64,000 bases of DNA from Amycolatopsis solani. GTDB taxonomy: Bacteria; Actinomycetota; Actinomycetes; Mycobacteriales; Pseudonocardiaceae. The stretch is taken from positions 186,001 to 250,000 of the forward strand of contig NZ_JAWQJT010000001.1 in assembly GCF_033441515.1 (NCBI RefSeq), written 5' to 3'. The translations under genes and the position numbers were made by a program. Each line of letters starts with the position of its first letter. Within the stretch, counting starts at the first letter, position 1. Positions 1 to 64,000 of this stretch are shown in pieces. Under the pieces are notes generated by a model. That model saw only the letters and a list, made by a program, of their open reading frames with translations. It did no database searches and was not told the DNA's origin.

Positions 1-739
1 GGGCCAGCGACCGGTTCCGGTGCTTGCGGACGCCGAGGTTGACCTGGGCGAGCCCGGCGAGGCCGTACCGCGCCTCGGCGTCGAGGAGCAGCCCGATCTC
101 GACGCCGTACCCGGCCGCGAACGGCACCGACTCGAGGAACTCGCGCGTGCCCGCGTACTCGCCGCCGAGGGGCTGGACCAGCCCGCCGAGCGCGGGCCGC
201 AGCGCCGAGAGCACCGGCCGGGCCAGCAGCTCGGTGACGCGCCCGCCGCCGCTGCTCTCCAGCCGCAGCGGACGGCGGTAGAAGCCCTTGACCAGGTGCA
301 CCCCCGGCTCGGTGACCAGCGGTCCGAGCAGCGACGGCACGAACGCCGGGTCCGGGTCGACCAGGTCGGAGTCGAGGAAGACGACGAGGTCGCCGGTGGT
401 GGCGGCCAGCGAGCGCCACAGCACCTCGCCCTTGCCGGGGACCGGCGGCAGGTCCGGCAGCACGTCCTCGCGGCGCACCACCCGGGCGCCCGCGGCTTCG
501 GCGGTCCGCGCGGTGGCGTCCGTGGACCCGGAGTCCACGACGACGAGCTCGTCGACGACCGAACCGACCAGCGGGCGGACCGACGCGACGACGTCACCGA
601 CGGTCCGCTCTTCGTCGAGGGCCGGTAGCACGACGGAAACCGTCCGGTCACCCTTCGCGGTCACGATGTCCCCGGGCGTCCAACCGGGCTCCTGCCACGT
701 ACGCCGCTCGAACCAACTCACGAGTAACGATCGTGCCAT
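1..739 (-). CDS. gpgS: Glucosyl-3-phosphoglycerate synthase, 3' end cut by window edge
   Basis: This GT-A fold (GT81) enzyme transfers glucose from UDP-glucose to 3-phosphoglycerate, the first step toward glucosylglycerate and the methylglucose lipopolysaccharides that modulate fatty-acid synthesis in actinobacteria. The reading frame from the ATG at 737-739 stays open to the left edge, giving about 246 residues of a family of roughly 300-330. Visible features are the N-terminal WQEPGW, the nucleotide-sugar strand SVVLPALDEE (residues 35-44), VVDSGSTD (68-75), the metal-binding DSD (123-125), and the acceptor-site region with GKGEVLWRS and GYGVEIGLLLD. It is transcribed divergently from the acyltransferase with only 6 bp between start codons; a GTG six codons downstream is an alternative start. 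The order of motifs matches mycobacterial GpgS as I remember it. Confidence 0.93.
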   Translation of the reverse strand, partial: MARSLLVSWFERRTWQEPGWTPGDIVTAKGDRTVSVVLPALDEERTVGDVVASVRPLVGSVVDELVVVDSGSTDATARTAEAAGARVVRREDVLPDLPPVPGKGEVLWRSLAATTGDLVVFLDSDLVDPDPAFVPSLLGPLVTEPGVHLVKGFYRRPLRLESSGGGRVTELLARPVLSALRPALGGLVQPLGGEYAGTREFLESVPFAAGYGVEIGLLLDAEARYGLAGLAQVNLGVRKHRNRSLA

Positions 740-745
740 GCTGGG

Positions 746-1447
746 GTGACCGTCACCGAGGAGGAGGACCACTTGATCGCGCAGCTCGTCCGCTTCGTGC
801 TGGGGCCGCTGGCCAGGGCGCTCTACCGGCCCGAGGTGCGCGGCGTGGAGAACGTGCCCGCCACGGGCCCGGTGCTGCTGGCGGCCAACCACCGGGCGGC
901 GCTCGACACCGGCGTGATCACGTTCGCCACCCCGCGCCAGGTGAAGTTCCTCGGCAAGGCGGAGTACTTCACCGGCAAGGGCCTCAAGGGCAAGCTGATG
1001 GCCGGGTTCGTCGGCGGCCTCGGCTACATCCCGGTCGAGCGCGGCAACGCCCAGGCCGGGCTCGCCGCGCTGGAAGCGGCGCGCAAGGTCCTCGACGCGG
1101 GTGGCGTCTTCGCGATCTACCCGGAGGGCACCCGGTCACTGGACGGCCGGCTGCACCGCGGCCACACCGGCGTCGCGGCGCTGGCGCTGGCGACCGGCGC
1201 GAAGGTGGTGCCGGTCGCGCTCACCGGCACCGAAGGCCTCCAGCCGAACGGCGCGAAGATCCCCCGGCGCGCGAAGATCGGGATCACGTTCGGCAAGCCG
1301 CTGGACTTCTCGCGCTACGAGGGCCAGGACTACGCGCCGGCGATCCGCCGGTCGGTCACCGACGAGGTCATGTACGCGATCCTGGAGCTCTCGGGCCAGG
1401 AATACGTGGACACCTACCACAAGAGGCCGAGCGAAGGCGTCGCCTGA
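746..1447 (+). CDS. Lysophospholipid acyltransferase (PlsC family)
   Basis: Probable 1-acylglycerol-3-phosphate acyltransferase acting at the cytoplasmic membrane in phospholipid synthesis. The 233-residue protein has the catalytic HX4D motif (NHRAALD, His49 and Asp54) and the glycerophosphate-binding EGTRS motif (127-131), and is mostly a bare PlsC domain. The start chosen is GTG at 746; a TTG about nine codons later is possible, which would leave more room for the divergent gpgS promoter. Such PlsC proteins beside GpgS or LOG genes are common in actinobacteria. The acyl acceptor cannot be told from sequence. Confidence 0.88.
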   Translation: MTVTEEEDHLIAQLVRFVLGPLARALYRPEVRGVENVPATGPVLLAANHRAALDTGVITFATPRQVKFLGKAEYFTGKGLKGKLMAGFVGGLGYIPVERGNAQAGLAALEAARKVLDAGGVFAIYPEGTRSLDGRLHRGHTGVAALALATGAKVVPVALTGTEGLQPNGAKIPRRAKIGITFGKPLDFSRYEGQDYAPAIRRSVTDEVMYAILELSGQEYVDTYHKRPSEGVA

Positions 1448-1451
1448 GGCG

Positions 1452-2168
1452 TCACCAGGGCGCCGGGCCCTCGTCGTCGACGAACGTGCCCGTCGGGCCG
1501 TCCGTGGGGATCGTCGCCATCCGCACCGCCGCGACCGCGCCCTGGGCCGGGGTCCGGAAGCCGGTGTGGCCGTTCAGGTCCGTCGCGCAATAGCCGGGGC
1601 AGACGGCGTTGACCAGGATCCCGTCGGGACGCAGCTCGCGCGCGTACTGCAGAGTCAACGACGTCAACGCGGTCTTCGACGGGGTGTAGCCGGCGGAGAT
1701 CGGCAGCTGGGCCTCGGGGTCGGCGTTCCGGGTCAGTGACGCGGCACTGCTGGAGACGTTGACGACGCGCGGCGCGGCCGACCGGCGCAGCAGCGGCAGC
1801 AGGGCGTTCGTGACCGTGATGACGCCGAAGAAGTTCGTCTCGAAGATCGTGCGCAGCGTGCCCAGGTCGGCGGTGCTGGGGCGCTGCTGCGCCAGGTCCG
1901 TGCCCGGCGGGCGGGCGATCGCGGCGTTGTTGACCAGCACGTCGAGCCGGCCGTAGCGCTCGTCGAGGTGCGCGGCGGCCGCGGCGGCCGACGCCGGGTC
2001 CGTCACGTCGAGGACCACCGGATCCGTGCCCAGCTCCGCGGCTGCCTTCTCGCCCAGTTCCGCGCTGCGGGCGCCGATGACGACGGTGTGCCCGAGGGCG
2101 GCCAGCTGCGCGGCGATCTCGCGGCCGATGCCCTTGTTAGCGCCGGTGACCAAAGTGATTTCGTCCAT
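1452..2168 (-). CDS. SDR family oxidoreductase
   Basis: Short-chain dehydrogenase of 238 residues with the NADP(H)-binding TGANKGIG motif near residue 8, the NNAA motif, the active-site serine in VNVSSSAAS and the YxxxK pair in GYTPSK. The ATG at 2166-2168 is chosen because the cofactor strand begins two residues later; the frame extends upstream but that part overlaps the LysR gene. It is divergent from the LysR regulator across a 70-bp gap, the usual layout for a LysR-controlled target. Proteins of this type are annotated as carbonyl reductases; the substrate is unknown. Confidence 0.9.
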   Translation of the reverse strand: MDEITLVTGANKGIGREIAAQLAALGHTVVIGARSAELGEKAAAELGTDPVVLDVTDPASAAAAAAHLDERYGRLDVLVNNAAIARPPGTDLAQQRPSTADLGTLRTIFETNFFGVITVTNALLPLLRRSAAPRVVNVSSSAASLTRNADPEAQLPISAGYTPSKTALTSLTLQYARELRPDGILVNAVCPGYCATDLNGHTGFRTPAQGAVAAVRMATIPTDGPTGTFVDDEGPAPW

Positions 2169-2226
2169 GGCTCCAGCACACCAGCGAGCCGTCCGCGAGA
2201 GCCAACACCGATGCCGCATCGGCGGA

Positions 2227-2232
2227 TACCCT
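2227..2232 (+). promoter_or_regulatory. -10 element for a leaderless LysR transcript
   Basis: TACCCT lies 6 bases before the ATG at 2239 and no ribosome binding site precedes the start. This spacing is the actinobacterial leaderless pattern (TAnnnT, 6-7 bases, start codon). Confidence 0.5.
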
Positions 2233-2238
2233 GGCGGT

Positions 2239-3081
2239 ATGGAGACGCGGGAGCTCGCGTATTTCGTCGCCGTCGCCGAAGAACTGCACTTCGGCCGGGC
2301 GGCGCGGCGCCTCGGCATGGCGCAGCCCTCGCTTTCACGCGCCATCCAGCAGCTCGAACGCCGCATGGGCGTGCCGCTGCTGGACCGCACGAGCCGCGGC
2401 GTGACGCTGACGCCCGCCGGCGCGGTGTTCCTCGCGGAGAGCCGCAAAGCGCTCGACGCGGTGGACGCCGCGGTGCGCCGGGCCCAGCGCGCGGGGCAAG
2501 ACGTGCCGAAGCTGCTCGTGGCGATGAAGCCCGACGGCGACGCGGGCCTGCTCGAGCGGATCCTCCCCGGCTACCGGGCCGATCCGGACGCGATCGAGGT
2601 CGAGATCGTCGTCGGCGGGATCCGCGAGCAGTCCCGCATGCTGCGCGACGGCCGCGTCGACCTGGCGTTCCTGCACGGCCCGCACGACGACGTCGCCGGG
2701 TTCGACACCGAGCTGCTGCTGGAGCAGGACCAGCTGGTGCTCCTCCCCCGCGGCCACCGCCTGGCGGACCGGGCGGCGCTGGTGCTCGCGGACCTGGACG
2801 GCGAGCCGTTCCCCCGCTGGCCCGGCAGCGACGTGAACGGCCCCGAGATCCGGGATCCGGGGCAGCTGCTGCAGCTGGTGGCGCTGGGCCAGGTCGTCGC
2901 GGTGGTCCCCGAGTCGGCCCGGCGCCACGCGCGGGCGGACATCGTGTGCCTGCCGGTGCTCGACGCGCCCCGGACGTCGGTGTTGCTGGCGTGGCCCGAC
3001 CGGACGCGCTCGCGGGCGGTGGCCGCGTTCGTCCGGGCGAGCACCGACGTCAGATCCCCGGCGCTCCCTTCGCCCACTTAG
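2239..3081 (+). CDS. LysR family transcriptional regulator
   Basis: DNA-binding regulator of 280 residues. The N-terminal winged helix-turn-helix is typical ([20 protein letters not shown], then [20 protein letters not shown]), followed by a periplasmic-binding-protein-like effector domain from about residue 90. The short effector domain and the N-terminus resemble LysR members that control an adjacent oxidoreductase. Its start faces the SDR gene, so it probably controls that gene and itself. The 3' end overlaps the 3' end of the LOG gene on the other strand by 32 bp, so the two genes converge. The inducer cannot be predicted. Confidence 0.92.
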
Positions 3082-3634
3082 GCGGGGCCGGCGGTTCATA
3101 CGTCTCGAACCGGTCGAGCAGCACCGCCGGGTCCGCGTCCACCATCAGCAGCTCGCGGTACTCCGCCTTGACGAACCCCTCGGTCACCATGTGGTCGGCG
3201 AACGACACCAGCGGCCCGTAGTAGCCGTCCACGTCGACCAGGCCGATCGGCTTGCCGTGCAGGCCGAGCTGGGCCCACGTCCAGACCTCGAACAGCTCCT
3301 CCAGCGTCCCCGCGCCGCCCGGGAGGGCCAGAAAGCCGTCCGACAGGGCCGCCATCTTGGCCTTGCGCTCGTGCATGTCGCGGACGACGTGCAGTTCGGA
3401 CAGCCCGGCGTGCGAAATCTCGACCGAAGACAGCGCCTCCGGGATCACGCCGATCACTTCGCCGCCCGCCGCGAGGGCCGCGTCGGCGACGACGCCCATC
3501 GTGCCGACGCTCGCGCCGCCGTAGACGAGGCCGATGCCGCGCTGGGCCAGCAGCTTGCCGAGTGCGGCCGCCTGCTCGGCGTAGCGCGGCGAGAAGCCCA
3601 TGGACGAGCCGCAGAACACGCAGATCCGGCTCAT
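3050..3634 (-). CDS. LOG family protein (TIGR00730), short form
   Basis: Lysine-decarboxylase-like/LOG fold protein of 194 residues. It shows the N-terminal CVFCGSS, the nucleotide-binding GGASVGTMG and the signature PGGAGTLEE (105-113). Characterised members of this fold hydrolyse nucleoside 5'-monophosphates such as cytokinin ribotides to free base and ribose 5-phosphate; the older lysine decarboxylase name is not supported. Its ATG overlaps the stop of the upstream LOG paralogue by one base (TGATG), which suggests translational coupling. The true substrate in this organism is unknown. Confidence 0.9.
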
Positions 3635-4419
3635 CAGTGGGTGTCCTCCCACGCCTGGTAGGACTCCTGCACCACGCGGACGGCGTCGTCGATGTCGTCG
3701 GTGACGTGCAGCAGGTCGAGGTCGTGCGGGCTGATCTTGCCTTCGGCCATCACCGAGTTCTTGATCCACTCGTACAGCCCGCCCCAGTAGTCGCTGCCGA
3801 ACAGCACCACCGGGAACTTGGTGACCTTCTTGGTCTGCACCAGCGTCAGCGCCTCGAACAGCTCGTCGAGCGTGCCGAAGCCGCCGGGCAGGCAGATGAA
3901 GGCCTGCGAATACTTGATGAACATCGTCTTCCTGGCGAAGAAGTACCGGAAGTTGACGCCCAGGTCGACCCACGGGTTCAGGCCCTGCTCGAACGGCAGC
4001 TCGATGCCCAGCCCGACGGAGAAGCCGCCGGCCTCGGCCGCGCCGCGGTTGACGGCCTCCATCGCGCCCGGGCCGCCGCCGGTCATCACGGCGAACCCGG
4101 CGTCGGCCAGCGCGGCACCGATCTTGCGGCCGAGCTCGTACTCCGGGTTGTCGCGCTTGGTGCGGGCCGAGCCGAACACGGTGACCGCGCGCGGGACCTC
4201 GGCGAGCGCGCCGAAGCCTTCGACGAACTCGGCCTGGATCCGCAGGACGCGCCACGGGTCGGTGTGCACCCAGTCGCTCGGGCCGCGCGCATCCAGGAGC
4301 CGCTGGTCGGTGGTGCTGCCCTGGTCGCGGCGGTCGCGGCGCAGCACGACCGGGCCCTTGTGCCGCTCCACCGGGCGTTCGGGGTACTGGCCGTCCGGCC
4401 ATTCAGACTGATCGCTCAC
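3634..4419 (-). CDS. LOG family protein (TIGR00730), long form
   Basis: LOG-fold protein of 261 residues with an extra N-terminal segment of about 75 residues before the Rossmann core. The core carries VTVFGSAR, the GGGPGAME motif and [10 protein letters not shown]. The GTG start at 4417-4419 has a TAGCAT box 6 bases upstream on this strand, so the transcript is probably leaderless. It is the first gene of a two-gene unit with its shorter paralogue. Mycobacteria carry a related gene near dapE and gpgS, which matches the neighbourhood here. Phosphoribohydrolase activity is likely by family but not shown. Confidence 0.9.
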
Positions 4420-4425
4420 TTCCCC

Positions 4426-4431
4426 ATGCTA
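4426..4431 (-). promoter_or_regulatory. -10 element for the LOG operon
   Basis: On the minus strand TAGCAT lies 6 bases before the GTG start of the long LOG gene. There is no ribosome binding site. It overlaps the last codons and stop of the GH9 gene, which lies upstream on the same strand. Confidence 0.4.
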
Positions 4432-6261
4432 CGGCCTCACCGCCAGCGAAAATGCGAGCAGCGCCGTCGAGGTGAAGTCGATGGCCGGCTCGTTGCTGGG
4501 CCATGAACTCAAGTCGTCGGCGTAGCGGCTTCCCTGTCCGTCGAAGGGTTCATACGAACGAGTGCACGCCTTCGCGCCCGCCGGGAACGGGAGGTCGGCG
4601 AAGTTGTCCGCGCCGTTCGGCCCGTTCACGACCGCGCCGTACAGCACCTTCGACGGGCCGGCGAGGTTCGCGGCCTGGTGGTGCGGGCACTGCGGCGACG
4701 TCGTGCCGACGCCGACGACGAGCGAGACGCCCCAGGCGTTGGCCCCGAGGGTGAAGTCCCGCTGCTGCGCGCCGAAGGCGGCGTAACGGGTGTCGCCGGT
4801 GACGCGCTGGTAGAGCCGCGCGGTGGCGGCGAAGCCGAAGCTCTTGCTGGCGGCGTCGAAGTCGGTGACGGCGACCGCCGTCCGGAATGGACTCCGCTTC
4901 GCCGCCTCGACGCCGGAGTCGAGCTGGCGCCGCAGGTCCGCGGTCAGCTCGCGGACGCCGAGCGCGGCACCCGGGACGCCGGTGCGCAGCAGCCCGGCGA
5001 GGTCGGCGTGGGCGAGCGCGCTGGTGTCGTAGAGGTTCAGCGTGCTCGTGTCGCCGCTGCCGATGTACGCCTTCGCCCACTTCGCCGCGTCGCGAGCCCA
5101 GCCGTTCGCGCGCGGATCTTTCAGCGCGCGCGCCGCGAGCGCGAGCTGCGTCGCGCCCAGCTCCAGGTCGTCCTCCCAGGACGATTCCGGGTAGTAGGCG
5201 TGCGGGAACGCGGTGACGAGCTCACCGACGCCGGTCGTCCGGGCCTGGGCGAACACCGCCGCGGCCTCCGCCAGGTAGTGGCGGGCCAGCCGCGGGTCCC
5301 GGTGCGCGTACACCTGCGCGCCGAGCGCGAACGCGGCGGCGACGCGGCCGGCGAGGTTGGGCGAGAGCGGCGCGCCCGCCGGAGCGGCCGGGAACACCGG
5401 GCGGTACTTGACGAAGTAGGCCGGATCGCCGGGTTTGACGTCGAGCGCGTCGTCGTCCTGGGGATTGCGCCAGACGTCGTGGTCGCCGAGGAAGCCGAAC
5501 TCCTCGCTGCCGGTGCCGATGCCGACCTGGGCGTAGAGGGTCTTGGTCTGGCCGTCCCAGACCTTGTCGAGCCAGCCGAGGCCGAACCGGACCTCCTTCG
5601 CCAGCACCGGGTCGGGGTCCTCGCGCAGCACGAAACCCAGTTCCGCCAGCGCATACGCGGTGTTGGACGTGAACTTCACGAAGTCGCCGGCGTCGACCCA
5701 GCCGCCTTCGACGTCGACCGGGCCGCCGGTCGGCCTCAGCGGTTCGACGATTTCGTCGCCGCCCTCGCCGGCGAACTTCGGTTCGGCGTAGACGGTCGCG
5801 GTGCGGTCGGCGAGGTGTGAGGGCTGGCGGTCGAGGCGGCCGGGGATGACGTCGTGGCCGTCGCGCTGGGCCTGGAAGAACTCGGTGGTGGCGCGCACGA
5901 GCGGGCGGAACAGCCGGCTCGCGGTGTCGATCCGGAACGGCGGCGAAGTCGCGCCGGCGGCCTTGACCCGGTAGGTGCCCGGCCGGTCCAGAGTGGACAG
6001 ATCGAGGTCGAAAACCTTGGGGTAAGCGGCGTTCCAGGCGCCGAGATTCGCTCCCGTGCGGCCCTCGCGGACCGTGCGGCCGCGCTCGTCGACGACGGTG
6101 AACTTCCCCGCCGCACCGCCGAGCAGGTAGGCGTGCTTCGCCTCCCCCAGCGCGTAACCGACTTGGTCGACGCGGACCTCGGCCGGGGTCGCGGCTTCGG
6201 CCGGGACCGCGGCGAGGGGCACGGCGAGCGCGGCCGCCGTCACGAGGGGAAGCAGGCGCAT
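4429..6261 (-). CDS. Secreted glycoside hydrolase family 9 enzyme with N-terminal Ig-like domain
   Basis: Exported polysaccharidase of 610 residues. A Sec signal peptide (about 1-24, MRLLPLV then an Ala/Val-rich core ending AEA) is followed by a CelD-type N-terminal Ig-like domain (about 25-110) and a GH9 (alpha/alpha)6 catalytic domain. Catalytic features are DAGD (190-193) and NEPAID with the general-acid Glu591; the family segment GVGTTSPQCPHH is present. No carbohydrate-binding module is seen. GH9 enzymes are mostly endoglucanases, but some bacterial members are exo-beta-D-glucosaminidases, and the operator type and chitin-related neighbours make chitosan or glucosamine oligomers a serious alternative. 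A GGAGG ribosome binding site precedes the ATG. Confidence 0.9.
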   Translation of the reverse strand: MRLLPLVTAAALAVPLAAVPAEAATPAEVRVDQVGYALGEAKHAYLLGGAAGKFTVVDERGRTVREGRTGANLGAWNAAYPKVFDLDLSTLDRPGTYRVKAAGATSPPFRIDTASRLFRPLVRATTEFFQAQRDGHDVIPGRLDRQPSHLADRTATVYAEPKFAGEGGDEIVEPLRPTGGPVDVEGGWVDAGDFVKFTSNTAYALAELGFVLREDPDPVLAKEVRFGLGWLDKVWDGQTKTLYAQVGIGTGSEEFGFLGDHDVWRNPQDDDALDVKPGDPAYFVKYRPVFPAAPAGAPLSPNLAGRVAAAFALGAQVYAHRDPRLARHYLAEAAAVFAQARTTGVGELVTAFPHAYYPESSWEDDLELGATQLALAARALKDPRANGWARDAAKWAKAYIGSGDTSTLNLYDTSALAHADLAGLLRTGVPGAALGVRELTADLRRQLDSGVEAAKRSPFRTAVAVTDFDAASKSFGFAATARLYQRVTGDTRYAAFGAQQRDFTLGANAWGVSLVVGVGTTSPQCPHHQAANLAGPSKVLYGAVVNGPNGADNFADLPFPAGAKACTRSYEPFDGQGSRYADDLSSWPSNEPAIDFTSTALLAFSLAVRP

Positions 6262-6279
6262 GATCGGCCTCCACTTTGT

Positions 6280-6294
6280 TAGGAAAGTTTCCTA
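6280..6294. promoter_or_regulatory. Palindromic operator in front of the GH9 gene
   Basis: TAGGAAA-G-TTTCCTA is a perfect inverted repeat with a one-base centre, 18 bp upstream of the GH9 start. It matches, from memory, the AGGAAASTTTCCT palindrome described for ROK-family repressors (CsnR type) of actinomycete chitosanase and related genes. No ROK gene lies in the window. Confidence 0.6.
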
Positions 6295-6374
6295 TTTAAC
6301 GCTAGCCTGACGGCGGCCGGGGCGTCAATATGTCCGTTTCCGCGACTTCACGGGCGATGACCTACCGTGGGGAG

Positions 6375-7649
6375 ATGACCGAACCGCTCGGCGCGCGGAT
6401 CCGGCGGTTGCGCACCGACCGCGGGTGGACCCAGCGCGAGCTCGCCGAGCCCGGCTACGACCGCGGCTTCCTGGCGAAGGTCGAGACCGGCAGCCGTCCG
6501 CCGTCGGACGAGATGCTGGCGTACCTGGCCGAGCGCTTCGGGCTGACCGTCGACGAGCTGCGCTTCGGCCGTCCCCCCGGCGTCGCCGACGAGCTGCGCG
6601 CGTCGCTGGACGAGGGCTACCGCGACCTCGAGCAGGGCCGCGTCGCCGACGCCGAGACGCGGTTCGCGTCCGTGGCCAAGCAGGCCGCCGGCTACCACCT
6701 CGACGACGTCGAGTGCTACGCGCGGTTCTGCCAGGCCGAGGTGAAGTGGCAGCTCTTCGACGTCACCGGCGCGCAGGCGGAACTGGAGCACGCGGACGAG
6801 CTGGCGGGCGCGGCACCGCCGTGGCTGCGGGCGATGATCGTGCACCGCTGGTCCGGCTGCCGGTACCTCAGCGGCGACGCGGGCGCGGGGATCGCGCGCG
6901 TCGAGGCGGAGCTGGCCGCGCGGCCGGCCGACCCGGACGCCGAGCTGTGCCTGCTCAGCGCGTTGATCCACCCGCTGATGGAGATGGGCGGCCTGCACCG
7001 CGCCCGCCGCGCGGCCGAGGACGGCAGGCGCCTGGCCCGCGCGGCCACCCGGCCGGACTTCGTGGCGCGCTTCCACCGCCAGGCGTCGCAGGTGTGGCAG
7101 GCGATCGGGCGCGCGGACCAGGCGCTGCGGGACCTGACGGAGGCGTGCCGGCTGTTCGAGTCGGTGGGGTTCGACCGCGACGCGGCCCGCTGCCGCTGGG
7201 CCCGCGGCTACCTGCTGCGCCGACTGGGCCGCCTCCCCGAAGCCCGCACGGAGCTGACGGCGGCCCGCGACCAGCTCGCGGCGATCGGTTCCGAAGAGGG
7301 CCTGGCCGGCGCGACGGTCGAGCTGGCCGAGGTCCGGCTCCGCCAAGGCGCCCCGGACGAGGCGGCGGCGCTGGTTGCGGAGGTGTGGCCGTTGCTCACG
7401 CGGGACGTGGAGGCACTCGGCGAGGCCACCGGGCTGCGCGGGCAGATCGCGGCCGCCCAGGGCGACCCGGAGACGGCGATCCGGCTGCTGCGCGAGGCGG
7501 TGGAGATCCAGCGAGGTGCATCGCTGCACGGGGCGGCGGTTTCGACGTCGCTGCGGCTCGGTGATGTGCTCCGACAACGTGGTCATCTGACGGAGGCCAT
7601 CGAGGCCTACCGTCGAGGCCTCGACTCGGCGGCGGGCACCGAGGCCTGA
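6375..7649 (+). CDS. XRE-family regulator with C-terminal TPR domain, copy 1
   Basis: Putative transcriptional regulator of 424 residues. An N-terminal XRE helix-turn-helix (LGARIRRLRTDRGWTQRELA to about residue 65) is followed by some 350 residues of tetratricopeptide-type alpha-helical repeats. ATG 6375 is preferred over the in-frame ATG at 6330 because the helix-turn-helix begins within five residues of it. The architecture is that of RRNPP-type peptide-sensing regulators and of many uncharacterised actinomycete proteins. It lies directly upstream of a secreted M4 protease, and the same pairing recurs at 10000-13854. No partner peptide gene is evident. Role in protease control is inference. 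Confidence 0.85.
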   Translation: MTEPLGARIRRLRTDRGWTQRELAEPGYDRGFLAKVETGSRPPSDEMLAYLAERFGLTVDELRFGRPPGVADELRASLDEGYRDLEQGRVADAETRFASVAKQAAGYHLDDVECYARFCQAEVKWQLFDVTGAQAELEHADELAGAAPPWLRAMIVHRWSGCRYLSGDAGAGIARVEAELAARPADPDAELCLLSALIHPLMEMGGLHRARRAAEDGRRLARAATRPDFVARFHRQASQVWQAIGRADQALRDLTEACRLFESVGFDRDAARCRWARGYLLRRLGRLPEARTELTAARDQLAAIGSEEGLAGATVELAEVRLRQGAPDEAAALVAEVWPLLTRDVEALGEATGLRGQIAAAQGDPETAIRLLREAVEIQRGASLHGAAVSTSLRLGDVLRQRGHLTEAIEAYRRGLDSAAGTEA

Positions 7650-7655
7650 ATTCGG

Positions 7656-7679
7656 CGGACCACTGGGCTCAGTGGTCCG
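7656..7679 (+). terminator. Hairpin after XRE-TPR copy 1
   Basis: Ten-base-pair stem CGGACCACTG / CAGTGGTCCG with a GGCT loop, 7 bases after the stop codon and without a U-tract. Its right arm overlaps a DasR-like palindrome, so it may be operator rather than terminator. Confidence 0.5.
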
Positions 7680-7684
7680 GACCA
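7673..7684. promoter_or_regulatory. DasR-like (dre) palindrome 1 upstream of M4 protease
   Basis: TGGTCCGGACCA is a perfect palindrome; in its 16-base context (AGTGGTCCGGACCAGA) it matches the remembered dre consensus ACTGGTCTAGACCAGT at 12 positions. DasR is the GntR-family N-acetylglucosamine-responsive regulator of chitin use in streptomycetes. Confidence 0.45.
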
Positions 7685-7711
7685 GAACCAACTCCCTACG
7701 AAAGTCTGTGA

Positions 7712-7727
7712 ATTGGTTCAGACCAGT
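7712..7727. promoter_or_regulatory. DasR-like (dre) site 2 upstream of M4 protease
   Basis: ATTGGTTCAGACCAGT matches 13 of 16 positions of the dre consensus, 39 bases from site 1. The downstream protease ends in a chitin-binding module, which makes control by an aminosugar-responsive regulator sensible. Confidence 0.45.
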
Positions 7728-7804
7728 ACGCGCTCCCGCCGTTTCCTGCGGTTTCACCCCGAACGCCGCGATCTTGCCGCACGACCACTACGCCATCCGG
7801 CCCA

Positions 7805-7833
7805 TTGACCGGCGCACGACCGGAACCTTTACT
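7805..7833 (+). promoter_or_regulatory. Promoter of M4 protease copy 1
   Basis: TTGACC-N17-TTTACT has canonical -35/-10 spacing. The same arrangement (TTGACG-N17-TTTACT) occurs before the second M4 gene at 11460-11488, with flanking CATTGAC and CTTTACTCGGAYGCGTCCG also conserved. Confidence 0.6.
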
Positions 7834-7905
7834 CGGACGCGTCCGGCGCAATAACAGCAGTTATTCCGCCGGACACATTCCCCACGGTCCCCGGAAAGGT
7901 TCCCC

Positions 7906-9921
7906 ATGAGATCCCCACGAGGGCTGGCGGCGATCGCCGGCCTGGCCCTGAGTTTCGCGGTGCCGGTGATCCCGGCCGCCGCTGCCGCACCTCCCGTCGC
8001 CACCCCACCCGAGGCGCTCGCCGCGCGAGCCGCCGACCAGGCTGCCCTCAGCGGCGCCGACCGGCTCGCCAAGGGCGCCGGGGAGGCCTTCGTCCGCACC
8101 GGGGTCACCCCGGGTGGCGGCGGGCTCTACTTCGCCTCCTACCAGCGCACCTACCACGGCCTGCCGGTCGTCGGCGGGGACGCGGTCGTCGTCGCCGACG
8201 GGTCCGGGCGCGTCCGCGGGACCGAGGCCGCCGAGACCGCGCCGATCACCGTCGGCACCCAGGCCACGCTGGCAGCCGGCAAAGCCGAAGCGATCGCCCG
8301 AAGCAAAGTGTCCACTGTGGACAAGGCCGACGCGCCGAAGCTGGTCGTGCTGGCCGGGGCCGCCCCCAAGCTCGCCTACGAAGTCGTCGTCAGCGGCCGC
8401 GACCACGGCCGGCCCACGCACCTGCACGTCTTCGTCGACAGCGCGACCGGAGCCGTCCTCGACACCCGGGACGACGTGCGCGAGGCCGGCACCGGCAATT
8501 CGTACTACGCCGGGAGCGTCTCGATCGACACCTCCGGCTCCGGCAGCTCCTACTCGATGACCGACCCCGGCCGGCGCGGCGTCGCCTGCGGCCGCGAGGG
8601 CGGCTCGATCTTCACCAAGAGCAGCAACAGCTGGGGCAACGGGTCCGGCACCGACCTCGAAACCGGCTGCGTGGACACGCTCTACAGCGTCCAGACCGAG
8701 TGGAAGATGCTCAACGACTGGCTCGGCCGCAACGGCATCGACGGCGCCGGCGGCGGGTTCCGCGCGAGCGTCGGCCTCAACGACGTCAACGCCTACTGGG
8801 ACGGGTCGTCGACGCACTTCGGGCACTCGCAGGACAACCGCCGCCAGGCGACGCCGATGGACGTCGTCGGGCACGAGTACGGGCACGCCATCTTCCAGAC
8901 CACCCCGGGCGGCGCCGGGTCGGGCAACGAGAACGGCGGTCTCAACGAGTCCACCGGCGACATCTTCGGCGCGCTGACCGAGTACTACGCCAACAACCCC
9001 GTCGACACCCCGGACTTCTCCGTCGGCGAAGGCGTCAACCTCGTCGGCCAGGGCCCGATCCGCTACATGGACAACCCGTCCAAGGTCGGCGACCCGAACT
9101 GCTACTCGGCCTCGATCCCCAGCACCGAGGTGCACGCCGCCGCGGGCCCGCAGAACCACTGGTTCTACCTCCTCTCCCAGGGCAGCGCGGCCAGCCCGAC
9201 GTGCAACAACTCCAGCGTCACCGGTGTCGGCATCCAGAAGGCCGGCAAGATCTTCTACAACGGCCTGCTGAAGAAGACGTCGTCGTGGAACCACCGCGCG
9301 GCCCGCAAGGCCACGCTGGAAGCGGCGATCGCGCTGTTCCCGGGCAGCTGCACCGAGTTCACCTCAACGAAGGCCGCCTGGGACGCGGTGAGCGTCCCCG
9401 CGGTCAGCGGGGAGCCGACGTGCAGCGGCCAGCCGCCGGCCGGCAACGACTACTCGCTGACGCTGTCGCCGACCTCGGCGTCCGTCCAGCCCGGGCAGAC
9501 GGCGACCACGACCATCACCACCCGGGTCACCTCCGGCAACGCCCAGACCGTCCAGCTGCTGGCCTCCGGCCTGCCCGAGGGCGCGAAGGCGACGATCAGC
9601 CCGGCGAGCGTCCAGTCCGGCGGCACCGCCACGCTGACCATCACCACGTCGGCGAGCACGCCGCAGGGCACCAGCCAGGTGACCGTCTCCGGTGACGGCC
9701 CCGACGCCGACCACAGCGCGCAGTTCTCGCTGACCGTCGGCACCGGCACCCCGCCGACCGGCTGCGACGGCCTCGCCGAGTGGGACGTGGCGAAGCCGTA
9801 CGTGCCCAACGACGTCGTCGGCCACAACGGTCACAAGTGGACGTCCCTGTGGTACTCGACCGGTGCCGAGCCCGGCGCGCCCACCTCGTGGGCCGTGTGG
9901 AGCGACAGCGGCGCCTGCTGA
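7906..9921 (+). CDS. Secreted M4 (thermolysin-like) metalloprotease with Ig-like and chitin-binding CBM5/12 domains
   Basis: Extracellular zinc protease of 671 residues made as a pre-pro-enzyme. Order: signal peptide (1 to about 27, ending AAA-A), FTP/PepSY-type propeptide to about residue 190, M4 catalytic domain with HEYGH (323-327) and the third ligand Glu348 in NESTGD, an Ig-like domain (about 510-610, beginning NDYSLTLSPTS), and a C-terminal CBM5/12 (CDGLAEWDVAKPYVPNDVV, with paired cysteines and conserved tryptophans). The last domain should tether the protease to chitin, where it could strip protein from fungal or arthropod material. GGAAAGG lies before the ATG. It follows an XRE-TPR regulator and carries two DasR-like sites upstream. 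The paralogue at 11590 has a P-domain instead of the CBM. Confidence 0.95.
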   Translation: MRSPRGLAAIAGLALSFAVPVIPAAAAAPPVATPPEALAARAADQAALSGADRLAKGAGEAFVRTGVTPGGGGLYFASYQRTYHGLPVVGGDAVVVADGSGRVRGTEAAETAPITVGTQATLAAGKAEAIARSKVSTVDKADAPKLVVLAGAAPKLAYEVVVSGRDHGRPTHLHVFVDSATGAVLDTRDDVREAGTGNSYYAGSVSIDTSGSGSSYSMTDPGRRGVACGREGGSIFTKSSNSWGNGSGTDLETGCVDTLYSVQTEWKMLNDWLGRNGIDGAGGGFRASVGLNDVNAYWDGSSTHFGHSQDNRRQATPMDVVGHEYGHAIFQTTPGGAGSGNENGGLNESTGDIFGALTEYYANNPVDTPDFSVGEGVNLVGQGPIRYMDNPSKVGDPNCYSASIPSTEVHAAAGPQNHWFYLLSQGSAASPTCNNSSVTGVGIQKAGKIFYNGLLKKTSSWNHRAARKATLEAAIALFPGSCTEFTSTKAAWDAVSVPAVSGEPTCSGQPPAGNDYSLTLSPTSASVQPGQTATTTITTRVTSGNAQTVQLLASGLPEGAKATISPASVQSGGTATLTITTSASTPQGTSQVTVSGDGPDADHSAQFSLTVGTGTPPTGCDGLAEWDVAKPYVPNDVVGHNGHKWTSLWYSTGAEPGAPTSWAVWSDSGAC

Positions 9922-9999
9922 TCCCGGTCGCGCGGTGGCGGGCGACTCCCCCGCCACCGCGCGGCCTACCCTGGACGTCCACGGCGGAAAGGCACCTGG

Positions 10000-11265
10000 G
10001 TGAGCGAGAGCGTCGGCGAACGCCTGCGTGAGCTGCGCACCGAACGCGGGCTCACGCAGCGCCAGCTCGCCGGGCCGCAGTACTCCGCGGCGTACGTGTC
10101 GTCGGTCGAAACCGGCGCGCGGACCCCGTCGGGCGACGCGCTGCGGTTCTTCGCCCGGCAACTCGGCATCGACCCCGACGAACTGCTCGGCGGGCGCTCC
10201 CCGCGGGAGCTGCTCGAACTCGACCTCGAGCTGATCGAGACGGCGGAACGGTTCCTGGCCGGGGACGTCCGCCGCGCGGCACCCCGCATGCAGCGGATCC
10301 GGCGGCACGCCGAGCGTCTGGACCGGCCGCGGCAGGCCGGGATCGCGCTGCTGTGGCTGGCCGGGTATTCGACCGGCGACGTCCGCACGAAGTACGTCGC
10401 GGAGGCCGAAACGCTGTTGTCGGGCGAGCCGCCGCCGGTCCGCGCGATGGTCGTGCCGCTGCGCGCGGCGGTGCTCAGCGGCTGGGGCGAGGCCCAGTAT
10501 TCGTTGCACCTGCTGGAAACCTGCCACGCGGAGCTCTTGCGCGACGGCTACCCGCAGCCGTCGATGCTGCTGACGCTGCGAGCCTGCCTGGCCGAGCGGC
10601 ACCTGCGCCAGGGTGACCTGGAACGGGCGTCGGAGTACGCGGATTCGGCGCTGCGGCTCACCCGGGGCGGTCCCGCGGTGCTGGCCGAGCTGACCCGCAG
10701 CCACGTCGAGGTGTGCCGCAGCCACCTGGCGGCCGACCGGTTCGCCGACGCGGCCGCGTCCGTCGCCGCGGCCTACGACCTCATGCAGGAACGGGCCCTG
10801 CACCCGGCGATGGCGCACTGCCTGCTGGCCAGGGCCCGGGTCCGCGGCCGGGCCGGCGACGTCGAGGGCGCACTGGCCGACCTCGGCGCGGCGCGGGAGA
10901 CGGCGTGGCCGGACGACGTCCCGGCGATCACCGTCGAGCTCGCCGCGGAGTACCTGGCCGCGGGCCGGCTGGAAACGGCGGCCGCGCTGCTCGACCAGGT
11001 GCGCCCCTCGGTCGTGGCGGGCACGGCGCTGGCCGCGGAACTGCGGCTGCAGCTGGGTTCGCTGGCCAGGGCCCGCGGGGACGCCCGGCGCGCGGCCGAG
11101 GACCTGCGTGCCGCCGTCGAGCTGGCCACCGGCCTGGGCGCGCGCGGGGTGCTGGTCCGCGCGCTGCGGCCGTTGAGCGAGCTGCTGGGCGAGACCGGGA
11201 AGCAGGCGGAGGCGGCGGACGTGCTGCGCGACGGGCTCATCGCGCTGGGCGCGGAAGCCGACTGA
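10000..11265 (+). CDS. XRE-family regulator with C-terminal TPR domain, copy 2
   Basis: Putative transcriptional regulator of 421 residues, same architecture as the one at 6375: XRE helix-turn-helix (VGERLRELRTERGLTQRQLA, to about residue 65) and a long TPR-like helical region. It starts at GTG 10000, 78 bp after the stop of M4 copy 1, and is followed after a 324-bp regulatory gap by M4 copy 2. The helix-turn-helix regions of the two copies are alike (RLRTDRGWTQRELA versus ELRTERGLTQRQLA), while the TPR parts differ more, as expected for duplicated sensors with separate ligands. Function is inferred from context. Confidence 0.85.
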   Translation: MSESVGERLRELRTERGLTQRQLAGPQYSAAYVSSVETGARTPSGDALRFFARQLGIDPDELLGGRSPRELLELDLELIETAERFLAGDVRRAAPRMQRIRRHAERLDRPRQAGIALLWLAGYSTGDVRTKYVAEAETLLSGEPPPVRAMVVPLRAAVLSGWGEAQYSLHLLETCHAELLRDGYPQPSMLLTLRACLAERHLRQGDLERASEYADSALRLTRGGPAVLAELTRSHVEVCRSHLAADRFADAAASVAAAYDLMQERALHPAMAHCLLARARVRGRAGDVEGALADLGAARETAWPDDVPAITVELAAEYLAAGRLETAAALLDQVRPSVVAGTALAAELRLQLGSLARARGDARRAAEDLRAAVELATGLGARGVLVRALRPLSELLGETGKQAEAADVLRDGLIALGAEAD

Positions 11266-11589
11266 GCAGGCACGACAACGTTTTCCTTTGCAGCACTAAC
11301 GATTCCCGGTGATCGAGATCGTCCGGCGTTCGGATGGTGTCGGGGACAATCCCTACGAAAGTCGTTCCGGCTCGAATCAGGCAGTGAATGCCCTGCTGCG
11401 GCGGGCTTTGTACGAATTGATCCGGGAATCCGGAACGCGGCGTTGGTCCGTTCGGCGCATTGACGCCCAGATCCGCTGATCCTTTACTCGGATGCGTCCG
11501 GACGCATACCTCCTGTTAGCCCGCCGGACACGTCTCCCCTCTTTCCCTTACCGGACCTCGATTCTGCCTTCATGGAAAGGTTGACCTCG
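11266..11589 (+). promoter_or_regulatory. 324-bp regulatory region before M4 copy 2
   Basis: No credible gene is seen here. The stretch is less GC-rich than its neighbours and shares short blocks with the 7650-7905 region: CCCTACGAAAGTC near 11351, CATTGAC at 11458, CCTTTACTCGGATGCGTCCG near 11481 and GCCGGACAC near 11522. It probably holds the promoter, operator sites and a 5' leader of roughly 90 bases. Confidence 0.6.
11460..11488 (+). promoter_or_regulatory. Promoter of M4 protease copy 2
   Basis: TTGACG-N17-TTTACT. It is the counterpart of the promoter at 7805-7833 and lies about 100 bases upstream of the start codon, as there. Confidence 0.6.
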
Positions 11590-15565
<3,976 letters not shown>

Positions 15566-15570
15566 CCTGC

Positions 15571-15607
15571 GGAGGGCGGCACTTTCGTAGGGAAAGTGCC
15601 GCCCTCC
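15571..15607 (+). terminator. Hairpin terminator after M28 gene
   Basis: Perfect 16-bp stem starting GGAGGGCGGCACTTTC with a 5-base loop, six bases after the stop codon, followed by a short AT-rich stretch. GGCACTTTC is shared with the hairpins at 46234 and 46281. Confidence 0.8.
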
Positions 15608-15612
15608 CGAAT

Positions 15613-15624
15613 TTGTCTAGACCA
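15613..15624. promoter_or_regulatory. DasR-like (dre) site upstream of chitinase
   Basis: TTGTCTAGACCA differs from the dre core TGGTCTAGACCA at one position. It lies about 90 bases before the chitinase start, a usual place for DasR sites in streptomycete chitinase promoters. A TATGTT box follows at 15661. Confidence 0.6.
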
Positions 15625-15710
15625 CCCGTTCGTAGGTAGTCACCGGTTCCCCGCGGCGCTTATGTTGGGCGGACACACCGCGTTCGCCCTCAACGACGAT
15701 GGGAATCGGT

Positions 15711-16763
15711 ATGTCCGGTCGCAGAAACCGCTTGTTCGGAGCCCTCCTGGCCGCGGCGCTGGCCGTCCCGCTGCTCGTGCCGGCCCCCGCGCAGGGGGCG
15801 GTGCAGGCCGACACGTGCGCGGTGAAACCCCGGCCCGCCGGCAAGGTCATCCAGGGGTACTGGGAGAACTGGGACGGCGCCGCGAACGGCGTCCACCCCG
15901 GGCTGGGCTGGATCCCGATCACCGACAGCCGCATGGCCCAGCACGGCTACAACGTCATCAACGCCGCCTTCCCGGTGATCCGGTCCGACGGGACCGTGTT
16001 GTGGGAGAACGGGATGGACGCCGGCGTGAAGGTGTCGACGCCCGCCGAGATGTGCGCGGCGAAGGCCGCCGGCGCGACGATCCTGATGTCCATCGGCGGC
16101 GCGGCGGCCGGTATCGACCTCTCGTCGTCGGCGGTGGCGGACAAGTTCGTCGCCACGGTCGTCCCGATCCTGAAGCAGTACAACTTCGACGGGATCGACA
16201 TCGACATCGAGACCGGGCTGACCGGCAGCGGGAACATCAAGACGCTCTCGGCGTCGCAGTCGAACCTGATCCGCATCGTCGACGGCGTGCTCGCGCAGAT
16301 GCCGGCGGGCTTCGGGCTCACGATGGCGCCCGAGACCGCGTACGTGACCGGCGGCAGCATCACCTACGGCTCGATCTGGGGCGCGTACCTGCCGATCGTC
16401 AAGAAGTACGCGGACAACGGCCGGCTGTGGTGGCTGAACATGCAGTACTACAACGGATCCATGTACGGCTGCGCCGGCGATTCGTACCAGGCCGGGACCG
16501 TGCAGGGCTTCACCGTGCAGACGCAGTGCCTGAACAACGGCCTGGTCGTGCAGGGCACGACGATCCGCGTCCCGTACGACAAGCAGGTCCCGGGCCTGCC
16601 GGCGCAGCCCGGCGCGGGTGGCGGGTACATGTCACCGAGCCTGGTTTCCCAGGCGTGGCGGTCGGTCCCGGGCCTGAAGGGCCTGATGGACTGGTCGATC
16701 AACTGGGACGGCTCGAAGGGCTGGACCTTCGGCGACAACGTCAAGTCCCTGCAGGGCCGGTAA
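15711..16763 (+). CDS. Secreted glycoside hydrolase family 18 chitinase
   Basis: Exported endochitinase-type enzyme of 350 residues that cleaves beta-1,4-GlcNAc bonds by substrate-assisted catalysis. A signal peptide (about 1-30, ending AQG-A) is followed by a single GH18 barrel. The catalytic DxxDxDxE motif is intact: Asp160, Asp163, Asp165, Glu167 in FDGIDIDIE. SIGG of the second strand signature, MQYYN and the terminal W-x-INWD are also present. No binding module is seen. ATG 15711 is preferred because the signal peptide begins there; ATG 15699 is in frame. A DasR-like site upstream suggests induction by chitin products. Confidence 0.93.
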   Translation: MSGRRNRLFGALLAAALAVPLLVPAPAQGAVQADTCAVKPRPAGKVIQGYWENWDGAANGVHPGLGWIPITDSRMAQHGYNVINAAFPVIRSDGTVLWENGMDAGVKVSTPAEMCAAKAAGATILMSIGGAAAGIDLSSSAVADKFVATVVPILKQYNFDGIDIDIETGLTGSGNIKTLSASQSNLIRIVDGVLAQMPAGFGLTMAPETAYVTGGSITYGSIWGAYLPIVKKYADNGRLWWLNMQYYNGSMYGCAGDSYQAGTVQGFTVQTQCLNNGLVVQGTTIRVPYDKQVPGLPAQPGAGGGYMSPSLVSQAWRSVPGLKGLMDWSINWDGSKGWTFGDNVKSLQGR

Positions 16764-16766
16764 AGC

Positions 16767-16812
16767 CTCGTGAGTGTTTAGTCGGGTTCTAACCCGACTA
16801 AACACTCACGAG
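16767..16812. terminator. Bidirectional hairpin between chitinase and DUF3152 genes
   Basis: Perfect 22-bp stem (CTCGTGAGTGTTTAGTCGGG at the left) with a 2-base loop between convergent genes. It contains the stop codon of the DUF3152 gene (16806-16808). Confidence 0.8.
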
Positions 16813-17609
16813 TCGCCGGCGGGGATGGGGTCGTCGTACTCGCCCGAGGGGCCGGAGTAGGCGCGGCCGTTCGGGAACGGCCAGGGGTTCGGGACGCAGC
16901 CGTGCAGCCCGAGCGTCTGCTGCTCCATCACCGGCGCCGGCTTGCCGGGGCCCGGGCACAGCTCGTGGCCCTGGCCGAGCCGGTGCCCGGTCTCGTGCGT
17001 GACCATGTACTGGCGGTAGACGTCGAGCGGGGCCCCGTAGTTCGGCACGGCGTTGGCCCAGCGGGCGACGTTGAGCACGACGTTGCTGCCGTTGCGGCAG
17101 GACGTGTAGCTGTCCGGGGTGCCACCGCACAGCTTGTCGCGGCTGGCCGGGGTGGCCAGGTAGATCGTGAAGTCGGCGCTGTCGGCCGGTCCGACCTGCT
17201 GCAGCCGCCACTGCCCGCCGGCGGTCCAGCCGCGGTCGTCGCCGAGGATGCCGCGGATCTTCTTCGCGAAGTCGGCGGGCCCGACGCCGTCGATGTCGGT
17301 CTCGAGCGCGATCCGGTACCGCATCAGGCGTCCCTGGGTGCCGGCGACCTCGTCGCTGCCCGGGGTGAACATCCACTGCCCGGACCCGGTCCGCGGGAAG
17401 GTGATGGCCACCTCGACGGGCGCGGCCTGCGTCACGGGCACGGCCGGCTCGTCGGGCGGCGGCGGCAGCGCGGTGGCCTCCCCGATGGCCGTCCGGATCG
17501 GCCCGGCCGCGGGCGCGGCGACGGGCTGCTGCTCACACGCGGTGACCACCCCGGCCACCACCACGGCGAGCAGGGCGGCAACCGCGGCCCGTCTCGCGGT
17601 TTCGGGCAT
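16806..17609 (-). CDS. DUF3152 lipoprotein, metzincin-like
   Basis: Exported lipoprotein of 267 residues. A short signal peptide ends in the lipobox VTAC (Cys25), followed by a Pro/Ala-rich linker and the DUF3152 domain. The domain carries HETGHRLGQGH, which fits the metzincin zinc-binding motif HEXXHXXGXXH, and a later PVM that could be the Met-turn. Several cysteines (LCGG, SCRNG, LCPG, GCVP) suggest disulfides. The family is widespread in actinobacteria without known function; peptidase activity is inference from the motif. It converges on the chitinase. Confidence 0.88.
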   Translation of the reverse strand: MPETARRAAVAALLAVVVAGVVTACEQQPVAAPAAGPIRTAIGEATALPPPPDEPAVPVTQAAPVEVAITFPRTGSGQWMFTPGSDEVAGTQGRLMRYRIALETDIDGVGPADFAKKIRGILGDDRGWTAGGQWRLQQVGPADSADFTIYLATPASRDKLCGGTPDSYTSCRNGSNVVLNVARWANAVPNYGAPLDVYRQYMVTHETGHRLGQGHELCPGPGKPAPVMEQQTLGLHGCVPNPWPFPNGRAYSGPSGEYDDPIPAGDS

Positions 17610-17668
17610 GGGTCCCCCTCGGGTGCGCGGCTTTCATCAGGGCATACGGCCGAGCGGCGGGAAAAGTT

Positions 17669-17705
17669 GCGGTGAGCTGTGGCGACAGCGAGTCACCGCA
17701 GCTCA
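17669..17705 (-). terminator. Hairpin region after dapE
   Basis: Two overlapping inverted repeats are possible: GCGGTGA/TCACCGC (17669-17699) and TGAGCTG/CAGCTCA (17673-17705). They cannot form together. The likely role is termination downstream of dapE. Confidence 0.35.
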
Positions 17706-17745
17706 GGCCGCACGACTGTGACGACGGCCACAGTGCTGGGAGGAC

Positions 17746-18816
17746 TCAGCCCAGGAACTTGCGCAGGACGTCGGCGACCTGGCGGATCTCCGCCGTCCGG
17801 ACGTTCTCCTGCTGCGTGTGCGCCAGCGTCGGGTCGCCCGGGCCGAAGTTCACCGCCGGCATGCCCAGCGCCGCGAAACGGGCGACGTCCGTCCAGCCCA
17901 GCTTCGCCGCCGCGCGGCCGCCCGCCGCCGTCACCAGTTCCGCCGCCGCCGGGGCCGACAGGCCCGGCAGCGCGCCCGGCGAAAGGTCCACAACGGACAG
18001 TTCGTAGCCGTCGAAGACCTCGCGGAGGTGACGTTCCGCCGCTTCCGGCGAGCGGTCGGGCGCGAAGCGGTGGTTCACCGTCAGTACCGCCGCGTCCGGG
18101 ACGACGTTGCCCGCCACCCCGCCGCTGATCGCCGTCGCCTGGAGGCCCTCGCGGTAGGTCAGGCCGTCGATGTCGACGATCCGGGGTTCGTACTCGGCCA
18201 GCCGCCGGAGGGGGCCGGCCAGCGCGTGGATCGCGTTCTCCCCCATCCACGCCCTCGCGGTGTGCGCGCGCTTGCCCGCGAACCGCAGCTCGACGCGCAT
18301 GGTGCCCTGGCAGCCGGCCTCGATGACGCCGTTCGACGGCTCGCCGACGATCGCCAGGTCGCCCGCCAGCCACTCCGGCAGGTCGCGCTCGATCCGGCCC
18401 AGGCCGTTCTTGACCGCCTCGACCTCTTCGTTGTCGTAGAAGACGAAGGTGACGTCGTGCTTGGGCGACGGCAGCGTCGCGGCCAGGTGCAGGAAGACGG
18501 CGTCGCCGCCCTTCATGTCGACCGCGCCGAGGCCGTGCAGCACCTCGTCGTCGCCGGTGCCTTCGCGCCGCGACGGGAAGTTGCCGTTCTCCGGCACCGT
18601 GTCCAGGTGCCCGGCGAGCACGACCCGCGACCCGCGGCCGAGGTTCGTCCGCGCCAGTACCGCGTCGCCGTTGCGGACGACCTCCAGGTGCGGCGCCTGC
18701 GCCTGGAGCGCTTCCTGCACCAGCGTCGCGAGCTCGGCCTCCGAACCGGACACGCTGAAGACGTCCACGAGGGCCGCGGTCAGGTCGACGGGATCGGCGT
18801 GCAGGTCGAGGCTCAT
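17746..18816 (-). CDS. dapE: Succinyl-diaminopimelate desuccinylase
   Basis: M20-family zinc hydrolase of 356 residues that removes succinate from N-succinyl-LL-diaminopimelate, giving LL-DAP for lysine and peptidoglycan. Visible are the metal-site motifs GHLDTVP and AVDMKGG, the catalytic [12 protein letters not shown] and the C-terminal [14 protein letters not shown] 18814-18816 is chosen; it has TAGCGT seven bases upstream (leaderless pattern), while the in-frame GTG at 18825 would overlap that box. dapD, dapC and fdxA lie within 6 kb, as around the corresponding mycobacterial genes. Confidence 0.95.
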
Positions 18817-18823
18817 GCCCCGC

Positions 18824-18833
18824 ACGCTACCGT
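18824..18833. promoter_or_regulatory. Overlapping divergent -10 boxes of dapE and the lipoprotein gene
   Basis: TAGCGT on the minus strand (18829-18824) and TACCGT on the plus strand (18828-18833) share two bases. Each lies 6-7 bases from its start codon, so the transcripts should be leaderless and the promoters may compete. Confidence 0.5.
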
Positions 18834-18839
18834 GGGGGC

Positions 18840-19268
18840 GTGCGTAGCTTCGGAGTCGCGGTCGGCGGCGCTTTGCTGGTCCTCGTCCTGTCCGGCTGCG
18901 GCAACGAGGCGGGCCCGACCCCCAAGCAGGGCGGCGAGCCGGGGCCGGACGCGCTCCCGACGAAGCTGACCGCGCTGACCGCCGACCAGTGCTACGCCAG
19001 CCCGCGCACCCAGCTGCCGAAGGGCTGCGAAAAGTACGTCACGGAGGTCGGCAACGTCCCGGGCACCGCCCGCAAGCGCGCGGACGACCGCGACCCGCAG
19101 CTGGTCGCCGAAGCGGACAAGCTCGACACCGCCGTGAAGGCGTTCCGGAGCGCGGGCTGCACGACCGTGCCGGACCCGGGCGGCCCCTGCACGCAGGCGC
19201 TGGTCGACGTCGCCGCCGCGCTCGACGGCGTGAAGAAGCAGGTAGACGCCCGGCCCACGGGTGGTTGA
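18840..19268 (+). CDS. Small exported lipoprotein, unknown function
   Basis: Protein of 142 residues with a clear lipoprotein signal peptide: a hydrophobic stretch ending VLSGC (Cys20). The rest holds a helical domain with four cysteines (QCYAS, KGCEKY, AGCTT, GPCTQ) that could form two disulfides. I do not recognise the family. It lies between dapE and dapD, is divergent from dapE, and ends 28 bp before dapD. Similar short lipoproteins beside dapD are likely lineage-specific. Confidence 0.8.
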
Positions 19269-19296
19269 TCCGCGTCACTCCACTACGGTGATGGCC

Positions 19297-20280
19297 GTGA
19301 GCGAGCAGAGCCCGAACCCCGAAACGACCGGCGCCAGCGGCGTCGGGCTGGCCACCGTCGCGACCGACGGGACGGTCCTCGACACCTGGTACCCGCACCC
19401 GAAGCTGACCGAAGGCGGCGCGTCCGGCACCGAGCGCCTGAGCGCGGCCGAAGCCACCGAAATCCTCGGCGAGGCGGCCGCGGCGCTGCTCGGCCCCGAC
19501 ACCGACCGCGGGGTCGAGGTCGTCGCCGTCCGGACCACGATCGGCAAGCTCGCCGACGCCCCGGCCGACACCCACGACATGTACCTGCGGCTGCACCTGC
19601 TCTCGCACCGGCTGGTCCGCCCGCACGGCCAGAACCTCGACGGCATGTTCGGCCTGCTGGCCAACGTCGTGTGGACCAACCACGGCCCGTGCCCGGTCGA
19701 GGGCTTCGAGCAGACCCGGCTGCGGCTGCGGGCTCGCGGCGGGGTGACCGTGTACAGCGTGGACAAGTTCCCGCGGATGGTCGACTACGTCCTGCCGTCC
19801 GGGGTCCGGATCGGCGACGCGGACCGCGTCCGGCTCGGCGCCCACCTGGCGTCCGGCACCACGGTCATGCACGAGGGCTTCGTCAACTTCAACGCCGGCA
19901 CGCTCGGCGCGTCCATGGTCGAAGGCCGGATCTCGGCCGGCGTGGTCGTCGGCGACGGCTCGGACGTCGGCGGCGGCGCGTCGATCATGGGCACGCTCTC
20001 GGGCGGCGGCAAGGAGACGATCTCGCTGGGCGAGCGCTGCCTGATCGGCGCGAACGGCGGCATCGGCATCTCCCTGGGCGACGACTCGGTCGTCGAAGCC
20101 GGTCTGTACGTGACGGCGGGGACGAAGGTCGTCGTCGAGGGCAAGGTCGTGAAGGCGCTGGAGCTCAACGGCATTTCCGGCGCGGTGTTCCGCCGCAACT
20201 CCGGCACCGGCGCGGTCGAGGTCGTGCCGCGGGCCGGCACCGGGGTCACGCTGAACGCGATGCTGCACGCCAACGACTGA
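19297..20280 (+). CDS. dapD: Tetrahydrodipicolinate N-succinyltransferase (actinobacterial type)
   Basis: Succinyl-CoA-dependent acyltransferase of the DAP pathway, 327 residues, which makes N-succinyl-2-amino-6-ketopimelate. An N-terminal domain precedes a left-handed beta-helix seen as hexapeptide repeats ([18 protein letters not shown], then [20 protein letters not shown]). GTG 19297 is chosen because TACGGT (19284-19289) lies 7 bases upstream with no ribosome binding site; ATG 19291 is the alternative and would add two residues. Works in the same pathway as the nearby dapE and dapC. Confidence 0.95.
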
Positions 20281-20295
20281 CGCTGCGAATTCACC

Positions 20296-20301
20296 TACAA
20301 T
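20296..20301 (+). promoter_or_regulatory. -10 element of the CHAD gene
   Basis: TACAAT lies 7 bases before the GTG start at 20309, which has no Shine-Dalgarno sequence, fitting a leaderless transcript. Confidence 0.5.
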
Positions 20302-20308
20302 TCACGGG

Positions 20309-21238
20309 GTGACCACCGAATCGTTGCCCCGCACCCCGGCCGAGCTGGGCCTGCCGGACGCACCGGTGGAAGCCGGTCCCGCGGATCCGGCCGTGCACCA
20401 CGTGCGGGCCAAGCTCGACCGGGAGATCCGCGCCCTGCTGGCGTACGAACCCGGCACGCGCTCCGGCGCCGACCCCGAGGACCTGCACCAGATGCGCGTC
20501 GCCCTGCGGCGGATGCGCAGCGTGCTCAAGCTGTCCGGCACCCTGGTCGGCGACGGCGCCGAGCCGGTGCGCGCGGAGCTGGGCTGGCTCGGGCAGTCGC
20601 TCGGCGAGGTGCGGGACTACGACGTCCTCATCGGGCACCTGCGCGAGGTCATCGCCGACTTCGAGGTCCGCGACCAGCCCGCCGGGCACCGCCTGGTGGC
20701 CCGGTTCATCACCGAGCGCGCGACGGCGAAGCGGCGGCTGACCAGCGCACTGACCAGCACCCGCTACTCGACGCTGCTGCGCGAGGTCAGCCTGCTGACC
20801 CGCTCCGGCGCCGAGGTGCCAGAGCAGCCGCACGACCTGGTCGACGGGCTGGCGAAGCCGCACCGCAAGCTCACCAAGGCCGTCCGCGCCCTGCCCGCCG
20901 ACCCCCCGGACGACGACCTGCACGCGTTGCGCATCCACGGCAAGAAGCTGCGGTACGCCGCCGAGCTGGCCCAGACGTCGGCGAAGAAGAAGCGCGCGAA
21001 GCGCATCAAGGACCTGATCCGGGCGACGAGGGACTTCCAGACCGTGCTGGGCGACCACCAGGACGCGGTGAACGCGGCCGAGCGGATGCGCTCGGTACTG
21101 GAGTCCGCCGACGCCGAGGTCGGCTTCGTCGCGGGCCGGATCGCGGAGCGCGAGCTGGCTCGCCGCGCCGAGGCCCGCGCAACTTGGCGGGCTTCCTGGG
21201 TGGCGGTCGACCGCGCCGCTCGAGCTCTGCACGCCTGA
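20309..21238 (+). CDS. CHAD domain protein
   Basis: Alpha-helical CHAD (conserved histidine alpha-helical domain) protein of 309 residues. Conserved histidines and basic residues are visible in DLHQMRVALRRMRSVLK, AGHRLVARF, HRKLTKAVR, DDLHALRIHGKKLRYAAEL and LGDHQDAV. The basic helices are known to bind polyphosphate in characterised CHAD proteins, which target polyphosphate granules. Many CHAD proteins are fused to or sit beside a CYTH domain; none is here. It has a short N-terminal extension of about 30 residues. Role beyond polyphosphate binding is unknown. Confidence 0.92.
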   Translation: MTTESLPRTPAELGLPDAPVEAGPADPAVHHVRAKLDREIRALLAYEPGTRSGADPEDLHQMRVALRRMRSVLKLSGTLVGDGAEPVRAELGWLGQSLGEVRDYDVLIGHLREVIADFEVRDQPAGHRLVARFITERATAKRRLTSALTSTRYSTLLREVSLLTRSGAEVPEQPHDLVDGLAKPHRKLTKAVRALPADPPDDDLHALRIHGKKLRYAAELAQTSAKKKRAKRIKDLIRATRDFQTVLGDHQDAVNAAERMRSVLESADAEVGFVAGRIAERELARRAEARATWRASWVAVDRAARALHA

Positions 21239-21244
21239 CGGGAT

Positions 21245-21297
21245 GACGTGAATGACTCATTCCTGTCGTCCGGCGACAGGAATGAGTCATTCACGTC
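21245..21297 (+). terminator. Long perfect hairpin after CHAD gene
   Basis: A 24-bp perfect stem (starting GACGTGAATGACTCATTCCT) with the loop TCCGG, seven bases after the CHAD stop codon. No U-tract follows. Confidence 0.75.
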
Positions 21298-21342
21298 GTT
21301 TCGGCCGACCCCGGACCGACGTCGCCCACCTACGCTGGGGCG

Positions 21343-21519
21343 ATGGAAACCGCGCTGACCCTGGCCATCGGCGGAGTGGTCCTGCTCGTCCTGGTCATCC
21401 TCACGGCCGGCGTCCTGGCCGGGCGCCGGGTGCGCCGCGGGCGGAAGCTCGGCCGCTACCCGTACCGCGCCAAGCCGAACGGCACCTACGACAACTCCAC
21501 GCACAACGGGATGTCGTGA
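21343..21519 (+). CDS. Small single-pass membrane protein
   Basis: A 58-residue protein: a hydrophobic segment (about residues 4-27, ALTLAIGGVVLLVLVILTAG) followed by a strongly basic stretch (GRRVRRGRKLGR) and a polar tail ending THNGMS. By the positive-inside rule the tail should be cytoplasmic. TACGCT lies six bases before the ATG, giving a leaderless start, which supports it as a real gene despite its size. Its stop abuts the stop of the flavin monooxygenase on the other strand. Function unknown. Confidence 0.7.
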   Translation: METALTLAIGGVVLLVLVILTAGVLAGRRVRRGRKLGRYPYRAKPNGTYDNSTHNGMS

Positions 21520-22926
21520 TCAGGCGATCGACCAGACGTACCCGTCCGGGCGGATCAGCACGCGACGCCCGTCCGAAGCCTCGTAAGCCGCGTACGCGTG
21601 GCCGCCGTCGTCGATCAGGGCGCCCGGTGCCGGGGCGCTCCCCGCGGGCAGGATCCGGTAGCCCTCCGAAGGACCGTCGCCGAACACCAGCTCCGTCGCG
21701 TGCGGGCCGCGGAACAGCTCGAACAGCCGGACCCGCTTGCCGTTCGCGTCGAGCAGCGGCGCGTCCGGTGCCCGGTCGCCCGGGCGGAGCTCGCCCGTCC
21801 CCGCCGGGGACAGCGGGCCGCCGCGGTAGGTGACGTCCAGCTGCTGCGTGTCTTCACCGCGCTTGTGCGCATCCTCGTCGCCGTCGACGTACTTCCGCAT
21901 CAGCTCGCTCGAGATCCCGAGCACGCGTGCCGCGTTCGCGCGGCGCTCGGGCTCGTAGCTGTCGAGCAGCTCCGGTGACCCGTCGGCCAGCTTCCAGCCC
22001 AGGTTGTAGCCGTCGCCGATGCCGGTGTTCAGGCCCTGGCCGCCGGTCGGCGGGTGGACGTGCGCGGCGTCGCCGGCCAGGAACACGCGGCCGTCGCGGA
22101 ACCGGGCCGCCAGCCGGACGTTCGGCCGCCAGACCGTCGACCAGGCCAGGTCGGACAGCTTGACCGTGCCGCCGCTCAGCGCGTCGAGCCGGGCCTGGAC
22201 CGCCGGCAACGCCGTCTCGGCGTCCAGCTCGCCCTCGCCGAGCGGGGCGCCGAACTGGAAGTGCGGCGTGCCCGGCAGCGGGCTGAACATCATGCCGTTC
22301 ATCGGGCTTTCCGGCGTGGCGAACCAGTGCCCGTAGTTCCGGTCGAGGCCGTCGGCGCGGACGTCGCCGAGCAGCATCCGGATCGACTCGTCGGTCGCGC
22401 CCTCGAACGCGATCCCCAGCGCCTTGCGCACGAAGCTCTTGCCGCCGTCGGCGCCGACCAGGTACCCGGCCCGGACCGTCTCGCCCGTGCTCAGCGTGGC
22501 CGTGACGCCGTCGGCGTCCTGCTCGAAGCCGGTCAGCGCGGTGGCCAGCTCGACGCGGACGCCGAACTCGGCCAGCCGGTCGCGCAGGATGCCTTCGGTC
22601 TGCGACTGGCCGAGGAACCAGCCGGTCGGGTACGGCTTCGACGGCGTGGGCTCGACCGGGTCGAACATCATCCGCTCGCCGACCACCTCGCCGCCCAGGT
22701 GGATCTTCATCGGCACCGGCGCCATGCCCGCGGCCAGCACCGCGTCGAGCACGCCGAGGTCCTCGAAGACCTCCAGCGTGCGGGGCTGCAGCCCGTCGCC
22801 GCGCGAGCCGACGAAGTACGTCTCGGCCTTGTCGACGATCCGCACGGCGACGTCCCGCCGCGCCAGCTCGATGGCCAGGGTCAGGCCGGTCGGTCCCGCT
22901 CCCGCGATCAGCACCCGAGTGTCCAC
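21520..22926 (-). CDS. FAD-dependent aromatic monooxygenase (PheA/TfdB family)
   Basis: Class A flavoprotein hydroxylase of 468 residues. It has the N-terminal dinucleotide motif GAGPTGL (8-14), the DG motif GADGGKSFVRK and the GD motif GRVFLAGDAAHVHPP with GQGLNTGIGD, then a C-terminal thioredoxin-like segment (LFELFRGP). These enzymes hydroxylate phenols, polyketides or antibiotics such as rifampicin and tetracyclines with NAD(P)H and O2. It starts at GTG 22924-22926 with GGGAGG upstream. It is divergent from a TetR gene across a palindromic operator, so it is probably substrate-induced. The substrate is not predictable. Confidence 0.9.
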   Translation of the reverse strand: MDTRVLIAGAGPTGLTLAIELARRDVAVRIVDKAETYFVGSRGDGLQPRTLEVFEDLGVLDAVLAAGMAPVPMKIHLGGEVVGERMMFDPVEPTPSKPYPTGWFLGQSQTEGILRDRLAEFGVRVELATALTGFEQDADGVTATLSTGETVRAGYLVGADGGKSFVRKALGIAFEGATDESIRMLLGDVRADGLDRNYGHWFATPESPMNGMMFSPLPGTPHFQFGAPLGEGELDAETALPAVQARLDALSGGTVKLSDLAWSTVWRPNVRLAARFRDGRVFLAGDAAHVHPPTGGQGLNTGIGDGYNLGWKLADGSPELLDSYEPERRANAARVLGISSELMRKYVDGDEDAHKRGEDTQQLDVTYRGGPLSPAGTGELRPGDRAPDAPLLDANGKRVRLFELFRGPHATELVFGDGPSEGYRILPAGSAPAPGALIDDGGHAYAAYEASDGRRVLIRPDGYVWSIA

Positions 22927-22954
22927 GTCGTCCTCCCAGTGAATTGTGATTCAG

Positions 22955-22968
22955 TGAATCTAGATTCA
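22955..22968. promoter_or_regulatory. TetR-type operator between monooxygenase and regulator
   Basis: TGAATCTAGATTCA is a perfect 14-bp palindrome midway between the two divergent starts. A further GATTCA half-site lies at 22948, so the operator may be longer (spaced GATTCA/TGAATC repeats). Confidence 0.65.
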
Positions 22969-23007
22969 GAATGGCGCTGCTAGCGTCCCGTGTCAAGGGA
23001 GGTGCCG

Positions 23008-23625
23008 ATGACGGCGACGAGCCGCAAGGAGAAGGCCGCGGAGACCGAGGGCGCGCTCAAGGCCGCCGCCAAGCGCGTCTTCGCGCGCAAGGGCTACCTG
23101 AACACCAAGATCACCGACATCACCGCCGAGGCGGGCCGGGCCGCGGGGTCGTTCTACAACCACTTCGCGGGCAAGGAAGAGCTGCTCGAGGCGCTCCTCG
23201 CCGACATCGCGGCGTCCGGGGACGAAAGCGCCGAGCACGAGGACCACCAGAACGACTTCAGCGACCCCGCGGCCGTGCGCTGGCACGTCAAGCAGTACTG
23301 GGACTTCTACCGGGACAACGCCGCGACCATGCTGGCCCTGCGCCAGGCCGCGATGGTCAGCGAGTCGTTCGCGCGCACGCTCGCGCAGTTCGGCGCGTCC
23401 CAGGCCGCCGACCTCGACGACCACCTCGAGCACGTCACCCGCGCCGGGCTGAAGCTGCCCACGACGCCGGACCGCTGCGGGATGCTGATGTACAACCTCG
23501 TCGACGCCTTCGCGGCGACATGGCTGCACGGCTCACCGCCGGGCTGGACGCCGCCGACCGACGAAGAAGCCGTCGAGCTGCTGACCCGGTTCGTCTACCG
23601 GGGCCTCACCGGCCGCGACTACTGA
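23008..23625 (+). CDS. TetR family transcriptional regulator
   Basis: Repressor-type protein of 205 residues. The N-terminal TetR helix-turn-helix is clear (AAAKRVFARKGYLNTKITDITAEAG, then SFYNHFAGKEELLEALL, about residues 15-60), followed by an all-helical ligand domain. ATG 23008 with GGGAGG upstream is preferred to the upstream in-frame GTG 22990. Faces the flavin monooxygenase across the operator at 22955 and is its likely regulator. Its stop overlaps the end of dapC on the opposite strand by 7 bp. Confidence 0.92.
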   Translation: MTATSRKEKAAETEGALKAAAKRVFARKGYLNTKITDITAEAGRAAGSFYNHFAGKEELLEALLADIAASGDESAEHEDHQNDFSDPAAVRWHVKQYWDFYRDNAATMLALRQAAMVSESFARTLAQFGASQAADLDDHLEHVTRAGLKLPTTPDRCGMLMYNLVDAFAATWLHGSPPGWTPPTDEEAVELLTRFVYRGLTGRDY

Positions 23626-24710
23626 GCGAGCCGCTCCACGGCGGCGTCGATGCGCTCGTCGGTCGCGGTCAGCGCCACGCGGACGTGCTTGCCGCCCGCC
23701 GGGCCGTAGAACGTGCCGGGCGCGACCAGGATCCCGCGCTCGGCCAGCCACGCGACGGTGGCGCCGGCGTCCTCGTCGCGGGTGGACCAGAGGTACAGGC
23801 CGGCCTCGGAGTGGTCGACGCGGAAGCCGTTGTCCTCCAACGCCTTCCGCAGCACGAGCCGGCGGCGGGCGTAGCGCCCGCGCTGGGCTTCCAGTGCCTC
23901 GTCGTCGGTCAGCGCGGCGACCATCGCCTCCTGGACCGGGCGCGGCACGATCATGCCCGCGTGCTTGCGGATGTCGAGCAGCTGCTTGATCAGCCGGGGA
24001 TCACCGGTCAGGAACCCGGCTCGGTAGCTGGCCAGGTTCGCCGACTTCGACAGCGAGTGCACCGCGATCAGCCCGTCGGTCCGGCCGCCGGAGACGTCCG
24101 GGTGCAGGATCGACCGCGGCTCGGCCTCCCAGCCGAGCGCGAGGTAGCACTCGTCGGAGACCACGACGACGTCCCGCTCGCGCGCCCACTCGACGACCTT
24201 GCGCAGGTGCTCCACCGGGAGCACCTTGCCGGTCGGGTTCGACGGCGAGTTCAGCCAGATCATCGACGGCCGCTGCGGGCCGAGGGCGACCGTGCTGTCG
24301 GCACGCAGGATCGACGCGCCCGCCAGCAGCGCCCCGACCTCGTACGTCGGGTACGCCAGCTCCGGGATGACGACGAGGTCGCCCGCGCCGAAGCCGAGCA
24401 GGCGCGGCAGCCAGGCCACGGCCTCCTTGGACCCGATCGTCGGGAGCACGGCGTCCGGCTCGATGCCGGTGACCCCGTGCCGCCGCCCGAGCGCGGCGAT
24501 CGCGGCCGCGCGCAGCGCCGGGATGCCGTGCGTGGTCGGGTACCCGGGGATCTCCGAAACCGACGCCAGCGCGTCGCGGATGCCGGCCGGGACCGGGTCG
24601 ACCGGGGTGCCGATGGAGAGGTCGACGACCCCGCCGGGATGCGCCTGCGCCGTGGCCTTGACCTCGGCGAGCGAATCCCAGGGGAAGTCGGGCAGCGCGA
24701 CCGGGCTCAT
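23619..24710 (-). CDS. dapC: Succinyldiaminopimelate transaminase
   Basis: PLP-dependent class I/II aminotransferase of 363 residues that converts N-succinyl-2-amino-6-ketopimelate to N-succinyl-LL-DAP. Landmarks: DLSIGTPVDPVP at the start, YPTTHG, the SNPTGKV loop, SDECYLALGW with the cofactor Asp, and the Schiff-base lysine in HSLSKSANLASYR. Its ATG overlaps the ferredoxin stop by 4 bp (ATGA), so the two are translationally coupled; the same fdx-dapC pair occurs in mycobacteria. Assigned to DapC rather than another aminotransferase by this context and by dapD/dapE nearby. Confidence 0.9.
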   Translation of the reverse strand: MSPVALPDFPWDSLAEVKATAQAHPGGVVDLSIGTPVDPVPAGIRDALASVSEIPGYPTTHGIPALRAAAIAALGRRHGVTGIEPDAVLPTIGSKEAVAWLPRLLGFGAGDLVVIPELAYPTYEVGALLAGASILRADSTVALGPQRPSMIWLNSPSNPTGKVLPVEHLRKVVEWARERDVVVVSDECYLALGWEAEPRSILHPDVSGGRTDGLIAVHSLSKSANLASYRAGFLTGDPRLIKQLLDIRKHAGMIVPRPVQEAMVAALTDDEALEAQRGRYARRRLVLRKALEDNGFRVDHSEAGLYLWSTRDEDAGATVAWLAERGILVAPGTFYGPAGGKHVRVALTATDERIDAAVERLAQ

Positions 24711-25027
24711 TCGCCCTGCGGGGGCAGCGCCTTGATGAACGACGGGTCGTTGGCCGTCTTGCCCACCTTGGAGGCACCGCCGGGCGAGCCCAGCTCGTCG
24801 AAGAAGTCGACGTTGGCCTTGGTGTAGTCCGACCAGTTGTCCGGGACGTCGTCCTCGTAGTAGATCGCCTCGACCGGGCAGACCGGCTCGCAGGCGCCGC
24901 AGTCGACGCACTCGTCGGGGTGGATGTACAGCATCCGCTCGCCCTCGTAGATGCAGTCCACGGGGCACTCGTCGATACACGCCTTGTCGAGCACGTCGAC
25001 GCAGGGCTCGGCGATCACGTAGGTCAC
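24707..25027 (-). CDS. fdxA: 7Fe ferredoxin (FdxA/FdxC type)
   Basis: Electron carrier of 106 residues binding one [3Fe-4S] and one [4Fe-4S] cluster. The cysteine patterns are CVDVLDKACIDECPVDC for the first site and CVDCGACEPVCP for the second, with a C-terminal extension of about 45 residues typical of actinobacterial 7Fe ferredoxins. It is the first gene of a unit with dapC. An iron-box-like sequence lies about 75 bp upstream. Likely partners include cytochromes P450 or other reductases outside the window. Confidence 0.95.
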   Translation of the reverse strand: MTYVIAEPCVDVLDKACIDECPVDCIYEGERMLYIHPDECVDCGACEPVCPVEAIYYEDDVPDNWSDYTKANVDFFDELGSPGGASKVGKTANDPSFIKALPPQGE

Positions 25028-25101
25028 TGCGCACTCCTGCTTTTCTCTGCAAACAGCCAGTCCGTGCCGACATTACGCGGCGTCGGCACCCGTTCGGTTG
25101 G

Positions 25102-25120
25102 TGAGGCAAGCCTTAGCCAT
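25102..25120. promoter_or_regulatory. IdeR/DtxR-like iron box upstream of fdxA
   Basis: The 19 bases starting TGAGGCAAGCCTTAGCC match about 14 of 19 positions of the remembered iron-box consensus TWAGGTWAGSCTWACCTWA. It could couple ferredoxin expression to iron supply. Weak evidence. Confidence 0.3.
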
Positions 25121-25136
25121 ACCCCGGGTATGGAGC

Positions 25137-25310
25137 TCACCGCTCACGGCGGCGCGGGGGCGGGGTCGCCCGTGCGTCGCCGGTGATGACGAATCGCGGT
25201 TTGGGGGCCTCTTCCTCGGTCTTCTTCTCCCCGACGGCCCGGTTGAACCCCTCGGAGATCTCGTCGACGAGCTTCTCGTTGTGCCGCTCGTCCTTGCGCT
25301 GGATGCCCAC
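25137..25310 (-). CDS. Small charged hypothetical protein
   Basis: A 57-residue, highly charged protein beginning GIQRKDERHNEKLVDEIS, with a predicted amphipathic helix in the first half (KLVDEISEGFNRAVGEKK) and a Pro/Arg-rich tail. The GTG start at 25308-25310 is chosen because AGGAGG lies five bases upstream. It is divergent from the acetyltransferase gene and upstream of fdxA on the same strand. I do not recognise a family; it has no membrane segment. Confidence 0.6.
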   Translation of the reverse strand: MGIQRKDERHNEKLVDEISEGFNRAVGEKKTEEEAPKPRFVITGDARATPPPRRRER

Positions 25311-25369
25311 GGCCACCTCCTGGAAGAAATCCGCTCCGCGACTTTCACCGCCTCCGTCACAATCTAGCG

Positions 25370-26149
25370 GTGAACGCACCCGAGACGCTCGAAATCGCCT
25401 GCAGCAGAGCATGGCCGCCGGTGGCCGAGGAGTTCCTCGGCGGCTGGCGCCTGCGCTGGGCGGACGGGTTCACCGGGCGCGCCAACAGCGTCCTCGCCGT
25501 CGGCGACCCCGATCGGCCGGTACCGGCGGCGCTGCGAGCGGTGTGTGACTTCGCCCACGATCGGGGGATCCCGCCGATGGCTCAGGTGGTCCGCGACAGC
25601 CCGAACGAGCACGCGATCGCCGCGGCGGGCTGGGTCCCGGCGACTTCCCACGGCGCCGGCCACGAGGTCGTCGTCCTGACCGCCCCGCTCGAGAAGCGCC
25701 GCTTTCACGTGAAAGCGACGCCCCCAGGTGGTCGCTTTCACGTGAAAGTGGCGGACGAGGCGACGGCGGGGTGGTGGGAGCTGGTGCTGGGGTCCGACGC
25801 CGGTACCGAAGCCGCGCGGGCTGTGCTGGGTGGTGGGAAGGTCGGCTACGGCGTCGCGACCGACGGTGAGGTGACCACGGCCGCGGTCCGCGGGGCGCTG
25901 GTGGACGGCTGGCTGCACGTCGGGCGGCTCGCCGTGCGCCCGGAGCACCGGCGGCGCGGGCTGGCGTCGGCGCTGATGGCGGCACTGGGAAGCTGGGGCG
26001 TGGAACAGGGAGCGGGCAGCGCGGTGTTGCAGGTGGCGGAGGGGAACTCGGGCGCGCTCGCGCTCTACGCGGGGCTCGGCTACGCCCCGCACCACAGATA
26101 CCGGTACTGGGTGCCCGCACCCGGCTCGTGCGAGGATTCGACGTCGTGA
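25370..26149 (+). CDS. GNAT family N-acetyltransferase carrying an in-frame palindromic repeat
   Basis: Acetyl-CoA-dependent N-acyltransferase of 259 residues. The C-terminal GNAT domain is complete, with beta-4 ending HVGRLAVRPEH and the acetyl-CoA loop RRRGLASAL, then YAGLGYAPHHRY. The N-terminal half looks like a degenerate GNAT-type domain. Between them, at about residues 111-127, the protein reads [17 protein letters not shown], which is the translation of the double palindrome found outside genes elsewhere in the window. The stop overlaps fbiA (GTGA), so it leads the fbiA-fbiB-Nudix unit. It starts at GTG 25370. Substrate unknown. Confidence 0.88.
   Translation: MNAPETLEIACSRAWPPVAEEFLGGWRLRWADGFTGRANSVLAVGDPDRPVPAALRAVCDFAHDRGIPPMAQVVRDSPNEHAIAAAGWVPATSHGAGHEVVVLTAPLEKRRFHVKATPPGGRFHVKVADEATAGWWELVLGSDAGTEAARAVLGGGKVGYGVATDGEVTTAAVRGALVDGWLHVGRLAVRPEHRRRGLASALMAALGSWGVEQGAGSAVLQVAEGNSGALALYAGLGYAPHHRYRYWVPAPGSCEDSTS
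25700..25748. repeat. Double palindrome element (TTTCACGTGAAA family), copy B, inside a gene
   Basis: The 49 bases are the exact reverse complement of 13867-13915. They contain two copies of TTTCACGTGAAA separated by GCGACGCCCCCAGGTGGTCGC and lie in frame within the acetyltransferase gene, encoding its inter-domain linker. Confidence 0.9.
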
Positions 26150-27135
26150 AGATCGTGGTGATGGTCGGCGGAGTGGGCGGGGCCCGCTTCCTGCTGGGTG
26201 TGAAGGCGGCGCTGGGCATGGCGCCGGAAGGTGCGTCCGAGTCCGAGCACGAGGTGACGGCGCTGGTCAACACCGGCGACGACGTCTGGATGCACGGGCT
26301 GCGGATCTGCCCCGACCTGGACACCTGCATGTACACCCTGGGCGGCGGGATCGACAAGGAACGCGGCTGGGGCCACTCGGGCGAGACCTGGGTGGTCAAG
26401 GAGGAGCTGGCGGCCTACGGCGCCGACCCGGACTGGTTCGGGCTCGGCGACAAGGACATCGCCACCCACCTGATCCGGTCGCGGATGCTGCGCGCGGGTT
26501 ACCCGCTCTCGGCGGTGACCGAGGCCCTGTGCGACCGCTGGCAGCCCGGCGTCCGGCTGCTGCCGATGTCGGACGACCGCGTCGAGACGCACGTCGTGAT
26601 CGACGACCCGGAGCAGGACGGCCAGCAGAAGGCCATCCACTTCCAGGAGTGGTGGGTCCGCTACCGCGCCGAGCCGAAGGCGCACTCGATCGTCGCGGTC
26701 GGCAACGACGAGGCCAAGCCCGCGCCGGGTGTCCTGGAGGCGATCAAGGAGGCCGACGCGGTGCTGCTCGCGCCGTCGAACCCGGTGGTCTCGGTGGGCA
26801 CCACGCTGGGCGTGCCGGGAATCCGGGACGCGCTGCGCAAGACGCGCGCCGGCGTCGTCGGGGTGTCGCCGATCATCGGCGGCAAGGCCCTGCGCGGGAT
26901 GGCCGACGCGTGCCTGACCGCGATCGGCGTCGAGACGTCGGCCGAGGCGGTGGGCCGGCACTACGGCTCGCGCCAGGACGGCGGCGTGCTCGACGGCTGG
27001 CTGATCGCCGAGGGCGAGACGGCCGACGTGCCGGGCGTGACCGTCCGCGACGTCCCGCTGCTGATGTCCGATGTGGACGCGACCGCGGCGATGGCCCGCG
27101 CGGCGCTCGAACTGGCCGGAGCCCCCGTTGAGTGA
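26146..27135 (+). CDS. fbiA: Coenzyme F420 synthesis: phosphoenolpyruvyl/2-phospho-L-lactate transferase
   Basis: CofD/FbiA-family enzyme of 329 residues that joins the activated phospho-carboxylate to the riboflavin-derived deazaflavin Fo, giving (dehydro-)F420-0. The N-terminus [20 protein letters not shown] holds the nucleotide-binding loop; [16 protein letters not shown] and the central GWGHSGETW are family signatures. It starts at GTG 26146, overlapping the acetyltransferase stop, and ends 8 bases into fbiB. In mycobacteria the order fbiA-fbiB is the same. Confidence 0.95.
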
Positions 27136-28465
27136 CCACGCCTCCCCCAAGCTGGAGATCCTGCCCGTCACCGGGCTCCCCGAATTCCGCCCCGGCGACG
27201 ACCTGACCGGCGCGATCGTGGGTGCGGCACCCTGGCTGCGTTCGGGTGACGTCCTGGTCGTGACCAGCAAGATCGTCTCCAAGGCCGAGGGCAGGCTCGT
27301 CCGCGTGCCGACCGACCCGGAGGCCCGCGACACCGAGCGCCGGAAGCTCGTCGAGCAGGAAGCCGTCCGGGTGGTCGCGCGGATCGCGCGCACGGTGATC
27401 ACCGAGAACCCGCTGGGCATCGTGCAGGCCGCGTCCGGGATCGACGCGTCCAACGTGGCCGGGGACGAGGTGGCGCTGCTGCCCGCCGACCCGGACGCTT
27501 CCGCGCTGGCGCTGCGCAACGGCCTGCGCGAACGGCTCGGCGTCGAGGTCGCCGTCGTCGTCACCGACACGATGGGCCGCGCCTGGCGCGTCGGGCAGAC
27601 CGACAACGCGATCGGCGCGTCCGGCCTGCGCGTGCTGCACGCCTACCGCGGGCAGATCGACGGGCAGGGCAACGAACTCGCCGTCACCGAGGTCGCCGTC
27701 GCCGATGAGCTCGCCGCGGCCGCCGACCTGGTCAAGGGCAAGCTCGGCGGGACGCCGGTCGCGGTCGTCCGCGGGCTCGACCTCGTCGACGACGGCTCGA
27801 CCGCGCGGAACCTGATCCGCCCCCTGGAAGAGGACCTCTTCCGGCTGGGCACCAACGAAGCCATCGCGCAGGGGCGCCGGGAAGCCGTCCCGGCCCGGCG
27901 TTCCGTGCGGCAGTTCGCCGACGAGCCGGTCGATCCCGACGCGCTGCGTCGGGCCGTGGGGTCCGCGCTGACCGCGCCCGCGCCCCATCACACGCACCCG
28001 GTGCGGTTCGTCTGGCTGCGCGACGGCGGAACGCGCAAGAAGCTGCTCGACGCCATGCGCGAATCGTGGCGGGCGGACCTGAGCGGCGACGAATTCACCG
28101 AAGAGCAGATCGCGAAGCGGCTCAGCCGCGGCGACATCCTGTACCGGGCCCCGGAAGTCGTCATCCCGTTCCTGGTGCCGGACGGCGCGCACACCTACCG
28201 CGACGAGCGCCGCAACGACTGTGAGAAGACGATGTTCACCGTGGCCGGCGGCGCCGCGGTGCAGGGCCTGCTGGTCGCGCTGGCGGCCGAGGGGCTCGGC
28301 TCGTGCTGGATCGGGTCGACGATCTTCGCCGCCGACCTGGTGCGGGAGGTCCTCGGCCTCGACGACCGCTGGCAGCCGCTCGGTTCGGTCGCAATCGGCG
28401 TCCCGCTGGACTCCCCGCCCCCGCGTGGCGAGGTTTCGCCCGGCGAAGGGTTGCTGGAGCTGTGA
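27128..28465 (+). CDS. fbiB: Bifunctional F420-0:gamma-glutamyl ligase / FMN reductase domain protein
   Basis: F420 maturation enzyme of 445 residues. The N-terminal half (to about 245) is a CofE-type GTP-dependent ligase that adds the glutamate tail, with [17 protein letters not shown] and [17 protein letters not shown]. The C-terminal half is a nitroreductase-fold FMN domain ([21 protein letters not shown], later [18 protein letters not shown]) that reduces dehydro-F420 in mycobacterial FbiB. The start is taken as TTG 27128, overlapping fbiA by 8 bp, since no ATG or GTG lies in frame at the conserved N-terminus. Both domains look intact. Confidence 0.94.
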
Positions 28466-29007
28466 CCCTGCACGCGGACGCCGTCTCGACGCTTTCGTCG
28501 TGGCGGCCGGCTCTCGCTTCCCAGGAATCGCTGCGCCAGGCGTTCCTCGGCTTCCTGGCGGCGCGCGAGGACAGCTGTCAGCGCTCGTGCGCGGCCGGGC
28601 ACCTGACGGCGTCGGCGGTGCTGCTGGACCACACCGGCACGCGGGTGCTGCTCACGCTGCACCCGCGCGTCGGCCGGTGGCTGCAGCTCGGCGGGCACTG
28701 CGAGCCGTCGGACACTTCGCTGGCCGGCGCCGCACTGCGGGAGGCCACCGAGGAGTCCGGGATGACCGGGCTGCGGATCTCCGCCGAGCCGGTGCACCTG
28801 GACGTCCACCCGATCACGTGCTCGCTCGGCGTGCCGACGCGGCACTTCGACGTCCGGTTCGCGGTGCACGCCCCGCCGGGTGCGTCGCCGGTGCGCAGCG
28901 ACGAGTCCGACGACCTGCGGTGGTGGCCGGCGGACGCGCTTCCCGCGGGGTCGGAAGATCTCGCCGATCTGGTGAAAGCGGCCATTCCTGTCGGTGCCGG
29001 GCACTAG
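28462..29007 (+). CDS. Nudix hydrolase
   Basis: Pyrophosphohydrolase of 181 residues that hydrolyses nucleoside diphosphates linked to another moiety. The Nudix helix region reads [24 protein letters not shown]; the REATEESG core is canonical while the preceding part is a family variant. GTG 28462 overlaps the fbiB stop (GTGA), so it is translated with the F420 genes. A role in cleaning up a nucleotide by-product of F420 synthesis is possible but not shown. Confidence 0.9.
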
Positions 29008-29034
29008 CCTGGATCGCGGACAGGGAGGGACCAC

Positions 29035-29526
29035 ATGGCTACGCAGTTCCCGCAGCGGGTGCACTACCACTCCGGCAGTGGCGGCGACACCGGCGTGTTC
29101 GGGTACATCGTGCTCGGGTTGATCATCCTGGGCGTGATCGTGTTCATCATCGCGGTGATCGTCCGGGTGTCGAAGATGCGCCGCGAGGAAGCGATGAAGA
29201 ACGGCGGGCAGTTCCCGCCGAACCCGAACTTCCCGCCACAGCAAGGGTTCGCGCCACCACCGCAGGGATTCACGCCGCCCGCGCCGGGATTCGCGCCTCA
29301 GCAGGCGGGGTTCGCGCCCGCCCAGCCCGGGTTCGCGGCGCCGCAGCAGGGGTTCGCGCCGCCGTCGCAGGGGTTCCCGCAGCAGCCCGGGTACCCGCCT
29401 TCGCCGCAGCAGGGTTTCCCGCAGCAGCCGGGGTACCCGCCCGCCCCGCAGCAGTACGCGCCGCAGGGTCCGTCGTTCCCGCAGCAGCCGCCGCCGGGCC
29501 CGGGTGCGGGGCCGCAGAGCTGGTGA
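29035..29526 (+). CDS. Single-pass membrane protein with Pro/Gln/Gly-rich repeats
   Basis: Protein of 163 residues. About 22 N-terminal residues precede a transmembrane helix (about 23-44, VFGYIVLGLIILGVIVFIIA), then a short basic segment (RVSKMRREEAMK) and roughly 105 residues of low-complexity repeats based on GFAPPQQ and GFPQQPGYPP. Start ATG 29035 has AGGGAGG upstream. Its stop overlaps the GntR start (GTGA). The repeat tail is probably disordered and could serve in protein interactions at the membrane. Function unknown. Confidence 0.8.
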   Translation: MATQFPQRVHYHSGSGGDTGVFGYIVLGLIILGVIVFIIAVIVRVSKMRREEAMKNGGQFPPNPNFPPQQGFAPPPQGFTPPAPGFAPQQAGFAPAQPGFAAPQQGFAPPSQGFPQQPGYPPSPQQGFPQQPGYPPAPQQYAPQGPSFPQQPPPGPGAGPQSW

Positions 29527-29894
29527 TCGTCCCCTTCGACAGCAGCTCGCCGGTGCCGCCGTTCGAGCAGGTCCGGTCCGGGCTCGCGACGCGGATCACC
29601 GACCGGAGCCTGGCCGTCGGCACGAAACTGCCGACGGTCCGGCAGCTCGCGGCCGACCTGGGCATCGCCCCGAACACCGTCGCGCGCGCCTACCGCGAAC
29701 TGGAGGAAGCGGGCCTGATCGAGACCCGCGGCCGCGCGGGCAGCTTCGTCGCGGCGTCCGGCGACCAGAGCCGCCGCCGCGCCCAGCAGGCCGCGGCCGA
29801 ATACGCTGCGCTGACCCGCAAACTGGGCGTGGACGACGCGGAGGCGCTGTCGATCGTCCAGGCCGCACTCGACGAAGGGACAGGCCGAGCGTGA
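29523..29894 (+). CDS. GntR family (YtrA-type) transcriptional regulator
   Basis: Short GntR regulator of 123 residues. The winged helix-turn-helix covers about residues 10-75 (LPTVRQLAADLGIAPNTVARAYRELEEAGLIETRGRAG), with only about 45 helical residues after it, the size of the YtrA subfamily, which often controls membrane proteins or ABC transporters encoded alongside. It overlaps both neighbours by GTGA, so all three genes form one translational unit. Probable autoregulator of the unit. Confidence 0.92.
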   Translation: MIVPFDSSSPVPPFEQVRSGLATRITDRSLAVGTKLPTVRQLAADLGIAPNTVARAYRELEEAGLIETRGRAGSFVAASGDQSRRRAQQAAAEYAALTRKLGVDDAEALSIVQAALDEGTGRA

Positions 29895-30151
29895 GCGTCC
29901 TGATGCTGCTGATCCTGCTGGTGCTCCTCGGGGGTATCGGCGCGGTGGTGGCGGTGATCGTCCACTCCGCCAAGCCGAAGCAACCGCCGTACCCGCCGCA
30001 GTACCCGGGCTACCCGCAGCCGGGATACCCACCGCAGCAAGGCTTCCCGCCTCCGCCGGGCTCCCCCGGTTACCCACCTCAGCAGCCGTACCCCGGCCAG
30101 CAGCCCCCGTACCCGCCCCCGCCGGGCAGCTATCCCCCGCCACCGCAGTAG
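29891..30151 (+). CDS. Small proline-rich single-pass membrane protein
   Basis: Protein of 86 residues: an N-terminal transmembrane helix (about 2-26, LMLLILLVLLGGIGAVVAVI) followed by KPKQ and a tail made almost entirely of Pro, Tyr, Gly and Gln (PPYPPQYPGYPQPGYPPQQ). It starts at GTG 29891, overlapping the GntR stop. Architecture echoes the protein at 29035, suggesting a common role on either side of the regulator. No family recognised. Confidence 0.75.
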   Translation: MSVLMLLILLVLLGGIGAVVAVIVHSAKPKQPPYPPQYPGYPQPGYPPQQGFPPPPGSPGYPPQQPYPGQQPPYPPPPGSYPPPPQ

Positions 30152-30189
30152 TCCGGTACCCCAGGCCGGTCCCGCGCGGCAACGTCCGC

Positions 30190-31086
30190 TCACATCGCGC
30201 GGTAGTCGCGCAGCTCGATGCGCGGGCCGAAGCGCGGGCGCGTGTGCCCGGCCGCCTCCAGGTAGCGGACCGCGCGCTGCCGTTGCGGGGCGTACGGCGC
30301 CAGCAGCTCGGCCATCGCCGCGTCGTCCGCCTTCGTGCCGGCCAGCGCGTGGCCGACCATCGACGGGATGTTGTAGTCGCCGAAGCTCACCGCGTCCGGG
30401 TCGCCCCACGCACGCTGGGCGACCTCCGCCGCCGTCCAGACGCCGATGCCCGGCACCTGGCGCAGCCAGTGCCTGCCCTCGAGCCCGCGCAGCTCCACCG
30501 CCCGCTCCAGGTGCGGCGCCACCCGCGCCGCGTTCAGCAACGCCGTCCGGCGCTTGATGTCGACGCCCGCGCGGTGCCAGTGCCAGTCCGGCAGCGAGCG
30601 CAGCGTCACCGGCGTCGGCGGCACGCGCAGGCGTTCCGGCCCCGGCCCCGGCGCCGTCCCGCCGAAGCGGCGGCACAGCTCGGCCCACGACCGGATCGCC
30701 TCCTTGCCGGCGACCTTCTGCTCCAGCACGGCGAGCACCAGCCAGTCCCACACGACGCCGGTGGCGCCGAGCCGCAGGCCGGGGTTCGCCCGCCGGGCGC
30801 GCGCGACGACGTCGTGGTGCGCGACGAAGCCGGTGTCGTCGTCGTCCGCGCCCAGCAGCGCCGGGACGCCGCTGAGCAGGCGATCTTTCCCGTCGCCCCA
30901 GGCCGCGGCCTCGACGCGCCCGTCCGTGAGCCGGCGCAGCGCGAGCGTGCCGGGGCCGTCGGGGGTGTTCATCGCCAGCCAGGTGATCCCGCGCTCGTCG
31001 GTGAGGATGTTCAGCGACCCGCGCCCGCGCTTCAGCGGACTCAGGACCCTCCCCAAGTCGACTTCGAACGCGGGACGCCAGAACAT
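30190..31086 (-). CDS. DNA-3-methyladenine glycosylase II-like (AlkA/HhH-GPD)
   Basis: Base-excision repair glycosylase of 298 residues. The C-terminal HhH-GPD domain shows the helix-hairpin-helix LRQVPGIGVWTAAEVA and the catalytic aspartate region FGDYNIP. The N-terminal part (about 1-90) fits the AlkA-type beta domain, though weakly. It would excise alkylated purines. It lies 3 bp downstream of the sugar nucleotidyltransferase on the same strand and so is probably cotranscribed with it, an odd partnership for repair. Confidence 0.88.
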   Translation of the reverse strand: MFWRPAFEVDLGRVLSPLKRGRGSLNILTDERGITWLAMNTPDGPGTLALRRLTDGRVEAAAWGDGKDRLLSGVPALLGADDDDTGFVAHHDVVARARRANPGLRLGATGVVWDWLVLAVLEQKVAGKEAIRSWAELCRRFGGTAPGPGPERLRVPPTPVTLRSLPDWHWHRAGVDIKRRTALLNAARVAPHLERAVELRGLEGRHWLRQVPGIGVWTAAEVAQRAWGDPDAVSFGDYNIPSMVGHALAGTKADDAAMAELLAPYAPQRQRAVRYLEAAGHTRPRFGPRIELRDYRAM

Positions 31087-31089
31087 CGG

Positions 31090-32169
31090 CTACGCGTCGC
31101 TCGAGAAGCGGATGGCGCCGTCGGGCAGCACCGTGTCGGGCCAGACGCGGGCGCCTTCCAGCAGCTCGCAGCCCGCGCCGACGGATGCGCCGTCGCCCAG
31201 GACCACGCCCCGCAGCACCGCACCGGCTCCGACGCGCGCGCCGTGGCCCAGCACCGAGTGCTCGACGATGGCGCCCTCGGACACCGCGGCGCCGTCGAAC
31301 AGGACCGAGCCGTCGATCTTCGCGCCCGAGCCGACGACCGCGCCGCCGCCGATGGTCGAACCACCGGAGAGCTGGGCGTCCTCGGCCACCGAAGCGCCGT
31401 CGAGGACCAGGAACTCACCGGGGTGGCCGGGCAGCGCCGACGTCGGCGCGACGCCCCGCACCAGGTCCGCCGAGCCGCGGACGAACGCTTCCGGTGTGCC
31501 GACGTCCAGCCAGTAGGACGCGTCGACGAAGCCGTGGATGTGCGCGCCCTGCTCCAGCAGCTGCGGGAACGTCTCGCGCTCGACCGACACGCGGCGGCCG
31601 GTCGGGATGCCCTCGATCACCGGGCGGCGGAAGACGTAGCAGCCGGCGTTGATCTGGTCGGTCGGCGGGTTCGGCGTCTTCTCGAGGAACGCCTGCACCC
31701 GGCCGTTTTCGTCGGTGGGCACCGAGCCGAACCGGCTCGGGTCCGGCACGCGCTGCAGGTGCAGCGTGACGTCCGCTTCGGACTCGCGGTGGACGCGCAG
31801 CTGCTCGCCGAGGTCCGACCCAGAGATGATGTCGCCGTTGAAGACGATCACGTGGTCGGCGCGCAGCTTGTCGTAGACGTTGCGGATGGCGCCCGCGGTG
31901 TCCAGCGGCTCCTCCTCGACGACGTACTCCAGGTCCAGACCGATCGACTTGCCGTCGCCGAAGTACTCCTCGAACACCTCCGCCCGGTAGCTCGTCCCCA
32001 GCACGACGTGCCGGATCCCGGCCTCGCGGATGCGCGAGAACAGGTGGCTCAGGTAGGGCGTCCCGGCTGTCGGGAGCATCGGCTTCGGCGCCGAAAGGGT
32101 GAGCGGGCGCAGCCGGGTGCCCTTGCCCCCGACCAGCACGACGGCGTCGACCTCGACCTCGGACGTCAC
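31090..32169 (-). CDS. Mannose-1-phosphate guanylyltransferase-like sugar nucleotidyltransferase
   Basis: NDP-sugar pyrophosphorylase of 359 residues. The N-terminal nucleotidyltransferase domain has the signature VVLVGGKGTRLRPLTLSAPKPM and the metal motif FNGDII; the C-terminal part is a left-handed beta-helix (repeats such as IGGGAVVGSGAKIDGSVLFDG). The position beside the WbbL-like gene corresponds to mycobacterial manB (Rv3264c), so GDP-mannose synthesis is likely; glucose-1-phosphate as substrate cannot be ruled out. GTG 32167-32169 follows AGGAGG by seven bases. Confidence 0.85.
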   Translation of the reverse strand: MTSEVEVDAVVLVGGKGTRLRPLTLSAPKPMLPTAGTPYLSHLFSRIREAGIRHVVLGTSYRAEVFEEYFGDGKSIGLDLEYVVEEEPLDTAGAIRNVYDKLRADHVIVFNGDIISGSDLGEQLRVHRESEADVTLHLQRVPDPSRFGSVPTDENGRVQAFLEKTPNPPTDQINAGCYVFRRPVIEGIPTGRRVSVERETFPQLLEQGAHIHGFVDASYWLDVGTPEAFVRGSADLVRGVAPTSALPGHPGEFLVLDGASVAEDAQLSGGSTIGGGAVVGSGAKIDGSVLFDGAAVSEGAIVEHSVLGHGARVGAGAVLRGVVLGDGASVGAGCELLEGARVWPDTVLPDGAIRFSSDA

Positions 32170-32244
32170 GGAAATCTCCTCCTGTATCACGCACCGCTGA
32201 GCGACAAGCCGCGGGAAACCCTGACGGAGGTCGCCCGGAGGGCC

Positions 32245-32250
32245 TACCCT
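32245..32250 (+). promoter_or_regulatory. -10 element of the 150-residue hypothetical gene
   Basis: TACCCT with CTGACG 18 bases upstream. The inferred leader of about 55 bases contains a GGGCCC/GGGCCC hairpin (32266-32286) before the ribosome binding region. Confidence 0.4.
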
Positions 32251-32311
32251 AGACAGGAAACAGGCGGGCCCCTCCCCAGAGGGCCCCCGGGTCAGTCGGG
32301 AGGCCGAGGGG

Positions 32312-32764
32312 ATGGACCCCCGCGATCGGGCGGACGCCCTGCTCGCACGAGCCCAAGCGCGCGGTGTGTTCGTGGTGACACCCGACAGCGCCACGTCGCC
32401 GATGGACTCGTCGAACACCCAGCAGATCCCGCGCGCGGCGATCGACGGCCTCGACCGGAGCCGGGACCCCGACACGACGACGCAGCTGCCGGCGTCGCTG
32501 ATCGAGGAGAACGACCACCCGCTGGCCGGCTCGTCCCCGACGCGCCGGCTGGAGGTCCCGGGCGGCCGCCGCCCGCAGCAGACGACACCGCTGAGCACGC
32601 CGACGCCGACGACACCGATGCCCACGCCGCTGGCCCGGCGTCCCCAGGCCGAGCCGATCACGAGCCCGCTGAAGGAGCCCGACCCGGAGGACACCGGCCT
32701 GGTGCCGACGGTGACGCAGACCAACGGCAGGTCCGACCTCTCGCGCCGGCTCGACGGGATCTAG
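32312..32764 (+). CDS. Actinobacterial hypothetical protein, Thr/Pro-rich
   Basis: Protein of 150 residues. The N-terminus [24 protein letters not shown] is helical and then turns to a long low-complexity middle rich in Thr and Pro (PLSTPTPTTPMPTPLARRP). The end DLSRRLDGI is polar. No signal peptide or membrane segment. I recognise it only as a type found beside sugar nucleotidyltransferase genes in this order. It ends 4 bp inside the convergent glycosyltransferase gene. Confidence 0.75.
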   Translation: MDPRDRADALLARAQARGVFVVTPDSATSPMDSSNTQQIPRAAIDGLDRSRDPDTTTQLPASLIEENDHPLAGSSPTRRLEVPGGRRPQQTTPLSTPTPTTPMPTPLARRPQAEPITSPLKEPDPEDTGLVPTVTQTNGRSDLSRRLDGI

Positions 32765-33618
32765 CGGGTTTCGAGCTTCAGCCGCAGCGCGAGCCCGAGC
32801 TTCGTCGCGGCCAGCACGGGCTTCCAGAGCAGGCCCGGGTGCCGGTCGGCGAGGTACTGGTAGGCACTCGCGTGGTGGGCGGCGAGCATCTTCTTGGACG
32901 CCTGCGACGTCGAGTGCCCGCCGAGGTGCATGACGCCGGCCGAGGGCACGTAGACGTTGAGCCAGCCGGCCTTGCCGAGCCGGTCCCCGAGGTCGACGTC
33001 CTCGAAGTACATGAAGTACCGCGAATCGAACCCCCCGACCGACTCGAACGCCTCCCGCCGCAGCAGCAGGCAGGAGCCGGACAGCCACTCGGCGACGCGC
33101 TCGACGGGCGTCCCGGTCTCCTGCCGGTACTGCTTGGTCCAGGGGTTCCCGGGCCAGATCTTCCCGAGCGCGGCGTGCCCGATCCCGCGCCCGAAGGAGG
33201 GCAGCAGCCGGGCGGAGGGGTAGGTGGTCCCGTCGAGCTCGTGGATCAGCGGCCCGAACGACCCCCCACGCGGCCACCGCTTCGCGGCTTCGAGCAGCGT
33301 GTCGAGGGACCCGGGCTCCCATTCGAGGTCCGGGTTGGAGATGACGATCCACCCGTACCGGTCATCCAGTTCGGCGACCCCGCGGTTGCACCCGGTCCCG
33401 TACCCGACGTTTTCCCCGATGCTGAGCAGGTGCACGTTCCCACGCTTCGCGGCCTTCTCGGGCGCACCATCGGTGGAGACGGTGTCGGCGACGACAACCT
33501 GCACGTCGCGATCGGTGGCCTTCTCGAGGGTGTCGAGGAACCGCTCGAGGGTGTCGCCGGAGAAGTACGTCACGGTGACGACGCCGATTTGGTCGCCGTA
33601 GCGGGTCTGCTCAGTCAC
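32761..33618 (-). CDS. wbbL: WbbL-like rhamnosyltransferase (GT2)
   Basis: Family 2 glycosyltransferase of 285 residues, probably dTDP-Rha:GlcNAc-PP-polyprenol alpha-1,3-L-rhamnosyltransferase, which lays down the rhamnose of the arabinogalactan linker on the membrane carrier. It shows IGVVTVTYFSGDTLERFL, the NVGYGTGCNRG donor loop, the SNPDLEW metal site and the ED(V)DLGDR catalytic base region. GTG 33616-33618 has GACAAT six bases upstream, suggesting a leaderless transcript. Position between the nucleotidyltransferase and rmlD matches Rv3265c. Confidence 0.85.
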   Translation of the reverse strand: MTEQTRYGDQIGVVTVTYFSGDTLERFLDTLEKATDRDVQVVVADTVSTDGAPEKAAKRGNVHLLSIGENVGYGTGCNRGVAELDDRYGWIVISNPDLEWEPGSLDTLLEAAKRWPRGGSFGPLIHELDGTTYPSARLLPSFGRGIGHAALGKIWPGNPWTKQYRQETGTPVERVAEWLSGSCLLLRREAFESVGGFDSRYFMYFEDVDLGDRLGKAGWLNVYVPSAGVMHLGGHSTSQASKKMLAAHHASAYQYLADRHPGLLWKPVLAATKLGLALRLKLETR

Positions 33619-33752
33619 CGGGCCATTGTCCCCTCGTCACGCAGCGCTCTCCCGGCACCCCGGGTGAGGAGCACGCTCGGAGAAGTGTTCACTCGTCACT
33701 TCACGTAGTCACCCGATCCAGCACGGACAACACCGCACGTCATGATGGCGGG

Positions 33753-34286
33753 ATGACGGTGCACGCCTTCGTCGACGAGTCGGCACGGACCGGCAGCTAT
33801 CTACTCTGCGCGACAATCGTCGAACCGGCGCACCTGACCCCCACTCGCCGTGCGTTGATGTCGCTCCTCATGCGCGGTGCGCGCGAGCTGCACTTCAAGA
33901 AGGAGAAGGAACCTCGCCGCAGGATGCTCATCGACCGGATGGCCGCGATGCCGGTCACCGCGCGGCTCTACTTCGCCACCTGCGCGCCGAAAGCCGAAGA
34001 AGCGGCCCGGCAACGCTGCCTGGCGCACCTGACCCAGGACCTGCTCGGGGCGCAAGCGCACCGGCTGGTCCTCGACAGCCGCGACCACCGCGACGGACAC
34101 GACCGCCGAACGCTGCAGCACGCACTCGGCTTCCGGCCGTCGAAGACCGAACTCACCTACGAGCACGTCGACTCCACCGCGGAGCCGCTCCTGTGGATAT
34201 CCGATGCCGTGGCTTGGTGCGTCGGGGCGGGTGGCGACTGGCGGCGCCGCGCGAGTCCGCTGGTCATCGAGCGCTTCGAGGTATGA
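33753..34286 (+). CDS. DUF3800-like hypothetical protein
   Basis: Protein of 177 residues whose N-terminus VHAFVDESARTGSYLLCATIV resembles the start of DUF3800 proteins (FVDESG-type strand), which are thought to have an RNase H-like fold. HFKKEKEPRRRMLIDRM, the acidic residues near LVLDSRD and the C-terminal PLLWISDAVAWCVGAGGDWRRR fit that comparison. It is shorter than many members. It sits alone between glycosyltransferase genes, so it is probably a later arrival. Nuclease activity is conjecture. Confidence 0.7.
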   Translation: MTVHAFVDESARTGSYLLCATIVEPAHLTPTRRALMSLLMRGARELHFKKEKEPRRRMLIDRMAAMPVTARLYFATCAPKAEEAARQRCLAHLTQDLLGAQAHRLVLDSRDHRDGHDRRTLQHALGFRPSKTELTYEHVDSTAEPLLWISDAVAWCVGAGGDWRRRASPLVIERFEV

Positions 34287-34295
34287 GAACAGCGA

Positions 34296-34335
34296 AAAGC
34301 CCGCGAGACGACCGTCCGGACGCGTCACGGGCTTT
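34296..34335 (+). terminator. Hairpin after the DUF3800-like gene
   Basis: Outer arms AAAGCCCG and CGGGCTTT enclose inner GACG/CGTC pairing, beginning ten bases after the stop codon. Confidence 0.65.
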
Positions 34336-34399
34336 CATACTCGGCCCCACGGGGACCTCGCACACCCAGCGTACCACCGTCGATCACAGCCCGGAACGC

Positions 34400-35548
34400 T
34401 CAGCGGCTCCGCAGGTGCCGTGACCAGGCCTTCCCGTAAGCCTCCCGATGACGCTCCGCCGTCGTGGCCCAGGAAAACTCCTTCGCCCGCTGCTGCGCCG
34501 CCGTAGCCAGCTCCGCCCGTCGCCCCGGATCGGCCAGCAGCTCACTGATCGCCGCGGCCACGTCCCCGGCGCCCACGCCGCAGTACGCCACCGCGTCCCC
34601 ACCCACCTCCGGGAGCGACAGCCGACGGGTGGTCAGCACGCACGCGCCGCACGCCATCGCCTCCAGGACCGGGAGCCCGAAGCCCTCGCCCAGCGATGGG
34701 TACGCCACCAGCGAAGCCCCTCCCAGGAACCCCGCCAGCGTGCCGAACGGCAGGTACCCCGCCCGGATCACGCGCAGCCGGTGCGGGACCGCGTCCAAAG
34801 CCCGCTCGACCTGCGTGTCCCACCCCGGCTGCCCGGCCAGCACCAACGCCGGCGCGTCCGGGCGCCCCGCCACCGCGCGGGCGAACCCGCGGATCAGGGC
34901 CGGCACGTTCTTGCGCGGCTCCAGCGCCCCCAAAAACGCCACGTAAGGCGTCCGCCCGAGGCCCACCGCGGCCCGCGCCGCGGCGATCTCCGCAGGGGAC
35001 GGCGGGTGGAAGCGCTCGGTGTCGACGCCGTGGTGAATGACTTCCAAGGACGCGTGCCGGACCGGGCCGACGCGGGCCAGCTCCGCCGCCGTCGCCGCCG
35101 AGGGGACCACGCACAGCGTCGCGCGGCGCAACGCCGTCGCCGTCCACGCGCGGAAGAAGCGGGCCTTCACCGACGAGTGCAGCACCGCGTCCGTGAAGAA
35201 CGTCGCGTCGTGCAGCGTGACCACCGAAGCCGCCGACGTCGCGAGCGGCATCGTGTAGTGCGGTGAGTGGACGACGTCCGCGCCGAGGCGGCGGGTCAGC
35301 CGGGGCAGGGTCGCCTGTTCCCAGGTCAGCCGCGCCGTGCGGGTGGTCGTCGACGGCGAGGCGGGCACGACGCGCGAGCGCGGCGCCAGCCGATCGTAAA
35401 GCTGCAGGTCGCGGGGCTGGCAGACGACGGTGAGCCGCGCGCCGTCCGCGTCGAGGGCGGCGACCAGCGAATCCACGTACCGGCCCACCCCGCCGCGGTC
35501 CGCGGGCACCGCCGTCGCGTCGATCAGCACCCGGGGGTCATCGCTCAC
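34400..35548 (-). CDS. Glycosyltransferase family 4 protein, A
   Basis: GT-B fold retaining glycosyltransferase of 382 residues. The N-terminal domain has the acceptor loop DRGGVGRYVDSLVAAL and ADVVHSPHYTMPL; the C-terminal donor domain has FLGALEPRKNVPALI and the E-x7-E signature SLGEGFGLPVLEAMACG. GTG 35546-35548 is chosen since TACCCT lies six bases upstream on this strand (leaderless); the frame runs further upstream without support. One of a cluster of five sugar transferases. Donor likely a GDP- or UDP-sugar; unknown. Confidence 0.9.
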   Translation of the reverse strand: MSDDPRVLIDATAVPADRGGVGRYVDSLVAALDADGARLTVVCQPRDLQLYDRLAPRSRVVPASPSTTTRTARLTWEQATLPRLTRRLGADVVHSPHYTMPLATSAASVVTLHDATFFTDAVLHSSVKARFFRAWTATALRRATLCVVPSAATAAELARVGPVRHASLEVIHHGVDTERFHPPSPAEIAAARAAVGLGRTPYVAFLGALEPRKNVPALIRGFARAVAGRPDAPALVLAGQPGWDTQVERALDAVPHRLRVIRAGYLPFGTLAGFLGGASLVAYPSLGEGFGLPVLEAMACGACVLTTRRLSLPEVGGDAVAYCGVGAGDVAAAISELLADPGRRAELATAAQQRAKEFSWATTAERHREAYGKAWSRHLRSR

Positions 35549-35602
35549 CCCTGCAGGGTACGGCGGCAGCCCTTCCCGCTGGTGGGGAACTGGCAAACCG
35601 GG

Positions 35603-36679
35603 CTAATCGCGGGGCCGCCGGTGGATCGCCCAGACGGCTTCCGCGGCGCGGCGCCAGGTGAACGCCTTCGCCCGGTCCCGCCCCGACCGCACCAGTTCCG
35701 CCGCCCGGGACGGCGAACCGAGCACCTCCCGGAGCGCGGCCGCCAGCGCCCTGGCGTCGCCGCGCGGCACCGTCACGCCCGCGCCGCCGGCCACCTCGAC
35801 CAGCGCCGGGACGTCGGTGTGCACCACCGGGACCCCGGCCGCCATCGCCTCCAGCAGGCCCAGCCCGAACCCTTCGGCGAGGCTCGGCACGGCCAGCGCG
35901 CTCGCGTGCCGGAGCGCGGTCGCCAGCTCGGCGTCCGACACCTTCCCGAGCACCCGCAGCCGCTCGGCGGGAAGGCCACGCTCGACCGCCAAGGCGACCG
36001 GGTCGACGCCGCCCCAGCCCGGCTGGCCGGCGAGCACGAGCATCACGCCGTCCAGCGCGGCGACCGCGTCGATCAGCACGTCGATGCCCTTGCGCGGCTC
36101 GATCGTGCCGACCGCCAGCACGTACCGGGCGGGCAGCTCGAGGTCCGCGTCGCCGGCGGGCACCCGCACGCCGTGCGGGACCACGCGCACCGGGACGTCG
36201 AGGTCGATCAGCACCGCCAGCTCGTCGGCGACCGCCCGGGTCGGCACGACCAGCCCCGACGCCCGCCGCGCGGCCCGCGCGATCATCGACCGGTGCCAGC
36301 TGACGCCGCGCGCGGTCAGCGTCTCGGGGTGGGTCCACGGCACGGTGTCGTGCACGGTCACGCTCAGCGTCTTCCCGGCCGGCGCGCGCGGCGGCGCGAA
36401 CGGCGTCGGCGCGTGCACCGCATCCCCGCCCGGCCACCAGCGCAGGCCCAGCTGCCACGCGGCGACCAGCGCGCGCGGCGGGATCTTCAGCACCCGCGGG
36501 CCGTCGACGCCGTCGAGCTCGGCCACGGTCACGTCGGCGTGCCGCGCGACCACGCTGGACACCGTCCAGCCCGGCGGCGCGGTCTTCGCGAGCGCGGGGA
36601 GCAGCTCGGCCGTGTAGCGCCCGGTGCCACCGGGCACGGGCGCGAGGAGCTGCTCGGCGAGCACGACCAGTTCGGGCAC
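35603..36679 (-). CDS. Glycosyltransferase family 4 protein, B
   Basis: GT-B glycosyltransferase of 358 residues, similar in plan to its neighbour at 34400: PVPGGTGRYTAELLPAL near the N-terminus, VGTIEPRKGIDVLIDA and SLAEGFGLGLLEAMAAG in the donor domain. The GTG at 36677-36679 is the start that fits the conserved first strand (PELVVLAEQLLAPV). It faces a GT2 gene across 18 bp. The two GT4 genes on this strand are separated by 54 bp and could be cotranscribed. Confidence 0.9.
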   Translation of the reverse strand: MPELVVLAEQLLAPVPGGTGRYTAELLPALAKTAPPGWTVSSVVARHADVTVAELDGVDGPRVLKIPPRALVAAWQLGLRWWPGGDAVHAPTPFAPPRAPAGKTLSVTVHDTVPWTHPETLTARGVSWHRSMIARAARRASGLVVPTRAVADELAVLIDLDVPVRVVPHGVRVPAGDADLELPARYVLAVGTIEPRKGIDVLIDAVAALDGVMLVLAGQPGWGGVDPVALAVERGLPAERLRVLGKVSDAELATALRHASALAVPSLAEGFGLGLLEAMAAGVPVVHTDVPALVEVAGGAGVTVPRGDARALAAALREVLGSPSRAAELVRSGRDRAKAFTWRRAAEAVWAIHRRPRD

Positions 36680-36684
36680 GCGGC

Positions 36685-36690
36685 TATTGT
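36685..36690 (+). promoter_or_regulatory. -10 element of the GT2 gene at 36698
   Basis: TATTGT lies seven bases before GTG 36698 with no ribosome binding site. It occupies most of the 18-bp space between two divergent start codons. Confidence 0.5.
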
Positions 36691-36697
36691 GCGGGAC

Positions 36698-37624
36698 GTG
36701 ACCGCGAATCCCGCCACCACGGTGGTCGTCGTGACCTGGCGGGGTGCCGGGCACGTCACCGCCTGCCTCGACGCGCTCGCCGCGCAGACGCGTCCACATC
36801 GGACGCTCGTGGTGGACAACGCCTCCGACGACGGCACCGCCGCCCTGCTCGAAGGCCATCCTTCGCGTCCGCAAGTACTCCGCCTTCCCCGCAACACCGG
36901 GTACGCGGGCGCCCTCGCCGTCGCGCTCGAGAAGGTCGGTACGCCGCTCATCGCGTGGCTGAACGACGACGCCGAACCGGCCCCGGACTGGCTCGCGACG
37001 CTGGAGGACACCCTCGGGAAAGCACCGCTGGCGGCCGCGGCGACGTCGCTGCTCGTGCGGCCCGACGGCACCACCCAGTCCGCCGGGGTCCGGCTGACCG
37101 CCGACGGCCACGGCGCCGACCTCACCGAGCCGGCCGGCGAGGTGTTCGCCTTCTGCGGCGGCGCGGCCCTGCTGCGCACGGACGTGCTGAAGAGCGTGCA
37201 CGGCGTCCCGGCGGCCTTCTTCTGCTACTACGAGGACACCGACACCGCGTGGCGGCTGCGGCTGGCCGGCTGGGACGTCGTCGCGGTGCCCGGCGCCCGC
37301 GTCCGGCACGCGCACGGCGTCAGCAGCAAGCCCGGTTCGCCGCTGTTCCACCGCTGGAACGAGCGCAACCGGCTGCTCATGCTGCTGCGGTGCGCGCCCC
37401 GCGGGGTCGCGGTGAACCAGCTGGTCAGGTTCGCCGTGTTGACAGCGGTGCTGCCGCTGCGGCCGGGACGGCCGGCCGCGGCGAACTTCCGGTTCGGGCT
37501 GCGCTGCCGGGTCCTCGCCGAGGTCGCCGCGCGGCTGCCGGCGACGGTGCTCGCCCGCCGCCGGATCGGCCGCCGCGCGACGCTCGGCCGAGGCGCGGTC
37601 TGGGAGGCTTGGGCGGGCCTTTAA
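36698..37624 (+). CDS. Glycosyltransferase family 2 protein
   Basis: GT-A fold transferase of 308 residues: VVVVTWRGAGHVTACLDAL, VVDNASDDGT, the donor loop LPRNTGYAGAL, the metal motif LNDDAEP and CYYEDTDTAWRLRLAGW holding the catalytic base. The C-terminal 80 residues are basic and could lie on the membrane. This sequence pattern is typical of rhamnosyl- and galactofuranosyl-type transferases. It leads a rightward run of three transferase genes (36698-41234). Confidence 0.9.
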   Translation: MTANPATTVVVVTWRGAGHVTACLDALAAQTRPHRTLVVDNASDDGTAALLEGHPSRPQVLRLPRNTGYAGALAVALEKVGTPLIAWLNDDAEPAPDWLATLEDTLGKAPLAAAATSLLVRPDGTTQSAGVRLTADGHGADLTEPAGEVFAFCGGAALLRTDVLKSVHGVPAAFFCYYEDTDTAWRLRLAGWDVVAVPGARVRHAHGVSSKPGSPLFHRWNERNRLLMLLRCAPRGVAVNQLVRFAVLTAVLPLRPGRPAAANFRFGLRCRVLAEVAARLPATVLARRRIGRRATLGRGAVWEAWAGL

Positions 37625-37654
37625 GCTGGCGCCCATCCGACGAAGGAGCAGGCT

Positions 37655-40156
37655 TTGGCGCAGGGGGAACCGCAACCGCTCGTCTCGGTGATCGTGGTGA
37701 ACTACCACGGCGCCGACGACACGATCACCTGCCTGCGCGCGCTCGCCGAGCACGACTACCCCGAGCTCGAGCTCATCTGCGTCGACAACTCGGACGAGGC
37801 CGCGCGCATCCGCGAGGCCGTGCCGTCGGCCCAGGTGATCGAGGCCGGCCGCAACACCGGGTTCGCGGGCGGCTGCAACCTCGGCGCGAAGCACGCGAAG
37901 GGCACCGTCCTCGGCTTCCTCAACAACGACGCCCGCCCGGCACCCGGCTGGGTCGCCGCGGCCGTCGCCGAGCTGCGCGCCCAGCCCCGCGTCGCCGCCG
38001 TGGCCAGCAAGGTCGTCGACTGGGACGGCACCGGCACCGACTTCGTCGACGGCGGCCTGACCTGGTTCGGCATGGGCTACAAGCGCCACGCCGGCCTCCC
38101 GCTGGCCGAGGTCCCGGCCGCCGAGCACGAGGTCGCGAAGGACGTCCTGTTCGGCACCGGCTCGGCGATGTTCGTCCGGGAAAGCGTGTTCGCCGAGCTC
38201 GGCGGCTTCGACGAGCGGTTCTTCATGTTCTACGAGGACGTCGACCTCGGCTGGCGGCTGAACCTGCGCGGCTGGCGGGTGCGGTACGTCCCGGAATCGC
38301 AGGCGTTCCACCGCCACCACGGCACGATGTCCACAGTGGACGCTCCGGAGACCGGCCGCGAGACCTTTCTCTTGGAGCGCAACGCACTCGCCGCGCTCTA
38401 CAAGAACCTCTCCGACGAAACGCTGGCCCGCGCGCTGCCCGCGGCGCTCGCGCTGGCCGTGCGCCGGGCCACCGCCCGCGGCGAGCTGGACGCGACCCAG
38501 CTCGACCTCGAACAGGGCGTCGGCCCGATCGAGTCCGGCGACGTCGCCGTCCCGCGGACCACGCTGGCCGGACTGCTCGCCATCGACCAGTTCGTCGAGC
38601 AGCTGCCGTCGCTGGCGGAGTCCCGCGCGGTCGAGCAGGCCGCGCGCGTCCGCACCGACGCCGACCTGCTTCCGTTGCTGCGCAAGGCGTTGGAGCCGGC
38701 GTACCCGCTGCCGCGTTACCTCGCCGCGCACGACATCCTCGTCGAGGCGTTCGGCATCGAAAAGGCTTTCGGGCAGCGGCGCCGGATCCTCGTGATCACC
38801 GGCGACGCGCTCACCGAGCGGATGGCGGGCCCGGCGATCCGCGCCTGGAACATCGCGCTGGCGCTGGCCGCCGAGCACGACGTCCACCTGGTCACCACCA
38901 ACCCCCTCGCGACGCCGCCGCCCGCGCCGTTCCGGGTCAGCGCCGGCAAGCACCGCGAGCTGGAAGCGCCGATCGCCTGGGCCGACGTCATCGTCCTGCA
39001 GGGTCACGTGCTGGAACTGGCGCCGACGCTGAAGAAGCAGCACAGCGGCAAGATCGTCGTCGCCGACCTCTACGACCCGATGCACTTGGAGCTGCTGGAG
39101 CAGGGCAAGGGCGTCGCCGACGACCAGCGCGCGGCCGACCTCGCCGGCGTCACGAAGGTGCTGGACGCGCAGCTCGAGCGCGGCGATTTCTTCCTCTGCG
39201 CGTCCGAGCGGCAGCGGCACTTCTGGCTCGGTCACCTGGCCGCGCTGGGCCGGCTTTCCCCGCGGCTCTACGACGCCGATCCGACGACGCAGTCGCTGCT
39301 CGCGGTCGTCCCCTTCGGACTGTCGCCGGAGCCGCCGGTGCGCACCGGGCCGGGCCTGCGCTCGACGCTGGGCATCGGCGGCACGGACCACGTCGTGCTC
39401 TGGGCGGGCGGGGTATACAGCTGGTTCGACCCGCTGACGCTGGTCCGCGCGATCGACGAGCTGCGCCGCCGCCGCGGCGACGTCCGGCTGGTGTTCCTCG
39501 GGATGAAGCACCCGAACCCCGAGGTCGCCGAGATGGACATCGGCACCCGCACGATCCGGCTCGCGGATTCGCTGGGGCTGACGGGCAAGCACGTCTACTT
39601 CAACGAGCAGTGGGTGCCCTACCACGAGCGCCAGAACTGGCTGCTCGACGCGAACTGCGGGGTGACGACCCACTACGAGCACGTCGAGACGACGTTCGCG
39701 TTCCGCACCCGCGTCCTCGACTACCTGTGGGCCGGCCTGCCGATCGTCACCACCGACGGCGACGCCTTCGCCGACCTGGTGCGGGCGGAGAAGCTCGGCG
39801 TGGTCGTGCCGGCCGAGGACGCTTCCGCGCTGGCGGACGCACTGGAAAAGTCGTTGTACGACGAGGAGTTCGCGGCCGGCTGCGTCGAGCGGATCGCCGT
39901 CGTCGCGCAGCGGTTCGCGTGGCCCGAAGCACTGAAGCCGCTGGTGGAGTTCTGCCGCGACCCGCGCCCGGCGGCCGACCGGCTGCCCGGGTCCGCCGAC
40001 CTGGTGAAGACGCCGGCGGTGCGCGGGCGGGCGATGCTGCGGCGGGACGTCGACCTCGTCCGCGAGTACCTGACCGCGGGCGGTGCGGGCGAGCTGGCCC
40101 GGCGCGCGGGCGGCCGCGTGCTCAAGGTCGCGAAGCAACGGCTCCGCCGTGGCTAG
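37655..40156 (+). CDS. Bifunctional glycosyltransferase: GT2 domain fused to GT4-type domain
   Basis: Large protein of 833 residues with two catalytic modules. Residues about 8-250 form a GT2 domain (VSVIVVNYHGADDTITCL, VIEAGRNTGFAGGCNLG, LNNDARP, FYEDVDLGWRLNLRGW). A linker of about 120 residues follows; from about 370 a GT-B/GT4 domain runs to the end (ILVITGDALTERMAGPAIRAWN, VLWAGGVYSWFDPLTLV, then VLDYLWAGLPIVTTDG). The TTG start at 37655 is six bases after GAAGGAG. A fusion implies that two successive sugars, or a repeating disaccharide, are added by one polypeptide. Its end overlaps the next gene by 8 bp. Confidence 0.9.
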   Translation: MAQGEPQPLVSVIVVNYHGADDTITCLRALAEHDYPELELICVDNSDEAARIREAVPSAQVIEAGRNTGFAGGCNLGAKHAKGTVLGFLNNDARPAPGWVAAAVAELRAQPRVAAVASKVVDWDGTGTDFVDGGLTWFGMGYKRHAGLPLAEVPAAEHEVAKDVLFGTGSAMFVRESVFAELGGFDERFFMFYEDVDLGWRLNLRGWRVRYVPESQAFHRHHGTMSTVDAPETGRETFLLERNALAALYKNLSDETLARALPAALALAVRRATARGELDATQLDLEQGVGPIESGDVAVPRTTLAGLLAIDQFVEQLPSLAESRAVEQAARVRTDADLLPLLRKALEPAYPLPRYLAAHDILVEAFGIEKAFGQRRRILVITGDALTERMAGPAIRAWNIALALAAEHDVHLVTTNPLATPPPAPFRVSAGKHRELEAPIAWADVIVLQGHVLELAPTLKKQHSGKIVVADLYDPMHLELLEQGKGVADDQRAADLAGVTKVLDAQLERGDFFLCASERQRHFWLGHLAALGRLSPRLYDADPTTQSLLAVVPFGLSPEPPVRTGPGLRSTLGIGGTDHVVLWAGGVYSWFDPLTLVRAIDELRRRRGDVRLVFLGMKHPNPEVAEMDIGTRTIRLADSLGLTGKHVYFNEQWVPYHERQNWLLDANCGVTTHYEHVETTFAFRTRVLDYLWAGLPIVTTDGDAFADLVRAEKLGVVVPAEDASALADALEKSLYDEEFAAGCVERIAVVAQRFAWPEALKPLVEFCRDPRPAADRLPGSADLVKTPAVRGRAMLRRDVDLVREYLTAGGAGELARRAGGRVLKVAKQRLRRG

Positions 40157-41234
40157 GTCCCTCAGCGTTCTCCTCGACGGCACCCCGCTCCTCGGTGCCC
40201 GCACCGGGATCGGCCGGTACACGTCCGCGCTGATCGAAGAACTGGTGTCGATCTCCGAGGTGGACACGCGCGCGGTGGCGTTCACGCTGCGCGGCTGGCG
40301 GCGGCTGCGGCACGTGCTCCCGTACGGCGCGCAGGCCCGCGGGATGCCGGTGGCGGCGCGGCTGCTGCGGATGGCGTGGGTCCGTTCGGACTTCCCGCCG
40401 GTGGAGCTGTTCGCCGGCCCGACCGACGTCGTGCACGGCACGAACTTCGTGCTGCCGGGCCGGTTCCGCGCGGCGGGCGTGGTGACGATCCACGACCTGG
40501 CCTTTTTGGACAACCCGGCGGAGCTGGCCCCGAGCGACCGCGACCTCCCGGAACTGGTCCGCCGCGGCGCGCACCGGGCCAACGTGATCTGCACCCCGAC
40601 GGCCGCGGTCGCGGACGCGGTGGCGGAGCGCCTCGACGTTTCCCGCGACAAGATCGTGGTGACCCCGCTGGGCGTCAACCCGGCGTGGTTCACCGCGCGT
40701 CCCCCGGACGACGAGCGCCGCGCCCGCCTCGGCCTGCCCGCGAAGTACCTGCTGTTCGCGGGCGCGGCGGGCCCGCGCAAGGGCCTGGACTGGCTGACCC
40801 GCGCGCACGACGCGGCCCCGGACCTCCCGGACCTGGTGTTCGCCGGGCCCGGCCCGTTCCCCCACGGCCCACGCCGGACCCAGACGGGCTACCTGTCCGA
40901 TGTGGACCTGCGCACGGTGGTGGCGGGCGCGTCGGCACTGGTGCTGCCCTCGCGCGACGAGGGTTTCGGCCTGCCGGTACTGGAAGCGATGGCCTCGGAC
41001 GTCCCGGTGGTCTGCACGGACATCCCGGCCCTGCGCGAAGTGGCGGGCGACTGCGCGAGCCTGGTCCCGTACGGCGACGTGGACAGCCTGGCTTCGGCCC
41101 TGCGGACAGCGGTGACGGACCCGCACGCGGTGGCGACGTCGGCGGCCCGCCGCACCCACGCGGCGGGCTTCACGTGGCGCACGTGCGCGGAACTGACGGT
41201 GGGCGCGTACCGCCTGGCCTCCGGCCGTCACTGA
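40149..41234 (+). CDS. Glycosyltransferase family 4 protein, C
   Basis: GT-B transferase of 361 residues. Signatures: GARTGIGRYTSALIEEL, DVVHGTNFVLPG, HDLAFLDNP, LFAGAAGPRKGLDWL and the donor-site SRDEGFGLPVLEAMASD. It starts at GTG 40149, overlapping the fused transferase, so translation is probably coupled. It ends the rightward glycosyltransferase run and is followed by a large hairpin. It resembles mannosyl- or rhamnosyltransferases of surface glycans; the sugar is unknown. Confidence 0.9.
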   Translation: MARSLSVLLDGTPLLGARTGIGRYTSALIEELVSISEVDTRAVAFTLRGWRRLRHVLPYGAQARGMPVAARLLRMAWVRSDFPPVELFAGPTDVVHGTNFVLPGRFRAAGVVTIHDLAFLDNPAELAPSDRDLPELVRRGAHRANVICTPTAAVADAVAERLDVSRDKIVVTPLGVNPAWFTARPPDDERRARLGLPAKYLLFAGAAGPRKGLDWLTRAHDAAPDLPDLVFAGPGPFPHGPRRTQTGYLSDVDLRTVVAGASALVLPSRDEGFGLPVLEAMASDVPVVCTDIPALREVAGDCASLVPYGDVDSLASALRTAVTDPHAVATSAARRTHAAGFTWRTCAELTVGAYRLASGRH

Positions 41235-41244
41235 CCGACTGCCC

Positions 41245-41335
41245 CAAGCGCCCCAATGTGGCGTTGGTTGCGTCCAGCGCACCCAATGTGGCGTTCGGTG
41301 CGTTGGACGCACCGAACGCCACATTGGGGCGCTTG
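41245..41335. terminator. Nested alternative hairpins between convergent genes
   Basis: The left side contains two copies of CCCAATGTGGCGTT (41252 and 41282). Either can pair with the single right arm: 41245-41265 with 41315-41335 (21 bp), or 41282-41303 with 41307-41328 (22 bp, 3-base loop). It lies between the ends of a glycosyltransferase gene and rmlD. Confidence 0.7.
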
Positions 41336-41345
41336 AGTCCGGGCC

Positions 41346-42233
41346 CTACTCGGCCGCGAAGTAGGCGTCCAGCGCCTCTTCCCACGGCCGCATCGGGGTC
41401 AGCCACGCCGCTTTCCACGACGACGGCGACAGCACCGAGTACGCCGGGCGTACCGCCGGGCGCGGGAACTCCTCCGTCGTGCACGGCCGCACCCGCGCCG
41501 GATCCGCGCCCAGCCGCTCGAACACCGCGCGGGCGAAACCGCACCAGCTCACCGATCCCGCGTTCGTGCAGTGCAGGATCCGGGCCTCCGGCCCATCCCC
41601 GCCGGCCACGCGAGAGGCCAGCTCCAGAAGACCGCCGGCCAGGTCGGCCGTCCACGTGGGACCGCCCACCTGGTCGTCCACAACGGACAGTTCAGGACGC
41701 GAAGCTTCCAGCGCAGCCATGGTCTTCACGAAGTTCGACCCCGACTTGCCGTACAGCCACCCGGTCCGCACCACCCACGACGACGCCCCGGACCCGAGCA
41801 CCGCGTCCTCGCCCGCCGCCTTCGTGCGGCCGTACGCCGAACGCGGCCCGAGTTCGTCCGACGGCTCGTAGGGAACCGAAGCGTCGCCGGAAAACACGTA
41901 GTCCGTCGACACGTGGATCAGCGGCACGCGCCGGGCCGCGCACGCCGCCGCCAGGACGCGGGGGCCGTCGGCGTTCACCGCGAACGCACGCTCTTCGTCC
42001 TTCTCCGCCGCGTCGACCGCCGTGTACGCCGCCGCGTTGACGACCACCGGCGCCGAACCCGTCTCCCGGGCACGATCGGCCAGCGCGCCGACCGCCGCGA
42101 GGACCTGGCCCGTCGCCGTCACGTCGAGTTCCGCGGAACCCGGCGCCACCACGTCGACCTCGGAGGACGCCAGCGCGGCGAGATCCCGGCCGAGTTGTCC
42201 GGAACCACCGGGGACGAGCACCGTCAGCCGCAC
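41346..42233 (-). CDS. rmlD: dTDP-4-dehydrorhamnose reductase
   Basis: Extended SDR of 295 residues that performs the last step to dTDP-L-rhamnose using NADPH. It has the cofactor motif PGGSGQLGRDL, NAAAYTAVD (binding Asp/Glu region), HVSTDYVFSG and the catalytic SAYGRTKAAGE. The GTG at 42231-42233 is chosen since the first strand RLTVLVPGG starts right after; the upstream extension overlaps rmlB. It is 11 bp downstream of rmlB. rmlA and rmlC are not in the window. Confidence 0.94.
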   Translation of the reverse strand: MRLTVLVPGGSGQLGRDLAALASSEVDVVAPGSAELDVTATGQVLAAVGALADRARETGSAPVVVNAAAYTAVDAAEKDEERAFAVNADGPRVLAAACAARRVPLIHVSTDYVFSGDASVPYEPSDELGPRSAYGRTKAAGEDAVLGSGASSWVVRTGWLYGKSGSNFVKTMAALEASRPELSVVDDQVGGPTWTADLAGGLLELASRVAGGDGPEARILHCTNAGSVSWCGFARAVFERLGADPARVRPCTTEEFPRPAVRPAYSVLSPSSWKAAWLTPMRPWEEALDAYFAAE

Positions 42234-42244
42234 AGAAAGATCCC

Positions 42245-43234
42245 TTACTTCTTCAGCGCGGCCCGCTCCGCCAGGGGCTCCCACCACGCGCGATTGTCCG
42301 TGTACCAGGCCACTGTCGCGGCCAGACCGTCCTCGAAGGACACGCGCGGAGCGTACCCCAGCTCACTGCTGATCTTCGTGATGTCCACCGAGTACCGGCG
42401 GTCGTGGCCCTTGCGGTCCTCGACCGGTTCGACGCTGTCCCAGCCGGCCCCCACGGCTTCGAGCAGCTTTTCCGTCAGCGCCCGGTTGGTCAGCTCGGTA
42501 CCGCCGCCGATGTTGTAGATCTCGCCGGGCCGCCCGCCCTCGGCGACCAGCTGGATGCCGTGGCAGTGGTCGTCCACGTGCAGCCAGTCACGGACGTTCA
42601 GCCCGTCGCCGTAGAGCGGCACCTTCCGCCCGTCCAGCAGGTTGGTGACGAACAGCGGGATGACCTTCTCCGGGAACTGGTACGGACCGTAGTTGTTGGA
42701 ACACCGGGTGACGCACACCGGCAGCCCGTGGGTGCGGAAGAACGACCGCGCCACCAGGTCGGACGACGCCTTCGACGCCGAGTACGGCGAGTTCGGCTCC
42801 AGCACGTGGTCTTCGGTCCACGAACCTTCCGCGATCGAGCCGTACACCTCGTCGGTGGACACGTGCACGAACTTGCCGACGCCCGCGTCGACGGCCGCCT
42901 GCAGCAGGTTCTGGGTGCCGAGCACGTTCGTCAGCACGAAGTCGGCGGAGCCGAGGATCGAGCGGTCCACATGCGACTCGGCGGCGAAGTGCACGACCAG
43001 GTCGACGCCCCGCATGACCTCGGTGACCAGCGCGGTGTCGCAGATGTCGCCGCGGACGAACCGCAGTCGCGGGTCGGCGGCGACCGGGGCCAGGTTGGCC
43101 TCGTTGCCGGCGTAGGTGAGCTTGTCCAGCACGACAACCTCGGCGTCACGCAGCGCCGGGTAGGCGCCGGTCAGCACCTGCCGGACGTAGTGCGACCCGA
43201 TGAAGCCCGCACCACCGGTGACCAGGACCCGCAT
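42245..43234 (-). CDS. rmlB: dTDP-glucose 4,6-dehydratase
   Basis: NAD-dependent SDR of 329 residues producing dTDP-4-keto-6-deoxyglucose. Motifs: VTGGAGFIGSHYVR, FAAESHVDRSI, the catalytic triad region HVSTDEVYG and PYSASKASSD, TRCSNNYGPYQFPEK, RDWLHVDDHC and ITKISSELGY. ATG 43232-43234 follows a purine-rich GAGGAAAGG. It is transcribed ahead of rmlD and away from the first LCP gene, across a gap of 138 bp. Supplies rhamnose for the WbbL step and probably for the local glycan. Confidence 0.95.
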   Translation of the reverse strand: MRVLVTGGAGFIGSHYVRQVLTGAYPALRDAEVVVLDKLTYAGNEANLAPVAADPRLRFVRGDICDTALVTEVMRGVDLVVHFAAESHVDRSILGSADFVLTNVLGTQNLLQAAVDAGVGKFVHVSTDEVYGSIAEGSWTEDHVLEPNSPYSASKASSDLVARSFFRTHGLPVCVTRCSNNYGPYQFPEKVIPLFVTNLLDGRKVPLYGDGLNVRDWLHVDDHCHGIQLVAEGGRPGEIYNIGGGTELTNRALTEKLLEAVGAGWDSVEPVEDRKGHDRRYSVDITKISSELGYAPRVSFEDGLAATVAWYTDNRAWWEPLAERAALKK

Positions 43235-43372
43235 AACCCCGCCTTTCCTCGCGCCCCGGACGGGGCAATCCGCCCCCAGCCTACGGAGGTCCCACAACAC
43301 CCTCAGTAGAGTCTCGGTGGAGGCACACTGGTGCCCTGGGGGAAGTACGGGGCTTCACAGGGGAGGAAGCGC

Positions 43373-44899
43373 GTGACCGAATGGCCTGCGCCGCCCATCC
43401 CGGCGCGCCGGGGCAGCGGCGCCGCGCTCGCCGCGCGGCGTGGCGGCAAGGTCGTCGTCTCGCTGCTGTCCGTCGCGATCCTGGCCCTGACCTGGTACGG
43501 CTGGCACTTCATCGGTGACCCGAACAGCGGCCTGACCACCACGAACGTCTTCGCCGACACCGAGGCGCACGCGAAGCCGCTCGACGGCGCGATCGACATC
43601 CTCCTGGTCGGCCAGGACAGCCGCACCGACGCGCAGGGCAACCCGCTGCCCCGCGAGGTGCTGGACATGCTGCACGCCGGCGTCTCCGACGGCGAGCTGA
43701 ACACCGACACGATGATCCTCGTGCACATCCCCCAGAACGGGAAGCGCGCGATCGCGATCTCGTTTCCCCGCGACTCCTGGGTGGAGCTGGCCGGCGGCTA
43801 CGGCAAGCACAAGCTCAACAGCGCGTTTGTCTACGCGTACACGGACACTTACAAAACGTTGCAGCGCCAGGGCATGACCGACCTGAAGCAGGCCGATCAG
43901 GAGGCGAAGGTCGCCGGGCGCAAGAACCTGATCGCCACGATCGAGAAGTTCATCGGCAAGCCGGGCATGATCGACCGCTACGCCGAGGTCAACCTGGCGA
44001 GCTTCTACGAGATCACCAAGTCGATCGGCGGCGTCGAGGTCTGTCTCAACGGACCGGTCAAGGAAGTGAAGTCCGGCGTGGACCTGCCGGGCGGGCGCCA
44101 GACCATCGAAGGCGTGCAGGCGCTCGCGTTCGTCCGCCAGCGCTACGGCCTGCCCAACTACGACCTCGACCGGATCGCCCGCCAGCAGGCGTTCCTGTCC
44201 GGGCTGGCCCGCAAGGTGATCTCGACCGACGTGCTGACCAGCCCGGGGAAGATCGCCGACCTCGTGGGCGCGGTGAAGAAGTCCGTCGTGCTGTCGCAGG
44301 GCTGGGACCTGACCGAGTTCGCCGAGCAGATGCGCGGCCTGACCGGCGGCAACATCGAGTTCCAGACCATCCCGACGCTGGGCAACGCGGTGATCGGCGG
44401 CGCGGACGTGCTTCGCGTCGACCAGGCGGCGGTGGCGGCGGAGGTCGCGCGGCTGACGTCGGACGGCGACACCCCCGCGACGCCGACGTCGACGCAGCTG
44501 CCGGGCGCGAAGGCCGTCACGGTGGAGCTGTTCGACGGCACGGGTTCGGCGGCGCTGGCCGGTCAGACGCACGCGGCGCTGCAGAGCAAGGGCTTCACGC
44601 TGGCCGCGGACCAGAAGCTGAGCACCCGCACCACGACGGTCGTCCGGTACAACCCGGCCGACGACACCGCGCTGGCGCTCGTCAAGCAAGCGCTGGGCAC
44701 GACGGTCCAGGCCGAGCCGGACCGGGACGTCACCGCCGGGCACGTGCGCGTGCTGCTCGGCAAGGACTTCCGGAACTCCGCCGCCGCACCCGGTGGCGCG
44801 CCGACGTCGACGGCCGCGAAGCCGCCGGCGTCCACTGCGACACCCACCACCCCCGCCGCGCCGCCGATCACGGCGGGCGACGTCCCCTGCGTCAACTAG
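43373..44899 (+). CDS. LytR-CpsA-Psr (LCP) family glycopolymer ligase, A
   Basis: Membrane-anchored phosphotransferase of 508 residues that moves polyprenyl-phosphate-linked glycans onto peptidoglycan. A basic cytoplasmic N-terminus precedes one transmembrane helix (about 27-45), the LCP domain (about 75-330: ILLVGQDSRTDAQGNPLP, NTDTMILVHIP, AISFPRDSWVEL, FVRQRYGLPNYDLDRIARQQ) and a LytR_C domain (from about 390), then a Thr/Pro/Ala-rich tail ending GDVPCVN. GTG 43373 follows GGGAGGAAG. Corresponds by position to the arabinogalactan ligase gene Rv3267. Confidence 0.93.
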   Translation: MTEWPAPPIPARRGSGAALAARRGGKVVVSLLSVAILALTWYGWHFIGDPNSGLTTTNVFADTEAHAKPLDGAIDILLVGQDSRTDAQGNPLPREVLDMLHAGVSDGELNTDTMILVHIPQNGKRAIAISFPRDSWVELAGGYGKHKLNSAFVYAYTDTYKTLQRQGMTDLKQADQEAKVAGRKNLIATIEKFIGKPGMIDRYAEVNLASFYEITKSIGGVEVCLNGPVKEVKSGVDLPGGRQTIEGVQALAFVRQRYGLPNYDLDRIARQQAFLSGLARKVISTDVLTSPGKIADLVGAVKKSVVLSQGWDLTEFAEQMRGLTGGNIEFQTIPTLGNAVIGGADVLRVDQAAVAAEVARLTSDGDTPATPTSTQLPGAKAVTVELFDGTGSAALAGQTHAALQSKGFTLAADQKLSTRTTTVVRYNPADDTALALVKQALGTTVQAEPDRDVTAGHVRVLLGKDFRNSAAAPGGAPTSTAAKPPASTATPTTPAAPPITAGDVPCVN

Positions 44900-44936
44900 A
44901 CTGCGTACGCAGGGTGGTCGGGGGAGGAAGTCCAGG

Positions 44937-46229
44937 GTGGAAGACGAGCAGGAAAAGCCGGAGGCGGCCGCCGAGCCGGTGACGCAGAGCGACGAGTGGA
45001 AGCCGTCGCCGTTCCCACGGACGGCTCCCGCTCCGGCGCCGTCACGCGTGCGACGAGCCGGCCGCGTGACCCGCCGGGTCGCGCTCGGCCTGGTGTCGCT
45101 GCTCGCGCTCGGCGCGAGTGGCTACGCGTACGTGACGAAGGACCAGCTGCAGAGCACCGTCCCGACGACCGACGCGCTGACCCCGCGCGCCGGCGAGCCC
45201 GCCCCGCCTCCGGCGGACGACGGCGCCGACGACATCCTCTTGGTCGGCAGCGACGCGCGCACGGACGCCCAGGGCAACCCCCTCCCGGCGCGGCTCCTGC
45301 GGCAGCTGCGCACGGAGGCCAACAACGGCGCGGTGAACACCGACACGGTGATCGTCCTGCGCGTCCCGAAGAACGGCGCCAAGCCGTCGGCGATCTCGAT
45401 CCCGCGCGACACGTGGACCGACATCCCAGGCCGCGGCCCGGCGAAGATCAACTCGGCGTACGGCATCGCGAAAGCGCACTTCGCGCAGGAGCTGCGTGGC
45501 CAGGGCGAGCGCGACCAGGCGAAGATCGAGCGTGATTCGGACACCGAGGGCCGCCGGGTGCTCGTGCAGACGGTCCAGGACCTGACGCAGGTGCGGATCG
45601 ACCACTACGCCGAGATCAACCTGCTGGGCTTCTACCTGCTGACCGAGGCCCTCGGCGGCGTGAAGGTCTGCCTGAACCACGCGACGGAGGACAAGGACTC
45701 GGGCGCGAACTTCCCCCGCGGCGAGCAAACGGTCTCGGGCGGCGAGGCGTTGTCGTTCGTCCGCCAGCGCAAGAACCTCCCCCGCGGCGACCTGGACCGG
45801 ATCGTGCGCCAGCAGGCGTTCCTGTCCTCGGCCCTGCACCAGGTGCTGTCGGCGGGCACGCTCACCAGCCCGGGGACGTTGAACGGCCTGACGGACGCGG
45901 CACACCGGGCACTGACGATCGACCCGGGCCTCGACCTGCTGCAGTTCGCGCAGCAGGCGAAGGGGATCGCGTCCGGGGACCTGGCGTTCGCGACGATCCC
46001 GGTGATCACCGCGAACGGGCGGAGCGCGGACGGCCAGAGCATCGTGGAGATCGACCCGAAGGCGGTCCGCGAGTACGTGGCCGGCCTGGCCGGCCGCACC
46101 CCCGCTCCCGCACCCCCGTCCGGCGGAGGCTCAGGCGCCGGCTCCGCCCTCCCCCTCGCCCCCGCCGGCTCCGCCCCCGCCGCGGCCCCGCTCCCCCAAG
46201 CCTCCCCCGGCGTCCCCTGCGTCAACTGA
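44937..46229 (+). CDS. LytR-CpsA-Psr (LCP) family glycopolymer ligase, B
   Basis: LCP protein of 430 residues, paralogue of its neighbour. An acidic, proline-rich cytoplasmic N-terminus of about 45 residues, a transmembrane helix (about 46-66), and the LCP domain with ILLVGSDARTDAQGNPLP, NTDTVIVLRVP, AISIPRDTWTDI, and FVRQRKNLPRGDLDRIVRQQ. It lacks a LytR_C domain and ends in a Pro/Ala/Gly-rich tail closing with GVPCVN, as in copy A. It starts at GTG 44937, 37 bp after copy A, with GGGGGAGGAAG upstream. A downstream set of palindromes may end the transcript. Confidence 0.92.
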   Translation: MEDEQEKPEAAAEPVTQSDEWKPSPFPRTAPAPAPSRVRRAGRVTRRVALGLVSLLALGASGYAYVTKDQLQSTVPTTDALTPRAGEPAPPPADDGADDILLVGSDARTDAQGNPLPARLLRQLRTEANNGAVNTDTVIVLRVPKNGAKPSAISIPRDTWTDIPGRGPAKINSAYGIAKAHFAQELRGQGERDQAKIERDSDTEGRRVLVQTVQDLTQVRIDHYAEINLLGFYLLTEALGGVKVCLNHATEDKDSGANFPRGEQTVSGGEALSFVRQRKNLPRGDLDRIVRQQAFLSSALHQVLSAGTLTSPGTLNGLTDAAHRALTIDPGLDLLQFAQQAKGIASGDLAFATIPVITANGRSADGQSIVEIDPKAVREYVAGLAGRTPAPAPPSGGGSGAGSALPLAPAGSAPAAAPLPQASPGVPCVN

Positions 46230-46233
46230 CCCC

Positions 46234-46349
46234 GGCGGCACTTTCATGACGAAAGTGCCGCCACCTCACAAGAACTTCACGCGGCACTTTCATGACGAAA
46301 GTGCCGCTACCTCACACGAACCTCATGCCGCTTTCACGTGAAAGTGGCG
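46234..46349. repeat. Three tandem palindromes, about 46-bp period
   Basis: Hairpins at 46234-46262 and 46281-46307 share GGCACTTTCATGACGAAAGT; the third (46328-46349) has CGCTTTCACGTGAAAGTGG, the family seen at 13863 and 25700. The spacers are alike, ACCTCACAAGAACTTCACG and ACCTCACACGAACCTCATG. The array lies between the convergent LCP and NmrA-like genes and may terminate both. Confidence 0.85.
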
Positions 46350-46357
46350 CCCGGGTG

Positions 46358-47194
46358 TCAGGCGAAGTCGGTGCGGTGGTCCTCCGCCCACTGCCGGAAC
46401 GTCCTCGGGGCGCGGCCGGTCACCTCGCGGACCACGTCCGTCACCAGCGACGGCTCCCGCAATGTCCGCTCCCACACCCGCAAGACGTCCGGCGGCACCT
46501 CGGGCGGGAAGCCTGACGCGACCATCCGCTCGGCCGCCTGCTCCGCCGTCAGCTCTTCGACCCGCAACGGCCGCCCGAGGACGTCCGCCAGGATCGCGGC
46601 CTGCTCGCGGAACGAGATCGGCTCCGGGCCCGTCAGCGCGAGCGCTTCGCCGGCGTGCGAGCGGTCGATCAGGATCCGGGCCGCGACCGCCGCGATGTCG
46701 CGCTCGTGGATGGCGCCGATCTTCGAGTCCGGGTACGCCGTGCGGACCACGCCCTCCGCGATGTCCGCGCGCCAGCCCAGGGCGTTCGTCGCGAACGCGC
46801 CCGGGTTGAGCACCGTCGAGGCGAACGGCGCCGCCGCCAGCGCCTCTTCCGCCGCGCGGTGCAGCCGCGCGATCCGGCCCTCCGCCGACTGCGGTTCGAG
46901 CGTCGCCGACGACGACAGCAGGACGACGTGCCGCACGCCCGCCGCCTCAGCCGCCTTCACGAATCCCTCGATGCCCTGCGGCCGCGTGTACAGGAAGACC
47001 GCGGACACCCCCGCCACCGCGGCGTCCAGCGTCGACGCGTCTTCGAGGTCCGCGCTCACCTTCGCGACGCCGTCCGGAACGTCGAGCGTGGTCGCGTCCC
47101 TGCTCGCCGCACGTACGTCTTGACCTGCGGAAACAAGCTCTTCGAGCACCGCTCGGCCGACGTTGCCGCGAGCCCCGGTGACGAGAATGGTCAT
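46358..47194 (-). CDS. NmrA-like NAD(P)-binding protein
   Basis: Atypical SDR of 278 residues. The cofactor motif GARGNVGRAVL is at residues 7-17; VFLYTRPQGIEGFV, VLLSSSATLEP and VLNPGAFATN follow. It lacks the YxxxK catalytic pair, as in NmrA/HSCARG-type sensors and quinone oxidoreductase-like proteins. ATG 47192-47194 is chosen over upstream starts because the glycine-rich strand begins at once. A palindromic operator lies 22 bp upstream. Substrate or sensing role unknown. Confidence 0.88.
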   Translation of the reverse strand: MTILVTGARGNVGRAVLEELVSAGQDVRAASRDATTLDVPDGVAKVSADLEDASTLDAAVAGVSAVFLYTRPQGIEGFVKAAEAAGVRHVVLLSSSATLEPQSAEGRIARLHRAAEEALAAAPFASTVLNPGAFATNALGWRADIAEGVVRTAYPDSKIGAIHERDIAAVAARILIDRSHAGEALALTGPEPISFREQAAILADVLGRPLRVEELTAEQAAERMVASGFPPEVPPDVLRVWERTLREPSLVTDVVREVTGRAPRTFRQWAEDHRTDFA

Positions 47195-47215
47195 GAGTGA
47201 ACCCCAGTTCCCAGA

Positions 47216-47240
47216 TAGCTTTGCTTGCAAAGCAAAGCTA
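47216..47240. promoter_or_regulatory. Palindromic operator before the NmrA-like gene
   Basis: Arms TAGCTTTGCT and AGCAAAGCTA flank TGCAA. The spacing and AT content fit an HxlR/MarR-type operator; such regulators commonly control NmrA-like genes. The regulator gene is not in the window. Confidence 0.5.
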
Positions 47241-47302
47241 CTCAGGCCCGCGATCCGGTGTCAACCGGCGAGGTCTCTGGTCCGCGCCTTAGCCTTGTCC
47301 GC

Positions 47303-48013
47303 ATGAGCCTGACCGACGAGCTGCTGCGCCCGCTGCTGGCCTCGCCCGCCCGACCGTTGATCACCCACTACGACGACCAGCTCGGCAGCCGCGTCGAGCT
47401 GTCCGTGGCGACCACCGCCAACTGGGCCGCGAAGACGGCCAACTGGCTGACCGAAGAGTTCGACGTAGAGCCGGGCGACGCGGTGGCCGTGCAGCTCCCG
47501 GCGCACTGGCAGACCGTCGGCGTGCTGCTCGGGGCGTGGTGGTGCGGGGCGCGCGTGGTGACCGAGGGCGCCGGCGCGCGGGTGGCGTTCGTCGGGCCGG
47601 ACGACCCGGAGCCGACCGGCGCGACCTCGACCGCCGTCGTCACGCTCGACCCGATGGGCCGCGGCCTGTCCGAACCGCCGGGCGGCGGCGCGTTCGACTA
47701 CCTGACGGAGTCACGGATGGCGGGCGACCAGTACCGCCCGCTCTTCCCGATCCCCGGCGACACGGCGGCACTCTTCGACTCCACTGTGGACGAAGTGCTG
47801 GCCGAAGCCCGCGCCCGTGCGGCGAAACTGGGCCTCGGTCACGACGACCGCGTGCTGTCCACAAGGGACTGGGACGGGCCGGAGGGCATCCTCGACGGCT
47901 TCCTCGTCCCGCTCGCCGCCGGCGCCCACCTCGTCCACGTCAGCAACGCGGACGAGGCGAAACTGGGGGCCCGCCGTGACGCCGAGCGCACCACGGCGGA
48001 CCTCCCGGCTTAA
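47303..48013 (+). CDS. TIGR03089 family protein
   Basis: Actinobacterial protein of 236 residues related to the N-terminal part of adenylate-forming enzymes but lacking the AMP-binding signature loops and C-terminal domain, so probably not a ligase. It reads like an acyl-CoA synthetase start (LITHYDDQLGSRVELSVATTANWAAKTANWL, GDAVAVQLPAHWQTVGVLLGAWWCGA). The ATG has TAGCCT seven bases upstream (leaderless). A homologue follows the LCP gene in mycobacteria too (Rv3268), so the link to LCP proteins is old. Confidence 0.85.
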   Translation: MSLTDELLRPLLASPARPLITHYDDQLGSRVELSVATTANWAAKTANWLTEEFDVEPGDAVAVQLPAHWQTVGVLLGAWWCGARVVTEGAGARVAFVGPDDPEPTGATSTAVVTLDPMGRGLSEPPGGGAFDYLTESRMAGDQYRPLFPIPGDTAALFDSTVDEVLAEARARAAKLGLGHDDRVLSTRDWDGPEGILDGFLVPLAAGAHLVHVSNADEAKLGARRDAERTTADLPA

Positions 48014-48446
48014 GCGTTCTGCAGTTCCCCGGCTTCGACGCGGCGGGCGCGCTTGCGGCCCCACAGCAGGTGGTCCAGCGAAAGCCGCCCGCCGTTGAAG
48101 CCGAGGGCGAGCCCGGCCAGCGCCAGCACCAGGACGAGCTCGTAGCCGCCCTGCCCGGTCAGGCCGTTGTCGATGTGCACCGACAGCAGCGCGCCGACCG
48201 AGATCACGACGTACCCGATGCCGACCAGCGGCAGCAGGAAACCCGCGATGAACGCGACGGACCCGAGGATTTCGACGGTCATCGCGAAGACCGCGGCGGC
48301 GGTGGGCAGCGGGATGCCCGTCATCTCGAAAACTTCGCCGTGCCGTCGATGCCGTTGTTCCACTTCTGGATGCCGTGCGCCAGGAAGACGACCGCGACGC
48401 CGATCCTCCCCAGCAACAGGGCCACGTCCTTGAATCGTCCGAACAT
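48010..48446 (-). pseudogene. DoxX family membrane protein, frameshifted
   Basis: Two pieces of one DoxX protein lie in different frames. From ATG 48446 the first reads MFGRFKDVALLLGRIGVAVV through FLAHGIQKWNNGIDGTAKF and then hits a stop at 48321. The second frame continues KFFEMTGIPLPTAAAVFAM to the end at 48010 with the remaining membrane helices. One missing T in the TTTT run (48329-48332, AAAA on the plus strand) explains the break. Intact it would be about 145 residues with four helices. It may be a true pseudogene, a sequencing error or ribosomal slippage. Confidence 0.8.
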
Positions 48447-48632
48447 CGGTTTCAGCTCCCCGGTGGGTGAATTTTCAACTGACCCGCCCCAAGTTAGGGG
48501 TCCGGAAGTCCCGTTCGAAGCTCCGGAGGGTGATCGACAGGGAACCGACAGGGAGCAGAAAAGCGGTTGGCCACGGCGCCGACGAGCGCTATCTTCGCCC
48601 TGACCTGCGCCGACGACCGCGAGGAGACCCCG

Positions 48633-48740
48633 ATGCGCCGACAGACCGTCCGACCCGGCCTGTCACCCGCATCACAAAGGACTCCTCACGACCGTGAAAA
48701 CCCTGAACATCGGCATTCTCGCGCACGTCGACGCCGGTAA
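48633..48740 (+). CDS. Possible leader peptide upstream of the Tet(M)-like gene
   Basis: A 35-residue Arg-rich reading frame (MRRQTVRPGLSPASQR...) begins eight bases after GAGGAG and ends 47 bases inside the start of the ribosomal-protection-type GTPase, in another frame. Leader peptides that sense ribosome stalling are known before such genes in other bacteria. Composition could equally be chance in GC-rich DNA. Confidence 0.3.
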   Translation: MRRQTVRPGLSPASQRTPHDRENPEHRHSRARRRR

Positions 48741-50547
48741 GACCAGCCTGACCGAGCGCCTGCTGTTCGACGCGGGCGTCCTCGACCACCTAGGCAGCGT
48801 CGACCGGGGTGACACCCAGACCGACTCGCTCGAGCTCGAACGCCGCCGTGGCATCACCATCCGGTCCGCGGTGGCGTCCTTCGTGACCGGCGGCACCCGG
48901 ATCACCCTGATCGACACCCCGGGCCACTCGGACTTCATCGCCGAGGTCGAGCGTGCCCTGCGGGTGCTCGACGGCGCCGTCCTCGTGGTGTCCGCCGTCG
49001 AGGGCGTCCAAGCCCAGACCCGCGTGCTGATGCGCACGCTGCGCCGTCTCGCCATCCCGACCCTCATCTTCGTCAACAAGACTGACCGCGCCGGCGCCCG
49101 CGACCAGCTCGGCGACATCCGCGCCAAGCTGGCGCCACGGGCGTTCGCGCCGCACCAGACGTCACCCGACGAGCTGAGCGAGCTGCTGGCCGACGGCGAC
49201 GACGCTTTCCTGAGGTCCTATGTGGACGACAACGTCGACGCCGCGGCCCGCCGCGCCGAGCTGGCCCGGCAGGTCGCCCGCGGCGCGCTGCACCCCGTGC
49301 TGTCCGGCTCGGCCATCACCGGCGACGGCGTCGCGGACCTGGTGACGACGATGGCCGAGCTGCTCCCGGCGACCGAGCGCACCGGCGACGGGCCGCTGGC
49401 CGCGACGGTGTTCAAGATCGACCGCGGCCGCGCCGGGGAGAAGATCGCCTACGCCCGGCTGTACTCCGGCACACTGGCCGCGCGGCAGCGGATTTCCTTC
49501 TACCGCGGCGAAACCGAGCTCACCGGCCGGGTCTCGGCGGTCGAAGTCGTCGGCGACGACGTCGCACTCGCCGGGGACGTCGCCCGCGTGCGCGGACTGC
49601 GCGAGGTCCGGATCGGCGACCGGCTCGGGTCACCCGGCGCCGCTCGCGACGGCGTGTTCGCGCCGCCGAGCCTCGAAACCGTCGTGCGGCCGGTCCGGCC
49701 CGAGCAGGCTGCCGCGCTGTTCACCGCGCTGACCCGGCTGTCCGAAGAGGACCCGTTGATCGACGTCCGCCGGTACGGCCACGACGTTTCGGTGCGGCTC
49801 TACGGCGAAGTGCAGAAGGAAGTGCTGCGCTCGATGCTCGCCGAGGGCGCCGGGATCGACGTCACCTTCGAGCGGACGCGCACGCTGTACGTCGAGAAGC
49901 CGGTCGCCCGCGGCGAGGCCGTCGAGGAGCTGGACCCGGAGCAGCGGCTGTACTTCTTCGCGACGGTCGGGCTGCGGGTGGAACCCGGGCCGGGAGTCGC
50001 GTTCGGGCTGTCGGTGGAGCTGGGTTCGCTGCCCCTGGCGTTCCACAAGGCGATCGAGGAGACCGTCCACCGGACGCTCGAACAGGGGCTGTACGGCTGG
50101 GAGGTGCTGGACATCGCCGTCACGCTGACGCACACGGCGTTCTTCAGCCCGCTCAGCGCCGCCGGCGACTTCCGCAAGATGACGCCGCTGGTGCTCATGG
50201 CGGCATTGAAGGTGGCCGGCACGCGGGTGCACGAGCCGATACACCGCTTCGAGCTGGAGGTCCCGGTGCCTGCCGTCAGCGCGGTGCTGCTCAAGCTGGC
50301 CGAGCTGCGGGCGGTCCCCGGCGAACCCGTCACCGGGACCGGGACCTGCACGCTGCACGGCACGATCCCGGCGGCGCACGTCCACGAGTTCGAGCAGGCA
50401 CTGCCGGCACTCGGCCAGGGCGAGGGCGTGTTCCTCAGCGAGTTCTGCGAGTACCGGCCGTACCCGGGGCCGCCGCCGGTCCGCCCCCGGACCGGCGACA
50501 ACCCGTTGGACCGCAAGGAATACCTGGCGCAGGTCGCCCGGCGTTAG
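48694..50547 (+). CDS. Tet(M)/OtrA-like ribosomal protection GTPase (EF-G paralogue)
   Basis: Translation GTPase of 617 residues. The G domain has AHVDAGKTSL, RGITI, DTPGH and NKTD; domains II-V resemble EF-G, with GEVQKEVL in domain III and a C-terminal EFCEYRPYPG like the loop region of ribosomal protection proteins. These release tetracycline from ribosomes, and actinomycetes often carry such genes intrinsically. The length is slightly below the usual 640 residues. GTG 48694 is preceded by AAAGGA. Resistance is likely by family but not proven; a role under other ribosome stress is possible. Confidence 0.9.
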   Translation: MKTLNIGILAHVDAGKTSLTERLLFDAGVLDHLGSVDRGDTQTDSLELERRRGITIRSAVASFVTGGTRITLIDTPGHSDFIAEVERALRVLDGAVLVVSAVEGVQAQTRVLMRTLRRLAIPTLIFVNKTDRAGARDQLGDIRAKLAPRAFAPHQTSPDELSELLADGDDAFLRSYVDDNVDAAARRAELARQVARGALHPVLSGSAITGDGVADLVTTMAELLPATERTGDGPLAATVFKIDRGRAGEKIAYARLYSGTLAARQRISFYRGETELTGRVSAVEVVGDDVALAGDVARVRGLREVRIGDRLGSPGAARDGVFAPPSLETVVRPVRPEQAAALFTALTRLSEEDPLIDVRRYGHDVSVRLYGEVQKEVLRSMLAEGAGIDVTFERTRTLYVEKPVARGEAVEELDPEQRLYFFATVGLRVEPGPGVAFGLSVELGSLPLAFHKAIEETVHRTLEQGLYGWEVLDIAVTLTHTAFFSPLSAAGDFRKMTPLVLMAALKVAGTRVHEPIHRFELEVPVPAVSAVLLKLAELRAVPGEPVTGTGTCTLHGTIPAAHVHEFEQALPALGQGEGVFLSEFCEYRPYPGPPPVRPRTGDNPLDRKEYLAQVARR

Positions 50548-51359
50548 CGCTTGTGGGCCCAGGCCGCGCCGAAGCAGTACGCACCGAACGCGGCGAGGCC
50601 GAGCGCCACCACGGTCAGCAGCACGACGCCGAAGGGCTGGGCGGCGAGCGTCTTGAGCGCGGCGTCCAGCCCGCCGGCCTTGTTCGGGTCGGCCTGGAAC
50701 CCGGCGATGGCGAGGAGGATCGCGACGATCGCGAAGACGACGCCCTTGGCGAGGTAGCCCGTGGCGCCGACCCAGCCGATCCAGCGCTTGGTCTTGCCCG
50801 GCAGCTCGCTCGTGTCGAGGTCTTCGAGGAACTTCTTCTTGAACCCCTTCACCCCGGCGGCGATCGCGACGCCGAGCACGCACGCCGCGGCGACGACCAC
50901 CAGTGCCGGCCCGGCCGGCAGCTTCAGCAGCTCGGCGGTGAACTCCTGCTGGCTCTGGTTGTTCGAGCCGCCACCTCCGCTGCCGGTGGCGATCCGGACG
51001 GCGGTGAAGCCGAGCACGAGCACGGCGACCCCGCGCGCCGCGGCGCCGATCCGCTTGCGCGTCCGCTTGCCGCCGCTGACCCAGGTGTAGCCCTTGGCCG
51101 CCATCAGGAACTGCCAGAGGCCGTAGGCGACGAGGCCGACGGCGATCACCCAGAGCAGAATCTGGCCGAACGCCGTCGAGCCGACCTGCTGCAGCGCTCC
51201 CTTCTGGTCCGCCTGCTCGCTGTCTCCGAAGGCGACCTGCAGCGCCAGGTAGGCGATGACGAGGTGCACGACGCCGTAGCACGCCATCCCGATCCTGCCG
51301 AGCAGCTGCACGGTGTCGCTCTTCTCGCCCCTTCGGGCGGTGGCCTCTGTCCGGTTCAT
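50544..51359 (-). CDS. DUF1206 membrane protein
   Basis: Integral membrane protein of 271 residues made of three DUF1206 repeats, each with two helices: GRIGMACYGVVHLVIAYLALQ, then ARGVAVLVLGFTAVRIA, then VGATGYLAKGVVFAIVAILLAI. Loops are basic on one side (KGGKRTRKR, KGFKKKF). A glycine/serine-rich loop (GSGGGGSNNQSQQ) separates repeats. ATG 51357-51359 is preferred to the GTG at 51377. It converges on the GTPase with a 4-bp overlap. Function unknown in the family. Confidence 0.88.
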   Translation of the reverse strand: MNRTEATARRGEKSDTVQLLGRIGMACYGVVHLVIAYLALQVAFGDSEQADQKGALQQVGSTAFGQILLWVIAVGLVAYGLWQFLMAAKGYTWVSGGKRTRKRIGAAARGVAVLVLGFTAVRIATGSGGGGSNNQSQQEFTAELLKLPAGPALVVVAAACVLGVAIAAGVKGFKKKFLEDLDTSELPGKTKRWIGWVGATGYLAKGVVFAIVAILLAIAGFQADPNKAGGLDAALKTLAAQPFGVVLLTVVALGLAAFGAYCFGAAWAHKR

Positions 51360-51440
51360 GCCTGCTCTAGTACCCATTCCGACGCGCCATCGGCTGGGCC
51401 ATGCGGCCTAATCACTTGCTGTGCCTGGGACGATCCCTGC

Positions 51441-51827
51441 GTGAACGCGCGACTGATCGGCTACTGGTCGGAGTCGGAGGTGCACCCCGGCTCGACCGAG
51501 TACACCGAGCTCGGCTTCCGCGCCGACGGGACGGGCTGGCAGTACTGGTCGAGCTGGAGCACGGAGTTCGTCGTCCACCGGTTCGACTGGCACACGCCGG
51601 CACCGGGACGGCTGGACCTGCGCCTGCGGCTGGAGATCGACGGCACGTGGGCGGCGGACGGCAGCCACCGCGTCGAACGCCGTGAGCACGTCGACACCCG
51701 CCTCGAACTCGCCTGGACGCTCGAGCCGGACCGCGGGCTGACCCTGGACCGCCCGCTCGACGACATGCTCGGCGGCACCCGGTTCCTGCCCGTCGAAGGC
51801 GGCGGGACGGACCCGACGCTGGCTTAG
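51441..51827 (+). CDS. Hypothetical protein
   Basis: Soluble protein of 128 residues rich in Trp and acidic residues (LIGYWSESEVHPGSTEYTEL, GWQYWSSWSTEFVVHRFDW), probably a small beta-sandwich or lipocalin-like fold judging by alternating hydrophobic residues. The WQYWS and RFDW pattern recurs in actinobacterial uncharacterised proteins. Starts at GTG 51441. It ends 4 bp inside the next convergent gene. No function recognised. Confidence 0.7.
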   Translation: MNARLIGYWSESEVHPGSTEYTELGFRADGTGWQYWSSWSTEFVVHRFDWHTPAPGRLDLRLRLEIDGTWAADGSHRVERREHVDTRLELAWTLEPDRGLTLDRPLDDMLGGTRFLPVEGGGTDPTLA

Positions 51828-52249
51828 GCGGGGCGGCGCCGGACTTCGCCGAGGCCGGTCCAGCCGCCGTTGACGGCGAGCAGCGTCAGGATCTGCTCGG
51901 CCTGTTCGGCGAACCGCGCGAGGTCGTCGTGCAGCAGGGCGGCGCGGTCGCCGTCGAGCTGGTCGACGTCGTCGAACCAGAGCGAAATCACCGAGCCCGC
52001 CGTAACGGCGAGCCCCTGCGTCAGGCGCAGGAAGCCGTCCGACGGCTCATCGGCGTCCGCGCGGTACGCGGTTTCGATCTCGTCGCACGCGGCGAGCAGG
52101 TCCCGCAGCTGACGCACGGCACCGGCCGGCGTCCCGTCCCAGGCGGCCGTCGGCCACGCCCGGTCGGACAGCTCGAGCCACAGCCGCCAGCCGGCGACCA
52201 GCTCGGCTTCGTCGTGGGGCGTCCAGGACGCCGGAACCGGCCAGTACAT
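51824..52249 (-). CDS. Hypothetical protein
   Basis: Protein of 141 residues, acidic and predicted largely helical (DEAELVAGWRLWLELSDRAW, RQLRDLLAACDEIETAYRAD, LARFAEQAEQILTLLAVNGG). No signal peptide or membrane segment. Start ATG 52249. It lies between the small hypothetical gene and the lipase-like gene and shares no motif I recognise. Confidence 0.65.
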   Translation of the reverse strand: MYWPVPASWTPHDEAELVAGWRLWLELSDRAWPTAAWDGTPAGAVRQLRDLLAACDEIETAYRADADEPSDGFLRLTQGLAVTAGSVISLWFDDVDQLDGDRAALLHDDLARFAEQAEQILTLLAVNGGWTGLGEVRRRPA

Positions 52250-52317
52250 GCTTCGAGGGTGACACCGCCGGAGCGGAAATCCGCCCCGGCGGTGGGTTAT
52301 GTCTCATGTGGCGAAAC

Positions 52318-53244
52318 TCAGCTGATCACGGGCGGCACCGGCACGCACGGCGGCGTCTTGGCGTGCGCGGGGTCGAGCGCGTTGAGCACCAGCCCCTGGG
52401 CGACGGGGTCGTAGGTGATGCCGAGGTGGTCGGTGAAGTCGAGCCCGCAGACGTTCTGCAGCAGGATGTTCTTGACGTTCGGTTTCGCCGGCAGGAACGC
52501 GCTCGTGTACGGCGTCACGACGTCGTCGTAGCGGGTCTGGATCACGGTGTACTGGATGCCGTCGACGGTTTCCCCACCGGCGTTGAGGTCGGTGAGGAAG
52601 TCGGACCCGACGGCTTGTTCGTTGCACGCCTGGCAGACGGTCCCGAGCGCGGCGGGCACGCCGGGGATCCGCTCGAGCGTGCTGAGCAGGCCGAAGAGGT
52701 CGGTCCCGTGGTTCGAGGGGGACAGCCCGACAAGCCGGCTGATCTTGTCCGCGCCGCCGAGGTACTTGATCCAGTACCGGACGTTCATCCCGCCCTGCGA
52801 GTGCCCGACGACGTCGAGCTTGCCGGCACCGGTGGCTTGCAGGACCTTGTCCCCGAAGGCAGCAAGCGCTTTCGTGGTGTCGGCGACCGGCCCGACGGTC
52901 TGCAGGAAGGAGCCGGGCGCCCCGCCGAAGTTCCCGGCGAAGACGCAGTACCCGGCGTTGGCGAGCTTCTGCGAGAGGTTGGCCCAGTTTTCGTAGGCGT
53001 TGGCGGTGGTCCCGTTGGAGAGCAGCACGGGATTGGGGTGCTTTTCGGAGGGCTTGCAGTTCCAGTCGTTCGCCCCGGGCGGCGCGATGGTGGGCGCCCC
53101 CAGCGAGTAGAGCGCGGCCGTGAGGATGTTCGGCTGCACGGGCCCGGTCGGTTCTCGTTCCGCGGCCTGCGCGGCCCCGGCCCCCAGCGTGAGCGCCACC
53201 GCCGCGGCCAGAGCCGCGGTCAGCCACCTGCGCGTCATACCCAT
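52318..53244 (-). CDS. Secreted lipase/esterase (alpha/beta hydrolase)
   Basis: Exported alpha/beta-hydrolase of 308 residues. Signal peptide about 1-27 (MGMTRRWLTAALAAAVALTL, ending AQA), then a lipase fold with the oxyanion region PVLLSNGTTANAYENWANL, the nucleophile elbow GHSQGG (Ser in VVGHSQGGMN), an acid residue in TRYDDVVTPY and His in GLDFTDHLGI. Cysteine pairs (NWNC, GYC; VCQAC) suggest disulfides. It resembles actinomycete extracellular triacylglycerol lipases of the LipA/LipC type. Start ATG 53244 has GAGAGG upstream. Confidence 0.88.
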   Translation of the reverse strand: MGMTRRWLTAALAAAVALTLGAGAAQAAEREPTGPVQPNILTAALYSLGAPTIAPPGANDWNCKPSEKHPNPVLLSNGTTANAYENWANLSQKLANAGYCVFAGNFGGAPGSFLQTVGPVADTTKALAAFGDKVLQATGAGKLDVVGHSQGGMNVRYWIKYLGGADKISRLVGLSPSNHGTDLFGLLSTLERIPGVPAALGTVCQACNEQAVGSDFLTDLNAGGETVDGIQYTVIQTRYDDVVTPYTSAFLPAKPNVKNILLQNVCGLDFTDHLGITYDPVAQGLVLNALDPAHAKTPPCVPVPPVIS

Positions 53245-53353
53245 CCCGTTCACCTCTCTGTGAAGGATGGTGATCCACGTCACCGACTGGTTAACGCGCG
53301 GGTAACTTGTCCGGACACTCCCCCTGGTGAGTGATTTTTCGACACAGCGAAAA

Positions 53354-53380
53354 CCCCCGGCACCACGTGGGTACCGGGGG
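53354..53380 (-). terminator. Hairpin after fadE25
   Basis: CCCCCGG/CCGGGGG arms extended by ACC/GGT with one mismatch, just beyond the acyl-CoA dehydrogenase stop codon on this strand. A run of A on the plus strand side (U on the transcript) makes it a near-canonical intrinsic terminator. Confidence 0.75.
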
Positions 53381-53397
53381 CGTCGTTCGTGCGGGGA

Positions 53398-54555
53398 TCA
53401 GCCCTTGAGCAGGGCGCGGGCCATGACGACCTTCTGGATCTGGTTCGTGCCTTCGTAGATCTGCGTGATCTTCGCGTCGCGCATCATGCGCTCCACCGGG
53501 AAGTCGCGGGTGTAGCCGGCGCCGCCGAAGAGCTGGACGGCGTCCGTCGTGACCTCCATCGCGATGTCCGACGCGTACGCCTTCGCCGCCGAGGCCATGA
53601 AGCCCGCGCGCTTGTCGCCGCGCTCGGTGGCCGCCGCGGAGGCGTAGACCAGGTGGCGGGCCGCTTCGATCTTGGTGCCCATGTCGGCCAGCATGAACTG
53701 GATGCCCTGGAACTCCGCGATCGCCTTGCCGAACTGGCGGCGGTCCTTCACGTACGCCACGGCCGCGTCGAGGGCGCCCTGGGCGATGCCCAGTGCCTGG
53801 GCGCCGATCGTCGGGCGGGTGTGGTCGAGGGTGCGCAGCGCCGTCTTCAGGCCGGAGCCGGGCTCGCCGATGATGCGGTCCTCGGGGATCGTGCAGTTCT
53901 CGAAGTAGATCTCGCGGGTCGGGGAACCCTTGATGCCGAGCTTCTTCTCCTTCGGGCCCACCGAGAAGCCCGGGTCGTCCTTGTGCACGACGAACGCCGA
54001 GATGCCGTTGGCCTTCTTCTCCGCGTCCGGGTCGGTCACGGCCATCACCGTGTACCAGGAGGACTCGCCCGCGTTCGTGATCCAGCACTTGGTGCCGTTG
54101 AGCACCCAGTGGTCGCCGTCGAGCCGGGCGCGCGTGCGCATCGACGCGGTGTCCGAGCCCGCTTCGCGCTCCGAAAGCGCGTACGACGCCGAAGCCTCGC
54201 CCGACGCGATCGAGGGCAGCACCAGCTTCTTCACGCTCTCCGAACCGGACAGGATGATCGGCTGCGTGCCGAGCTTGTTCACGGCCGGGATCAGCGACGC
54301 CGACGCGTCGACCCGCGCGACCTCTTCGATCACGATGCACGCGCCGATGGCGTCCGCACCCTGGCCGTCGTACTCCTCGCCGATGTGGACGGCGTTGAAG
54401 CCCGACTTGACGAGCGCGTTGTACGCCTCGATCGGGTAGCGCTCGTTCTCGTCGACCTCGGCCGCGTAGGGCGCGATCTCCTTCTCGGCCAGGGCCCGGA
54501 CCGCGGCCCGCAGCTCCTCGTGCTCCTCGGCAAGCTGGTACAGGCCGTCGGTCAC
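53398..54555 (-). CDS. fadE25: Acyl-CoA dehydrogenase (FadE25-like)
   Basis: FAD enzyme of 385 residues for the first step of beta-oxidation, 2,3-dehydrogenation of acyl-CoA. It shows the FAD signatures YALSEREAGSD and CWITNAGESSWYTVMAV, the GIAQGALDAAVAYVKDRRQFG helix, and QLFGGAGYTRDFPVERMMRD followed by the catalytic base Glu in QIYEGTNQIQ. Sequence and position near purE/purK match mycobacterial FadE25 closely, as remembered. Starts at GTG 54555. Chain-length preference not determined here. Confidence 0.92.
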   Translation of the reverse strand: MTDGLYQLAEEHEELRAAVRALAEKEIAPYAAEVDENERYPIEAYNALVKSGFNAVHIGEEYDGQGADAIGACIVIEEVARVDASASLIPAVNKLGTQPIILSGSESVKKLVLPSIASGEASASYALSEREAGSDTASMRTRARLDGDHWVLNGTKCWITNAGESSWYTVMAVTDPDAEKKANGISAFVVHKDDPGFSVGPKEKKLGIKGSPTREIYFENCTIPEDRIIGEPGSGLKTALRTLDHTRPTIGAQALGIAQGALDAAVAYVKDRRQFGKAIAEFQGIQFMLADMGTKIEAARHLVYASAAATERGDKRAGFMASAAKAYASDIAMEVTTDAVQLFGGAGYTRDFPVERMMRDAKITQIYEGTNQIQKVVMARALLKG

Positions 54556-54669
54556 TTCGGGTCACCTTCTCTGCAACGTCGGAAGAGTTCTGTCGATGTT
54601 AGCGCTCGTTCACAAGCGGCGGCGCCCTCGTCCTTGTGTCGTTGACCGCACAATTCGTAAGGTCGAGTG

Positions 54670-56346
54670 ATGCCGCTCACCGCGCCGACGACGCCGCCCG
54701 GTTTGCCCGCCTCCCTCGACTACCCCGAAGTCCCCGTCGGTTCGATCCTCGCCGCGGGCGCCGCCCGCTGGGGCGACCGGATCGCCTTCGAACACGACGG
54801 CCGGAGCCTGACCTTCACCGAGACCCACCGCGCGGCCTGCCGGTTCGCGCACGCGCTGCGGGCCCGCGGCATCGGCCGCGGCGACGTCGTGGCGCTGCAC
54901 CTGCCGAACTGCCTCGCCTTCCCGGTCGCCTACTACGGCACGCTGCTGGCCGGGGCCACCTTCAGCCCGGCCAACCCGCTGCTCCCGCCGGGTGACCTCG
55001 CCTTCCAGCTCACCGACTGCGAGGCCGCGGCCGTGGTGACGTTCGGCCCGGTCTCGGGCGCGCTCGCGAGCGTCGCCGACCGGATCCCGGCCCGGCTGAC
55101 GATCGTCGTGAACCCCACCGCCGACCTGCCCGCCGGCGCCGTCGAGTTCGAGGCGTTCCACGCCGGGCAGCCGGAGACGCGCCCTTCGGTGGACACCGAC
55201 GTCCACGAAGACCTCGCGCACCTCGCCTACACCGGCGGCACCACCGGCCGCTCGAAGGGCGTGCGGCTCACTCACCGCAACGTCGTGGTCAACACCCTCC
55301 AGCACGCGTGCTGGGGCACCGGCTCGGTGCCGGCGCTCGACGAGCACGGCGACGTCACGATCGACCAGATCGGCAGCGAGGACGAGTGGCCGTCCCGGCT
55401 CGGCACCGGCGTCGCGATCAACCTGACCCCCTGGTTCCACGCGATGGGCATCATCGGCGGACTGAACGCGGCCGTCCTCGCCGGCACCACGACCGTGCTC
55501 CACGCGCGTTTCGACCCGGCCGCCTACATCGCCGACGCCGAACGGCTGCGGATCACCGGCATCGGCGGCGCGCCCGCGTTGTTCGCCGCGCTGCTCGCGA
55601 CGCCCGCCTTCCGGACCGCGGACCTGTCGTCCGTGAAGTCGATCGGCTCCGGCGCGGCCCCGATGAACCACGCGATGATCAACGCGTTGCGTGAGCGGTT
55701 CCCCGGCGTGGTCGTGGCCGAGGGGTACGGCCTCACCGAAGCGACCATGGGCGCGGTCATTTCCCCGACGTATCGCTCGGGCACGCGCAAGGTCGGCTCG
55801 GTGGGCGTGCCGATCTTCGACACGGAGGTCAAGATCGTCCCGGCCGAGGGCGGCGAGGATCCGCTCCCCGCGGGCGAGAAGGGCGAAGTCTGCCTCCGCG
55901 GCCCGCAGATCATGCGGGGCTACCGCAACCGCCCGGAGGAAACGGCGCAGGCGCTGGTCGACGGCTGGCTCCACACGGGCGACATCGGCATCCTCGACGC
56001 CGACGGCTACCTGTCCATCGTGGACCGCAAGAAGGACATGCTGCTGTACAAGGGCTACAACGTCTTCCCGCGCGAGCTCGAGGAACTGCTGGTGACCATG
56101 CCCGGCGTGGCGGCGGCCGCGGTCGTCGGCCGGCCGGACGACGAGGTCGGCGAGCTGCCGGTGGCGTTCGTGGTGCCGCGCGGGCCGCTGGACGGGGCCG
56201 AGCTGATGGCCGCGGTCAACGAGAAGGTGCTGCCCTACAAGCGGTTGCGGGAGGTGCACGTGGTCGAGCAGATCCCGGTGTCCGCGGCGGGGAAGGTCCT
56301 CAAGCGCGAACTGCGTCAGCAGCTGACCGGCGAGCTACCCGGCTAA
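54670..56346 (+). CDS. Acyl-CoA synthetase (AMP-binding, FadD type)
   Basis: Adenylate-forming ligase of 558 residues that activates a carboxylic acid with ATP and joins it to CoA. The P-loop LAYTGGTTGRSKG (core motif A3), AEGYGLTEAT (A5), DGWLHTGDIG (A7) and KDMLLYKGYNVFPRELEELL (A8) are intact, and the final KVLKREL supplies the catalytic lysine. ATG 54670 has TAAGGT six bases upstream and TTGTGT 18 bases before that. It is divergent from fadE25, a natural partner in fatty-acid use. Its 3' end overlaps the Lrp gene by 12 bp. Confidence 0.92.
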   Translation: MPLTAPTTPPGLPASLDYPEVPVGSILAAGAARWGDRIAFEHDGRSLTFTETHRAACRFAHALRARGIGRGDVVALHLPNCLAFPVAYYGTLLAGATFSPANPLLPPGDLAFQLTDCEAAAVVTFGPVSGALASVADRIPARLTIVVNPTADLPAGAVEFEAFHAGQPETRPSVDTDVHEDLAHLAYTGGTTGRSKGVRLTHRNVVVNTLQHACWGTGSVPALDEHGDVTIDQIGSEDEWPSRLGTGVAINLTPWFHAMGIIGGLNAAVLAGTTTVLHARFDPAAYIADAERLRITGIGGAPALFAALLATPAFRTADLSSVKSIGSGAAPMNHAMINALRERFPGVVVAEGYGLTEATMGAVISPTYRSGTRKVGSVGVPIFDTEVKIVPAEGGEDPLPAGEKGEVCLRGPQIMRGYRNRPEETAQALVDGWLHTGDIGILDADGYLSIVDRKKDMLLYKGYNVFPRELEELLVTMPGVAAAAVVGRPDDEVGELPVAFVVPRGPLDGAELMAAVNEKVLPYKRLREVHVVEQIPVSAAGKVLKRELRQQLTGELPG

Positions 56347-57348
56347 CCGGTCGCCGGACAGGAGCGTCCCCGCCTGCTTGACGTGCTTGAGCAGCGGCGA
56401 GACCTCCATGCTCTGCAACCCGGGCAGCGAACCGATCCGGTCGGAGGTGAACTCGAACAGTTCGTCGAGGTCCCGGCAGTGCGTGACGGCGTGGACGTTG
56501 TGCGGCCCGGAAACCGCGGCGGCGAAGGCGATCTCGGGCAGCTGCGCGAGCGTGCGCCCGACGTCCTTGACTGCCGACGGGTGCACGCGCAACCAGAGGT
56601 TCGCCCGTGCGTGGTAGCCGAGCGCCGCGGCCGCGATTTCGACGTCGATGTGGACGACGCGCGACCGGACCAGTGCCGCCAGGCGGCGTGCGGCGCGACC
56701 GGGCGTCAGGTCCGCGGCCGCGGCGAGGTCGACCAGTGCGGCGCGGCCGTCCGCGGCGAGGACCGCGAGCAGCTTCTCGTCCTCGGCCGTGAGGTGCACC
56801 GGCTCGCGGGCCACGACCGGGGCTTCGGTGAACGGTGCCCCGTCGCCCCCGAGCCGCGCTTCCTGCTCGGGGTCCAGGGTGCCCCGCAGCGCGGCCCAGT
56901 AGTGCCCGCGGCCGCCGACGAACTGGCGGAGCATCGCGGCCACGTGGATGTCGAGGACGGCCGCGGTCCGCGGCAACTGCTGGCCGAGCAGGTCGTCCCG
57001 CTGTTCCCGCGTCCGCGAACGCACCGCGAAGCCGATCTCGGAGCCGCCGGCGCACAGCCCCACCCAGCTGACGTCGTCCCGCTTCGCCAGTGCGTCGGCG
57101 ATCGCCGCGACGCTGCCGGGCCGGCACCGCAGCCGCACCAGCCACTTGCTCTGCCCCAGCGCGCCCGGGTCGACGATGCCCGCGACCCGCAGGACCCCCT
57201 CGGCACGCAGCCGCCGGTAGCGCCGCGCGACGGCGTTCTCGGTGACGCCGAGCGCGGCCGCGATCGAGGCGAACGAGGCCCGCGGGGCGATCTGGAGCGC
57301 GCGGATGAGACGCACATCGTCGGGCTGCACAGCGAGGGATTCGGTCAT
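56335..57348 (-). CDS. Lrp/AsnC family regulator, duplicated
   Basis: Regulator of 337 residues made of two Lrp units in tandem. Unit 1 (about 8-155) has the helix-turn-helix ASIAAALGVTENAVARRYRRL and an AsnC/RAM-type sensor domain; unit 2 begins near residue 185 (AEDEKLLAVLAADGRAALVD, then LTPGRAARRLAALV) and carries a second sensor domain. Most Lrp proteins have about 150 residues and one unit. It faces an SDR gene across a palindrome and probably regulates it. The effector, often an amino acid, is unknown. Confidence 0.9.
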   Translation of the reverse strand: MTESLAVQPDDVRLIRALQIAPRASFASIAAALGVTENAVARRYRRLRAEGVLRVAGIVDPGALGQSKWLVRLRCRPGSVAAIADALAKRDDVSWVGLCAGGSEIGFAVRSRTREQRDDLLGQQLPRTAAVLDIHVAAMLRQFVGGRGHYWAALRGTLDPEQEARLGGDGAPFTEAPVVAREPVHLTAEDEKLLAVLAADGRAALVDLAAAADLTPGRAARRLAALVRSRVVHIDVEIAAAALGYHARANLWLRVHPSAVKDVGRTLAQLPEIAFAAAVSGPHNVHAVTHCRDLDELFEFTSDRIGSLPGLQSMEVSPLLKHVKQAGTLLSGDRLAG

Positions 57349-57356
57349 CGACGCCT

Positions 57357-57368
57357 CCTCGATCGAGG
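57357..57368. promoter_or_regulatory. Palindromic operator at the Lrp/SDR divergent promoter
   Basis: CCTCGATCGAGG is a perfect 12-bp palindrome, 8 bp from the Lrp start codon and 88 bp from the SDR start. It is a good autoregulatory site for the duplicated Lrp. Confidence 0.5.
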
Positions 57369-57455
57369 CAATCCTACAAATCCCTGGTCCGGACGGGCGC
57401 GTTCGCCGGCCACGCGGACAGACTCGGGTCCACAGCCGACCGAAAGGGAACAGCC

Positions 57456-58145
57456 ATGCAGACCGCCCTCATCATCGGCGCTTCGCGCGGACTCGGGCAC
57501 GCGATCGCCGCCGAACTCGCCACCCGCGGCTGGCACGTCATCGGCACCGTCCGAGACCCGGCCGCGCGCACTCCCCTGCACGACCTGGCGGACGCCTCCG
57601 ACGGCCGCGTCGAGGTCGAGCACCTCGACATCACCGAACCCGGGCAGCTCGGGCCCCTGCGCGAACGGCTCGCCGGCCGCCGGCTCGACGTGCTCTTCGT
57701 CAACGCGGGCACCACGAACAACCCGGCGACCCCGATCGGCGAGGTGCCGACCGCCGACTTCGTCGACGTCATGGTCACCAACGCGCTCAGCCCGATGCGC
57801 GTCATCGAGGCACTGCAGGACCTCGTGCCCACCGACGGCCTCATCGGCGCGATGTCGTCCGGCCAGGGCAGCATCACGAACAACGAAACCGGCTCACGCG
57901 AGGTCTACCGCGCCAGCAAGGCCGCGCTCAACATGCTCATGCGCAGTTTCGCCGCCCGCCAAGCCGACACCGGGCGCGCGCTGGTCCTCGTGGCTCCCGG
58001 CTGGATCCGCACGGCCCTCGGCGGACCGGAAGCGCCGTTCACGATGGCGGAAACCGTCCCGAAGGTGGTCGACGTCCTGCTCGCGAAGCGGGGCCGCCCC
58101 GGCCTCGAGTACCTGGACCGGGAGGGCAAGACCGTGCCGTGGTGA
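57456..58145 (+). CDS. SDR family NAD(P)-dependent oxidoreductase
   Basis: Classical short SDR of 229 residues. LIIGASRGLGHAIA is the cofactor loop, LFVNAGTTN replaces NNAG, the active-site Ser is in GAMSSGQGS and the pair Tyr/Lys in YRASKAALNML. ATG 57456 follows AAAGGGA. It ends 4 bp before the end of purE on the other strand. Likely target of the neighbouring Lrp regulator. Substrate unknown. Confidence 0.9.
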   Translation: MQTALIIGASRGLGHAIAAELATRGWHVIGTVRDPAARTPLHDLADASDGRVEVEHLDITEPGQLGPLRERLAGRRLDVLFVNAGTTNNPATPIGEVPTADFVDVMVTNALSPMRVIEALQDLVPTDGLIGAMSSGQGSITNNETGSREVYRASKAALNMLMRSFAARQADTGRALVLVAPGWIRTALGGPEAPFTMAETVPKVVDVLLAKRGRPGLEYLDREGKTVPW

Positions 58146-58149
58146 CCCG

Positions 58150-58647
58150 CTAGTGGCCGGTCTTCGCGCGCAGGGCCGCGTCCTTGTCCAGGACCAGCTT
58201 CTCCAGGTCCTGCTGGAACTTCGCCATCTTCGAGCGCAGGCCCTCGTCGGACGCCGCCAGGATGCGGACCGCCAGCAGGCCCGCGTTGCGGGCGCCGCCC
58301 ACGGAGACCGTGGCCACCGGGACGCCGGCCGGCATCTGGACGATCGAGAGGAGGGAGTCCATGCCGTCCAGGTACTTCAGCGGGACCGGGACGCCGATCA
58401 CCGGGAGGACCGTCGCCGAGGCGACCATGCCCGGCAGGTGGGCCGCGCCGCCCGCGCCCGCGATGATCACGCGGATGCCGCGGGCCACCGCCGACGTCGC
58501 GTAGTCCAGCATGCGCTGCGGGGTCCGGTGCGCCGAGTAGACGCCGACCTCGTACTCGACGCCGAACTCGTCCAGCGCCGCCCCGGCCGCCTCCAGCGTC
58601 GGCCAGTCCGAGTCGCTGCCCATGATCACGCCCACCTGCGGCGCCAT
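58150..58647 (-). CDS. purE: N5-carboxyaminoimidazole ribonucleotide mutase
   Basis: Class I PurE of 165 residues that turns N5-CAIR into CAIR in purine synthesis. It has [13 protein letters not shown] (8-20, binding the phosphate and reaction site), SAHRTPQRM and the glycine-rich [14 protein letters not shown] 58645-58647 lies 10 bp after purK, so the two form a unit that channels an unstable intermediate. It converges on the SDR gene. Confidence 0.96.
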
Positions 58648-58657
58648 ACCTGATCTC

Positions 58658-59842
58658 CTAGTGGATTTCGTAGCCGTCGAGCCAGACGGCGTGGGACAGC
58701 CAGTGCGCCGACAGCAGCGCGCGGTTGCGCAGGTCCTCCATGCGCTCGCCGGTGAAGTTGACGTGGCCGAGCTTGCGCCCCGGGCGCTCCTGCTTGCCGT
58801 ACAGGTGCACGCGGACCTCCGGGTACCGCGCGAACAGGTGGTGCAGCCGCTCGTCCGGGCCCATTTCGGGCAGCTCCGGCGCACCCAGCACGTTCGCCAT
58901 CACGCACGCCGGCGCGACCAGGTCCGTGCGGCCCAGCGGGTAGTCGAGGACCGCGCGCAGGTGCTGCTCGAACTGGGACGTGCGCGAGCCGTCCATGGTC
59001 CAGTGGCCGGAGTTGTGCGGCCGCATCGCCAGCTCGTTCACCAGCAGGCCGGTGTCCGTCTCGAACAGCTCCACCGCCAGCAGGCCGGTGACGTCCAGCG
59101 TGGACGCCACCCGCAGCGCCAGGTCCTGCGCCTCGTGCACCCGCGAGTCGGACAGCCCGGGCGCGGGAGCGAGCACCTCGGTGTTGATGCCGCCCTGCTG
59201 GACCGTCTCGACCACCGGGTACGCCGCGCCCTGGCCGAAGGGCGAACGGGCGACGAGCGCGGCCAGCTCCCGCCGCATCGCCACCTTCTCCTCGACCAGC
59301 AGCGCCGTGCCCGCTTCGAGCAGCTCCGGCACGGTCTCGCGGGCGTGCCGCGCGGTGTCCAGCATCCAGACGCCGCGGCCGTCGTACCCACCGGTCGACG
59401 CCTTGAGCACCACCGGCCAGCCGTGCTCGCCGCCGAACTTCACCACGTCGTCCACAGTGGACACTTCGGCGAAGGCCGGGCCCGGCACGCCGAGGCCCGC
59501 CATCATCTCGCGCATCACCAGCTTGTTCTGCGCGAAGCCCAGCGCCGACGGCGCCGGCCGGATGACGAAGCCCTCCATCGCCAGCGTCAGCAGGTGCTCG
59601 CCCGGCACGTGCTCGTGGTCGAAGGTGAGCACGTCGACCGAGGCCGCGAACTTCCGCAGCGCGTCGAGGTCCGTGTGGTGCCCGAGGGTGACGTCGCCCG
59701 CGACGAGCCCCGCGGCTTCGTTCTCCCCCGCCGCGAGCACGCGCAGGGACTGACCGAGGGAAATCGCCGCCTGGTGGGTCATCCGGGCCAACTGGCCGCC
59801 GCCCACCATGCCCACGACGGGCAGACCGGTGTGTTTGTCCAT
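58658..59842 (-). CDS. purK: N5-carboxyaminoimidazole ribonucleotide synthase
   Basis: ATP-grasp enzyme of 394 residues that carboxylates AIR with bicarbonate and ATP. Landmarks: [18 protein letters not shown] at the N-terminus, [11 protein letters not shown], the ATP-grasp loop [28 protein letters not shown], and [18 protein letters not shown] 59840-59842. It lies 13 bp downstream of a GT87 gene on the same strand and directly upstream of purE. The pair purE-purK next to FadE25 mirrors mycobacteria. Confidence 0.96.
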
Positions 59843-59855
59843 AGCGCCGATCAGC

Positions 59856-61064
59856 CTAAACGGTCACGAGGCGGGTCGACCGCCGGACCAGGCGTAGCTC
59901 ACGCGCCGCGAGGCCGAGGATCCCGGCCGCCGCCGCGAGCACGTAGACGTTGCCGAGGACCGACCAGCCCAGGCCCCAGCCGAACTCCTGGTCGCCGCCG
60001 TTGGGCACCAGCATCACGATCTGCGAGGCGAAGAGCAGCGCAACCGCCGCCGCGGCCCACCAGCGGGCCTTCACCACGAGGAGCGTGAGCAAGGGCACGC
60101 ACCAGACCCAGTGGTGCGACCACGACACGGGAGAGAGCAGCAGCCCGTAGAACGCCGTCACGAGCAACGCGGCCGCGTCTTCCCCGCGCCGGTGCAGCCG
60201 CACGACCAGCCACACCGCGGGCACGGCCAGCACCGCCGCCACGCCGACCGCCACCGCCAGCGACCAGGACGAGAGGTGCGTGGCCCGGTTGACCAGCCCG
60301 TTGAGCGACTGGTTGAAGATCCAGTGCACCGACCCGACCCGGCTCGGGTCGGTCGCCGAATCCCGCCAGAACCGCGCCGCGTCCACCGGGATGACCGCGA
60401 ACATCACCGCTTCGAGCGCCACGAACGTGCCCAGGGCCCGCAGCCCGTCCTTCCACCGGCCCGTGAAGAACAGGTGCGGCACGAAGATCAGCGGGGTCAG
60501 CTTGATCGCCGCCGCCACGCCGATCAGCACGCCCGCCCAGCGCGACCCGCGCGCCGACAGCACCAGGACGTCGAGCACCACGAACGCCATCAGTATCAAG
60601 TTGATCTGGCCCAGGAACAGCGTCTTCCACACCGGTTCCAGCGCCAGCGCGATGGCCGTTCCCGCCGGCAGCGCCCACCGGCTTCTTCCCAGAAGCGACG
60701 GGCCCCCCGGCGACGACGAAACCACCGTGACGACGACCATAAGACCGACCACCGACAAAAACGCGATCACGCCCCACACGAGGCCCGATGGCACGAGCGC
60801 GAGCGGCAGGAACAGCGGCGCGGCGGCCGGGGTGTAGGTGAACGGCAGCCGCACCCAGTCGGGCAGCGCGGTCAGCACGTCCCGCGTGTACAGCGGATCG
60901 CCGTGCAGCAGCGTCAGAGCCCCGGCGCGGTAGACGGCGCTGTCCGCGCCCAGGTGCCACCCGGCCAGCCAGACGACCACGCCCAGAGCCAGCACCAGGA
61001 GCGCGAGGACCCCCGCGAGCACCCGGCCGGTGCGGGCCTCAGACGCCGGACGCGACGTCGACAT
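59856..61064 (-). CDS. GT87 family polyprenyl-phosphate-dependent mannosyltransferase, A
   Basis: Polytopic membrane glycosyltransferase (DUF2029/GT87) of 402 residues with about ten helices. The first extracellular loop holds the acidic motif GADSAVYRAGALTLLHGDPLY, typical of GT-C enzymes that use polyprenyl-phosphate mannose; FLGQINLILMA and AAAIKLTPLIF are family hallmarks. It may extend or branch mannans of the cell envelope. Its start (ATG 61064) lies 26 bp inside the upstream paralogue. Confidence 0.9.
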   Translation of the reverse strand: MSTSRPASEARTGRVLAGVLALLVLALGVVVWLAGWHLGADSAVYRAGALTLLHGDPLYTRDVLTALPDWVRLPFTYTPAAAPLFLPLALVPSGLVWGVIAFLSVVGLMVVVTVVSSSPGGPSLLGRSRWALPAGTAIALALEPVWKTLFLGQINLILMAFVVLDVLVLSARGSRWAGVLIGVAAAIKLTPLIFVPHLFFTGRWKDGLRALGTFVALEAVMFAVIPVDAARFWRDSATDPSRVGSVHWIFNQSLNGLVNRATHLSSWSLAVAVGVAAVLAVPAVWLVVRLHRRGEDAAALLVTAFYGLLLSPVSWSHHWVWCVPLLTLLVVKARWWAAAAVALLFASQIVMLVPNGGDQEFGWGLGWSVLGNVYVLAAAAGILGLAARELRLVRRSTRLVTV

Positions 61065-62388
61065 GCTCGTCCGCGACGACCTTCTTGCGCGCCCGCCGCT
61101 GCAGGCCCCAGCGCAGGACGAGCGCCACGGCGAGCACCACCGGCATCAGGATGTAGGCGTCCCCCAGGATGTTCTGCCAGACCGTCCAGTGCAGTTCGAC
61201 GTTGCGGCCGTTCGGCAGGATCAGCAGCACGCAGCTGAGGAACACGAACGCCGCGAGGAACGTCCCGACCCAGCGCTTCCACGCCGTCTTCGGGGTGGTC
61301 TTCGGCAGCCGCGAGACCAGCAGCACGATCAGCGGGATGACCCACACCCAGTGGTGGGTCCACGAAATCGGCGAGATCAGCAGCGTCCAGAACGCCGTGA
61401 CGAGCAGCGCCGCAAGCGCTTGCCCCTTGCGGTGGAACCGCATGAGCAGCCACAGCGCCGGGATGGCGAGCAGGGCGCCGATGCCCATCGCCGCCTTCGA
61501 CGCCCACGGCGCGAGGTCGGTGGCCCGGTTCATCAGCGCGTTCAGCGACTGGTTGCCCGCCCAGTGCACCGGCCCGATCCGGCCGGTGTCCGGCAGCGTG
61601 ACGGTCCAGTACTTGGCCGCGTCGTGCGCGTTGATCAGGAACATCAAGCCCTGGAGCAGCACGAACGTCGCGAACCCGCGGATCGCGTCCATCCGCCGCC
61701 CGGTGACGAACAGGTGCCCGAGGAAGACCAGCGGCGTGAGCTTGATCGCCGCCGCGATCCCGACCAGCACGCCGCCCCAGCGGCTGCCGCGGGCGCCGAT
61801 GACCAGCATGTCGAGCAGGATCATGGCCATCAGGATCAGGTTGATCTGGCCGAGGAAGATCGTCCGCCACACCGGCTCGAGGCCGAGGAAGACCAGGAAG
61901 AACACGATGGTCGAGCGGGCGGGCGAGGCCCACCAGCGCGGCCCGTCGGAGGCCGGGCGGGGCAGGGCGCCGATCGCGATCCGGATCGACAGCGCCATCG
62001 CCGCCAGCGAGACAGCGGTGATCAGGCCCCACGAAATCTGCGTCGGGAAGGCCGCGAGCGGGACGAAGATCAGCGCCGCCGTCGGCGGGTAGGTGAACGG
62101 CAGCAGCGCCCACCACGGTTCGTTCGGCAGCGTGTTCGCGTCGTAGAGGGAGTCGCCGTGCAGCAGGGTCAGCGCGCCCGCCCGGTAGACCGCGCTGTCC
62201 ACGCCGAGCACCCAGTCGTGCTGCCAGCCGTAGATGCCGTACCCGATCGCGACCAGCGGGATCACGGCCAGGATCAGGATCGACCGCGGGCGGACGGACA
62301 GGCGGGCGAGGGACTTCCGCAGGGCCAGCCGGTGCTGGGATCTGGCCACGACTTCGCCGTCGACGTCGGAGGGTACGGTCCTGGTCAC
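61039..62388 (-). CDS. GT87 family polyprenyl-phosphate-dependent mannosyltransferase, B
   Basis: Membrane glycosyltransferase of 449 residues, paralogue of the downstream gene with the same marks: GVDSAVYRAGALTLLHGDSLY in loop 1, FLGQINLILMAM, AAAIKLTPLVFLGHL and SPISWTHHWVWVIPL. The N-terminus has about 35 polar residues before the first helix and the C-terminus is basic (QRRARKKVV). The two genes overlap by 26 bp and precede purK by only 13 bp, so all four may be on one transcript. Confidence 0.9.
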   Translation of the reverse strand: MTRTVPSDVDGEVVARSQHRLALRKSLARLSVRPRSILILAVIPLVAIGYGIYGWQHDWVLGVDSAVYRAGALTLLHGDSLYDANTLPNEPWWALLPFTYPPTAALIFVPLAAFPTQISWGLITAVSLAAMALSIRIAIGALPRPASDGPRWWASPARSTIVFFLVFLGLEPVWRTIFLGQINLILMAMILLDMLVIGARGSRWGGVLVGIAAAIKLTPLVFLGHLFVTGRRMDAIRGFATFVLLQGLMFLINAHDAAKYWTVTLPDTGRIGPVHWAGNQSLNALMNRATDLAPWASKAAMGIGALLAIPALWLLMRFHRKGQALAALLVTAFWTLLISPISWTHHWVWVIPLIVLLVSRLPKTTPKTAWKRWVGTFLAAFVFLSCVLLILPNGRNVELHWTVWQNILGDAYILMPVVLAVALVLRWGLQRRARKKVVADEHVDVASGV

Positions 62389-62459
62389 CTCATCAGGAAA
62401 TCATGACCGGCCCGGTCCAGGTCAGCGAGGTCCGGGCGGAAGCGGACTTTTCGGGCGTT

Positions 62460-63308
62460 CTACGCTCGCGCGAGCTGGGCCAGCAGGTCGCACGCGAGCT
62501 CGTGGGTGGCGGGCAGCCGCACCGCGGACACCCGGGGCTGACCCGCCTCCGCCAGCTGCGCGTCCACCGACAGCCGCTCGTTCAGCGCCCGCCGCAGCGC
62601 GACCCCGTGCGAACCGACCCGCTCGTCCTTCGGGACCAGCGCGGCGACGACGGACGGCCCGAGCGAAGCGACGCTCTGCCCGGTGTCGAACACCGCCCGC
62701 AGCGCGTCCGCGACCAGGATCATCCCGGTCAGCCGCGGGAACCCGGCGACGGCGCTGAGGTCGAGCGAAACGACCAGGAGCACGTGCTCCTCGGCGGCGG
62801 GCCGCTCGCGCGCGGCGGCCGCCCGGTAGACCTCGTAGAGCCGCGTGCGCAGGTACGCGGCCGAGGGCAGGCCGGTCAGCGGGTCGGTGACCTCGGTGTG
62901 CACGAGCTGGTCGGTGGCGACGTCGGCCCAGGCCAGCGCGGTGGTCCGGAGCAGCCGCGCCGGGGTGGCGTCGACGTCGGGCGAGACGAAGCCGTCGCCG
63001 CCGTGGTCGAGAACGGCGTGCAGCGCGGCGAGGTCGGTCAGGGTTTCCGCGAGCCCCGCGCCGGCCGCCGCCCGCGCCCTGGCCAGCCCGGCCAGCGCGG
63101 TTTCGGCGGCTTCGACCCGGCCCTTGGCCATCACGGCCGCGCAGACGGCGTCGACCTCGGGCAGGGCCCAGTCGCTGGGGAACCGCCAGCCCGCGGCCAG
63201 GCTGGCCGTGCGCCAGCGGGCACGCAACGCGCGCAGGGACCGATCGCGTTCGGCCTGCGCCTTGGGCGGGACGTCACCGGGGCCGGAGCGCGTTGCCGGA
63301 ACGTCCAC
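62460..63308 (-). CDS. Degenerate GGDEF-domain protein
   Basis: Protein of 282 residues. The first 130 residues are helical without a recognised domain. From about 141 it starts like a GGDEF domain (TDPLTGLPSAAYLRTRLYEVYR), but the DLDxFKxxND segment is DLSAVAGFPRL and the GGDEF loop itself has become LGPSVVAAL. Diguanylate cyclase activity is therefore unlikely; a scaffolding or sensing role is possible. GTG 63306-63308. Upstream lies a 254-bp gap shared with the divergent sigma factor. Confidence 0.8.
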   Translation of the reverse strand: MDVPATRSGPGDVPPKAQAERDRSLRALRARWRTASLAAGWRFPSDWALPEVDAVCAAVMAKGRVEAAETALAGLARARAAAGAGLAETLTDLAALHAVLDHGGDGFVSPDVDATPARLLRTTALAWADVATDQLVHTEVTDPLTGLPSAAYLRTRLYEVYRAAAARERPAAEEHVLLVVSLDLSAVAGFPRLTGMILVADALRAVFDTGQSVASLGPSVVAALVPKDERVGSHGVALRRALNERLSVDAQLAEAGQPRVSAVRLPATHELACDLLAQLARA

Positions 63309-63562
63309 TGGCCCCCCATCCCTTTGATCTTGGTCGGTGCGTCACGGTGAGGACGTGCCCCACCGGGCGCCGTGACGCGTACTCGCGAGTTTTGTTAAGA
63401 AGCTTTTCCACGGCGTGACCCGGGAGCGGGTGATTTTGCTCCGCCGTCGGAGTCAACACCCCGACCACCGCGTGACGGCCCGGGGCAGGTCAGTCACACT
63501 TGTGTCGCGTCCCGGATCGGCCTGTAATGGCAGGTCCTGGCCCTAGCCGACCGAGGAGTGCC

Positions 63563-64000
63563 GTGTCCACCGTTCCCGCCGATCTCAGCGGAAAGAGTGA
63601 CGCCGAGCTGATCGCGGAAGTCCGCTCGGGGAAGATCGCGTCGTACGGGGCACTCTACGAACGGCACACCGGCGCGGCCCACAACCTGGCCCGCCAGCTG
63701 GCCCGCTCGAGCTCCGAGGCGGACGACCTCGTGTCCGAGGCGTTCGCCAAGGTGCTGGACACGCTGCGTGGCGGCAAGGGCCCGGACACCGCCTTCCGGG
63801 CGTACCTGCTGACCGCACTTCGTCACACGGCGTACGACCGCACGCGCAAGGAACGCCGGGTCGACCTCAACGAGGACATGAGCGACGTCGGCGGCGCCGC
63901 GGCCGAGGCGCTGACCGTGCCGTTCTCCGACACCGCCGTCGCCGGGCTCGAGCGGACGATGGCCGCGAAGGCGTTCGCCCGGCTGCCCGAACGCTGGCAG
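63563..64000 (+). CDS. ECF-type RNA polymerase sigma factor, cut by window edge
   Basis: N-terminal 146 residues of a sigma-70 family factor. Region 2 is recognisable: SYGALYERHTGAAHNLARQLARSSSEADDLVSEAFAKVLDTL, followed by AFRAYLLTALRHTAYDRTRKERR. The end AFARLPERWQ is where region 4 begins. GTG 63563 follows GAGGAG. In related actinomycetes this N-terminus belongs to sigma factors with an extra C-terminal domain including a zinc-finger or membrane part; that cannot be seen here. The promoter region upstream (63309-63562) holds no gene. Confidence 0.9.
   Translation, partial: MSTVPADLSGKSDAELIAEVRSGKIASYGALYERHTGAAHNLARQLARSSSEADDLVSEAFAKVLDTLRGGKGPDTAFRAYLLTALRHTAYDRTRKERRVDLNEDMSDVGGAAAEALTVPFSDTAVAGLERTMAAKAFARLPERWQ

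Follow-up and report, generated by a model that had tools for sequence, protein, structure and literature searches.

A dispersed palindromic hairpin family of Amycolatopsis with in-frame copies in an acetyltransferase linker and other genes

The acetyltransferase gene and its palindromic linker

The window, a stretch of 64,000 nucleotides from Amycolatopsis solani that was analysed as a whole, carries a putative acetyltransferase gene with a double palindrome inside its reading frame, and the same double palindrome lies between two genes elsewhere in the window.

25370..26149, + strand: GNAT-family acetyltransferase, Rv0428c C-terminal-like, 259 amino acids, GTG start (profile match and homologues)
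25700..25750, + strand: double palindrome, in frame, GNAT residues 111-127, with cores 19 bases apart, CGACGCCCCCAGGTGGTCG
25702..25715, no strand: first core of the GNAT element, CTTTCACGTGAAAG
25735..25748, no strand: second core of the GNAT element, CTTTCACGTGAAAG, 33 bp (11 codons) past the first
13865..13915, no strand: same double palindrome as the GNAT element, in the opposite orientation, between co-directional genes

The frame at 25370-26149 matched PF24553 (Rv0428c_C) over residues 6-246 (E 4e-27) and PF00583 (E 4.2e-13), and 740 homologues were obtained at E ≤ 1e-3 from 7998 candidates scored. The reading frame is thus real. An earlier note on this DNA had reported that a 49-bp double palindrome at 13867-13915 is repeated inside the GNAT gene, and positions 25700-25748 are indeed its exact reverse complement. 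The copy at 13867 had been placed between genes; it is intergenic and, by our own gene calls, starts 12 bases past a stop codon. The element had also been described as two RFHVK units whose 18-base core never brings a stop. The first unit agrees with the 18-mer CGCTTTCACGTGAAAGCG, but the second differs from it by one base (GAAAGTG). The claimed register and the register reading LSRES are open, but the third register gives TGA. Only the 14-bp core of the unit is constant, the outer stem being variable; the wider family also has 5-nt loops. In an AlphaFold2 model of the protein (mean pLDDT 83.9), pLDDT was below 50 at residues 113-119, that is, in the first unit and just beyond, and the lowest-confidence loop lies within the first unit, while the second unit continues into a predicted strand at residues 124-128.

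A hairpin family and its place in the genome

Allowing up to three mismatches, the 18-mer CGCTTTCACGTGAAAGCG occurs five times in the window (mean 0.02 in 100 shuffles), and the pattern CTTTC-N(2-12)-GAAAG occurs eight times (0 in each of 20 Markov-1 sequences). The A. solani genome (10.28 Mb) contains 85 copies of the core CTTTCACGTGAAAG and none of its reversed pattern, and 165 copies of CTTTC-N(3-7)-GAAAG compared with 14 of the reversed control. The core is thus one form of a larger group of hairpins, CTTTC-loop-GAAAG, further members of which lie in the window.

15572..15606, no strand: hairpin with a 15-bp stem, arms CTTTC/GAAAG and loop GTAGG
46241..46255, no strand: hairpin CTTTC-ATGAC-GAAAG between convergent genes
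46287..46301, no strand: hairpin CTTTC-ATGAC-GAAAG between convergent genes
46331..46344, no strand: core CTTTCACGTGAAAG, separated by 13 bp from the next gene, whose stop side faces it

In 864 kb of A. solani, a sample partly picked around known copies, the family has 31 copies, 17 with the loop ACGT and 14 with five-base loops; eight permuted-arm controls gave 0-4 each. The stem is lengthened by at least 3 bp per side in 27 of 41 core copies, the outer bases being variable and often paired. The outer triplets of these 41 copies are GCA (20), CCG (8), TCG (6), GAG (4), TCA (2), and TAG (1). Pairs spaced 33 bp apart at eight A. solani loci have a common spacer around ACCTGGGGGC, which argues that the compound unit was copied. 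Six hairpins folded at -12.6 to -58.9 kcal/mol, and no shuffle folded equally well. The core copies listed in A. solani are scattered over contigs.

Coding status was assigned using our own codon-based gene calls. The family was found in 9 of 76 convergent, 7 of 305 co-directional, and 0 of 139 divergent intergenic regions (convergent versus the remaining regions, Fisher p 9e-5), and many copies start 5-30 bases from a stop codon. For the core, the first 41 of the 85 copies were classified. These lie at 30 loci, where 22 copies are intergenic and 19 are in frame within 12 genes, 14 in the LSRES register and 5 in the FHVK register. The description of a dispersed repeat in the earlier note is thus borne out by 85 core copies in the genome and by in-frame copies in 12 genes among those examined. 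A Pfam scan covered 11 of the 12 host genes (ten plus GNAT; L032 was left out). Besides GNAT, the scanned hosts comprise a DUF2207 membrane protein, an ABC ATPase, two HATPase/HAMP proteins, a BTAD (AfsR-like) regulator, an AMP-binding enzyme, SoxG, Lyase_1, and two polyketide synthase modules. Coding copies in the 864 kb number 6 of 17 for the ACGT loop and 0 of 14 for five-base loops (p 0.02); when the 19 of 41 ACGT copies, a partly different sample, are set against the same 0 of 14, p is 0.001.

The codons supplied by the palindrome are rare in A. solani: TTT accounts for 1.2%, AAA for 4.6%, CTT for 1.1%, TCA for 1.3%, and CGT for 4.0% of the codons for the respective amino acids. Since the in-frame copies use such rare codons, it is the DNA word rather than the peptide that is kept. 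In the GNAT linkers of eight genomes, 15 of 15 FHVK peptides retain the exact 14 bases. The earlier note had named as its refutation a segment shared by all orthologues with synonymous changes. The outcome favours the note: given that all 15 keep the 14 bases despite the rarity of TTT and AAA, the segment is not an ordinary linker undergoing synonymous drift.

Distribution, filled sites and turnover among Amycolatopsis genomes

Among 60 Amycolatopsis genomes, ten (A. solani included) have 26-181 core copies and fifty have 0-3. In 150 sampled genomes of the host's family, including six other Amycolatopsis, the core was found in A. solani only. The bare 14-mer was also present in 37 stretches of a viral collection with one site each; these were taken as background, and carriage by phages was rejected. 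Two 7-Mb genomes, G010 and G055, have 330 and 352 copies of CTTTC...GAAAG and no ACGT core. Another hairpin family, the reversed GAAAG-N(3-7)-CTTTC, reaches 72-523 copies in 19 of the 60 genomes, in which CTTTC...GAAAG numbers 7-21.

GNAT linkers carry family hairpins in 11 of 11 parsed genomes with at least 55 family copies and in 0 of 13 with at most 24. This tally rests on 24 of 30 loci that were parsed, and omits the six unparsed loci, 29 matched genomes that yielded no locus, and one unmatched genome; G010 and G055, both rich in the 5-nt form, are among the genomes omitted. The prediction that the element is missing from the linker of family-poor relatives is therefore confirmed by the 0 of 13, whereas confinement of the element to this species is contradicted by the 11 of 11. 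The loop is ACGT in eight of the eleven bearers, and CCTAC+GTCAT, CTGGG+TCGGC, and TCAGG+CTAGG in one each. One linker (G046) has a single intact unit and a remnant of the second, GTGAAAGTG, and that of G016 is longer and unrelated. Among named Amycolatopsis, hairpins were seen at 7 of 20 GNAT loci, including those of A. eburnea, A. rifamycinica, A. bullii, and A. pretoriensis. The linker of the AfsR-like regulator carries palindromes in 7 of 9 genomes with at least 39 core copies (one clear unit in G038) and in 0 of 10 others; G022 has a CCGG centre at this linker.

In the ABC ATPase, the palindrome substitutes codons without an indel, as in KTSLPAESALLF of non-bearers and KTALSRESALLF of bearers, which are of equal length. 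It is present in 9 of 9 genomes with at least 39 core copies, with one base changed in G022, and in 0 of 10 others; in this tally and in that of the AfsR-like linker, G029 (26 core copies) was placed among the others. Seven columns are fixed in the bearers, five inside the core and two in the second codon past it. Because these two bases lie past the core, they suggest that a tract was shared or copied and not the word alone. Plain insertion of the element is accordingly too simple a view: the GNAT linker is only nine residues longer than the plain linker, although the element has 17 residues, and the ABC ATPase shows no length change. Simple half-arm templating (quasipalindrome correction) was rejected as well, given that the centre and one right-arm base of the ABC copy are also new. 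The Lyase_1 element occurs in 4 of 32 aligned orthologues (A. solani, A. eburnea, A. pretoriensis, and one more) and is absent from the close relative cg9. Inspection by eye revealed no recognisable target duplication at the copies.

We built a tree from 9480 DNA columns of three loci in 18 genomes. It pairs G026 (115 core copies) with G037 (3 copies) with full support. The pair was supported at 89 by the ABC ATPase, 100 by AfsR, and 100 by all three loci, and was not recovered by GNAT alone. Another fully supported clade holds G022, G035, and G026 together with G037, G024, G016, and G039, the latter four having 0-3 copies. On this tree the bearers do not form one clade, which implies either repeated filling of identical spots or their passage from species to species. 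The plain GNAT linker and the plain ABC sequence are common to non-bearers across the tree and therefore look ancestral. Flank distances, a weak test, follow the species and not the other bearers to the right of the GNAT element, and lean slightly toward the other bearers near the ABC element. Introgression of a long segment was rejected on the GNAT right flank in this weak test; short tracts may nevertheless have been transferred between species, since two of the seven fixed ABC bases lie beyond the core. The elements look like repeated gains at one and the same position, or like short tracts passed between species.

The comparison of gene ends covered 664 kb of A. solani, 400 kb of G059 and, for G003 and G036, 600 kb apiece. 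Where the flanks are 88-97% identical among A. solani, G003, and G036, the slots vary in the presence, number, and loop of their hairpins. Site 13 is filled in A. solani only, site 21/33 is filled in G003 and G036 and empty in A. solani, the number of hairpins differs at site 8, and the loop at site 1 is GTAGG or ACGT in an unchanged stem. The hairpin at 15572..15606 has its counterpart in the close relatives G003 and G036, with the same stem and the loop ACGT. A copy at 6610870 in G036 is intergenic and starts right after a TGA on the other strand. In two-hairpin clusters with two five-base loops, the loops were reverse complements in 5 of 5 cases (GGTAC/GTACC, CCTAC/GTAGG, CCCGT/ACGGG, ACAGG/CCTGT, and ATAGG/CCTAT), so that such a cluster can also fold as one long hairpin, as computed for one of them. 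This rule is broken by the three- and four-unit clusters (site 3) and by a mixed pair (site 14 of A. solani). Several of these slots hold unrelated hairpins in other species.

Other repeats were seen alongside the family. The 13-mer GTCCACWGTGGAC occurs 234 times in A. solani (positions 8311, 38330, 47780, and 59451 of the window among the matches listed) and 0-640 times per genome in 100 sampled Pseudonocardiaceae, with 0-2 for the reversed control; its 11-base core is coding at 31 of 34 sites in the 864 kb. It behaves like a highly iterated palindrome, spread far more widely than the family of the GNAT element. CTAAACACTC is found at 16798 of the window and at 27 further places in the 864 kb, 26 of the 28 being intergenic, and forms, in the copies printed, the end of the hairpin GTTTAGTCGGGTT(AG/CT)AACCCGACTAAAC. 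None was found in G003 or G036 (600 kb each) or in G059 (400 kb), and CTAAACACTC looks like a recent expansion of the A. solani lineage at gene ends. AATGASTCATT lies at 21251 and 21281 of the window; in the copies printed it is paired about 30 bp apart. Its counts are 25 in A. solani, 30 in G036, 4 in G003, and 0 in G059, and none of the 25 A. solani copies lies between convergent genes, the opposite of the other families. In G059 (contig C1 near 3290149, site 14), the stem of a hairpin CACGAGCAGACCGGCACTTTC-GCGT-GAAAGTGCCGGTCTGCTCGTG seems to enter the coding 3' end, as though an inverted copy of the gene end had been placed behind it. Between convergent genes of A. solani, from position 360878 of contig C1 onward, lies a long G-rich stretch that includes runs of about 30 G.

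Interpretation and comparison with known systems

The reading we favour, with a probability of about 0.62, is a family of REP-like hairpins, some copies of which are embedded in proteins. The units would be lineage-limited dispersed palindromes that work like REP elements without the REP transposase, each with arms CTTTC/GAAAG, a loop of ACGT or five variable bases, and a variable, often paired outer stem. Lying often right behind stop codons, they can form a stable hairpin in a transcript of either strand, and their most likely role in that position is to mark or protect the 3' ends of transcripts. The fully palindromic ACGT form is present in coding DNA too, where two of the three registers are open, and coding copies would survive in loops and tolerant segments as FHVK or LSRES peptides, the GNAT linker being one such site. 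The copies may derive from other members of the family through copying or conversion, either inside a species or across species, and the embedded peptide is presumably neutral or mildly costly. The family is dispersed, limited to certain genomes, and fast in turnover; it lies in frame in proteins with rare codons and occupies the same spots in bearers outside a single clade. Against the favoured reading stand the lack of a recognised target duplication, of a PF01797 match, and of a T-run behind the window copies. Two further results do so as well: the absence of an indel in the ABC ATPase, which plain insertion does not predict, and the sites shared by bearers that are not one clade, which random dispersal does not predict.

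Both results suit an account in which the 14-mer is the binding site of a trans-acting protein, and lineages using it obtain their sites through mutation and selection, also in place within coding sequence, while non-users lack them. The ABC site, which shows no indel, is filled in 9 of 9 genomes having at least 39 core copies and in 0 of 10 others; bearers share sites without forming one clade; the ACGT form is coding in 6 of 17 (p 0.02) or 19 of 41 (p 0.001) copies compared with 0 of 14 for five-base loops; and the core differs from parS by one base in each half, going by the consensus in the available part of PMC7383237. However, ACGT and 5-nt loops interchange in one stem at 3' slots, and three GNAT linkers have 5-nt loops in coding DNA; the core is therefore not invariably retained. 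A common spacer is found in compound pairs, two of the seven fixed ABC bases lie past the core, so a tract and not only the word is shared, and the core places listed are scattered over contigs. We consider a binding site unlikely on balance. Its ParB form is disfavoured, as is a ParB/Noc switch: no ParB/Noc tracking the sites was found, as each of the 19 genomes tested gave a single HTH_ParB match whether or not it carries the element, and canonical parS numbers 1-3 in all 60 genomes. Similarly doubtful is a switchable, genome-wide palindromic word imposed by a trans-acting process that rewrites codons in place. LSRES and FHVK would then arise at the same residues in separate lineages at each adoption, and sister species would lose or never gain the word. 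Protein-embedded palindromes and transposase-less REPs are known, and the unexplained part is the in-place, recurrent filling of codons.

An uptake-like drive, by which DNA bearing the word is preferentially taken up or recombined and piles up at permissive sites (inverted at gene ends, in open registers within genes), would account for the near-binary counts of sister genomes (G026, 115; G037, 3). Intragenic and inverted intergenic copies resemble uptake sequences (available part of PMC2346458), for which dialects are known (available part of PMC3630211). Nevertheless, the half-word CACTTTC, counted inside and outside palindromes together, is only moderately in excess (observed/expected 46/27 in A. 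solani, 56/17 in G003, and 14/13 in G059), copies number just tens to hundreds, and the flanks right of the GNAT element follow species and not the other bearers; we regard this drive as quite improbable. Mobilisation of a REP element by a RAYT (Y1) transposase would agree with hairpins, doublets, 3'-end location, and intragenic units as described for REPs in the available part of PMC3733652, but is very improbable, as the search for a mobilising enzyme, confined to PF01797 (Y1, RAYT transposase), gave matches in 0 of 60 Amycolatopsis and 5 of 14 control genomes, and no constant GTAG or CGTC tag was present at the stem end in 41 copies, where the outer triplets vary. Hairpin-derived linkers at one position in 11 genomes could point to an ordinary protein linker selected for its peptide; the rare codons in 15 of 15 FHVK peptides, the other peptides made from family hairpins in three genomes, the 13 genomes without a hairpin, and the reading of the same DNA as LSRES elsewhere leave this hardly credible.

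Amycolatopsis offers an actinomycete case in which close relatives, empty and filled sites, and identical codons filled in genomes outside one clade allow a direct study of how such elements enter proteins. Peptides such as LSRES or FHVK in Amycolatopsis proteins, among them polyketide synthases, can be the product of DNA repeats instead of a sign of protein function. Literature searches on palindromic repeats and Amycolatopsis, coding palindromes, the 14-mer and 12-mer, and actinobacterial REPs returned no description of the element among the matches listed (titles and abstract starts); many of those for the 12-mer concern ParB/parS.

Compared with known systems, the central 12 bases of the core, TTTCACGTGAAA, equal the parS core, and NBS sites are likewise dispersed, whereas the outer half-site base is C here, G in parS, and A in NBS (consensus in the available part of PMC7383237). 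The uptake sequences of Pasteurellaceae and Neisseria, as covered in the available part of PMC2346458, share the inverted intergenic and the intragenic copies; unlike them, the Amycolatopsis unit is itself palindromic and has tens to hundreds of copies versus hundreds to thousands, and it has no known link to competence. Intrinsic terminators are G+C-rich hairpins followed by a T-run; here the hairpins are stable, no T-run follows the copies in the window, and the copies could be terminators of a kind lacking a T-run. Like REPs, the family consists of short palindromic hairpins in many copies, mostly at 3' ends, with 22 of 41 core copies intergenic. The CGTC and GTAG families in the available part of PMC3733652 likewise are small hairpins, often dimers, with intragenic units (CGTC loops of 4-5 nt), are sited near 3' ends between convergent or co-directional genes, and, for CGTC, apparently have no dedicated transposase; that source covers intragenic REPs as well as REP families for which no transposase is known. 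Unlike REPs, the Amycolatopsis element has no constant tag, an actinomycete host, 19 of 41 examined copies coding, and an ABC copy without an indel. The resemblance to Rickettsia elements proposed in the earlier note stands insofar as palindromes lie in frame in unrelated proteins (12 genes), with the reservation of one site without an indel, and it is a likeness by description. Rickettsia palindromic elements differ from the Amycolatopsis element in unit size and loop variability. As summarised in the available part of PMC3733652, which cites the Rickettsia elements, protein-embedded palindromes occur in Rickettsia and several other bacteria, and the Amycolatopsis element is like them in placing palindromes within unrelated proteins.
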